Positions 1 to 41,225 of a DNA stretch of 41,225 nucleotides are shown in pieces; the stretch's first letter is position 1; each line of letters opens with the position of its first letter. The position numbers and the translations under genes were made by a program. This DNA is from Solobacterium sp. (lineage in GTDB: Bacteria > Bacillota_I > Bacilli_A > Erysipelotrichales > Erysipelotrichaceae), in assembly GCA_022486935.1 (NCBI GenBank), contig JAKVJO010000008.1:1-41225 (forward strand). Reading direction: 5' to 3'. Under the pieces are notes generated by a model. It had not been told where the DNA came from and ran no database searches. It saw nothing but the letters and a program-made list of their open reading frames with translations.

Positions 1-171
1 AGTGTCGCTGAACAGTTCTCCGGACTGAAGGGAATCTATGTGCCGGTCAAGGATACCGTCAGAAGCTTCCGCGAGATTCTCGACGGCAAGTATGATGATC
101 TGCCGGAACAGGCATTCCTCTCTGTCGGTACTGTTGAAGATGTAGTCAAGAAGGCAGAGACCCTGAAATGA
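1..171 (+). CDS. atpD: ATP synthase F1 beta subunit, C-terminal fragment
   Basis: The window opens inside this gene; 56 codons are left before TGA. The reading frame gives [18 protein letters not shown] and then the ending [11 protein letters not shown], which is the classic C-terminus of the catalytic beta subunit of F-type ATP synthase. The subunit hydrolyses or makes ATP in the F1 head on the cytoplasmic face of the membrane. The stop overlaps the start of atpC (ATGA), as is usual for the end of an atp operon. It is partial only because the window begins here. Confidence 0.96.
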
Positions 172-566
172 GTACGATCCACTGCCGCATTGTGACTCCC
201 CAGGGAGTCTATCGTGAGATGGACGCATCGATTATCAACATCGAGGCTGAAGGCGGCCAGCAGGGAATCCTGCCGGAACATATGCCGCTGGTAACCATGC
301 TGAAGATTGGCAAACTCACGACCGAGGAAAAGGAAGGCCGCAGGGAATATGCCATTGCCGGCGGACTGTTCTACTTCCGTGACAACAAGGCAGATATCCT
401 GACGGATGCGATTGAATCCAAAGAAGATATTGATGAATCACGTGCCGAGGCCGCAAGACAGCGTGCTGAAGAACGGATTGGCTCCAAAGATCCAAACGTT
501 GATCTGAAGCGTGCCCAGGTAGCACTGGACAAGGCAATCAACCGAATCAACGTCAAGTCACACTGA
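168..566 (+). CDS. atpC: ATP synthase F1 epsilon subunit
   Basis: A 132-residue protein of normal length for the epsilon subunit, the part of the central stalk that couples the rotor to F1 and can inhibit ATP hydrolysis. The N-terminal beta-sandwich shows typical family text ([15 protein letters not shown], then [13 protein letters not shown]). It is followed by a C-terminal helical hairpin rich in charged residues ([15 protein letters not shown]). The ATG overlaps the atpD stop by 4 nt, so translation is probably coupled. A terminator hairpin starts at the stop codon, making this the last gene of the atp operon. Confidence 0.97.
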
Positions 567-591
567 ACACCCTGAACTCCAGGGTGTTTTT
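566..591 (+). terminator. Rho-independent terminator of the atp operon
   Basis: Perfect 9-bp stem AACACCCTG/CAGGGTGTT with a 5-nt loop, continuing into a run of T. It begins on the last base of the atpC stop codon. Confidence 0.9.
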
Positions 592-634
592 CAATACAGA
601 GGCGCGAATATCCGGAATATACTCCGAAAAGTTG

Positions 635-1849
635 ATGAAAGCAGTGAGATTCCGGATTGAACGCCGTGAATATCTTGATTTTCTGATCCGCCAGAAAGAC
701 AAAAAGATGATCAAGGTGATCAGCGGAGTGCGCAGATGCGGCAAATCAACGCTGTTTGATCTGTATATCTGCTATCTGCTGTCCCATGGCATTGACCAGG
801 ATCAGATCATTGATATCAACTTTGAAGATATCAAAAATGAAGCACTGAATGATTATCATGTGCTCTATGAGACAGTCATGAAACGGCGCATTCCCGGCCG
901 TATGACGTACGTCTTCCTTGATGAGATCCAGAACTGCAAGGGCTATGAGAAAGCGGTGGACAGTCTGTATATCCAGGAAAACATGGATCTCTACATCACC
1001 GGATCCAATGCTTATTTCATGTCCGGAGAACTGGCAACGCTGCTGTCTGGAAGATATGTGGAGATCGGCATGCTGCCGCTGTCATTCCGCGAGTTCAGAA
1101 ATGCAGCAGATCCAGACAGACCGCTCATTGACAGTTACAACGACTACCTGATGACGTCATCTTTTCCATATGCACTGCAGTACCGCGGCCATCAGCAGGA
1201 TGTGAATGAATTTCTGCGGGGACTGTATACAACGATCCTGCTGAAAGATGTTGTCAGCAGGAATCAGATCCGCAATGTAGAGATGCTGGAAGATGTGATC
1301 CGCTATCTGTTTGACAATATCGGAACCAGGCAGACTTCCGGAAAACTCGCCGGCTATATGACAGCACATCACCGGAAGATCGATGACAAGACGGTTGATA
1401 AATATATCCAGGCACTGAAAGATGCTTTGATCTTCTACCAGGCAAAGCGGTATGACATCAAGGGAAAACAGATTCTTGAGACAGAATCCAAGTACTATGC
1501 AGTGGATATCGGACTGCGGTATATGCTGTTGGGATATCAGAATACTGACCGCGGTCACATCTTGGAAAACATCATCTTTCTGGAACTGAAACGAAGAGGC
1601 TATGAAGTATTCATCGGGCAGAGCGGAAAGAACGAAATTGACTTTGTGGCATTGAAGAACAACGCGCCGGTGTACATCCAGGTAACGGAGACTGTGCATG
1701 ATCAGAGTACATTACAGCGGGAACTGAAGCCGCTGCAGGATATGAAGAACCATTACCAGAAGATGATCCTGACACTCGATAATGATCTGCCTTCAGACTA
1801 CGACGGGATCCAGGTCCGCTATGCCCTGGACTGGCTGATTGAAGAATAG
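635..1849 (+). CDS. AAA ATPase with DUF4143 domain
   Basis: About 404 residues. The N-terminal P-loop ATPase has Walker A GVRRCGKST (near residue 25), Walker B VFLDEIQN and a sensor-like YITGSNA. The C-terminal half matches the DUF4143 family, with a nuclease-fold-like strand pair around NEIDFVALKNN and VYIQV. These ATPases are common in bacteria and archaea and their cellular role is not settled; I infer nothing beyond nucleotide-driven activity. The ORF track starts at 584, but that lies inside the atp terminator. I chose ATG 635 (MKAVRFRIERREYLDFL), which matches where the family begins, although no strong ribosome site precedes it. It is a single-gene unit between two terminators. Confidence 0.88.
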   Translation: MKAVRFRIERREYLDFLIRQKDKKMIKVISGVRRCGKSTLFDLYICYLLSHGIDQDQIIDINFEDIKNEALNDYHVLYETVMKRRIPGRMTYVFLDEIQNCKGYEKAVDSLYIQENMDLYITGSNAYFMSGELATLLSGRYVEIGMLPLSFREFRNAADPDRPLIDSYNDYLMTSSFPYALQYRGHQQDVNEFLRGLYTTILLKDVVSRNQIRNVEMLEDVIRYLFDNIGTRQTSGKLAGYMTAHHRKIDDKTVDKYIQALKDALIFYQAKRYDIKGKQILETESKYYAVDIGLRYMLLGYQNTDRGHILENIIFLELKRRGYEVFIGQSGKNEIDFVALKNNAPVYIQVTETVHDQSTLQRELKPLQDMKNHYQKMILTLDNDLPSDYDGIQVRYALDWLIEE

Positions 1850-1857
1850 GCAATTAA

Positions 1858-1888
1858 AAAGATCCGTACTTGGGAGAGTCGGATCTTT
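1858..1888. terminator. Bidirectional terminator between convergent genes
   Basis: Perfect 9-bp stem AAAGATCCG/CGGATCTTT with a 13-nt loop. Read on the minus strand it ends in TTTTTAA, so it serves the DeoR operon best. Read on the plus strand it can also stop the DUF4143 gene. Confidence 0.8.
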
Positions 1889-1931
1889 ATCCACATAACA
1901 GACGAAAGGGGAAATCGTTCTTTTCTGTCTA

Positions 1932-2420
1932 TCAGATGGCTGCTTCAAGCCGGCATTCGTGATTGGTGAGCCAGCTGTATAAACGTGAGCCGTAAGCGGC
2001 TCTTGCGATTGGCATATCTTCATCCGGAGTTCCTTCCGGGATATAGGCATAATCGAATCCATCAATGGCTGCAGTCTCAAGACGGTCATTGATTTCTCGG
2101 ACACCGGTCATATCAATCAGTACTTCACCGCAGTTCTCTTCGGCAATGAGTTCGGCATCGCGCAGTGTTTCATCACTGGAAATTCCCATCACACTGACAA
2201 TGTCAGCTCCGGCATCATAGGCCAGCTTCGCATTCAGAACATCTTCTCCGGTAATCTTGAGGTCAACCATGAATCTGGCATTGGGATACTTGACCTTCAG
2301 GTTGCGGATCGCATCTGGATCATTCATCAGGGAGAATGCATAGCCAAGATTGATAATGCAGGATTCATTTGGATTCATCTCACTGCAGCACTGATAATCG
2401 TAGAGTTTAACGTTCTTCAT
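1932..2420 (-). CDS. Short HUMPS/KGPDC-like protein (hexulose-phosphate synthase family)
   Basis: 162 residues. The central part (FMVDLKITGEDVLNAKLAYDAGADIVSVMG region, then EVLIDMTGV) resembles the orotidine-phosphate-decarboxylase-like barrel of 3-hexulose-6-phosphate synthase and keto-gulonate-phosphate decarboxylase. Two things are odd. Family members are about 210 residues, and this one stops before the C-terminal glycine-rich phosphate-binding strands. The metal-binding DxKxxD motif reads DLKITG, so the last Asp is gone. The usual reaction may therefore not be performed. It follows a DeoR regulator with an ATGA overlap and has its own strong ribosome site (GGAGG, 8 nt). Together they suggest a small sugar-phosphate-related operon. 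The family call is from motif memory only. Confidence 0.6.
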   Translation of the reverse strand: MKNVKLYDYQCCSEMNPNESCIINLGYAFSLMNDPDAIRNLKVKYPNARFMVDLKITGEDVLNAKLAYDAGADIVSVMGISSDETLRDAELIAEENCGEVLIDMTGVREINDRLETAAIDGFDYAYIPEGTPDEDMPIARAAYGSRLYSWLTNHECRLEAAI

Positions 2421-3175
2421 ATTGAAACCTCCTTCAGGTTCTTCAAGTTCAGCTTTTCTTTTGTTTCACTGTCCAAGGTGTCAGTCAGTACATAGTCGAA
2501 GTCTGTGAACTTTGCATACTGGTAGTGACTTGCCATGGCAAACTTTGTCCTGTCACTGGCAAGAACATTCATGCTGGCCCGGCTCATGACAGTCAGGTCA
2601 ATGGCACGTTCATCGGTACTGACAGTTGCCGGACCATCACAGTTCAAACAGCCATCCATGCCGAGGAAGCCAATGTCGAAGCAGATGGATGATACCTGTC
2701 TGACCGCATCATCACCATAGGTGCGTCTGCCGGTTCTCAGGTACTCCCCGCCCAACACAATAATCTTGGATCTGCCGCCGGCGAGAATGGAAATCATGTC
2801 AATGGAATTGGTTACCACCGTCAGATTCTTGCGCAGGGTCAGCAACTTGCATAAGTAGAGCAGTGTACTGGATGCGGAGAAGTAGAGAATCATGTCATCC
2901 TTGATCATTTCAAAGGCGGCTTCTGAGATCGCCTTCTTGGCATCTGTGTATTCGCGCATACGCAGTTCCATGGGTGATTCTGCTCCGTTCATCCGTAAGG
3001 ATGCAGTGCCCCGGTTCCGATACAGGAATCCTTTCTCTTCCAGAAAGGTGAGATCGCCGCGGATCGTTTCCGGTGTAACCTTCAGTGTCTCGGCCAGATC
3101 TGTAACCTTGACGCTGTCCTGTCTCAGCAGGATCTTCCGGATCTCTTCCCGGCGGGTATCGTTGTTTCTGCTCAT
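2417..3175 (-). CDS. DeoR-family transcriptional regulator
   Basis: 252 residues, standard length. The N-terminal winged helix (RREEIRKILLRQDSVKVTDLAE, then TPETIRGDLTFLEEKGFLYR) is the DeoR DNA-binding domain. The rest is the sugar-phosphate-sensing DeoRC domain (LYFSASSTLLYLC, VVTNSIDM, IIVLGG, GFLGMDG). Such proteins usually repress a neighbouring sugar operon and release DNA when they bind a phosphorylated sugar. The start has an AAGGAGG ribosome site at good spacing. The downstream HUMPS-like gene overlaps it by 4 nt, so it is the most obvious co-regulated target. Confidence 0.9.
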   Translation of the reverse strand: MSRNNDTRREEIRKILLRQDSVKVTDLAETLKVTPETIRGDLTFLEEKGFLYRNRGTASLRMNGAESPMELRMREYTDAKKAISEAAFEMIKDDMILYFSASSTLLYLCKLLTLRKNLTVVTNSIDMISILAGGRSKIIVLGGEYLRTGRRTYGDDAVRQVSSICFDIGFLGMDGCLNCDGPATVSTDERAIDLTVMSRASMNVLASDRTKFAMASHYQYAKFTDFDYVLTDTLDSETKEKLNLKNLKEVSI

Positions 3176-3196
3176 TGGGGCCTCCTTACAATTCTC

Positions 3197-3225
3197 ATCA
3201 TATTGAAATCCAAATATTCTTCAAT
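3197..3225 (-). promoter_or_regulatory. Candidate promoter and operator of the DeoR operon
   Basis: On the minus strand: TTGAAG, a 16-nt spacer, then TATGAT, ending about 20 nt before the deoR start codon. The -35 lies in one arm of an ATTGAA...TTCAAT inverted repeat, which could be an autoregulatory site. Seen by eye only. Confidence 0.45.
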
Positions 3226-3326
3226 AGAATCATACAATCTTTTTGAAACAGAAGGAATAATCTATTGATCAAAAGAAAATAACGTTCTGAGCAGGGAAAA
3301 CCAAAAGGAAATTCAAAAATCAGGCA

Positions 3327-3360
3327 TAAAGAAAGCAGACAGCTATTTCAACTGTCTGCC
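3327..3360 (-). terminator. Terminator of the DUF4349 lipoprotein gene
   Basis: Minus-strand stem GCAGACAG...CTGTCTGC (8 bp, 9-nt loop) followed by TTTCTTT, directly after the gene. Confidence 0.85.
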
Positions 3361-3369
3361 GGAGTTCAG

Positions 3370-4314
3370 TTACTCCTGTTTCTGGTCTGTGTTCTGTTTC
3401 TCTCTGGCTGCTTTGTACTTCTCGGCAACGCTTGGTCCGCTGGTTGGTGTCTTGGGTTTCTTCGGGTGTTTCTTCCGGTAGCTGCGGATGATCAGGTAGA
3501 TAATCAATGCGACAGCGGCGATCGGTATGAGGTAGATCAGCAGGAAGAGCAGTGTCTCCAACAGGTTCACGAAGAACTTCCAGGAATCAGAGAACGTATT
3601 CTTCAGACGGTCCAGGAAGGTGGAGTCTTTGCGTACCACAGAATTCTTTGAATACTCCAGTACTTCATTCAGCTGGATATTGATCGTGGACATGGCCACT
3701 TCGTTATCGAGGTTGGCCAGATCACTCTGATACTGATTCAGTTCTGTTTCCACTTCAGACAGACGTGACTCAATCGAGATCATGTCATCAACGGTCGTTG
3801 CCTGATCCATCATTTCCTGCAGGCGTTCCTGTTCTTTCTGAAGTGCGGCAATCGTAATGGACTTGTCATTGTACTGCTTGGTGATGTCATCCCGGTTGGT
3901 GGACTGGGAACGCACTGAACCAAGTGAGGTCGCATCACTCATATAAGCAGTGAAGTTGTCAGAAGGAATGCGGATGGTCAGGTAGTTGGAACGCAGGTTG
4001 GAATCATCGGTGTATTCAGAAGAAGACTCAATGGTGATCGTTCCATCTGAGGCATCTTTGTTCAGTATGGCCATGCTGGCATCATAGTCGGTGGTCTCAA
4101 TACTCAGACTGCCGGTATAGACAATCTTCTTGGTGGAATCTGATGTTGTGAGTTCGCCGGAAGAATCGTTGCCTGTTGATTCAGCGACAGTATCTGCGGC
4201 AGCGTAGTTGCCATAGCCGCTACCGGTTGCGGAATGTGAATTTGAAGCAGCGCTGTTTGACGAGCATCCTGCCAGCAGGAACACAGCCATCAGCGCAGTC
4301 ATGATCTTTTTCAT
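3370..4314 (-). CDS. DUF4349 lipoprotein with C-terminal membrane segment
   Basis: 314 residues from ATG 4314, which has a GGAGGT ribosome site 8 nt upstream; the ORF-track start at 4338 adds eight residues without support. A lipoprotein signal is clear (MKKIMTALMAVFLLAGCSSN, lipobox LAGC). A low-complexity Ser/Thr linker follows, then the DUF4349 domain (KKIVYTGSLSIETTDYDAS). A coiled coil around EQERLQEMMDQA and ESRLSEVETELNQ comes next. Near the C-terminus there is one strong membrane segment (LLFLLIYLIPIAAVALIIYLII) followed by a basic tail. The protein is probably tethered at both ends on the outer face of the membrane. Function is not known for the family. It is transcribed alone and diverges from the small membrane protein/HTH pair. 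Confidence 0.88.
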   Translation of the reverse strand: MKKIMTALMAVFLLAGCSSNSAASNSHSATGSGYGNYAAADTVAESTGNDSSGELTTSDSTKKIVYTGSLSIETTDYDASMAILNKDASDGTITIESSSEYTDDSNLRSNYLTIRIPSDNFTAYMSDATSLGSVRSQSTNRDDITKQYNDKSITIAALQKEQERLQEMMDQATTVDDMISIESRLSEVETELNQYQSDLANLDNEVAMSTINIQLNEVLEYSKNSVVRKDSTFLDRLKNTFSDSWKFFVNLLETLLFLLIYLIPIAAVALIIYLIIRSYRKKHPKKPKTPTSGPSVAEKYKAAREKQNTDQKQE

Positions 4315-4366
4315 GGGGAGTACCTCCGCTGTTATCATAACAGAAGTACCGGCAATACAAAATCAG

Positions 4367-4420
4367 TTGACAAGTATACTTGGCAGATGCTACTGTATGA
4401 GTGTGCCAAGGATACTTGGC
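4367..4420 (+). promoter_or_regulatory. Promoter with two operators for the membrane protein/HTH pair
   Basis: A consensus TTGACA (4367-4372) is followed after 18 nt by TGC-TACTGT, an extended -10. The palindrome CAAGTATACTTG (4371-4382) sits on the -35/spacer. The near copy CAAGGATACTTG, inside GCCAAGGATACTTGGC (4405-4420), lies just past the expected start site. The two centres are 36 bp apart. The arrangement suggests repression, most simply by the HTH protein encoded in the same operon. Confidence 0.7.
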
Positions 4421-4432
4421 AGTGAGGATAAC

Positions 4433-4789
4433 ATGGAAAAAGAAGAAATCCTGAACCGGGCGCAGCAGGGAAAAGACGATGAATACCAGCAGGCAATTGA
4501 AAACAGGGCGCTGATTGCAGGTACAGCAGCTGCCGCAATTGCCATGGCAGTGATCTATATCATTCTGACGGTCAATCAGCCAGACGCTACCGTCCGTTTC
4601 TTTGGCAGTGAGGTACATGTCGGTACGCTGATTATCATGCCGGCATTCTTTGGAACGATGTTCTATTCCTGGGCAAAGTACATCAGACTGAAACAGAAGC
4701 GGTATCTGGTCATTGGATTGATCAGTGTGTTTGCAGTGGTCATCCTGATCATGCGCCTGTGCGGAATGTTCGGGGGCTTTCATGGATGA
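4433..4789 (+). CDS. Small multi-pass membrane protein (partner of HTH regulator)
   Basis: 118 residues from ATG 4433, preceded by GAGG; the longer ORF-track start runs through the promoter and is rejected. A charged N-terminus (EKEEILNRAQQGKDDEYQQA) is followed by three likely membrane helices: TAAAAIAMAVIYIILTV, VGTLIIMPAFFGTMFYSWA and YLVIGLISVFAVVILIM. This resembles the small DUF2178-type or DUF6442-type membrane proteins that sit before a short Xre-like regulator in many Bacillota. It overlaps the HTH gene by 8 nt. The function is unknown; the pairing suggests that the regulator controls or responds to it. Confidence 0.72.
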   Translation: MEKEEILNRAQQGKDDEYQQAIENRALIAGTAAAAIAMAVIYIILTVNQPDATVRFFGSEVHVGTLIIMPAFFGTMFYSWAKYIRLKQKRYLVIGLISVFAVVILIMRLCGMFGGFHG

Positions 4790-4988
4790 GGAGCTGAAAC
4801 TCAACAACCGTCTGAAGCAGGCGCGCACGGAGCACCATCTGTCCCAGACCGAACTGGGCAGACAGGTTGGCGTTTCCAGACAGACGATCTGTTCGATTGA
4901 AACAGGAGAATACTGTCCTTCAGCCAAACTGGCCATGCTGCTGTGTGTGGCGCTGGATGTGAAGTTTGAAGAACTGTTCTATTTCTGA
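4782..4988 (+). CDS. Small Xre-family HTH transcriptional regulator
   Basis: 68 residues, almost entirely one helix-turn-helix domain (NRLKQARTEHHLSQTELGR, VSRQTICSIETGEYCPS). The ending LDVKFEELFYF is typical of the YozG/COG1476 group of short regulators. It begins inside the 3' end of the membrane-protein gene (8-nt overlap), so the two are translated together. The inverted repeats over the operon promoter are good candidates for its binding sites. Confidence 0.9.
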   Translation: MDEELKLNNRLKQARTEHHLSQTELGRQVGVSRQTICSIETGEYCPSAKLAMLLCVALDVKFEELFYF

Positions 4989-5035
4989 TTGATATTAAGC
5001 AGGCTGAATTCAGCGGCTGAAAGAAAAGGCTGACT

Positions 5036-6274
5036 ATGACAACACTCAGGGAAGATGCAAAGCAGATCATCAGAAGAAGTATTGCAGAGGCGATGCCGGA
5101 TCAGGCAGTGCGCAAGGCACTCAGACAGATCCATATCGGCAGCGGGAAGCTGATTCTGGTTGCTGTGGGGAAAGCCGGCTGGCAGATGGCTTCTGCCGCA
5201 TCGTTGCAGTTGGGCGATCGCATCACTGCCGGCATCTGCATTACCAAGTATGATCATGTCAAAGGAGACATCCCCAATGTGAGATGTTATGAAGCAGGAC
5301 ATCCAGTACCTGATGCCAACTCCATTACAGCTGCCAGACAGGCAGAGTTCATGGTTCAGAATCTTTCCAAAGAAGATACTGTACTGATGCTGATATCAGG
5401 CGGCGGCAGTGCGCTGTTTGAAGATCCGAAGGTGCCACTGGAACAGCTGCAGGATCTGACAGAACAGATGCTTGCATGTGGGGCCGATATCACGGAGATC
5501 AATGTGATCCGCAAGCGGCTGTCCAACGTCAAGGGCGGCAGGTTTGCCGAACAGTGCAAGCCGGCCAGAGTGTATTCCATTATTCTTTCGGATGTGATCG
5601 GCGATCAGCTGGATCTGATTGCCAGCGGACCGACAGTACTGGATCACTCCACAACAGAACAGGCAGAAGAGATTGTCCGGAAGTATCATCTCCATCTTTC
5701 TGAAGCAGCACAGCAGGCACTGCTGATAGATCTGCCTGCAGAACTCAACAACTCCACTGCAGTCATGACAGGCAGTGTGAAGCAGCTGTGCACAACTGCT
5801 GCAGAAGAATGTCGGAAGCTTGGCTATGAAACACAGATTCTGACTTCATCATTGACCTGTGAGGCAAGGGAGGCAGGAAGGTTTCTCTCTGCCATTGCAA
5901 AGGATCATCAAACTGAAGAAAAGAGCCTTGCCTTTATCTGCGGCGGCGAAACAGTGGTGCATCTGAGCGGAACGGGAAAAGGCGGGCGCAATCAGGAACT
6001 TGCACTCAGTGCAGCCGAGGGACTGGATGGCTTGAAGAATACAGCACTGCTCTCAGTTGGCAGTGATGGAACAGACGGACCGACCGATGCAGCAGGCGGC
6101 TATGTAGATCAAAGCACTGCAGAATTGCTGCGCAGTCAGGGCGTATCGATTCAGGACATACTGAGAGAGAACGATGCCTGGCACGCCCTGAAAAAATGCG
6201 ATGGGCTGATCGTGACCGGGCCGACCGGAACGAATGTCAATGACCTGACAGTATTGTTAATCAAACGGAATTGA
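5036..6274 (+). CDS. Type-2 glycerate kinase (MOFRL family)
   Basis: 412 residues, the usual length. The N-terminal DUF4147 domain has LILVAVGKAGWQMA and the glycine-rich phosphate loop LMLISGGGSALFE. The C-terminal MOFRL domain shows FICGGETVVHLSGTGKGGRNQE and LLSVGSDGTDGPTDAAGGY. The enzyme phosphorylates D-glycerate, normally at the 2-position, feeding it to glycolysis. Its start is preceded by AAAGG. A 12-bp palindrome (GCTGAATTCAGC, 5003-5014) lies between the HTH gene and this one. A strong terminator follows, so it may be read with the HTH pair or alone. The MFS transporter that follows has its own promoter. Confidence 0.9.
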   Translation: MTTLREDAKQIIRRSIAEAMPDQAVRKALRQIHIGSGKLILVAVGKAGWQMASAASLQLGDRITAGICITKYDHVKGDIPNVRCYEAGHPVPDANSITAARQAEFMVQNLSKEDTVLMLISGGGSALFEDPKVPLEQLQDLTEQMLACGADITEINVIRKRLSNVKGGRFAEQCKPARVYSIILSDVIGDQLDLIASGPTVLDHSTTEQAEEIVRKYHLHLSEAAQQALLIDLPAELNNSTAVMTGSVKQLCTTAAEECRKLGYETQILTSSLTCEAREAGRFLSAIAKDHQTEEKSLAFICGGETVVHLSGTGKGGRNQELALSAAEGLDGLKNTALLSVGSDGTDGPTDAAGGYVDQSTAELLRSQGVSIQDILRENDAWHALKKCDGLIVTGPTGTNVNDLTVLLIKRN

Positions 6275-6284
6275 GTAAATGAAT

Positions 6285-6325
6285 GCACTGGATCAGATCC
6301 TGTACAGGAATGATGCAGTGTTTTT
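6285..6325 (+). terminator. Terminator after glycerate kinase
   Basis: Long hairpin with outer pairs CACTG/CAGTG, inner ATC/GAT and a central TCCTGTACAGGA, followed by TTTTT. Confidence 0.8.
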
Positions 6326-6357
6326 CTTTGCGCTGAATTAACACTTGTGTGATCTGT

Positions 6358-6386
6358 TTGACACCTGAACTGTGCTACCATGTATT
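6358..6386 (+). promoter_or_regulatory. Promoter of the MFS transporter
   Basis: TTGACA, a 17-nt spacer, then TGTATT. The start codon lies about 53 nt downstream of the -10. Confidence 0.55.
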
Positions 6387-6439
6387 CATCAGGCAGTACG
6401 GATTCCAAGATCATAGTCAGATAAAGGGGGCAGTCTTCT

Positions 6440-7771
6440 GTGAAGTTGAATACGAAACGCACGGTGCTTGTCGGATTTGCATTCTTATCCATTGCCGCAT
6501 TCTGGCAGATGTACAACAATGTCATACCGCTGATTCTGACCAATACATTCCACATGGATGAAACCTGGTCGGGTGTCATCATGGCGGCTGACAATGTGCT
6601 GGCACTGTTCCTGTTGCCGTTCTTTGGGGCGAGGTCCGACCGATGCAAGAGTAAGATGGGAAGACGTATGCCGTTTATCCTGTTTGGCACGATTGGCGCA
6701 GTGATCCTGATGATGGCACTGCCAATGATTGACAACAGTTACTTTGCGGCTGCGTCAAAGAGTAAGGAAATCCTGTTTGTAGTCGTACTGCTGTTATTAC
6801 TGGTTGTCATGGGTACGTACCGCAGTCCGGCAGTTGCACTGATGCCGGATGTCACGCCGAAGCCACTGCGATCCAAGGCCAACGCCATTATCAATCTGAT
6901 GGGCGCGATCGGCGGTATTACCTACCTGATCCTGGCATCGATCCTGTACAGCACCAAGCGTACAGCAGGGCTGGCACACATCAACTACTTCACGCTGTTT
7001 GCGATTGTCGCAGGCATCATGATGGTTGCGGCCATCATCGTCAAACTGACGATCCATGAGCGTGATATTGAGAAAGAAATGCAGTCCTATGAGACTGCCC
7101 ATCCGGAAGAGAATCTCGCTGAGAAAGATGAAACAACCGGTAAGGAAGAACTTCCTCCGGAAGTAAAGAAGAGCCTGAAGTTCCTACTGCTTTCGATCTC
7201 CCTCTGGTTCATTGGCTACAATGCCATTGAAACCTGGTTTACGACTTATGCCAATCATGTCTGGGGCATGTCACTGGGCAGTGCTTCTGTCTGTCTGACC
7301 ATTGCGACCGTCGGCGCAATCATCTCCTATATTCCAGTCGGCTCCATTGCTTCAAAGATCGGCAGGAAGAAGACGATCCTGATCGGTGTTGGATTACTGA
7401 CCTGCAGCTTTGCGGCAGCCTTTGTCTTCACCCTTGCCAGCAGTACCTTCTCACCATTCCTATATGTACTGTTTGTACTGGTTGGTGTGGGCTGGGCATT
7501 TATCAACGTCAACTCCCTGCCAATGGTGGTGGAGATGTGCAAGGATTCTGATATCGGCAAGTTCACCGGTCTTTACTACACCTTCTCCATGGCAGCCCAG
7601 ACCATTACTCCGGTTGTGGCAGGCTGGCTGCTGCACAATGTGAGCTATGACAGTCTGTTTGTCTATGCGGGCGTCTTTTTGGCACTGAGTTTCATGACCA
7701 TGCAGAAAGTTCAGCACGGTGACAGCAGGGATATCACCAAGAAGGGTCTGGCGTCCTTCGATACAGACTGA
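6440..7771 (+). CDS. MFS transporter, sugar/cation (SLC45/GPH-like) type
   Basis: 443 residues with twelve predicted membrane segments and a charged central loop (ERDIEKEMQSYETAHPEEN region) between helices 6 and 7. The motif GARSDRCKSKMGRRMP after helix 2 is the conserved MFS loop, and SIASKIGRKKTILIG is its counterpart in the second half. FWQMYNNVIPLIL and ALMPDVTPKPLRSKANAI resemble the sucrose/glycoside-type subgroup. The likely substrate is a sugar or related compound taken up with a cation; this is inferred from the family. The start is GTG, fixed by AAAGGGGG 9 nt upstream. It has its own promoter and is followed by a hairpin, so it is transcribed alone. Confidence 0.87.
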   Translation: MKLNTKRTVLVGFAFLSIAAFWQMYNNVIPLILTNTFHMDETWSGVIMAADNVLALFLLPFFGARSDRCKSKMGRRMPFILFGTIGAVILMMALPMIDNSYFAAASKSKEILFVVVLLLLLVVMGTYRSPAVALMPDVTPKPLRSKANAIINLMGAIGGITYLILASILYSTKRTAGLAHINYFTLFAIVAGIMMVAAIIVKLTIHERDIEKEMQSYETAHPEENLAEKDETTGKEELPPEVKKSLKFLLLSISLWFIGYNAIETWFTTYANHVWGMSLGSASVCLTIATVGAIISYIPVGSIASKIGRKKTILIGVGLLTCSFAAAFVFTLASSTFSPFLYVLFVLVGVGWAFINVNSLPMVVEMCKDSDIGKFTGLYYTFSMAAQTITPVVAGWLLHNVSYDSLFVYAGVFLALSFMTMQKVQHGDSRDITKKGLASFDTD

Positions 7772-7802
7772 TCTGAACCAGAACAAACGATATCAACAGC
7801 AG

Positions 7803-7829
7803 CGGCGGTATCCATGATGGGTATCGCCG
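7803..7829 (+). terminator. Hairpin after the MFS gene, probable terminator
   Basis: 11-bp stem CGGCGGTATCC/GGGTATCGCCG (two G-U pairs) with a 5-nt loop, followed by only a short T run (TTTGAC). It is a weaker terminator than the others here. Confidence 0.6.
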
Positions 7830-7843
7830 TTTGACTGACCGGG

Positions 7844-7882
7844 TGTCAAGCGCTGACAAACAGTATGAAGTGCGGGTATCAT
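7844..7882 (+). promoter_or_regulatory. Candidate promoter and operator of the repeat lipoprotein
   Basis: The inverted repeat TGTCA-AGCGC-TGACA (7844-7858) overlaps a CTGACA -35 (7853-7858), which is 18 nt from TATCAT (7877-7882). The leader would be about 75 nt long. A second possible -10, TACAAT, lies at 7899. By-eye prediction. Confidence 0.35.
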
Positions 7883-7965
7883 GCACATCTCTGACGGGTA
7901 CAATGGAGATAGAAAGATTATAAGCAGTACCAGTTTCTCCATTCTGGCATATAGGAGGCCATGAT

Positions 7966-8883
7966 ATGAATTTCAAACGGGTGGGTGTTGTCTTTTTGCT
8001 ATCTTCATTTGTACTTACAGGCTGTTCTTCTGGATCTACTGCCGCTTCTTCATCTTCCAACGCAAAAGAAGTGAACAGTACCTCATCTACTGCAGCTGCA
8101 GCGACCGCAGCCGCTAAAACAGCAGCCCCGGATTTTTCTGAAACGATCGTTGATGATGATAATGTACTCTTCCAGATTGTCAGTACAGAAAGTTCAAATG
8201 TATTCCGCGCTTATGGATGGAATGTATACATCGAAAACAAGACCGACAAAAATCTGATGTATTCATTGAGCGATGTATCAGTGGATGGCTATATGTGCGA
8301 TCCCTTCTGGGCAAAGACAGTTTCTGCAGGGATGAAGGCAAACGAAGAAATATCCTGGGCCAAAACGACATTTGAGACAGCCGGTATTACAGATGTCACA
8401 AATGTAACGTTCACTCTGACAGTCTATGATTCTGATGACTGGACTGCGGATCATCTGATCGATACACAATACACCGTGTATCCACAGGGAGAAGCGGCTG
8501 ACCGGGATTACCCAAGAGTTCCAGTGGATGGGGAAGAAACGCTGTTCGATAACGACTCCTGCACAATGGTGATTCTCGGACAATCAGAAGACTCTTCATT
8601 CTATGCGTTCTCTGAAAATGTATATCTGGAAAACAAAACGGATCATACTCTGATGTTCTCGACAAATGACGCAACAGTGAATGGATATATGTGTGATCCT
8701 TACTGGGCGGTAACGGTTGCTCCAATGAAGAAATGCTATACATCGATCGACTGGTCTACTTCAACATTTGAAAATAACGGCATCACTTCAGTGGATACGA
8801 TTACGCTGCCGATCAGGGTATATGACAGCGATAACTGGACAGGTTCGAATTTTGTTGATGATACATTCACGTTGAATTTCTGA
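7966..8883 (+). CDS. Lipoprotein with two tandem repeat domains
   Basis: 305 residues with an AGGAGG ribosome site 7 nt before ATG. The lipoprotein signal MNFKRVGVVFLLSSFVLTGC is followed by a Ser/Ala/Thr linker and then two copies of one beta-rich domain. Residue 86 begins NVYIENKTDKNLMYS and residue 218 begins NVYLENKTDHTLMFS, a 132-residue offset. GYMCDPFWA and GYMCDPYWA repeat in register, and each copy ends in an YDSDxWT stretch. Each domain keeps one Cys. It is probably an extracellular, membrane-anchored protein of Ig-like or DUF5067-like type. No enzyme motif is visible. A bidirectional terminator follows. Confidence 0.82.
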   Translation: MNFKRVGVVFLLSSFVLTGCSSGSTAASSSSNAKEVNSTSSTAAAATAAAKTAAPDFSETIVDDDNVLFQIVSTESSNVFRAYGWNVYIENKTDKNLMYSLSDVSVDGYMCDPFWAKTVSAGMKANEEISWAKTTFETAGITDVTNVTFTLTVYDSDDWTADHLIDTQYTVYPQGEAADRDYPRVPVDGEETLFDNDSCTMVILGQSEDSSFYAFSENVYLENKTDHTLMFSTNDATVNGYMCDPYWAVTVAPMKKCYTSIDWSTSTFENNGITSVDTITLPIRVYDSDNWTGSNFVDDTFTLNF

Positions 8884-8894
8884 TTGAATCACAA

Positions 8895-8931
8895 AAAAGA
8901 TATGGCTCAGTTACTGCTGGCCATATCTTTT
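8895..8931. terminator. Shared terminator between convergent lipoprotein genes
   Basis: Perfect 12-bp stem AAAAGATATGGC/GCCATATCTTTT with a 13-nt loop, with A and T runs on both sides. Its right arm lies within the last codons of the minus-strand gene. Confidence 0.85.
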
Positions 8932-9539
8932 GAGTCTGCAGACTGGATGATTGAGCCGGTATCGGCATTCACAAAATCCACATGATAGTTATCCGGATCG
9001 GTTCCGTTGAACTTGTTGTACAGCGCTCCATACATATAGAACACAAGGACAGAGATTGATTCACCGGCGCCCAGTGTTGTTGAAGTGGTTGTGACGGTGA
9101 ATGAAGTGAAGTCATCGTTATGATCCACAGCAGTCATACTCGGGTAGGTGTCTGAACCAGGCATCTCACTCAGTGTCTGATCCAGTGATTCTTTGATCTG
9201 ACTCATCATCTCAGCGTGCTGTGCTTTGGTCATGACATAGGTGACACTGCCATCTTCGTTCAGTACAGCTGATTTCCAGCCATACTTCTGACACGACGCA
9301 TCCAGCGTTTCCTGAGTGGTGTCATCGCTGACCAGATCAGAAGGGATTGTAATCTCAACAGAGAATAAATTCTGGTCTACCGAAACGTCGCCGAGTGTGT
9401 CAATTGAGGAAGCGCTGCTTTCGGCAGATGCGGTACTGACAGCGGGCGACTGAGAAGAAACAGAAGAGCTTCCGGATGAACAGCCGGATGACGAAATGAG
9501 CAGAATACCGCTGATGAATAATACAAATAGTCGTTTCAT
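8907..9539 (-). CDS. Lipoprotein of unknown function
   Basis: 210 residues. The signal is MKRLFVLFISGILLISSSGC with lipobox SSGC and a Ser-rich linker. A domain with EITIPSDLVSDDTTQETL and VTYVMTKAQHAEMMSQIKE follows, and the rest is a beta-rich C-terminus (TSFTVTTTSTTLGAGES). It should sit on the outer face of the membrane. I do not recognise the family. GAGG precedes the start and a TGA-TATAAT promoter lies about 35 nt upstream. It is convergent with the repeat lipoprotein but shares no clear similarity with it. Confidence 0.83.
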   Translation of the reverse strand: MKRLFVLFISGILLISSSGCSSGSSSVSSQSPAVSTASAESSASSIDTLGDVSVDQNLFSVEITIPSDLVSDDTTQETLDASCQKYGWKSAVLNEDGSVTYVMTKAQHAEMMSQIKESLDQTLSEMPGSDTYPSMTAVDHNDDFTSFTVTTTSTTLGAGESISVLVFYMYGALYNKFNGTDPDNYHVDFVNADTGSIIQSADSKDMASSN

Positions 9540-9573
9540 GTTTTACCTCGCCAGTTAGGATTCTTTCAATGCA

Positions 9574-9594
9574 ATTATATCAATCACCCGTGAT
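9574..9594 (-). promoter_or_regulatory. Extended -10 promoter with inverted repeat
   Basis: On the minus strand, TGATATAAT matches an extended -10 perfectly. The inverted repeat ATCAC-CC-GTGAT (9583-9594) lies immediately upstream, between the -10 and the expected -35, where a regulator could bind. No good -35 is seen. Confidence 0.6.
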
Positions 9595-9682
9595 CGATAT
9601 GGTCACTGAGGTGAACAGTTGACTCCGGTTTGCGGCACTTCAAGCCAGACCCTGAATTAGTGATCAATTGCCCAAACGTTCA

Positions 9683-9706
9683 AAAATCTGCACGCGTGCA
9701 GATTTT
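9683..9706. repeat. Perfect 24-bp palindrome
   Basis: Every base pairs (half site AAAATCTGCACG). It lies downstream of the HAD gene on the minus strand, where it ends in TTTTTG, so it may act as a terminator. The absence of a loop and the second palindrome beside it also allow a protein-binding site. Confidence 0.8.
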
Positions 9707-9712
9707 AGCGCG

Positions 9713-9740
9713 CTGAAATATGCATCGATGCAGATTTTCA
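9713..9740. repeat. Second, imperfect palindrome centred on TGCATCGATGCA
   Basis: The core TGCATCGATGCA is perfect. The flanks CTGAAA and TTTTCAG continue the pairing with one mismatch and one bulge. It shares TGCAGATTTT with the neighbouring 24-bp palindrome. The 9540-9777 gap otherwise holds only the lipoprotein promoter. Confidence 0.7.
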
Positions 9741-9777
9741 GGCGTTCATGATGAAATGTCTGTGTTTTTTCACAAAG

Positions 9778-10494
9778 TCAGTCCTGATTGATCTGATCCA
9801 GGATGTTCAGCAGTTCGAGTGGTTTTCTGACATACGGGTGATTGCCGTCAGAGACAGATCCCTCTTTGGCAAGAGACTGTACGCCATGGATTCCATACTG
9901 CTCTGCCCCAATGAGGTTCTTGGAAAGATCATCAATAAAGACGGTCTCATTCCCGGGCAGATCCATCTGTTTCAATGCGTCAGTATACATGATCGGATCC
10001 GGCTTGAATTTACCAAAGGTATAGGAATACGTTCTGGTAGAAAAGAAGTCATACAGTCCAGCCTGTTTCAGGCTGGCGTCAATGCAGGGGAATGTATCAG
10101 AGATCAGCCCAAGCCGGTATCCCTGCTGTTTCAGCTGGCTCAGCAGTGCAATGGCACCTTCCAGGGGCAGGTACTTGTCATTGTTGTATGTACGCTCATG
10201 GGCCAGTGCTCTTGCATGTGCTTCATCAATGGAATAACCGGGCAGGGTATTCATCAGGATGTAGAAGTACTGCGTGAAGATGTCTTCTTCATCATCAAGT
10301 GTTTTCAGAAGATGATTCTGATAGACAGGTGCCATGGCCTGATCAATCGCATGGTCCCAAACTTCAGCAGAAAAGGATTCTCTTCTGACTTCCGGGTATT
10401 CTTTATAAAAGTGTTCTGTCAGGTTCCAGTCACCGGATACCGGGTATTCCAGTGTCCAGCCGATATCAAAGAAGATGCCGTTGATTTTTCTCAT
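9778..10494 (-). CDS. HAD-superfamily protein with altered motif I
   Basis: 238 residues from ATG 10494 (GGGAGA, 8 nt upstream); the GTG at 10512 lies before the ribosome site. HAD motifs are in order: motif I FFDIGWTLEYP, a helical cap, motif II LISDTFP, motif III Lys in GKFKPDPIMY, and motif IV TVFIDDLSKN. The usual DxDxT of motif I is DIGWT here, so the second Asp (general acid for phosphatases) is Gly. This variant is found in some subfamilies and may mean a non-phosphatase or slow activity. Substrate unknown; the cap type suggests a small phosphorylated molecule. It diverges from the GH25 gene over 55 bp. Confidence 0.83.
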   Translation of the reverse strand: MRKINGIFFDIGWTLEYPVSGDWNLTEHFYKEYPEVRRESFSAEVWDHAIDQAMAPVYQNHLLKTLDDEEDIFTQYFYILMNTLPGYSIDEAHARALAHERTYNNDKYLPLEGAIALLSQLKQQGYRLGLISDTFPCIDASLKQAGLYDFFSTRTYSYTFGKFKPDPIMYTDALKQMDLPGNETVFIDDLSKNLIGAEQYGIHGVQSLAKEGSVSDGNHPYVRKPLELLNILDQINQD

Positions 10495-10537
10495 TGAAAT
10501 TTCTCCCTGCACTATAGGAGCACTATACCACAGGCTG

Positions 10538-10552
10538 TATAATCTTGTTATG
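10538..10552 (+). promoter_or_regulatory. TATAAT -10 giving a leaderless start for the GH25 gene
   Basis: TATAAT at 10538-10543 is followed by exactly six bases and then the ATG at 10550, so transcription would start on the A of the start codon. There is no Shine-Dalgarno sequence. The -35 region (TAGGAG) is poor, which lowers certainty. Confidence 0.5.
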
Positions 10553-11392
10553 GCACACAGGAAGAAACGGAAGATACGCTACGGCAGGGTGTTGTTTTTG
10601 TTTGGCATCATTGTATGCATGGTACTGTCCATGGCACTGCTGTTTCAAAGCTGCTTCAAACAGGAAGTGGCTGTTGAGCCAACACCGACACCGGATCCGA
10701 GGTATCTGAATACCTATGACTGGTCGAATCTTTCGGCAGATACCGATCTCTATACGTATGAAGATGATACCTATACCTCTTCCTTTGGCATTGATGTTTC
10801 CTTTCACCAGGGTGACATTGACTGGCAGAAGGTCAAGACGGCCGGTGTGGAGTTTGCGATCATCCGGGTTGGCTACCGCGGATATGAGTCCGGCATCCTG
10901 AATGAAGATACCCAGTTCAGAACGAACATGGAAGGGGCAGCCGCTGCCGGGATCCCGGTTGGTGTTTACTTCTTCTCTTCGGCAATTACCACGGAAGAGG
11001 CAGAGGAAGAAGCCGGGTATGTACTGAATGAAATCAGTTCGTATGGCGTCACCTGTCCAATCGTCTATGACATGGAGAATGTCGGAGAAAATGACCGCAT
11101 CCAGTTTCTGAGTATCCAGGAACGGACAGACATTGCGTCTGCGTTCTGTGCAAAGATCAAAGCAGCCGGCTACGAGCCGATGATTTACGGCAGTGTAAGC
11201 TGGCTGAGCAATATGCTGTATACCTGGAAGCTGCAGGACAGCTATCCATTCTGGGTGGCTTCCTATCACATCACGACAAAGGACCCGGAATACAGCTATG
11301 TATTCGAAATGTGGCAGTATGACAATACCGGTACGATTGACGGCATTGAAGGAGCGGTTGACCTGAATCTCTGGCTCAGGAAAAAGAACTGA
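10550..11392 (+). CDS. Membrane-anchored GH25 lysozyme-like muramidase
   Basis: 280 residues. A basic N-terminus and one membrane segment (VLFLFGIIVCMVLSMALLF) anchor it with the rest outside; a Pro/Thr-rich spacer follows. The GH25 domain runs from about residue 75: FGIDVSFHQGDIDWQKVK with the first catalytic-face Asp, FAIIRVGYRGYESG, VGVYFFSSA, then PIVYDMEN with the catalytic Asp/Glu pair, and MWQYDNTGTIDGIEG near the end. The enzyme should cut the muramic acid-glucosamine bond of peptidoglycan, for wall remodelling. The start at 10550 lacks a ribosome site but sits six bases behind TATAAT. It converges with yigZ with no bases between the two stop codons. Confidence 0.9.
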   Translation: MAHRKKRKIRYGRVLFLFGIIVCMVLSMALLFQSCFKQEVAVEPTPTPDPRYLNTYDWSNLSADTDLYTYEDDTYTSSFGIDVSFHQGDIDWQKVKTAGVEFAIIRVGYRGYESGILNEDTQFRTNMEGAAAAGIPVGVYFFSSAITTEEAEEEAGYVLNEISSYGVTCPIVYDMENVGENDRIQFLSIQERTDIASAFCAKIKAAGYEPMIYGSVSWLSNMLYTWKLQDSYPFWVASYHITTKDPEYSYVFEMWQYDNTGTIDGIEGAVDLNLWLRKKN

Positions 11393-11998
11393 TCAGACGT
11401 CGACTTCCTGTTCTTCCTGGCCCATGGATACCGGCTGTACCGTGCCTCTTGATAAGTCCCGGATCGTATCCGGGATTTCTTTTAACTGCGTTTCAAAATA
11501 GCAGGTGACCTGGTCATGATACTGGATGTCCTTGATGGTGACATTCCTGCGCAGCCATCCTTCCAGGGTGCCGCTCAGTTCATAGGGATAGGTGACAGAC
11601 CACTCATCCAGCAGTACGGTGTCCAGTTTCGCAGCATCCTTCAATGCGTCAGTGACAGCACCGGAGTAGGCCCGGATGAGTCCGCCTGCCCCAAGCTTGA
11701 TCCCGCCGAAGTAGCGGATCACACAGGCACAGGTATTGGTAATACCGGAATGCAGCAGTGCTTCCAGCATCGGTACACCGGCGGTACCGGCAGGTTCATG
11801 GTTGTCACTGGAGCGCTGGATTTCATTATTCTTTCCAATGATAAATGCCGTACAGACATGCGTGGCATCGGAGTATTCTTTACGGATTGCCTCAATATAA
11901 GTTCTGGCTTCTTCTTCTGTGAAGACAGGTGAAAGGCAGGCAATGAACCGGCTCTTTTTGATGACTGTTTCCTGACGTACTTCGTTCTTCAGCCGCAT
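11393..11998 (-). CDS. YigZ/IMPACT family protein (UPF0029)
   Basis: 201 residues, the usual length. The N-terminal IMPACT domain is clear: KKSRFIACLSPV, DATHVCTAFIIG, SSDNHEPAGTAGVPML and VIRYFGGIKLGAGGLIRAYSGA. A shorter C-terminal ferredoxin-like domain follows (SVTYPYELSGTLEGWL). The eukaryotic relative IMPACT regulates translation; the bacterial role is uncertain. AAGGGG precedes the start by 8 nt. It diverges from mutL. Confidence 0.92.
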   Translation of the reverse strand: MRLKNEVRQETVIKKSRFIACLSPVFTEEEARTYIEAIRKEYSDATHVCTAFIIGKNNEIQRSSDNHEPAGTAGVPMLEALLHSGITNTCACVIRYFGGIKLGAGGLIRAYSGAVTDALKDAAKLDTVLLDEWSVTYPYELSGTLEGWLRRNVTIKDIQYHDQVTCYFETQLKEIPDTIRDLSRGTVQPVSMGQEEQEVDV

Positions 11999-12056
11999 GC
12001 AGTATTCCCCTTGTCGGTATTATTGTATCGCGAATGCGGATGAGAGTGCTCTGCGG

Positions 12057-12062
12057 TATAAT
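12057..12062 (+). promoter_or_regulatory. -10 box upstream of mutL
   Basis: A perfect TATAAT within GCGGTATAATACGC, 26 nt before the mutL start; AAGGAA lies between. No clear -35. The same 90-bp gap must also hold the divergent yigZ promoter. Confidence 0.5.
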
Positions 12063-12088
12063 ACGCAGGTAAGGAAACTGAGTGAACG

Positions 12089-13876
12089 ATGGGAAAAATC
12101 AGACAGCTGGATGAACAGACTGCGAATATGATCGCGGCTGGCGAAGTAGTAGAGAGACCGATGGGTGTTGTCAAGGAACTGGTCGAGAATGCCATTGATG
12201 CAGGGAGTACGAGAATCACCGTCTCTGCAGAAGAAGGCGGGATCAGTAAACTGACCGTCACAGATAACGGCTGCGGCATGGATGCACAGGATGCGTCCAT
12301 GGCCTTTGAACGTCATGCGACCTCCAAGATCCAGGATGAACATGATCTGTTTGATATCCATACACTGGGCTTCCGTGGAGAAGCACTGCCTTCGATTGCC
12401 TCCGTATCCAAACTGACTCTGAGCACCTCAGACGGTAATGATGCGACCCGGGTCAAGATTGAATACGGCAAGCTGATCTCGGTCTCTTCCTATCCCTGCA
12501 ACCAGGGAACAGAGATCTCGGTTGAGGGGCTGTTCTACCGCACCCCGGCAAGACTCAAGCACCTGCGTTCGGGTGCCTATGAGAACTCACTGATCCAGGA
12601 TGTCATTACCCGCTTTGCGATGAGCCATCCGGAGATTGCGTTTACCTTCATTGCCCAGGATAAAGAGGCGTTCCGCACCACCGGCCAGGGCAGTCTGCAG
12701 GAAGTGCTGTATGCGGCCTGGGGCAGGGAAGCGGCAGAGAATGCCATTCCCGTTGACTTCAAGGACTTTGACTATCATGTCACAGGCTATCTGATCAAGC
12801 CCAGTGTGACCAGGGCTTCCAGAAACTTCATGCATGTATTTCTGAACGGCCGCATGGTCCGTACCTACCGTTTATATAAAGCCATCCAGGATGGCTATGA
12901 AGACTTCATCGTCAAGGGAAGAAATCCCCTGGCCGTGCTGTCCATTGAAATGGATCCGCATCTTTTGGATGTGAATGTGCATCCATCCAAGTGGGAAGTC
13001 AGGCTCTCCAAAGAGAACCAGCTGGAATACCTGATCACCCAGAATGTACGCAAGGCACTGCAGAATACCATCCTGGCGCCCAAGGCAGAAGTACGCCAGC
13101 CCCAGGAAAAGACCACATACTATGAACCGATCCGCATGAAGATGGAAGAACCGGCAATCCCGCCGGTGGTACAGGAACCGGAGCCTGTTTATAACGGGCT
13201 GCACAGCCTTGACGCAGCACCGCAGGCAACAGCACCTGTTACATTACCGCAGGAAACAGAAGAAGTCCCGCCTGTAGTGCAAACGCCGCAGCCGGAAGTA
13301 CAGACCTTTCCTGAGATGCAGGTCATCGGCCAGCTCCATGGCAAGTTTATCCTGTGTGCTGTTGCCGAAGGACTTGCCGTTCTTGATCAGCATGCCTGTC
13401 AGGAGCGGGTGCACTATGAAGAGATCAGGGCGAAGCTGAATGTGAATCCGGCCATGACGGATCTTCTGGTGCCGGTTACCATCCATGCCGGAAATGACCT
13501 GGTCGCAAGAGTCGCAGAGATCAATGCGGCAGACGAAGATCTGCATATTGTCTTTGAGCCGTTTGGACCGGATACGCTGATTGTGCGTACGATTCCGCTC
13601 TGGATGAAGGAGGTAGATGCCGAGCCGTTCTTACAGGATGTGCTGGACAACTTCCGCAATGATACCCACTCTACCTATGCCCACATGGAAAAGAAGAAGA
13701 TCGCAACCATGGCCTGCCATCATTCCATCCGCTTCAACCGGAATCTGACCATGGATGAAATGAGAGAAGTAGTCCGTCAGCTTTCGCGGTGCGAGAATCC
13801 ATATCACTGCCCGCATGGAAGACCGACCTTTGTGATCCTGGATGAAAAGACACTGACAAAGGAGTTTTTACGGTGA
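12089..13876 (+). CDS. mutL: DNA mismatch repair protein MutL
   Basis: 595 residues. The N-terminal GHKL ATPase has ELVENAIDAG, DNGCGM and TLGFRGEALPSI, and the middle domain has VFLNGRMVRTYRLYKAI and VDVNVHPSKWEVRL. A Pro/Glu/Gln-rich linker (about residues 330-410) leads to the C-terminal dimerisation and endonuclease domain. DQHACQERVHYE at residue 433 matches the metal-binding DQHA(X)2E(X)4E motif, and ACHHSIR and CPHGRPT complete the site. This is therefore the nicking type of MutL used by bacteria without MutH. It acts with MutS, encoded 11 kb downstream, and leads an overlapping operon with miaA. Confidence 0.97.
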   Translation: MGKIRQLDEQTANMIAAGEVVERPMGVVKELVENAIDAGSTRITVSAEEGGISKLTVTDNGCGMDAQDASMAFERHATSKIQDEHDLFDIHTLGFRGEALPSIASVSKLTLSTSDGNDATRVKIEYGKLISVSSYPCNQGTEISVEGLFYRTPARLKHLRSGAYENSLIQDVITRFAMSHPEIAFTFIAQDKEAFRTTGQGSLQEVLYAAWGREAAENAIPVDFKDFDYHVTGYLIKPSVTRASRNFMHVFLNGRMVRTYRLYKAIQDGYEDFIVKGRNPLAVLSIEMDPHLLDVNVHPSKWEVRLSKENQLEYLITQNVRKALQNTILAPKAEVRQPQEKTTYYEPIRMKMEEPAIPPVVQEPEPVYNGLHSLDAAPQATAPVTLPQETEEVPPVVQTPQPEVQTFPEMQVIGQLHGKFILCAVAEGLAVLDQHACQERVHYEEIRAKLNVNPAMTDLLVPVTIHAGNDLVARVAEINAADEDLHIVFEPFGPDTLIVRTIPLWMKEVDAEPFLQDVLDNFRNDTHSTYAHMEKKKIATMACHHSIRFNRNLTMDEMREVVRQLSRCENPYHCPHGRPTFVILDEKTLTKEFLR

Positions 13877-14772
13877 GGAAGGTACTGGTCATTGCCGGTC
13901 CTACCGCATCCGGAAAGACGGCCTTTTCATTGAAGATGGCGCATCTTCTGAATGGCGAGATCATCAGCGGGGATTCCGTGCAGGTATACCGCGGGCTGGA
14001 TATCGGCTCCGGTAAAATCACAGCTTCAGAGATGGAGGGCATCCCCCATCATTTAATCGATATCCTGGGTTTTGAAGATCAGTACAGTGCAGCCGATTTC
14101 CAGAAAGCCGCACGGCATGAGATTGATACCTGTTCGGGATTTCCAATCATCTGCGGCGGTACCGGCCTGTATCTGAAGGCCTGTCTTTATGACTACTCCT
14201 TCAGTGAGGAAACAGAACAGGAACCGGCTGATCCAACCCTGGAAGCGCTGGACAATGACACGCTGTACGCCATGCTGAAAGAGGCAGATCCGATCCAATC
14301 AGAAAAGATCCACCCGCATAACCGCAGACGGCTGCTGAGAAGTCTGACGATCTACCGGCGCACTGGCAGACCGCAGTCGAGCATTGAACAGTCGCAGTCG
14401 CATGAGATGATCTATGATACCTTCATTGCCGGCTGTACGATGGACCGTGATCAGCTCTATGCAAGGATTGACCGCCGGGTAGAGGGCATGATCCATGATG
14501 GCCTTCTGAATGAAGTGGAGAACCTGCTGAAACATGGTGTCTCATTTGAATCACCCTGCATGCATGGGATCGGCTATCAGGAATGGAAGCCGTACGCGGA
14601 AGGAAATGCAACCGTGGAAGAAGTGACTGCTGAGATCCAGAAGCACTCCCGGCAGTATGCCAAGAAACAGTACACCTGGTTGAATCACCAGATGCCGGTG
14701 CACTGGTTCAACAGTACAGATGAAGAAGATACAAAACGGATGATTCAGGAGATCATGACATGGGCGAAGTAA
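13873..14772 (+). CDS. miaA: tRNA dimethylallyltransferase
   Basis: 299 residues. Walker A is IAGPTASGKTAFS; ISGDSVQVYRGLDIGSGK is the conserved substrate loop, and CGGTGLYLKACLYDY, HPHNRRRLLRSL and GIGYQEWKPY are family signatures. The enzyme adds dimethylallyl to A37 of tRNAs that read UNN codons. The start is GTG, overlapping the mutL stop (GTGA). The mutL-miaA order is widely conserved. Its 3' end overlaps tcdA by 13 nt. Confidence 0.96.
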   Translation: MRKVLVIAGPTASGKTAFSLKMAHLLNGEIISGDSVQVYRGLDIGSGKITASEMEGIPHHLIDILGFEDQYSAADFQKAARHEIDTCSGFPIICGGTGLYLKACLYDYSFSEETEQEPADPTLEALDNDTLYAMLKEADPIQSEKIHPHNRRRLLRSLTIYRRTGRPQSSIEQSQSHEMIYDTFIAGCTMDRDQLYARIDRRVEGMIHDGLLNEVENLLKHGVSFESPCMHGIGYQEWKPYAEGNATVEEVTAEIQKHSRQYAKKQYTWLNHQMPVHWFNSTDEEDTKRMIQEIMTWAK

Positions 14773-15503
14773 TCAGAACAGAAGAACAGCGCACTGCCTT
14801 ACTGCTTGGCGAACCGGCAATCAAGATCCTGCATCACAGTACGGTTGTGGTATGCGGGGTTGGCGGGGTTGGCTCCTATGCCGCAGAAGCCCTGTCAAGA
14901 AGCGGAATCGGGCATCTGATCCTGATTGACAAGGATACGGTTGATATCACCAACCTCAACCGGCAGATCATGGCCCAATATGATACTGTCGGCCAGGATA
15001 AATGCGATGTCATGAAGCAGCGGATTGAAGGGTATAATCATTGCTGTACGGTAGACTGCATCAAAGCATTCTTTTCAAAGGAGAATGCGTCAGAGATCCT
15101 GCATGGTGCAGACTATGCGATTGATGCGATTGATACTGTCTCTTCCAAACTGGATTTCATGGAATCCTGCCGCAGTCAGAACGTGCCGTTTATTTCTTCC
15201 CTTGGCATGGGCAACCGGCTGGATCCATCCAAAGTACAGATTACGGATCTCTGGAGTACGTCTGGCGATCCACTGGCAAGGTGTGTACGTGAACAGGCAA
15301 GGAAGCGGCAGCTGTCCGGTGTAATTCCGGTATTGTTCAGCAGTGAGCAGCCGCGCATCATCCAGCATACCGAGATCAATCCGGACGGGGCGACCCGCAA
15401 GGATCGGATCCCGCCGGCCAGTGCGATGTTTGTGCCGGCAGCCGCAGGCCTGCTTGCGGCCAGCAGTGCAGTGCGTGTACTTCTTGGAGAAAACATTCTA
15501 TGA
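14760..15503 (+). CDS. tcdA: tRNA threonylcarbamoyladenosine dehydratase
   Basis: 247 residues, an E1-like ThiF/MoeB fold. The nucleotide-binding loop is VCGVGGVGSYAAEALSRSGI, followed by LILIDKDTVDITNLNRQ. CVREQARKRQLSGVIPVLFSSEQP holds the family's conserved Cys and surrounding text. It uses ATP to dehydrate t6A37 to the cyclic form ct6A in tRNAs reading ANN codons. The 13-nt overlap with miaA and 4-nt overlap with the next gene indicate one operon. Two A37 modifications are thus encoded side by side. Confidence 0.93.
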   Translation: MGEVIRTEEQRTALLLGEPAIKILHHSTVVVCGVGGVGSYAAEALSRSGIGHLILIDKDTVDITNLNRQIMAQYDTVGQDKCDVMKQRIEGYNHCCTVDCIKAFFSKENASEILHGADYAIDAIDTVSSKLDFMESCRSQNVPFISSLGMGNRLDPSKVQITDLWSTSGDPLARCVREQARKRQLSGVIPVLFSSEQPRIIQHTEINPDGATRKDRIPPASAMFVPAAAGLLAASSAVRVLLGENIL

Positions 15504-16477
15504 CAAAAAAAGAAAAAACAAATTCAGAAAAGATCAGGGATCAGTTCATTGCCGAAGGGCTGCTGCGGGGCTGTGTCATCGGCTGTATTGCATCAGCGGT
15601 GGTATTACTGATGGGCGTGACCAGCAATTCCTGGTATTACATCAAGGATCTGATCAGCTGGCTGGCATTGATTGTCGTGATTGCCTCAGTGATCGGTTCA
15701 CTGATTGCCTCGATTTCCCAGTACCGCAAGATTACCTACGCCGTGCGGATTGAAGAGTTGACCTGGGGCGGAGACTTTGACGCTGAGCCATTGAGTGAAC
15801 TGGCAGACAGCGGCACCTTCTATACCGCCAGTGAGTTTCTGGTATGGCACCGTGAGCAGCAGTATCAGGTATTCCACAAGCGCAATATTTCAAGAATCGA
15901 CAATGTCGGAAGACGGCAGATCCCGGGCAATCATCTGGCCATGGTCAGAATCACTTCCCGCAAAGGGGTGGAATCAGTACTGCCATATGAGATCTCTGCA
16001 GATGTCAACTTCCTGAGGGAATTGATCAACTGGGTCAATCCGGACGCATTGAAGCCGAAGCAGCCGGAAGAAGCACCCAGAGAAGAGCAGCCAAAGGCAG
16101 ATCCGGTATGTCCTTCCTGCGGGGCAGTGAATCATACCGGTGCAGTGTTCTGCGCCTACTGCGGCACCAGACTGAATCCCACAGACCCGACAGAAGATGC
16201 CCATGGAGAAAGCCTGAATGATCTTGGCTATGAACCGCTGGGCCAGAAACAGGAAGCACCTGCCAGCAATCCGGTCACCGGTACAACCGTACCCCACCGC
16301 GGTACTTCACCGGCTTATGCAAGGTCCAATGCCCGTGACCGTGACCGTCAGCACCGCTCGTTCTGGATCGTGCTGGCTGCCATTATCATCATTCTGATGA
16401 TATTGATGACCGTGCTGTCCAGGAGTACCCATCATTATTACTGGGGCAATGAACTTGGCAACGGGAAATTCTATTGA
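15500..16477 (+). CDS. Membrane protein with zinc ribbon
   Basis: 325 residues, ATGA overlap with tcdA. Two membrane helices lie near the N-terminus (GLLRGCVIGCIASAVVLLMG and WLALIVVIASVIGSLIASI). A cytoplasmic PH-like or beta-rich part follows (GTFYTASEFLVWHREQQYQVF). A zinc ribbon CPSCGAVNHTGAVFCAYCG sits near residue 195. After a flexible stretch there is a C-terminal membrane helix (FWIVLAAIIIILMILMTVL). The domain plan suggests a small membrane sensor or scaffold; no enzyme motif is seen and the family is not one I recognise. Confidence 0.8.
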   Translation: MTKKEKTNSEKIRDQFIAEGLLRGCVIGCIASAVVLLMGVTSNSWYYIKDLISWLALIVVIASVIGSLIASISQYRKITYAVRIEELTWGGDFDAEPLSELADSGTFYTASEFLVWHREQQYQVFHKRNISRIDNVGRRQIPGNHLAMVRITSRKGVESVLPYEISADVNFLRELINWVNPDALKPKQPEEAPREEQPKADPVCPSCGAVNHTGAVFCAYCGTRLNPTDPTEDAHGESLNDLGYEPLGQKQEAPASNPVTGTTVPHRGTSPAYARSNARDRDRQHRSFWIVLAAIIIILMILMTVLSRSTHHYYWGNELGNGKFY

Positions 16478-16500
16478 GTGACAAAAAGGCATCACTGTCG

Positions 16501-16528
16501 TTGACTCGCAGTCAGAAATATATACAAT
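16501..16528 (+). promoter_or_regulatory. Promoter of the Bax-inhibitor-1 gene
   Basis: TTGACT, a 16-nt spacer, then TACAAT, with a leader of about 50 nt before the start codon. Confidence 0.65.
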
Positions 16529-16586
16529 GATTCATATGACGATGTTAATCGTTCATTGATTCCCGGAAAGGAATGGTATTAAAGAA

Positions 16587-17303
16587 ATGAGTGAATACAG
16601 AAATTCAAATGTCTATGAAGCGACGGGTGACTCCCTCAAGGAATACCTGGCAAAAGTGTTTACCAAGATGGGCATTGCCCTGTTTGTAACAGGAGTGACA
16701 GCGTTTGTGGTATATCTCAACATTGCCCAGGGCGGCTTCATGGCAAACGTGCTGAGTAACGGCTTCGCACTGATCGTGCTGTTCATTGCCCAGTTCGGCG
16801 TATGCATTGCCATCAGCGCAGGTCTGACCAGGATGAACCAGACCACCTGCACGACATTGTTCTATGTCTATGCAATGTTAACCGGCATTACCTTCAGTAC
16901 ACTGTTTATCGCCTATGGCTTTACCACCGTGTTTGCGTCATTCGGCTTTACGGCAGTGATGTTCTTCGCCTGTGCAATCATCGGCCATACCACCAATGTT
17001 GACCTGTCCAAGTTCAGCGGCCTGCTGATGGGCGGCTTGATTGCCCTGGTCATCGCTTCCCTGGTATCCATGTTTGTTCCGTCCCTGCGCAACAGCCTGG
17101 TCATCAGCTATATCGGCATCCTCGTATTCCTTGGCCTGACTGCCTGGGATATGCAGCGGATCAAGGCTTATTACTACCAGACCACCGGTACTGAGATCCA
17201 GGGCAACCTGGCAGTCTATGGCGCCTTCCAGCTGTACCTCGACTTCATCAACATCTTCCTCTATGTACTGCGCATTCTCGGCCGCAACTCCAACCGCAAC
17301 TGA
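16587..17303 (+). CDS. Bax inhibitor-1 family membrane protein (YbhL/YccA type)
   Basis: 238 residues with seven membrane helices, ending in a charged tail (RILGRNSNRN). LGLTAWDMQRIKAYYYQ and YGAFQLYLDFINIFLYVLRILG are the conserved ending of the family and carry its pore-lining Asp residues. Bacterial members such as YetJ are pH-sensitive calcium leak channels. The ATG lies 14 nt after AAGGA, an unusually long gap. An out-of-frame ATG at 16573 reads five codons and stops on TGA overlapping this start, so a tiny coupled leader is possible but unproven. Confidence 0.92.
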   Translation: MSEYRNSNVYEATGDSLKEYLAKVFTKMGIALFVTGVTAFVVYLNIAQGGFMANVLSNGFALIVLFIAQFGVCIAISAGLTRMNQTTCTTLFYVYAMLTGITFSTLFIAYGFTTVFASFGFTAVMFFACAIIGHTTNVDLSKFSGLLMGGLIALVIASLVSMFVPSLRNSLVISYIGILVFLGLTAWDMQRIKAYYYQTTGTEIQGNLAVYGAFQLYLDFINIFLYVLRILGRNSNRN

Positions 17304-17339
17304 GCAGATACACAGAACCTATCAATCATCAATCAAGAG

Positions 17340-17367
17340 AGTTCTCCTGTACGGGGAATTTTCTTTT
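17340..17367 (+). terminator. Terminator after the Bax-inhibitor gene
   Basis: 8-bp stem AGTTCTCC/GGGGAATT (with G-U pairs), 5-nt loop, then TTCTTTT. Confidence 0.75.
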
Positions 17368-17423
17368 GGGTCTTCATCCCTGCATAAGTGAGGTTGGTGT
17401 GCTATCATGCATGTGGAGGCCAA

Positions 17424-18131
17424 ATGATATTCACAGACCTGAATTTCCGTGATTATTATCATCAATACGCAGTCTTCGAAGCGGATGCTCTGACCGAGCG
17501 GCTTGGAAACTCTCTCAGAATCGGCGAGGATGACTGTTTTGTGCTGTGCTCTTCCTTTGTCGCAAGAACCGGAGAACTGATGTTCAATGTACTCTCGGTC
17601 GGCGAAGGGTGGGAGAACTGCGAACGGGGCCTTGCCAGAAAGCAGATGCTGGGCAGCTATATTCCGCTGGAACTGGCAGATGCGGAAGTGAAGCTGATCC
17701 GCCCGAGCCGGAAGATGATCCAGAAGAACCTGAACTGGATCAATCATGTGGAATCCTGGGCAGGGGAAGATCTGCTTGAAACAAGAAGAGACAAACGGCT
17801 TGATGATATCCGTGATAACTGCTATCCGGATCATGTTAAAGTAGGGGTTGTCTCAGACCGCGGCATTCATGAATATGAGATGCGGGTGCTGGGATTCAAC
17901 GGACCGTTTATTGAAGGAAGACTGATTGCCCTCAAGAAGAACGAGGGAAGCCTGAGAGATGAAGAACTGGTACGCGCACTGCCTTATATGATGGATGGGG
18001 AGTATCGTCTGTTGGCGGTGTTTGTCGGTGATCATCTGAGCCAGGAACAGAAGAAGCAGTTTCAGGATCTGGTTGCGGAAGGCAACAAGATCGGCTTTGG
18101 CTTCAGCCTGCCGGAAATACTGAGAAGTTAA
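17424..18131 (+). CDS. Conserved-looking protein of unknown function
   Basis: 235 residues from ATG 17424; GGAGG lies only 4 nt upstream. A TATCAT box is seen 20 nt earlier. The protein is soluble, acidic and lacks a signal peptide. Visible text such as CERGLARKQMLGSYIPLELADAEVKL and VESWAGEDLLETRRDKRL gives no family I can name. The C-terminus (HLSQEQKKQFQDLVAEGNKIGFG) is helical. It leads a short unit with the CpXC gene (27 nt apart) and the acetyltransferase. Confidence 0.75.
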   Translation: MIFTDLNFRDYYHQYAVFEADALTERLGNSLRIGEDDCFVLCSSFVARTGELMFNVLSVGEGWENCERGLARKQMLGSYIPLELADAEVKLIRPSRKMIQKNLNWINHVESWAGEDLLETRRDKRLDDIRDNCYPDHVKVGVVSDRGIHEYEMRVLGFNGPFIEGRLIALKKNEGSLRDEELVRALPYMMDGEYRLLAVFVGDHLSQEQKKQFQDLVAEGNKIGFGFSLPEILRS

Positions 18132-18158
18132 ATAAAAGAACTGGAGAACTGAACATCA

Positions 18159-18812
18159 ATGAGTGAATCAAGGACAATCAAAGCGAAGTGCCCGTACTGC
18201 GGACATGAGTTTGACTATGAAGTATGGGATACCATTACTGCCGATACAGATCCGGATCTCAGAGACCGCTGTATCTCCGGCGATCTGTTCGGGGCAGTCT
18301 GCCCGCATTGCCGGAAGCGTTTCATGTTCCAGTATCCGCTGATCTATATCGACCAGGCACATCAGTTTGTGCTGTGGCTGTCTGACCGCGATCCCGGCAA
18401 AGACCTGCAGGCAACAACCAAACCGCTGGCCGATAAGGGGTATACTTTGAGACGCTGTGCAACCGTACGGGAATTTACCCAGAAGATTGAAGTGCTGGAA
18501 GACGGTGCAGATGATGTACTGGTGGAACTGGCCAAGTTTGATGCGGTCATTGACTTCGTCAACAACAAGAACCGCAAACCGGAAGAGATCTCTTCTGTGG
18601 AATACCAGTGCATGGAGAACGGTACCATTGTCATCAACATCCGTACCGGGGATGAGGGAGACCGCGGCTGGTCAGAACACTTCCCTATAAAGATGCTGCA
18701 GGAAGAAGTGCAGGAATCCGACAAGATGGAAGAACCGGATAACGCAAGTTTTCCGGCAGTCAATGAAGACTGGATTGTCAGTATATTCAGCGATCCCGCT
18801 GGACAGGCCTGA
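18159..18812 (+). CDS. CpXC domain protein
   Basis: 217 residues. The N-terminal domain has paired Cys motifs typical of the CpXC family: AKCPYCGHEFDYEVWDTI and GAVCPHCRKRFMFQYPL, probably binding one zinc. It continues with QFVLWLSDRD and a mostly helical acidic C-terminal half of no known fold. The role of CpXC proteins is unknown. The TGA overlaps the next ATG by one base, so translation of the acetyltransferase is likely coupled. Confidence 0.83.
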   Translation: MSESRTIKAKCPYCGHEFDYEVWDTITADTDPDLRDRCISGDLFGAVCPHCRKRFMFQYPLIYIDQAHQFVLWLSDRDPGKDLQATTKPLADKGYTLRRCATVREFTQKIEVLEDGADDVLVELAKFDAVIDFVNNKNRKPEEISSVEYQCMENGTIVINIRTGDEGDRGWSEHFPIKMLQEEVQESDKMEEPDNASFPAVNEDWIVSIFSDPAGQA

Positions 18813-19255
18813 TGGAGACAGTCGTCAAACAATTCAATGAACTGACCCTGAGTGAACTCTATGAAATCATGAAACTCAGGGTCGATGTGTTTGTGGTGGA
18901 ACAGAAGTGCCCGTACCACGAACTGGATAACCTGGATCAGAATGCCATCCATGTCTTTTTGAAAGATGACGAAGGCATAGAAGCATACCTCAGAGTCATG
19001 GACAAAGGCGTCGTGTTTGAAGATGCGGCTGCCATCGGCAGGGTCATTGCCAGAAAGCGCAGATGCCACCTGGGCAGTGAGCTGCTGCAGGCAGGGATCA
19101 ATACCGCAGAACAGTACTATCACACTGACCTGATCCGGCTGGAGGCGCAGGTATACGCCAGATCCTTCTATGAGAAGGCCGGCTTTGTGCAGTGTTCTGA
19201 ACCATTCCTGGAGGACGGAATCCCACATGTCCAGATGGTGCGGAAGAAACAGTGA
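18812..19255 (+). CDS. GNAT acetyltransferase, ElaA type
   Basis: 147 residues. ELYEIMKLRVDVFVVEQKCPY is the ElaA signature; AIGRVIARKRRCHLGSELL fills the acetyl-CoA loop position (an R/Q-x-x-G-x-G/A-like stretch), and ARSFYEKAGF the late GNAT motif. It should transfer acetyl from acetyl-CoA to an amine; the natural substrate of ElaA is not established. Last gene of its unit; no classic terminator is seen between it and the inverted repeats that follow. Confidence 0.87.
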   Translation: METVVKQFNELTLSELYEIMKLRVDVFVVEQKCPYHELDNLDQNAIHVFLKDDEGIEAYLRVMDKGVVFEDAAAIGRVIARKRRCHLGSELLQAGINTAEQYYHTDLIRLEAQVYARSFYEKAGFVQCSEPFLEDGIPHVQMVRKKQ

Positions 19256-19262
19256 ATGATTG

Positions 19263-19287
19263 ATATAAACAGAAAATCTGTTTATAT
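19263..19287. promoter_or_regulatory. Operator-like inverted repeat, copy 1
   Basis: Perfect 11-bp arms (ATATAAACAGA and its complement) around AAA. No T run follows, and a second copy lies 62 bp downstream, which argues for a protein-binding site over a terminator. Confidence 0.65.
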
Positions 19288-19324
19288 TATGTAAATAATA
19301 CAAAATTATCGGAATATTACAGTC

Positions 19325-19361
19325 ATATAAACAGAAAATCTGGTTATAAGTGTGCTATGAT
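19325..19361 (+). promoter_or_regulatory. Operator copy 2 overlapping promoter of AAA ATPase gene
   Basis: 19325-19348 repeats copy 1 with one change in the right arm (CTGGTTATA for CTGTTTATA). It covers the -35 position of an extended -10, TGC-TATGAT (19353-19361), which serves the downstream ATPase. Binding here should block transcription. Confidence 0.6.
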
Positions 19362-19385
19362 GGCAGTGAAAGGTCAGGCCTGAAT

Positions 19386-20534
19386 ATGCAATTGCTGAAA
19401 GTCAGAGTAAACGGACTGCCGTTATTCAAAGGCGCTGCAGAGATTGATTTTATTTCCTCTGAGCGGATGACAGAGATTTCAAAAGAACGCTACCAGCATT
19501 TATTTGCCAATGTTTATGTAAGCCGGGTGATATCGCTGATTGGAATTAACGCCTCCGGAAAGACAGCAGTTGTAAACATGCTGAGTTTTGTCATGGCAAT
19601 GATGGCCAATCAGCCGGTCAATATAATCCGATCTTCAGGAATCATGTCCGAGGCAGAACAGGTTCAGATTGAAGTCTGGTTCTATTCCTCCAATGAGATC
19701 GGCAAATTGACAACAGAACTGAAACGGAATCCGGATGGCAGGCTGGTCATCAAAGCAGAGACACTGCAGTTGAAACCAACTTCAGCAGTCAGCGGCAGAA
19801 ACAGACTGTTTGACTTTGAGGGTGTAAAGCCGGACCGGATCAGAAATGAGACAGAAGAGTATCTTCTGGATGATGTCAGTATCATTGTCGCCTACAACAA
19901 AACCAGAAATGATCTGATTCACTGGATTGATCTGTCCAGCCTGACAAACCAGAATATCCTGACACCGGAGACTGAAGATTATCCGCATGAATTAATTGCG
20001 TTTCTGGATCCGTCTGTTGAATACCTGAGAGTCAGAAAGACGGAGCAGAAAGAGCAGCTGGTCCTGAAATTCTATGGCAAAGAAGAAGTGATGCTGAATA
20101 CACCTTTGCAGTTAAATGAGTACCTGTCTTCGGGAACAATCAAAGGCATGGATGTGTTCATGAGTGCGCTGCATACATTTCAGAATGGCGGCTACCTGTT
20201 GATTGATGAGCTTGAAAATCACTTCAATCATGAGATTGTATCAACATTAATCAGGATGTTTATGGATGCGTCAGTGAATTGGAATCATGGAACATTGATT
20301 TTCACAACACATTATGCAGAACTGCTGGATGAGTTCAAACGCGGTGACAGTATCTATATCACCCGCAATCAGGGCGGGATCACAGCAGAGAAGCTGAGTG
20401 CCAGTCTGAAGCGTGAAGATCTGAAGAAATCGCAGATCTATGCAAGCGGAGTTTTGGGCAACACTGCACCAAAGTATGAAACATACCTGGCGCTCAGAAA
20501 GAGAATTCTTGAGATGCCGCATCAGCCGCGCTGA
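19386..20534 (+). CDS. AAA family ATPase (OLD/AAA_15-like)
   Basis: 382 residues from ATG 19386; the track's GTG start at 19350 lies within the promoter. The ABC-like ATPase has Walker A LIGINASGKTAVVN near residue 60, Walker B YLLIDELENHFNHE near residue 280, and the H-loop region LIFTTHYAELLDEF. There is no nuclease or TOPRIM domain attached. Similar stand-alone ATPases occur in phage-defence loci but also elsewhere, so a defence role is only a possibility. The gene has its own promoter with two matching operators, so it is tightly regulated by an unidentified factor. Its neighbours are not a recognisable defence partner. Confidence 0.82.
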   Translation: MQLLKVRVNGLPLFKGAAEIDFISSERMTEISKERYQHLFANVYVSRVISLIGINASGKTAVVNMLSFVMAMMANQPVNIIRSSGIMSEAEQVQIEVWFYSSNEIGKLTTELKRNPDGRLVIKAETLQLKPTSAVSGRNRLFDFEGVKPDRIRNETEEYLLDDVSIIVAYNKTRNDLIHWIDLSSLTNQNILTPETEDYPHELIAFLDPSVEYLRVRKTEQKEQLVLKFYGKEEVMLNTPLQLNEYLSSGTIKGMDVFMSALHTFQNGGYLLIDELENHFNHEIVSTLIRMFMDASVNWNHGTLIFTTHYAELLDEFKRGDSIYITRNQGGITAEKLSASLKREDLKKSQIYASGVLGNTAPKYETYLALRKRILEMPHQPR

Positions 20535-20603
20535 TGCTCAGATAGAATATCGTTGTTGAACAGTGATGATCCGCTGTCATCAGGAAAAGGAGCCTTTGAT
20601 CTC

Positions 20604-22112
20604 TTGAGTGACCATACCTACATCGCCATTGATCTGAAGTCCTTCTATGCCTCAGTTGAGTGTGTGGAACGGGGACTGGATCCACTGAAGACGAACCTGG
20701 TTGTCGCAGATGCCTCCCGTACAGAGAAGACGATCTGCCTGGCAGTGTCGCCTTCTTTGAAAGCGTATGGGATACCTGGCAGACCAAGGCTGTTTGAAGT
20801 GGTGCAGCAGGTGAAGAAACTGAACTGGCAGCGGGAGAACAATGCCCCAAGGCATCTGTTCACTGCCGCCTCATTTGATTCAGATGAACTGAAGAAACAC
20901 CCGGAGTATTCACTGACATATCTGACTGCAGTGCCGAGGATGGCCTACTACATGCAGTACAGCAGCCGGGTATATGAGATATACCTGAAGTACATTGCAC
21001 CGGAAGATATCCATGTCTATTCCATTGATGAAGTGTTCATGGATGTAACAGCATACCTGAATACCTATCATCTTTCTGCCCATGATCTGGCCATGAAGAT
21101 GATACAGGATGTACTGAAGACAACCGGCATTACTGCAACCGCCGGGATCAGTACGAATCTGTATCTCTGCAAGGCGGCCATGGATATTGTGGCCAAGCAT
21201 ATCCCGGCAGATAAAGACGGTGTGCGGATTGCCGAAGTAGATGAGATGAGCTATCGCAGACTGCTGTGGGATCACCGTCCATTGACGGACTTCTGGCGGG
21301 TAGGCAGGGGCTATGCAAAGAAGCTGGAAGCCAATGGCTTATATACCATGGGAGATATCGCAAGATGTTCCCTTGGGACCGTTACAGATCATTATAATGA
21401 AGACTTCCTGTATCACCTGTTTGGCGTTAACGCAGAACTGCTGATTGACCATGCCTGGGGATGGGAGCCGTGTACCATCAAAGAGATCAAGGCATACCAG
21501 CCGTCTTCCCATAGTCTTGGCTCAGGGCAGGTACTGCACTGTCCATACTCCTTTGAAAAAGGAAAGCTGATTCTCAAGGAGATGACAGATTCCCTGGCAC
21601 TGGATCTGGTAGACAAGAAACTGGTCACCGACCAGCTGGCACTGGATATCGGCTATGACATTGAGAATCTCAATGAGAACTATCATGGTGAGACAGCCGC
21701 TGACAGATATGGAAGAGTGATTCCCAAGAGTGCACATGGAACAGTGAACCTGAAGCCGGCAGTCTCTTCTTCAAGAGTGCTGGTCAAGGAAATGCTGAAA
21801 CTGTATGAGCGGATCTCTGATCCGACACTGACCATCCGCAAGATCTCCATTTCCGCCAACCATACCATTGACCAGGCAAAGGCAGATACTGCAGAGACCC
21901 ATGAACAGATCAGTCTCTTCGATGAGCCGTTGAGTGTAAGCAGGCAGGAAGCACATTCCCGCAAAGAACTGGAAAAGGAACGTTCTGCCCAGCAGGCAAT
22001 TCTCAAGATCAAGAAGAAGTTCGGCAAGAATGCCGTCATGAAGGGAACAGACCTGGAAGAAGGGGCCACTGCCATTGACCGCAACAAGCAGATCGGAGGA
22101 CACAAGGCATGA
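20604..22112 (+). CDS. Y-family DNA polymerase (UmuC/UvrX-like)
   Basis: 502 residues from TTG 20604, with AAGGAG 11 nt upstream. This start gives [20 protein letters not shown], where the family normally begins. The upstream track start has no ribosome site. The catalytic carboxylates are in [12 protein letters not shown] and [12 protein letters not shown]; helix-hairpin-helix residues ([25 protein letters not shown]) and the little-finger domain follow. Near the C-terminus QISLFD fits the beta-clamp-binding pattern. It should copy past DNA lesions. It overlaps a YolD-like gene by 4 nt, the usual Bacillota pairing. I saw no clear LexA box upstream. Confidence 0.92.
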
Positions 22113-22540
22113 GTGATCATTCCTATGATGACATCATCAATCTTCCTCATCACGTGTCAAAGAACCACAGGCCCATGTCACTCAGTGACCGGGCTGCCCA
22201 GTTTGCGCCATTCGCGGCATTGACCGGCTATGATGCAGAGATCAAAGAAACAGCCAGACTGACAGAAGAGCGCAGTGAACTCAGTGAAGCAGAGAAAGAA
22301 GAGATCAGTACAGATCTGCAGGTACTGCAGTCCGGGATCAATACCCACCCGCAGGCAGTCATTACCTACTTTGTAGAAGATCTTCTGAAGCAGGGCGGCA
22401 GCTATGAAACGGTATCCGGCACTGTAAAGAAGATCGATGAACAAAGGCACCTGCTGTTGATGGAAGATGGAACAGGGATCTTCTTTGAGAACATCACCCA
22501 CATTGAATCACCCCTGCTGGTAAATACTGAAGACAGCTGA
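22109..22540 (+). CDS. YolD-like protein, partner of Y-family polymerase
   Basis: 143 residues. [22 protein letters not shown] is the YolD-like signature. A helical middle ([20 protein letters not shown]) and a small beta domain ([23 protein letters not shown]) follow. YolD-like proteins are encoded beside UmuC-type polymerases and are thought to act like UmuD in controlling them. The ATGA overlap with the polymerase gene supports joint production. No terminator with a T run is obvious after it. Confidence 0.9.
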
Positions 22541-22577
22541 CAGTCACACTTCAAAGAAGGCTTGGTTATGAGCTTTT

Positions 22578-22649
22578 ATGAAGGGGGCTTGCATTTTGAT
22601 TTTGTTGCTGGGTATAATAATCCCGCTACTACTTTTGTACCCAATATGA
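22578..22649 (+). CDS. Possible 23-residue hydrophobic peptide coupled to next gene
   Basis: The frame MKGACILILLLGIIIPLLLLYPI ends in a TGA that overlaps the ATG of the secreted-protein gene (ATGA). It would be a single membrane-spanning peptide. The ribosome site is weak, and a TATAAT promoter box for the next gene lies inside it, so it may be chance. Too short for the ORF track. Confidence 0.25.
   Translation: MKGACILILLLGIIIPLLLLYPI
22589..22618 (+). promoter_or_regulatory. Promoter of the secreted-protein gene
   Basis: TTGCAT, 18 nt, then TATAAT. The expected transcript starts about 21 nt before ATG 22646 and has no Shine-Dalgarno sequence. Confidence 0.6.
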
Positions 22650-23314
22650 AAATACTGAAGAAAATTACATGCGTGCTCAGCGCCGCGGCGATACTCGTAC
22701 TGAATGCGGGATTCAAATCGGAAGACTTCTCTCTGGATTCGTTCAAGAACTATACCAGGGAATTCAAGTCCACTTCGATCGGTGCCTGCTCCAATTCCAG
22801 TACCAAGACCTATGAAGACTACCGTCTGATTACTTCCACCGGAAGTGCTCAGTACCAGTACATCCACAATCACATGACTGTCGATGATACAACCGGTTTC
22901 CTCTATGATGAAGAAGGCTTCGTAGGTGTAGCCATGGGCTACAGCTTTGGAGAGATCGGCACCCGCTATTACATCGTACTTGATACCGGAACAATCATCC
23001 CGGTCGTCAAGGTTGATGCCAAGGCATCGGTAGACGCTACCGACGGCTGCAGTGCCAACGCAGACGCCAGTGTCATTGAGTTCGTCATTGATTCTGACAA
23101 AGCCAAGGATTACTTTGGCCAGGGACCCAGCGGTTTAGCAGCACAGGGCAACCTGAATAACTACAGTGCACTGAATGGACACATCAAGGATATCGAACTG
23201 GTATCTGATGAGAAACTGGAATCCGGTGTTATCTACCAGGATACACAGACAGCAGATCCTTCCAAGGGCGATGAAGATTCAGATAACATCAAACTGGTAC
23301 AGGGCGGCTATTGA
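22646..23314 (+). CDS. Secreted protein of unknown function
   Basis: 222 residues from ATG 22646, which begins a clear signal peptide (MKILKKITCVLSAAAILVLNAG) without a lipobox. The mature part is acidic with YIHNHMTVDDTTGFLYDEEG, VAMGYSFGEIGTRYYIVLDTGT and ASVIEFVIDSDKAKDYFGQG; I recognise no family. Start choice is uncertain: ATG 22568 in the same frame has AAGAAGG 7 nt upstream and would add 26 residues ahead of the signal. A TATAAT box between the two starts favours 22646. A strong terminator follows. Confidence 0.7.
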   Translation: MKILKKITCVLSAAAILVLNAGFKSEDFSLDSFKNYTREFKSTSIGACSNSSTKTYEDYRLITSTGSAQYQYIHNHMTVDDTTGFLYDEEGFVGVAMGYSFGEIGTRYYIVLDTGTIIPVVKVDAKASVDATDGCSANADASVIEFVIDSDKAKDYFGQGPSGLAAQGNLNNYSALNGHIKDIELVSDEKLESGVIYQDTQTADPSKGDEDSDNIKLVQGGY

Positions 23315-23324
23315 GAATACACAC

Positions 23325-23350
23325 AGAGGAGCTGAAAGGTTCCTCTTTTT
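23325..23350 (+). terminator. Terminator after the secreted-protein gene
   Basis: Stem AGAGGA/TCCTCT, 10-nt loop, then TTTTTAA. Confidence 0.8.
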
Positions 23351-23365
23351 AATGCGCGGCACAGG

Positions 23366-23394
23366 TTGATTGAGTGCTGTTGATTTGCTATATT
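23366..23394 (+). promoter_or_regulatory. Promoter of the AAA/DUF234 gene
   Basis: TTGATT, a 17-nt spacer ending in TGC, then TATATT, so both a -35 and an extended -10 are present. Confidence 0.65.
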
Positions 23395-23456
23395 CTGAGC
23401 GGAGACACACACCGAAACGCATTCAGGTGAAATTGATTTCGGTTGAGAAAGTTCAG

Positions 23457-24533
23457 ATGAAGAAAGAATTGATTGGAAGACATGCCGAACTGGAAGCACT
23501 GCAGAAGCGGTGTTTTACGCAGGGGTTTCAGATGGCAGTGATCTATGGGCAACAGGGAGTTGGCAAAACAGCGCTGATCAATGAGTTCGCTGACAGCTGT
23601 CACTGCAATACGATCTTCTATACTGCCTCAGAATGCACTGAATCCAGGCAGCTTGAGCAGATGGGCAACGCTGTACTGACTGCATTGGCTCCAGAACTTC
23701 CTGGTGTGCGTTGTTTTGAGCGTTTTGACAGTATCTTTGATGTTCTGGCAAAGGTATCAGAGAAGAAACGGATCATCTTTGTGATTGATAAATATCCATA
23801 CCTGGCGCAATGCTGCAGGTATATGAATTCCCTGATTCAGAAATATGCGGATCATGAGTGGAAGAACACCAATCTGTTTCTGATTCTCTGCGGATCATCA
23901 GAAGAATACATGATTCAGGAAGTGATCGGGTCGAATGCCCCGCTTTATGGCCGCAGCACAGTGATATTGAAACTGAGACCGTTTGACTATTATGAAACAG
24001 CAGCGTTTGTGCCAAAGTATACCAATGCAGAGAAGGCGGCTGTGTATGGGCTGACCAGGGGAATTGCCAGGGATCTTGCACAGATCGATCCATCATTATC
24101 CCTGGATGAGAATGTCAGGAAGAAGTTCTGCTCCGAGTCTGGCTGTTTTTCAGAAGAAACAATGAAACCGGTATTTCGGGAAATGTGCAGGCAGTATATC
24201 TTTCGCAATGTGGGAACAGCCAGAGTGCCGGTACTTGTTACAGATGTTGCGGAGTATCAGAGCAGGTTCAAGCTTGCAGATGGGACAATCAAACAGATTG
24301 AACTGGATCTTCTGGGCACAGTTAACAGTCGTATTGTCCTGGTTGGAGAATGCAAGTTCAAGAACGAAAAGTTTGATAAAGATGAACTGGAGAACTTTCT
24401 GGATAAGATTCAGTATCTGCCCGCAGGTAACCCATCACTCATGCTGTTTTCGCTGAGCGGATTCACAGCGTATGTGACAGAACATGCAGAGGGAATGACT
24501 CTGGTGGATATCGGAAAGATGTATGCCGGCTGA
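23457..24533 (+). CDS. AAA ATPase with DUF234-like nuclease-fold C-terminus
   Basis: 358 residues from ATG 23457; the longer track start begins inside the -35 box. ELIGRHAELEALQKR leads to Walker A VIYGQQGVGKTALINEF. Walker B should read IDEYPYLA but is VIDKYPYLA: GAT AAA at 23787-23792 puts Lys at residue 112 in place of the catalytic Glu. LFLILCGSS is the sensor strand. The C-terminal part (IKQIELDLLGTVNSRIVLVGECKF) has the E/D...ECK spacing of a PD-(D/E)xK fold as in DUF234. It may bind but not hydrolyse ATP. Function unknown; it is transcribed alone. Confidence 0.82.
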   Translation: MKKELIGRHAELEALQKRCFTQGFQMAVIYGQQGVGKTALINEFADSCHCNTIFYTASECTESRQLEQMGNAVLTALAPELPGVRCFERFDSIFDVLAKVSEKKRIIFVIDKYPYLAQCCRYMNSLIQKYADHEWKNTNLFLILCGSSEEYMIQEVIGSNAPLYGRSTVILKLRPFDYYETAAFVPKYTNAEKAAVYGLTRGIARDLAQIDPSLSLDENVRKKFCSESGCFSEETMKPVFREMCRQYIFRNVGTARVPVLVTDVAEYQSRFKLADGTIKQIELDLLGTVNSRIVLVGECKFKNEKFDKDELENFLDKIQYLPAGNPSLMLFSLSGFTAYVTEHAEGMTLVDIGKMYAG

Positions 24534-24590
24534 AGGCCGTTCCATCAGGTTTTGAACATAAACATAAGCGGGCATTCCTGCGGTCTTTTC

Positions 24591-24599
24591 TGCTATAAT
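24591..24599 (+). promoter_or_regulatory. Extended -10 promoter of mutS
   Basis: TGC-TATAAT is a perfect extended -10. Twelve bases separate its last base from the A of ATG 24611, predicting a leader of about 5 nt with no Shine-Dalgarno sequence. Confidence 0.65.
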
Positions 24600-24610
24600 T
24601 GCTTTCGCGT

Positions 24611-27193
24611 ATGAGTGAACAGGAAAAGAAACCAATCAGTGAGGAAGTACTGAACAAAGAAGACTACTCACCTATGATGCAGCACTACCTGACGGTCAAG
24701 GAACAGTACCCGGATGCCCTGCTGTTTTACAGGATCGGGGATTTTTATGAGATGTTCTTTGAAGATGCCAAAACAGCCAGCCGGGAACTGGATCTGATCC
24801 TGACGGGAAAGAATGCCGGGGTTAAAGACCGGGTTCCGATGTGCGGTGTTCCCCACCACGCAGTCAGCGGCTATATCCAGCGGCTGACCCAGCGCGGTTA
24901 TAAGATTGCCATTGCAGAACAGATGGAAGATCCGTCTCAGGCAGTGGGTCTGGTACAGCGTGATGTCATCCGGGTGGTAACACCGGGAACTGTCATGGAT
25001 GAAGATGAAGTGGGCAATGAGAAAGACTCCGTCTATCTCTGTGCAGTGGAAGATTATGGCTATGGCTTTTCACTTGCCTTTGCTGAGATGTCTACCGGTG
25101 AGAACTTCATTGAAGATATTCCCCACAAGGAAAGCCTGCTGCTGCAGACCATGCTCAAGAATGATGTCAAAGAAGCAGTGCTGCAGACCGGCTTTGACAA
25201 TAAGGCAATCAAGATGCTCAGGGAAATGAGAGTGGTCATTTCCTATTGCGATCATACAGAGATCAGTGAGAACTACCTGCCGCTGGCGGAACGGATCAAA
25301 AAAGACAGCGATAGGGCGGCCTATGGCCGAATGCTGAACTATCTGGAAGCTACCCAGAAACATGTGCTGGGGCATTTGCAGTCTGCGTCCATTGAGTCGG
25401 AAGATGAAGTACTGTACATGGACTTCAATACCAGGCAGAACCTGGAACTGATTACGCCATTGCACCCGAATGCAGGCAAGACAGAAACACTGTGGACCTT
25501 TCTGGATCAGTGCCGCAGTGCCATGGGTTCAAGACTGCTGAAGAAGTGGATTGAAAAGCCATTGGTGAAGCAGGATCGGATCGAGCAGCGGTATGACCGG
25601 GTTGGCTGGCTGATGAAGCACTTCATGGAGCGCAATACATTACGGGATCATCTTGCCGGGATCTATGACCTGCAGAGACTGATCGCCAGAGTTGCCATGA
25701 ACAATGCCAATGCGGTGGACTGCCTGCGGCTGTCGAGAACACTGCTGGAAGTACCGGATATCCTGAAGGCGGTATCTTCACAGGAGTTTGCAGAATATGA
25801 ATCTGTGGATCCGCTTCTGGATCTTTCCAATACACTGAAGGATGCGTTTGTAGAAAACCCGCCGGCATTGATCTCGGATGGCGGCATGTTCAAGGATGGC
25901 TACTCAGCAGAACTGGATGAAGCACGTAAGATACAGAACAGCGGCAGACAGTTTATCATTGACATGGAAGCGCATGAGAAAGAGCGTACCGGCATCAAGA
26001 CACTGAAGATCGGCTATAACAAGGTCTTCGGCTATTATATTGAAATCTCCAAAGCGGCAGCTCAGTCGGTCAAGGAAGAGTGGGGCTGGATCCGCAAGCA
26101 GACACTCGTCAACAACGAGCGGTTTATCTCTCCGGATCTGAAGGAGAAAGAAGATCAGATTCTCCATGCGGAAGAGAATGCGATCCGCATTGAGAAGCAG
26201 CTGTTCGCCTCCGTGCTGGAGCGGATCAGAGTGGATCTTTCCAAACTGCAGAAGCTGTCATTGACCCTGGCAGAACTGGATTGCTACGCATCGCTTGCAG
26301 AAGTGTCTTCCAAGTATGGTTATGTACGTCCTGTCTTTACGGAAGATGTACTGGATATTGAGCAGGGCAGGCATCCGATTCTGGATGAGATGATGAAGGA
26401 CCCGAAGTATGTGTCCAATAATCTTGAAATGGATCATAACCAGTCCATCCTGCTGATTACCGGACCGAACATGGGCGGCAAATCCACCTATATGCGTCAG
26501 ACTGCACTGATTGTGATCATGGCACAGCTTGGCTGCTATGTACCGGCAAAGAAATGCGAGATGCCGATCTTTGATAAGATCTTTACCAGAATCGGGGCAT
26601 CCGATGATATTCTCTCCGGCCAGTCTACCTTCATGGTGGAAATGACCGAAGCCAACCGGGCACTGCAGGAAGCCACTTCCAGATCATTGATTATCTTTGA
26701 TGAGATCGGAAGAGGTACTTCTACGTATGATGGCATGGCACTTGCCCAGGCAATGATTGAATACATTGCCGCATGTCTTCATGCCAAGACACTGTTCAGT
26801 ACGCACTACCATGAACTGACGACCCTGTCAGATTCCATTGGTGTCGTGAAGAACGTGCATGTTGCAGTCAAGGAAGACAATGACAAAGTTACCTTCCTCT
26901 ATAAGATCAAAGACGGCTCGGCAGACCGCTCCTACGGCATCAATGTTGCACGGCTTGCGGGTCTTCCGGAATCTGTGCTGGACCGTGCCAAGGGACTGCA
27001 GAAAGAACTGGAGTCCAGTAAGCGGGTCGTACAGCAGTCTTATCAGCTGGTGGAAATGAAGAAAGAAGATCCGGCAGCGGAAGAGATCAAAGATACCCTC
27101 AAGAATATACAGGCAGATGATCTATCGCCCAGAGAAGCCTGGCAGCTGGTAGCGGATCTCAGTCAGAAGGCGAAGAAGAAAGAAGAGCAGTAA
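24611..27193 (+). CDS. mutS: DNA mismatch recognition protein MutS
   Basis: 860 residues from ATG 24611 (MSEQEKKPISEEV); the track's TTG start overlaps the -10 box. The mismatch-reading motif FYE is in RIGDFYEMFFEDA near residue 40. The core lever and clamp domains follow (GIKTLKIGYNKVFGYYIEIS). The ATPase has Walker A TGPNMGGKSTYMRQ at about residue 618, Walker B SLIIFDEIGRGTSTYDG and FSTHYHEL. The C-terminal dimer helix carries LSPREAWQLVADL. It finds base mismatches and recruits MutL. Only 5 nt separate it from uvrA, so the two repair genes form one operon. Confidence 0.97.
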   Translation: MSEQEKKPISEEVLNKEDYSPMMQHYLTVKEQYPDALLFYRIGDFYEMFFEDAKTASRELDLILTGKNAGVKDRVPMCGVPHHAVSGYIQRLTQRGYKIAIAEQMEDPSQAVGLVQRDVIRVVTPGTVMDEDEVGNEKDSVYLCAVEDYGYGFSLAFAEMSTGENFIEDIPHKESLLLQTMLKNDVKEAVLQTGFDNKAIKMLREMRVVISYCDHTEISENYLPLAERIKKDSDRAAYGRMLNYLEATQKHVLGHLQSASIESEDEVLYMDFNTRQNLELITPLHPNAGKTETLWTFLDQCRSAMGSRLLKKWIEKPLVKQDRIEQRYDRVGWLMKHFMERNTLRDHLAGIYDLQRLIARVAMNNANAVDCLRLSRTLLEVPDILKAVSSQEFAEYESVDPLLDLSNTLKDAFVENPPALISDGGMFKDGYSAELDEARKIQNSGRQFIIDMEAHEKERTGIKTLKIGYNKVFGYYIEISKAAAQSVKEEWGWIRKQTLVNNERFISPDLKEKEDQILHAEENAIRIEKQLFASVLERIRVDLSKLQKLSLTLAELDCYASLAEVSSKYGYVRPVFTEDVLDIEQGRHPILDEMMKDPKYVSNNLEMDHNQSILLITGPNMGGKSTYMRQTALIVIMAQLGCYVPAKKCEMPIFDKIFTRIGASDDILSGQSTFMVEMTEANRALQEATSRSLIIFDEIGRGTSTYDGMALAQAMIEYIAACLHAKTLFSTHYHELTTLSDSIGVVKNVHVAVKEDNDKVTFLYKIKDGSADRSYGINVARLAGLPESVLDRAKGLQKELESSKRVVQQSYQLVEMKKEDPAAEEIKDTLKNIQADDLSPREAWQLVADLSQKAKKKEEQ

Positions 27194-27198
27194 CCAAT

Positions 27199-30069
27199 AT
27201 GAATCAGCAGGATAACATTATCATCCGGGGGGCCAAGGAGAATAACCTGAAGAATATCTCCCTGGATATCCCGAGAAACAAACTGGTTGTCATGACCGGT
27301 CTTTCCGGTTCCGGCAAGACATCCCTGGCCTTTGATACGATCTATGCCGAAGGACAGAGAAGATACGTTGAATCGCTGAGTGCCTATGCAAGGCAGTTTC
27401 TCGGCGGCGTCAACAAGCCCAATGTCGAAACGATCGAAGGACTGTCTCCGGCCATCTCCATTGACCAGAAGACCACTTCCAATAACCCGAGATCAACCGT
27501 AGGCACGGTCACTGAGATCTATGACTACCTGCGTCTTCTCTATGCAAGAGTCGGTATTCCCTACTGCCCGCATCACAATATCCCGATTACCGGACAGACG
27601 ATTACCGAGATGGTGGAAGCGGTATGGAAATACCCGGAAGGCACCAAGCTCACCATCATGGCTCCGATCATTCGCAACAAGAAGGGAACCTACAAAGATA
27701 CCTTTGAGAAACTGCAGCGCGATGGCTATGTCAGAGTCAGAGTCGACGGCGAGATCAAGATGCTGGAAGATGACATCACCCTGGATAAGAACAAGAAACA
27801 TGACATTGATGTCATTGTTGACCGCATTGTAAAGAAAGAAGAAGCACGGGGCCGTCTGCATGATTCCATGGAGACTGCACTGAACCTGGCAGACGGCATG
27901 GCAGTGGTGCTGGCAGATGATACCGAGAACATGTACTCCAGCAACTATGCCTGCAAGATCTGCGGCTTTTCAGTACCGACCCTGGAACCAAGACTGTTCT
28001 CCTTCAATGCACCACTCGGGGCTTGCGATGTATGCCATGGCCTTGGCTTTACCGAAGAAGTGGATGTAGATCTTCTGATACCGGATGGCAGTAAGTCCAT
28101 CAGGCAGGGCGGTATCCGCTTCTACAAGAACATTGTCGATACTGATAACATTGAGTGGCAGACCTTTGAGACATTGTGCCGGGCTTATAAGATTGACCTG
28201 GATAAGCCGCTGAACAAGATGACTGACAAACAGATGCAGATCATCCTGCACGGCTCAGATAAACCGATCAAGTATTCCATTACCTCCTCCGGAGGCAATA
28301 CCTATTCCCGCAATGACTATATCGAAGGCATCAAGGATCTGATTGAACGCCGGTATGTAGAAACATCCAGTGCCATGACCAAGGACTGGTATCATTCCTT
28401 CATGACCGAGTCAATCTGCCCGAAGTGCCAGGGAAAGAGATTGAATGAACAGGCACTGTCAGTCAGAGTCGGAGATCTCAACATCTGTGACTTTACCGCC
28501 ATGTCAGTAGTACAGGCACTCAATTGGGTAGATCATCTCAAGCTTACTGAGACCCAGGCAAAGATCGCTGATCTCGTGCTCAAGGAAATCCACAACCGTC
28601 TCACCTTCCTCAAAGACGTGGGCCTGGAGTACCTCACCCTGGACCGGCTTGCCGGGACCCTTAGCGGCGGTGAAGCGCAGCGTATCCGCCTGGCTACCCA
28701 GATCGGATCCAGACTGTCAGGTGTGCTGTATGTACTGGATGAGCCGAGTATCGGGTTACATCAGAGAGACAATGCCAAACTGATCAATACCCTCAAGAAT
28801 ATGAGAGACCTCGGCAACTCTTTGATTGTGGTAGAACATGATGAAGAGACGATGATGTCAGCAGACTGGATCGTTGATATCGGACCGGGTGCGGGAATCC
28901 ATGGCGGCAATGTGGTTGCCCAGGGGACTCCGCAGCAGGTCATGGATAATCCAAACTCCATTACCGGTCAATACCTGTCCGGTGCCAAGAGAATCGAAGT
29001 GCCTGAGACCAGAAGAAAAGGATCCGGCAAGTTTGTTGAGATCAAGGGCGCATCAGAGCACAACCTGAAACATATCAATGTAAAGTTCCCGCTGGGTAAG
29101 CTGGTACTGGTAACCGGTGTATCCGGTTCGGGCAAGAGCACACTGGTGAATGAAGTATTCATGAAGGCAGTGCAGCAGAGCCTGGGCAGATCGAAAGTAC
29201 GTCCCGGGAAATATGATTCCATTAAGGGCCTGGATAACATCGATAAGATTGTACAGATTGACCAGGATCCGATTGGAAGAACCCCGAGATCCAACCCGGC
29301 TACCTATACCGGTGTGTTTGATGACATCAGAGATGTCTTTGCCAAGACACCGGAAGCCAAGCTCAGGGGCTATGACAAGGGCCGCTTCTCCTTCAATGTA
29401 AAGGGAGGAAGATGCGAAGCCTGCCAGGGTGATGGCGTAAAGGTCATCTCCATGAACTTCTTACCGGATGTATATGTGCCGTGTGAAGTATGCCATGGCA
29501 AGCGGTATAACGAAGAGACCCTGCAATGCACCTTCAAGGGTAAGTCCATTTATGATGTATTGGAAATGACCATTGAAGAAGCACTGACCTTATTTGCCAA
29601 CCAGCCCAAGATCAAGAACAAGCTGCAGACCTTATATGATGTCGGTCTTGGCTATATGAAACTGGGGCAGTCTTCCACAGAGATCTCAGGCGGCGAAGCA
29701 CAGCGTGTGAAGCTTGCCAGCGAACTGCAGAAGAAGCCTACAGGCAAGACCGTATACGTACTGGATGAACCGACAACCGGACTGCATACCGACGATGTGA
29801 AGCGGCTCATTGAAGTGCTGCAGCGCATCGTAGACGGCGGCAATACCGTACTGGTCATTGAACACAACCTGGATGTCATCAAGTGTGCAGACTGGATCAT
29901 TGACCTTGGTCCGGAAGGCGGCGACGCAGGCGGACAGATTGTGGCAGAAGGAACACCGGAACAGATTGCCAAAGTAAAAGAATCCTGGACTGGCCAATAC
30001 CTGAAAAAGGCACTGGACTGGACCAGGGAAATGAAACAGAAAGACAAGAAGTCAAAAGCAAAGAAATAA
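27199..30069 (+). CDS. uvrA: Excinuclease ABC subunit A
   Basis: 956 residues. There are two ABC ATPase halves: Walker [15 protein letters not shown] near residue 35 and [14 protein letters not shown] near residue 640, signatures [13 protein letters not shown] and [13 protein letters not shown], and Walker [11 protein letters not shown] and [10 protein letters not shown]. Zinc modules are CKICGFS...CDVCHGLG and CEACQGDG...[20 protein letters not shown] and [10 protein letters not shown] are family landmarks. UvrA finds bulky DNA damage and loads UvrB. No strong ribosome site precedes it and it is probably coupled to mutS. A decayed copy of its last ~75 bp and its terminator lies 370 bp downstream. 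Confidence 0.98.
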
Positions 30070-30073
30070 GAAT

Positions 30074-30107
30074 ATCCCCGCAGCAAGAGATACAGTGCTG
30101 TGGGGAT
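30074..30107 (+). terminator. Terminator of the mutS-uvrA operon
   Basis: 12-bp stem ATCCCCGCAGCA/TGCTGTGGGGAT (one G-U pair) with a 10-nt loop. The T run is short (GCTTTATA). Confidence 0.8.
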
Positions 30108-30170
30108 GCTTTATAAGAGGTACACTGTCGTATAAATTGACAGTCTGAAGACACTGAATCAGCAGCGTTT

Positions 30171-30298
30171 TGCATGAAAAGTAGATTTTTGAAACGCCAA
30201 AATGCAGGAAAATGAGATTTTTAAATCGTAAAATTGCATGAAAATTAGATTTATAAATCGTAAAAATGCAGCAAAAGTAGATTTTTGAGTTTCAGCAC
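30171..30298. repeat. Four tandem copies of a 32-bp repeat
   Basis: Units start at 30171, 30203, 30235 and 30267, each exactly 32 bp. All begin TGCA and share the pattern AAAA-x-x-AGATTT. Units 2 and 3 also share AAATCGTAAAA; unit 4 diverges at its end. The block is very AT-rich and lies between the uvrA terminator and the decayed uvrA copy. Two looser matches (GCGTGAAAA at 30622 and 30642) occur nearer cas3. Confidence 0.85.
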
Positions 30299-30366
30299 AT
30301 CAAAAAGATTGACTGATTTCGGAGCTTACGATGATCAAACAAATCGTCTGAAATCGTCAATATGTT

Positions 30367-30488
30367 TCTGGATGCCCATGGACTGAAAAACCAAGCCGGG
30401 CAATTGGGACAGAAAGGTAGGAAGTCAAAACCTTGAAAACAAGAATATCTCCACAGTGAGATACAGTACTGTGAGTGTTTTAACAAAG
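30367..30488 (+). repeat. Decayed duplicate of the uvrA 3' end plus terminator
   Basis: This stretch aligns with about 29994-30121: CTGAAAAA, ACAGAAAG, GAAGTCAAAA, AAGAATATC, GAGATACAGT and CTGTG occur in the same order at similar spacing. It no longer codes for the UvrA tail. The terminator stem has lost several pairs. It may be a scar of an insertion at the uvrA end or of a lost second gene copy. Confidence 0.75.
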
Positions 30489-30775
30489 GTGGGAAAAGTG
30501 CAGATGTTTTCGAATTGGCTGAAAGATAAAGAGATGTATAGGATAATTATCTATAGAGAAGTAATAATCAAACTATTACGATTTATAATGAATAAGAATC
30601 AACAATCCGGAGATGATATTTGCGTGAAAAGATGATAAGTAGCGTGAAAATTCATGATTTTTTTCTGGTTGTCTAAATATATGTACATTTGATTGGGTAT
30701 ACTTCATATAGAAAGCATAATAATGCTTTGAAATCGGGTCTTTGCATATACAGGTTTTGGTGGTATGGAGGCAAT
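30489..30775. other. AT-rich gene-free stretch before cas3
   Basis: About 290 bp with no credible gene. Candidate -10 boxes (TATAAT near 30583, TATACT near 30698) lack convincing -35 partners, so I cannot place the cas promoter. GGAGG sits 4 nt before the cas3 ATG. Confidence 0.5.
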
Positions 30776-33322
30776 ATGAATTGTGTGGAAATCCTGTGGG
30801 GTAAAAGCAATCCATATAAAAGTCTTTTACATCATATGATCGATTCAGGTGCTTGCGCTAATCAGCTGCTTATTTCAGGCTGCTGCAGTTATGTTCTTCC
30901 TCTAATTCATGATGTTGCCGGAACGGTTGATGCTGAATCGGTCGCACTGATTTCGTATCTTGCAGCAGCACACGACATTGGTAAGGCTCACCCGGATTTT
31001 CAACGGGCAGCAGAAATACAGGAAGTAAATCGATTGACTGATGAAAAGTGGATTCAAGGGCCAAAGAGAAACAATCGATTTCGCCACGAAAAGTATTCTG
31101 GAATGGTACTAAGAAGAATCTGGCAGGAGAAGAATGTATTTTCGGAAAAATATATAGACACATTTTCGCGAATAGAAGAGCTGCATCATCAAGGTAAAAC
31201 CGGAATTGCTGCAGAACCGTCTGCTGCATACGGAACAATATGGACTAATGCGCAGAATGAACTGGAAGACAGAATCAATCAATTGATACAGCCTCCGGAG
31301 ATGAAAAGCGAGTGTAAACATTGGGATGCGCTGGCTGCAGAGATAATGGGAATAATAATACTTTCTGACTGGATAGCATCAAGCGGTTCATTTGAAGATA
31401 ATGATGAAACAAAGGACGATGACTATTATCTGAGGTCGTTAGAAATCGCAAAAACCACAATACTAAAATATGGATTGAGCAAACCCATTTATGAATTCCA
31501 GCCAAAATGTTTCAGCGATGTATGGCCTGTAATCAATAGAGAAGAAATGCGACCAATTCAAACTTCATGCGAGGATGAAGGATCGGATCCAGCCCCGTTT
31601 TACATAATCGAAGCGCCGATGGGTGAGGGGAAGACAGAAGCGGCACTGTATCTTGCTTTGAATATGGTGAACAAATTTCATAAAGAAGGAATTTATGTTG
31701 CCCTTCCTACTTCAGCCACTAGCAATCAGATGAATGATCGAGTAAACAGTCTGTTTCATTATCTGCATATCCCTGAATCAAGGCTGCTCCACAGTACTGC
31801 ATGGGCAGTAGAAGGAATTGAAACTGTGTCTAGAACAACAGCTGAAGATGGGGATGGTCTTTCTGAGTGGTTGGCTCCTCTGAGAAGAGGTCTATTATGT
31901 GCCAATGCTGTAGGAACAGTAGATCAGGCAATGATGTCAGTTCTACTAGTGAAATATGGTGTTCTTCGTCTTCTTGGGCTTAGCCAGAAGGTGCTGATCA
32001 TAGATGAAATCCATGCATATGATGCTTATATGACAGATATCATTGAGCGTTTATTATCATGGTGCAAAGCGCTGAAGATTCCGACGATACTATTATCGGC
32101 AACACTGACAGCAGAAAAACGTAAACAGTTCATGAAAGCGTATGGAGCCGAACCGGAAGGTCTGAGTTCCGAGTATCCTCTTATATCCAGTATTCATAAT
32201 GATTGTGTAAAACAACAGCCAGTCAATACATATATGAATCGGGTATATCGATTTCGCTGTGAACCAATATTAGAGGATCTAAGTAGAACAGCTCAACTGG
32301 CCAAGGAGTTGGTATCCGAAGGTGGGTGCCTATGCTTAATGGCAGACACAGTTGTCGAAGCACAGAAGTTATATGAATTACTAAGAAATAACCTTTCTCC
32401 GGATATTAAACTCATACTCTTTCATAGCAGATTTCTATTGCGAAGAAGAATGGAAATTGAGCATGAATGTATCGAATTATTTGGGAAGGAAAGTGGAAGC
32501 AAGAGACCTGAAAAAGCGATTCTCGTATGTACTCAGGTTGTAGAACAATCATTAGATCTGGACTTTGACGGCATGGTAACGCAAATTGCACCAATTGATT
32601 TATTACTTCAAAGAGCCGGAAGAGTCCACAGACATGAGAATCACTGGCGTCCTGAGAAAATGAAGGACGCGGTAATTACTGTTCTTACAAAGGAGGATGG
32701 CAGATATGATCATTCAAAACCATCGTTCGTCTATGCGCCGTTCCTTTTGGATAAAACGCACGAATATTTGAGCCCGGAGAAAACAATACTTGTACCGGAG
32801 ATGATGAGGGAAGCAATTGAGGGAGTGTATTCAGTCAAGCCAAACCTTGAGCAAATGGAAGCATATGCAACAATGTCGTTCGACAATCAAATGATGAGGC
32901 AAAATGCCCGGGGTGGAGAATGGCCTAAGCCAAATGCAGATTACTTCTTTGCAACACAATCAATCCCTGATGGCTCTGACTGGTCAGAGGATCGATCTGA
33001 GTTTGTGGCAGAAGTACCAAAGACCAGAGAGGGAAACAGAACAACAAGAATTGCTATTTTGTCAGATGATATGTTTGAACAAATAAAGTCAAAACCATAT
33101 GATCGGCGGTTGGCGAAACAGGTACTTCTGGATTCCGTTTCAATAATTCTTCCCTCGAACGTAGACGTATCGGGAATCGAAACAGGGTGCGGAGTACTTA
33201 AGGGGTGCTTATTGCTACGCGCTGGGATTAATGGAAGAGTATTTATCAACGATATCGAAATTATTGACAATCCGGATATTGGAATATCTATTGGGAGGAT
33301 GAAACAACATGGCACACTTTGA
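30776..33322 (+). CDS. cas3: CRISPR-associated helicase-nuclease Cas3 (type I-E)
   Basis: 848 residues from ATG 30776; the track start adds 29 residues with no ribosome site. The HD nuclease domain has HHMIDSGACANQLL near residue 20 and AAAHDIGKAH with His66-Asp67. The helicase domain has Walker A EAPMGEGKTEAAL (Lys286), motif Ia LPTSATSNQM, DEIH at residue 410, SATLTAEKR, and QRAGRVHRH. All catalytic motifs look intact. Cas3 is recruited by Cascade to bound target DNA, then nicks and unwinds it. It overlaps cse1 by 14 nt and heads the operon. Confidence 0.96.
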   Translation: MNCVEILWGKSNPYKSLLHHMIDSGACANQLLISGCCSYVLPLIHDVAGTVDAESVALISYLAAAHDIGKAHPDFQRAAEIQEVNRLTDEKWIQGPKRNNRFRHEKYSGMVLRRIWQEKNVFSEKYIDTFSRIEELHHQGKTGIAAEPSAAYGTIWTNAQNELEDRINQLIQPPEMKSECKHWDALAAEIMGIIILSDWIASSGSFEDNDETKDDDYYLRSLEIAKTTILKYGLSKPIYEFQPKCFSDVWPVINREEMRPIQTSCEDEGSDPAPFYIIEAPMGEGKTEAALYLALNMVNKFHKEGIYVALPTSATSNQMNDRVNSLFHYLHIPESRLLHSTAWAVEGIETVSRTTAEDGDGLSEWLAPLRRGLLCANAVGTVDQAMMSVLLVKYGVLRLLGLSQKVLIIDEIHAYDAYMTDIIERLLSWCKALKIPTILLSATLTAEKRKQFMKAYGAEPEGLSSEYPLISSIHNDCVKQQPVNTYMNRVYRFRCEPILEDLSRTAQLAKELVSEGGCLCLMADTVVEAQKLYELLRNNLSPDIKLILFHSRFLLRRRMEIEHECIELFGKESGSKRPEKAILVCTQVVEQSLDLDFDGMVTQIAPIDLLLQRAGRVHRHENHWRPEKMKDAVITVLTKEDGRYDHSKPSFVYAPFLLDKTHEYLSPEKTILVPEMMREAIEGVYSVKPNLEQMEAYATMSFDNQMMRQNARGGEWPKPNADYFFATQSIPDGSDWSEDRSEFVAEVPKTREGNRTTRIAILSDDMFEQIKSKPYDRRLAKQVLLDSVSIILPSNVDVSGIETGCGVLKGCLLLRAGINGRVFINDIEIIDNPDIGISIGRMKQHGTL

Positions 33323-34808
33323 TGTATTAAATGATCCATGGATACCAGTTGAGTTGTCTGAAGGAACACATAAGGAATTTGGAATTTTGGCGACGTTAAA
33401 GCAAGCTGGGAAAATCAGGCGGATCAATTGCAGCTATCCACTGGAGAACACAGCAATCATACGGCTTCTTACGGCGTTCTTGATGGATGCGTATCAATTG
33501 GAAAATATAAATGACAGAAAAGAGTTGTATAAACAGGGTCATTTTGATGAAGGAATCCTTGATGGATACTCCGATAAATGTATTGCAGAAGGAACATCTT
33601 TTGATTTATTTGATCAGTCAGCTCCATTTATGCAATCAAGATATGATAGTAAATTAGACAGCGATAAAGAAACTGGTGTTTCCGCAATTGTGTTGAAATT
33701 TACCAGTGGGAATAACCATACCCATTTTGATCATCGTACGCAGGCGGAACTGCAACTATCATACGCTGAAGCATTGCGCTCTTTTTTGGCCGAATATACA
33801 TTTTGTCCTGCGGGTGGCGCAGGATATAGTGCTTCTGTAAATGGGATGCCATGTATCCTGTATGTTCCGGAAGATGAGGATCTGTTCAAGCAACTGGTAC
33901 TGTGCATGCTTGCAAAGTCTGAGATCGGAAATATACCTATGAATAATCCGCCGGTTGCGTGGAGAAACAAGAATCCAATTATTCCGGGATCGAAAACAGC
34001 GGAGATGTCTATCTTGGCGGCACTTACTTGGCAGCCACGAAGGATGACTCTGATTCCAGATGAAGATACTCAAACAATCAAGAATGTGTACTTCCAGCGA
34101 GGAGGATTCTTTAAAGAAAATGAGCTTTGGAGAGATCCATTTGCTTCATACAAATTAACCAAAGAAGGAAATTGGAAGGCGACATTTGCAAAAGAGGGAC
34201 GCGATTTGTGGCAGGATGTTGGAACATTGACTGCATCAAGTCCCAACGGTAATAGTAAACCGCCGCTGATTCTTAAACAGATGGGATCAATTAAACCGAA
34301 TGATGCAATTATCAGATCAAATGCAACAGCAATCATTGTGGTCAATAACGCAAAACTTGTATCAATTCAATTTGACGAATTGACAATACCTAAAGTGTTT
34401 ATTGAAAATCAGGAACTGGGCAATTGGCTTAAGTCGGATATTGGCTTGGCGGAAAGAGTGATTGAAAAAATCAGAAGTGACTATTTCAAACCAGATAAGA
34501 AGGAAATACTAGGAAAAGAAGTTTCTACCGAGATTGAAAGAGGATGCTATGAAGAACTGAGAAGAATTCTGTTTACTGAATATCTTCCGAAACTGGCTGA
34601 AGTTAATTTGAAAAGTTTTGACTGGCAACAACCAATGATCAATAAATGGGATGAGATTCTTCGGACTATTGTAAAACATGCTGCGGTCAAAGCAGAATCC
34701 AGAGCGGGAGCAACCACAGAAGATTTAATTAGCATTGTCTGTGCAAGTAATAAATGCAGAAATGACTGTGAAAGTATCATCAAGAAAGGAAGAGATAGCA
34801 ATGGATGA
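33309..34808 (+). CDS. cse1: Cascade large subunit Cse1/CasA
   Basis: 499 residues. The start FDVLNDPWIPVELSEGT is the Cse1 signature. Further conserved text is TFCPAGGAGYSASVNGMPCILYV and ILAALTWQPRRM, and the end is the helical bundle. Cse1 recognises the PAM next to the target and docks Cas3. It begins inside the cas3 3' end, and the cse2 start lies within its last codons, so these genes are translated as a block. Confidence 0.94.
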   Translation: MAHFDVLNDPWIPVELSEGTHKEFGILATLKQAGKIRRINCSYPLENTAIIRLLTAFLMDAYQLENINDRKELYKQGHFDEGILDGYSDKCIAEGTSFDLFDQSAPFMQSRYDSKLDSDKETGVSAIVLKFTSGNNHTHFDHRTQAELQLSYAEALRSFLAEYTFCPAGGAGYSASVNGMPCILYVPEDEDLFKQLVLCMLAKSEIGNIPMNNPPVAWRNKNPIIPGSKTAEMSILAALTWQPRRMTLIPDEDTQTIKNVYFQRGGFFKENELWRDPFASYKLTKEGNWKATFAKEGRDLWQDVGTLTASSPNGNSKPPLILKQMGSIKPNDAIIRSNATAIIVVNNAKLVSIQFDELTIPKVFIENQELGNWLKSDIGLAERVIEKIRSDYFKPDKKEILGKEVSTEIERGCYEELRRILFTEYLPKLAEVNLKSFDWQQPMINKWDEILRTIVKHAAVKAESRAGATTEDLISIVCASNKCRNDCESIIKKGRDSNG

Positions 34809-35292
34809 TCAAGAATTCAAAGTGTCTGAATTAACGAAGGCGGATCGCGCAACATTAAGGAGATGCGTCGGGAGAACGTTGGCAGAGTCACCTAAAGCAA
34901 TCAGCCTATTTTACTCATTAGTACCAAACGGACTTCCAAAATGGAAGGAAGAACGATTCTTCGCGGTTCTCTGTATTGCTGCCTTATGGGATGACGACAG
35001 AAGAGGTACTCCATTTGAATTGTGTATGAAAAGGATGAAAGACACATTTCCTACTATGGATAATCGAATGAAGAGTATTCTAAGTGTCCGATGGTCTGAC
35101 GAAGATGGATTCTTATGCGGGAAACTTGGTTCGTTAGCAAGAATGATGAAGAGTGGGAATTCATTGAAGCCGGATGCTGAGCAGCTATACACAGATTTGG
35201 TATATTGGAATTCAGAGAATCAAAGTGTCCAAAAGAATTGGGCAAGGAAGTATTACACATCCGAAAATAAATCGGAAGAAGGAGAAAACTGA
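34801..35292 (+). CDS. cse2: Cascade small subunit Cse2/CasB
   Basis: 163 residues from ATG 34801, with GGAAGAG upstream; the track start at 34735 is inside cse1. Family features are the helical fold with ADRATLRRCVGRTL, SLFYSLVP, ERFFAVLCIAALW and RMKSILSVRWSDE. Two copies of Cse2 normally line the belly of Cascade and hold the displaced strand. It overlaps cse1 by 8 nt and lies 2 nt before cas7. Confidence 0.92.
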   Translation: MDDQEFKVSELTKADRATLRRCVGRTLAESPKAISLFYSLVPNGLPKWKEERFFAVLCIAALWDDDRRGTPFELCMKRMKDTFPTMDNRMKSILSVRWSDEDGFLCGKLGSLARMMKSGNSLKPDAEQLYTDLVYWNSENQSVQKNWARKYYTSENKSEEGEN

Positions 35293-35294
35293 TC

Positions 35295-36425
35295 ATGCTT
35301 TACGAAATTCACATGCTTAAGAATTATCCGCCGGTTAATCTCAACAGAGATGATACAGGGTCACCAAAAACCTGTTATTTTGGAGGGACTCAGAGAGGCA
35401 GAATTTCCAGCCAGTGTTTAAAACGTTCTTGGAGAACATCTCCTCTATTTGTTGACGAGTTTAAAGAACTGGGGATTCGTACCAGGCATCTTCCTGATCT
35501 GATTGGAGATGAATTTGTAAAACGTGGATTGCCGGATGAAATGATTGAAGAAACAAAATTAATTCTTACTGGATTTGCAAACAAGGATTCCAAAACGAAC
35601 AAAGACAACATCACTTCGCAGATCGTATTCTATTCACCCAATGACATCAAAGAAATTGCCGATGAAATAGAAAAGAAATGGAAGTCTAATCCGGATATCA
35701 AAGACTTCAAAAAAACGAAGGCTAAAGACATTGAAGGAATAATGCAGGATAACAAGATCCGTCCAATCACAATGGATATTGCACTATTTGGAAGAATGGT
35801 CACTTCGAATGCTTTTGAAAATGTTGAATCGGCAACACAGGTTGCTAATGCAATATCTACACACACAGTCAATCAGGAATCTGATTACTACACAGCGATG
35901 GATGATATGCTTCACAACAGCAAATCGGAAGAAGCTGTAACTGCATTGATTGGCGAGACTGATTACAATGCATGTTGTTATTATCACTACATGTCAATCG
36001 ATACCGATCAGTTAAAAGACAATCTCAAAAACTCACCGGATGCCGAAAACATGATTGATGTAGTGCTGCCAACATTGATTGAAGTCATGGCATATACCAA
36101 TCCTTCAGGAAAGCAGAATTCTTTTGCTGGCAATATTCTTCCGGATATGATTTGTGTCGAAGTAAAGGCAAAGAAAATTCCTTGCTCATATGTAAATGCT
36201 TTTGCTGAACCAGTAAGATTTTCAGGCAACAAAGAACTCGTAAAAACCAGCGTCCAGAAGCTGTCCGATGAGATCAATTTGATTGACGAATCTTATGGGC
36301 TTGATATTAAGCACAGAGGATGGTTTGCCCCAAGATTCAATGATATTTCACCGAAGAAGGCAGAAGTCAAAAAGTCACTTAACGAATTGGTTACTTCATG
36401 TAAAGACTGGGCTAAGGAGGAGTAG
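35295..36425 (+). CDS. cas7: Cascade backbone subunit Cas7e/CasC
   Basis: 376 residues. NYPPVNLNRDDTGSPKTCYFGGTQRGRISSQCLKRSWR is the start typical of Cas7e (RAMP-like RRM fold), with ALFGRMV and VESATQVANAISTHTV in the middle. Six copies bind the crRNA spacer along the Cascade spine. Its stop lies 5 nt before cas5. Confidence 0.95.
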   Translation: MLYEIHMLKNYPPVNLNRDDTGSPKTCYFGGTQRGRISSQCLKRSWRTSPLFVDEFKELGIRTRHLPDLIGDEFVKRGLPDEMIEETKLILTGFANKDSKTNKDNITSQIVFYSPNDIKEIADEIEKKWKSNPDIKDFKKTKAKDIEGIMQDNKIRPITMDIALFGRMVTSNAFENVESATQVANAISTHTVNQESDYYTAMDDMLHNSKSEEAVTALIGETDYNACCYYHYMSIDTDQLKDNLKNSPDAENMIDVVLPTLIEVMAYTNPSGKQNSFAGNILPDMICVEVKAKKIPCSYVNAFAEPVRFSGNKELVKTSVQKLSDEINLIDESYGLDIKHRGWFAPRFNDISPKKAEVKKSLNELVTSCKDWAKEE

Positions 36426-36430
36426 TAATT

Positions 36431-37105
36431 ATGCTCTTGCTCCTTATGAGGCTAGAAGGGCCACTGCAAAGTTGGGGAGAACGATCTTCTTGGGATACTA
36501 GAGATACTGCATTGATGCCTACTAAATCTGGTGTTATCGGACTTGCTGCTGGATGCATGGGGTTGGCAAGAGGCGATGAAGGAATAGATAAGCTGTCTCA
36601 AGCTTTGCATATGGCAGTGCGCGCAGACAAGCCTGGAATAGTGATGACAGATTATCAGACTGTTCAGGGAATGCCGTATCTTAACTCCGCTAACGGAAAA
36701 CCAAGAACGGCCAATACAATTGTCTCTCCTCGTGATTATCTTCAGGACGCTTCATTTTTAGTTGCACTATATGGTGATTCAGAAACAATTGAAAATGTGG
36801 CAAAGGGGATCCGCGAGCCAAAGTGGGCTCCATACCTGGGAAGAAAAAATTGTGTTCCTGCAACACCGATAATACCTGTTCTCACAGAGAAATATGGGAC
36901 GGTTGAGAGCGCATTTTCTGAAATTAAATTGTTTCATGGCAAAGAAAGCGGTACCGCAGTCGAAGCAGAAATCGAAGAAACAAATGGTGAATCAGTCCGT
37001 TATGATAATTTAAAATTTGCACTAGATAGACAGTTCTGTACGCGAAATGTGAAAAGGATGATTTTGATTGTGGAAGGAGATAATGATGTATTTAACCTAT
37101 CTTGA
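36431..37105 (+). CDS. cas5: Cascade subunit Cas5e/CasD
   Basis: 224 residues. LLLLMRLEGPLQSWGERSSWDTRDTALMPTKSGVIGL is the classic Cas5e N-terminus. MTDYQTVQGMPYLNS and DASFLVALYGD also fit. It caps the 5' handle of the crRNA. AAGGAGGAG precedes the start. The last 20 bases overlap cas6. Confidence 0.95.
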   Translation: MLLLLMRLEGPLQSWGERSSWDTRDTALMPTKSGVIGLAAGCMGLARGDEGIDKLSQALHMAVRADKPGIVMTDYQTVQGMPYLNSANGKPRTANTIVSPRDYLQDASFLVALYGDSETIENVAKGIREPKWAPYLGRKNCVPATPIIPVLTEKYGTVESAFSEIKLFHGKESGTAVEAEIEETNGESVRYDNLKFALDRQFCTRNVKRMILIVEGDNDVFNLS

Positions 37106-37712
37106 AACAAGCGTTCTGAATCCCAGCGCTAGACAGTGTATAAAGAACTGTCATGACATGCATCGATCGTTAATGAAGGGTTTTCCGCAAGTCGATGATT
37201 CTAATGCCAGAGAAACTGCAAAAGTGCTATATCGAGTAATGATGAATGATTCGATCATCACGATTTACATTCAAAGTGAGGGCAAGCCGGATTTGTCCAA
37301 ATATGAGGTCTTAACTCCGACTGTCTGTAAGACACAGGATATTTCATCGCTCAAAGAGAAACTGATAACAGGAAGTACATGGAAAATCAATTTGTTGGCT
37401 GTGCCAAGTAAAAAAGTTCTGAGAGAAGGTAAAAACAGCAATCGAATCTTTTTAACCAAGGCGGATGATCGTAATGAATGGCTTAAAAGGCAGGGGGAAA
37501 AGGGTGGATGGAAGATTGATTCAATATATGAAAAAAGCGAACAGACATGTTGCGGTTGGAAAACAACTGACAAGTTCAGATTTAATACAATAGAGTTCTC
37601 CGGGATAATTGTTATCGAGAATCAGGAGAAATTTTGGAGAACGTTCCAAACAGGTGTTGGTCCAGAAAAAGCATATGGTTGTGGAATGTTCATAATCACG
37701 AATATTCAATAA
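37086..37712 (+). CDS. cas6: crRNA-processing endonuclease Cas6e/CasE
   Basis: 208 residues. I prefer ATG 37086, which sits 6 nt after AAGGAG; ATG 37083 is too close. NPSARQCIKNCHDMHRSLMKGFP holds the likely catalytic His. The glycine-rich C-terminal loop is GVGPEKAYGCGMF. It cuts at the 3' base of the repeat hairpin (CCCCAT/ATGGGG) and stays bound to the product. It overlaps cas5 and ends 2 nt before cas1. Confidence 0.94.
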   Translation: MYLTYLETSVLNPSARQCIKNCHDMHRSLMKGFPQVDDSNARETAKVLYRVMMNDSIITIYIQSEGKPDLSKYEVLTPTVCKTQDISSLKEKLITGSTWKINLLAVPSKKVLREGKNSNRIFLTKADDRNEWLKRQGEKGGWKIDSIYEKSEQTCCGWKTTDKFRFNTIEFSGIIVIENQEKFWRTFQTGVGPEKAYGCGMFIITNIQ

Positions 37713-37714
37713 TT

Positions 37715-38638
37715 ATGCCAAAAGACCTACATATTCTCCCAAAACTGAGAGACAGTCTGACATTTCTCTATATAGAGCATTGCACAATTGAACAATTAAA
37801 TCTTTCAATAGTAATGATCACAAAGTCTGGACAAACGCCCATTCCTATAGCAGCCATGACCGTACTGATGATTGGCCCTGGTGTCAGCATCACTCATGCG
37901 GCAATTAAAGTGATCAATGATTGTGGATGCATGGCAGTTTGGTGCGGAGAGAACTGCGCACGCTTCTATGCGTTTGGAGCTGGAGAAACGAGAAGCAGTC
38001 GGAACCTGTTGATTCAAGCGTGCTTATGCATGGATAAAACGAAACATCTCGAAGTTGCAAAAAGAATGTACCTGAGAAGATTTCCTGATATGGATTGTGA
38101 AGGAATGAATATTCAGCAACTTCGAGGGTTGGAAGGAATCCGCGTAAGGGAAGCATATAAGCTGGCTTCCAAGAACAGTGGAATTCCCTGGAACGGAAGA
38201 TCGTATAAACAAACTGAATGGGATGCATCTGATCCGGTCAATCGTGCGCTGTCAACTGCTAACGCAATTCTCTATAGTGTCTGCCAGGCAGCTGTAATAT
38301 CACTTGGATACTCAACAGGGCTTGGATTCATTCATACCGGGAAAATGCTTTCATTTATTTACGATGTTGCTGATCTATACAAAGCTGAAACGACAATACC
38401 CGTTGCGTTTTCGGCTGTCAAAAACAATCCCAATGATATTGAGCATCAAGTAAGGAGCGAATGTCGTCAGGCATTCTATTCCAGTAAAATTCTAAAAAGG
38501 ATACCAGAAGATCTGGCTTGGGTATTTGATGTTGACATATCCACAGACGAATTCGATGTTTCCGGTGCAGGCGAACTATGGAATGATCAAGGAGACACAA
38601 TTCAGGGCGGAACAAATTATGGGGTTAATAGTAAATGA
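37715..38638 (+). CDS. cas1: Spacer integrase Cas1e
   Basis: 307 residues from ATG 37715 (MPKDLHILPKLRDSLTFLYIE); the track start at 37634 runs inside cas6. GLEGIRVREAYKLAS carries the first metal-binding Glu, and GLGFIHTGKMLSFIYDVADLYK supplies the His and Asp of the active site. NGRSYKQTEWDASDPVN fits the I-E subtype. With Cas2 it inserts new spacers next to the leader. It has no strong ribosome site and is probably coupled to cas6. Confidence 0.95.
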   Translation: MPKDLHILPKLRDSLTFLYIEHCTIEQLNLSIVMITKSGQTPIPIAAMTVLMIGPGVSITHAAIKVINDCGCMAVWCGENCARFYAFGAGETRSSRNLLIQACLCMDKTKHLEVAKRMYLRRFPDMDCEGMNIQQLRGLEGIRVREAYKLASKNSGIPWNGRSYKQTEWDASDPVNRALSTANAILYSVCQAAVISLGYSTGLGFIHTGKMLSFIYDVADLYKAETTIPVAFSAVKNNPNDIEHQVRSECRQAFYSSKILKRIPEDLAWVFDVDISTDEFDVSGAGELWNDQGDTIQGGTNYGVNSK

Positions 38639-38907
38639 CAATAATTGTGATGGATAATGTTTCGACATCTACAAGAGGCGAATGTACCAAGTATCTGCTG
38701 GAAGTCAAAACCGGAGTATTTGTAGGAAATATCACTAGTGTTGTTCGTGAATTGGTGTGGCAAAAGATTCAACGAAATTGTGCTAATGGAGGCGCGATCT
38801 TGATATATTCCATGGCAAATGAACAGGGCTATGAATTGGAGATGTTTGGAGATCCTCGAAAAAAGGTAATAGACTTAGATGGCATCAAATTGATACAGAC
38901 CGCATAA
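38635..38907 (+). CDS. cas2: Cas2e, structural partner of Cas1
   Basis: 90 residues, overlapping cas1 by 4 nt. TIIVMDNVSTSTRGECTKYLLEVKTGVFVGNIT and ILIYSMANEQGYELEMFGDPR are diagnostic of the type I-E form. Two Cas2 dimerise and hold the pre-spacer between Cas1 pairs. The first CRISPR repeat begins only 19 nt after the stop codon. Confidence 0.95.
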   Translation: MTIIVMDNVSTSTRGECTKYLLEVKTGVFVGNITSVVRELVWQKIQRNCANGGAILIYSMANEQGYELEMFGDPRKKVIDLDGIKLIQTA

Positions 38908-38926
38908 ATATCAACAATACGGAAGT

Positions 38927-40945
38927 GTATGCCCCATGTATATGGGGGTGAACCGTATGCCCCATGTATATGGGGGTGAACCGAAAAGTATGCCCCATGT
39001 ATATGGGGGTGAACCGAACTGAACGGCAGGGAAGTCAAGTTCACTGCCAGTATGCCCCATGTATATGGGGGTGAACCGGTAATGACCATTGTCTCCAGTA
39101 TCGGTCCGGTCGTATGCCCCATGTATATGGGGGTGAACCGTATATTGCTTTCTGACGGAGATCCGGGATTATCGTATGCCCCATGTATATGGGGGTGAAC
39201 CGTTAGTCATCCTGACTGAATATCCCTGACGGATGAGTATGCCCCATGTATATGGGGGTGAACCGCGAAATCATTAAACAGTACGAAATGGATGTTTCGT
39301 ATGCCCCATGTATATGGGGGTGAACCGTCATACGACTATATAAATTTGCCAGTGTTTGCGTATGCCCCATGTATATGGGGGTGAACCGAGCATCATGCAG
39401 GACAGGAAGGTGTGCTACTTCGTATGCCCCATGTATATGGGGGTGAACCGGTAGAGAATGCAATGTTCAAAGCGGCTTGCGGAGTATGCCCCATGTATAT
39501 GGGGGTGAACCGCTGATTGGAGAGAAAAGAAGGCGGCACGGAGAAGTATGCCCCATGTATATGGGGGTGAACCGGTTGCCAACGGCACAATCGGCAAGGT
39601 CATCGAAGACGTATGCCCCATGTATATGGGGGTGAACCGCATCAGGGACCCAGTGATTGCTTCAGGAATAAGTATGCCCCATGTATATGGGGGTGAACCG
39701 GACTATGTTATTGACCATTATGCAGATGGTACGCGTATGCCCCATGTATATGGGGGTGAACCGAAAAATGGTGAGTACCCCCCCGCCAAAAATCGTATGC
39801 CCCATGTATATGGGGGTGAACCGATAACGGGATGTACAAACTGTGGTCGTACATCGTATGCCCCATGTATATGGGGGTGAACCGCGTACGCAGTCATCAA
39901 AGAAGAACTGGAAGAAGTATGCCCCATGTATATGGGGGTGAACCGGTGAACAGACTAGAGGTATGATTCAGGCAGAAATCGTATGCCCCATGTATATGGG
40001 GGTGAACCGTGAATTTGGTCAGATCAGGGCAATGGAAGAGAACGTATGCCCCATGTATATGGGGGTGAACCGTAACCGGCATTGATGCAAGCAAGTTCAT
40101 ACCAGTATGCCCCATGTATATGGGGGTGAACCGATTAGAGAATGGTGAGATTGATCCACCATTATCGTATGCCCCATGTATATGGGGGTGAACCGAGGAG
40201 CATGGAGGATCTATATGCCTCATATCACGTATGCCCCATGTATATGGGGGTGAACCGAATACCAGGAGCCGCATCACTGGGAGGATTGGGAGTATGCCCC
40301 ATGTATATGGGGGTGAACCGACAAGACGGATCCACGATCATCTGATACGTCTCGTATGCCCCATGTATATGGGGGTGAACCGCATATCTGCGCTAGATTA
40401 TTTCGCTTGGTATCAGTATGCCCCATGTATATGGGGGTGAACCGGCGAAGCCGTACTGGCTGAACTCAGACGGATCCGTATGCCCCATGTATATGGGGGT
40501 GAACCGTAAACTCCGTCATGCTGACAGAGTTCAGTTGAGCGTATGCCCCATGTATATGGGGTTGAACCGATCATCTAAATCAGTGTCGTTTCCATTCTGC
40601 TGCGTATGCCCCATGTATATGGGGGTGAACCGAACAGCCAAACATGTGTATTCAGAACTAAAGATGTATGCCCCATGTATATGGGGGTGAACCGTGGACA
40701 GCATTAATCGCTTTACCGGCATGCGCGTATGCCCCATGTATATGGGGGTGAACCGATCATGTCTGCATACGCAGAACAGCATCATAAAGTATGCCCCATG
40801 TATATGGGGGGGGTGAACCGCATCTTCAGAAAGAAGATGCTTGCATGAGCAACGTATGCCTCATGTATATGGGGGTGAACCGAGGCACGCAAGGAAGTAA
40901 TCGACGCGGACCAGCGTATGCCCCATGTATATGGGGGGTGAACCG
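38927..40945 (+). CRISPR. Type I-E CRISPR array, 34 repeats
   Basis: The 29-nt repeat begins GTATGCCCC and ends GTGAACCG, with a CCCCAT/ATGGGG stem and GTAT loop, as expected for Cas6e. I count 34 repeats from 38927 to 40945. There are 31 true spacers of 31-36 nt, mostly 33. Repeats 1 and 2 share one G with no spacer, and repeats 2 and 3 are separated by only AAAA. Repeats 28 and 32-34 are variant: G to T in 28, three extra G in 32, C to T in 33, one extra G in 34. Variation at the right end marks it as the trailer; the array reads in the same direction as the cas genes. Confidence 0.98.
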
Positions 40946-41137
40946 AGTTGAAATGACCATACGGACAATATGACTGGAGCATGCTGGCATGTATAAAACC
41001 GATGGATCTGATGTTGTGGTAGATCAGTTATATCTGAAATTATTGTTCGCTTAATGTTAGGTGTTGATAGATGGGTATTTAGTCGTATGCGGATTGGTAA
41101 GGTTGAACGATATATTTGAAAATAAAAGGCCCCAATG
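40946..41137. other. Trailer side of the array
   Basis: About 190 bp with no credible gene. One open stretch, from 41012 to TGA 41119, encodes about 35 codons (ending RMRIGKVERYI). It has no start with a ribosome site and could be a gene remnant. Confidence 0.4.
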
Positions 41138-41225
41138 TGAAGTGGTCCCAAAGTCAAGGACAGATTCCTGACAGTAGAGAGGCAGTAGAGTAAAACAGAT
41201 GACAGTGCTCTGGATTGAGTCATTC
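41138..41225 (+). mobile_element. Possible left end of an IS3/IS150-type insertion sequence (partial)
   Basis: TGAAGTGGTCCCAAAGTCAA followed by GGACAG resembles the TG-starting terminal inverted repeats of IS150-group elements (TGAACTG-x-CCC...GGACA pattern, from memory). No transposase is within the window, as expected if the element runs on to the right. Confidence 0.35.

Follow-up and report, generated by a model that had tools for sequence, protein, structure and literature searches.

Two adjacent repeat junctions that hold little or no spacer lie at the leader end of a type I-E CRISPR array in a Solobacterium sp. genome. Most likely they are a real trace of spacer acquisition that failed or was later undone, although in this single genome the chance that they reflect misassembly is substantial. 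The window, meaning the whole stretch of 41,225 nucleotides that we analyzed, carries the array at 38927-40945, starting 19 bp 3′ of the cas2 stop codon (Table 1). The repeat, GTATGCCCCATGTATATGGGGGTGAACCG, occurs with 0 mismatches at 38927-38955, 38955-38983 and 38988-39016, and all three copies adjoin the leader. A type I-E repeat is usually counted as 28 nt, with the 29th base derived from the spacer, and we computed all insert lengths with a 28-nt repeat. Measured this way, the first and second repeats (R1 and R2) are separated by a 0-nt insert, making them an exact 28-bp tandem duplication with one G common to both 29-nt copies, and R2 and R3 are separated by the 5-nt insert GAAAA, which becomes AAAA if the repeat is taken as 29 nt. 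From the leader outward, insert lengths run 0, 5 and then 32-37 nt (mode 34) for the remaining 31, in an array of 34 repeats. The original prediction of three perfect repeats with a shared G and an AAAA gap holds to the base. Its placement of these repeats at the leader end was also right, as the cas2 stop falls at 38907 and R28, R32, R33 and R34, which carry mutations, are at the opposite end. The changes in these trailer-end repeats (40541-40945) are +3 G in R32, +1 G in R34, G to T in R28 and C to T in R33. The assembly yielded no second array with this repeat.

Table 1. Positions of the cas genes, leader gap and array elements in the window.
Feature	Position	Strand	Description
cas3, cse1, cse2, cas7e, cas5e, cas6e	30776..37712	+	All open; match type I-E or Cas3 models
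cas1e	37715..38638	+	Intact; E140, H207, D217, D220 conserved
cas2e	38635..38907	+	Intact; 90 aa, too short for a fused exonuclease domain
cas2 stop to repeat 1	38908..38926	+	19-bp gap; similarly short in relatives
Repeat 1	38927..38954	+	28-nt core; perfect, leader-adjacent
Repeat 2	38955..38982	+	28-nt core; abuts repeat 1
GAAAA insert	38983..38987	+	Between repeats 2 and 3; 5′ G and 3′ A as in full-length spacers
Repeat 3	38988..39015	+	28-nt core; followed by first full-length spacer (34 nt)
Remaining array	39016..40945	+	Repeats 4-34; 31 inserts of full length (32-37 nt); repeats diverge toward the trailer

For comparison we took 24 further arrays of type I-E or I-E-like character: 21 plasmid-borne arrays with named records, plus three that belong to whole genomes of this class. 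No interval below 16 nt occurs among the 660 in these 24 arrays, and the lone 16-nt interval belongs to a Streptomyces array, at its trailer end. Since 2 of 33 intervals are this short here against 0 of 660 in the comparison arrays (hypergeometric P about 0.002), chance does not account for them, and the two occupy positions 1 and 2 of 33 (P = 1/528 under random placement). Among the I-E arrays compared, a spacerless junction is present only here. Of 5,426 complete E. coli genomes, 4,218 contain the canonical repeat, at 38,609 sites in all, which is too low a count, and neither 32-mer variant of the exact spacerless junction had a match in the 5,426 genomes, a search that covers exact canonical fusions only and for which a 32-nt lacZ query, used as positive control, returned 2,904 records. 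The fused junction of our array had no match in IMG/VR either. Spacerless junctions are rare, but not unprecedented. The one clear precedent in the literature is CRISPR1 of S. enterica Typhi, where adjacent overlapping repeats, three in CT18 and two in Ty2, were attributed to recent spacer loss (Touchon & Rocha 2010, PMC2886076). Both arrays are type I-E and have two or three overlapping repeats without a spacer, rare amid many normal spacers; the S. Typhi pattern of at least two overlapping repeats with no spacer is found here in R1 and R2, which share one G. Unlike the S. Typhi cases, which come from finished isolate genomes and are read as spacer loss, ours is in a metagenome-assembled genome (MAG), both anomalies are leader-adjacent, and one of them retains a 5-nt remnant.

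The three tandem repeats could in principle be a maintained functional element, such as a decoy for Cas6 or Cascade or a regulatory RNA, and none of the three has a mismatch and transcription would reach them first. However, perfect sequence is expected from newness alone, and the structure is missing in the nearest relative, a genome of the same genus (G051), and in all 24 comparison arrays. We consider such a role very improbable.

The remaining CRISPR-Cas system appears competent. A full cas set lies in one operon, an array of 28/29-nt palindromic repeats sits beside cas2, and the Cas1 catalytic residues are in place, as expected of type I-E. Scores exceeded the NCBIfam cut-offs for cse1, cse2, cas7e, cas5e, cas6e, cas1e, cas2e and the Cas3 core and HD domain models, and the Cas1 active-site residues E140, H207, D217 and D220 are invariant in the alignment. 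A broken Cas1 or Cas2 is ruled out as the cause, as both genes are intact. Most comparators have inserts of 33 nt; the 31 of 33 inserts at 32-37 nt here are looser in length. In gene order (cas3-cse1-cse2-cas7-cas5-cas6-cas1-cas2-array), repeat type and the G at repeat position 29, the system most resembles that of G051, followed by the type I-E systems of Thermus, Synechococcus and Acaryochloris plasmids. Of 70 genomes of the genus, just 3 have a related Cas1e at E <= 1e-20; one of these is the genome of the window, and the other two are distant (G051 at 56-57% identity and G034 at 41%), so the system is patchy in the genus and was probably acquired horizontally. A genome scan with Cas1 gave only one weak, distant match. 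Two side observations concern the operon and its relatives. Read by eye, the Cas2 frame in the relatives G264 and G361 runs on into an apparent DEDDh (DnaQ-like) exonuclease domain (L020, about 1000-1889; L021, about 1010-1922), an extension that is absent from Cas2 of the window and of G051. About 500 bp upstream of cas3 is an AT-rich 32-bp direct repeat, TGCAGGAAAAGTAGATTTTTAAATCGTAAAAA, in 3.6 copies (30171-30286).

Because the gap between cas2 and R1 is only 19 bp, the leader must reach into the 3′ end of cas2. The same gap is 16 bp in G051, where the array beyond it has ordinary 33-nt inserts and no spacerless junction, and 20-21 bp in the Synechococcus and Acaryochloris plasmid systems. 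A short leader is thus common to the window, G051 and the cyanobacterial systems and, as far as these sequences indicate, is normal for the group. It had been suggested that a rearrangement removed the leader. This is unsupported, since relatives share an equally short gap (16-21 bp), which argues that the leader was neither deleted nor rearranged. We also considered whether GAAAA derives from the leader end (ACGGAAGT compared with ACCGAAAA), but a match at 5 of 8 positions is unconvincing.

The Cas1-Cas2 ruler is generally held to determine spacer length. In the full-length spacers (39016-40917), the 5′ base is G in 31 of 31 and the 3′ base is C or A in 30 of 31 (binomial P about 1.5e-8). The GAAAA insert fits both rules, a fit with a chance of about 1/8. 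Repeat position 29 differs among relatives: G051 has a single T there, and in G264 T is the usual base. Cas1 of E. coli has a strong preference for an incoming 3′ end of A or C (PMC4574026), which the full-length spacers here follow strikingly. The 3′ C/A bias and loose length recur in two plasmid I-E arrays, Synechococcus L035 (11 of 12) and Acaryochloris L036 (27 of 32), both with spacers of 32-35 nt, and these two and the window all have a leader of roughly 20 bp and the leader end GGAAGT. Most other I-E arrays that we examined are fixed at 33 nt and are without the bias, and there is possibly a subgroup of I-E systems in which spacer size depends more on end sequence than on the ruler. As for targets, no protospacers that could reveal the PAM were found in the phage collection, nor in IMG/VR for the six spacers searched; three IMG/VR contigs with a shared 20-mer had just 23-24 matching bases over 34-37 aligned positions. 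A plasmid search gave weak matches (60-80% identity) scattered over many array units, the best being another I-E array.

We tentatively favor the interpretation that the junctions are genuine and rare, and that they arose when spacer acquisition went wrong in a type I-E system that is normal in other respects. We infer the following order of molecular events. Cas1-Cas2 would open the leader-proximal repeat at both borders with a 28-nt stagger, and the single-stranded repeat would be copied by gap filling. If the incoming spacer were lost before or during joining, perhaps through Cas1 running the reaction backwards, the exact 28-bp duplication of R1 and R2 would result; the R2-R3 junction would be an older event that kept the remnant GAAAA. 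Cas1 of E. coli does catalyze disintegration in vitro (PMC4574026). Failed integration is favored because the zero-insert junction sits exactly at the 28-nt repeat border, where Cas1 attacks, because both anomalies are the two newest positions, because the Cas1 catalytic residues are conserved with Cas1e and Cas2e above curated cut-offs, and because the leader gap resembles that of relatives, so that the leader is not rearranged. It is weakly favored as well by GAAAA, which shares the ends of full-length spacers and the 3′ A/C preference of E. coli Cas1. Abortive Cas1-Cas2 integration had been among the causes first proposed, and the junction at the Cas1-cut repeat border, the leader-adjacent position and the intact cas1 and cas2 fit it; the spacer may have been lost during integration or later. 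Several points count against failed integration: GAAAA would fit both end rules by chance about one time in eight, the S. Typhi adjacent repeats were read as spacer loss and not as failed gain (PMC2886076), and two successive events with no later normal spacer require either that the system became impaired recently or that one complex event produced both. We found no published experiment showing a spacer-free repeat duplication.

Precise later loss of spacers is the main biological rival to failed integration. Here, normal spacers would have been gained and then excised with near-exact ends while the repeats on either side stayed in place, perhaps through recombination at a single shared G or under selection against self-targeting new spacers. 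The S. Typhi attribution supports this route (PMC2886076), as does the 1-bp G common to both borders that the R1/R2 junction retains. CRISPR1 was reported as 386 bp with 5 spacers in CT18 and 421 bp with 6 spacers in Ty2 (Fabre et al., PMC3356390), and by our own reading of these figures the 35-bp difference is about one spacer without its repeat, in agreement with spacer loss. However, known array deletions take out whole spacer-repeat units (PMC8047081), and two repeat-sparing deletions exactly at the two newest positions would be improbable unless selection or Cas1 acts there. On balance, we regard later loss as rather unlikely, but a serious contender. Replication misalignment, the usual explanation for array rearrangement, deletes or duplicates spacer-repeat units (reviewed in PMC8047081). 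It likewise changes spacer number, but moves units of about 61 bp, whereas here just the 28-bp repeat is repeated. Slippage between repeats, which the original prediction had listed, moves whole units and alone gives no 28-bp period (PMC8047081); ordinary inter-repeat slippage was ruled out on this ground.

The leader end is the most strain-variable part of an array within a species, and a misassembly would be expected to fall there for that reason. A metagenome assembler could have joined or collapsed paths at the leader end, and the genome is a MAG, 62% complete and in 80 contigs. Four of its contigs, ours among them (C8, C20, C27 and C42), end within the same repeated element, with 66-95 bp in common with the end of ours, a short-read pattern. 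The end of our contig (41138-41225) lies within this multi-copy element, common to C20, C27 and C42 of the same assembly. Against an artefact, we reason that no k-mer (k >= 21) across the junction of GTGAACCG and TATGCCCC can be derived from normal repeat-spacer units, so a de Bruijn assembler needs reads that contain it, and that the fused stretch of 90 bp fits one 150-bp read. The remaining 31 intervals of the array were assembled normally, and comparable structures are reported in finished Salmonella genomes. We give an artefact the same weight as later spacer loss, rather unlikely but a serious contender.

If the fused units are transcribed and cut by Cas6e, the predicted RNAs, about 28 and 33 nt long, would carry hardly any guide or none and be useless for immunity. 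Handle-only crRNAs from repeats 1-3, as originally suggested, are a reasonable prediction, and the 31 full-length spacers should still be working. If the junctions are an artefact, they advise caution about the leader ends of metagenome-assembled arrays. If they are real, they would be readable end products of failed CRISPR adaptation, of which we found no experimental description in the literature. With still more reserve than we attach to faulty acquisition itself, we speculate that they are natural fossils of 0-nt and 5-nt-insert repeat duplication by Cas1-Cas2, and that repeat copying may be completed without a captured spacer. Counts of such leader-end junctions in long-read genomes would then offer an easy way to gauge the rate at which adaptation fails.
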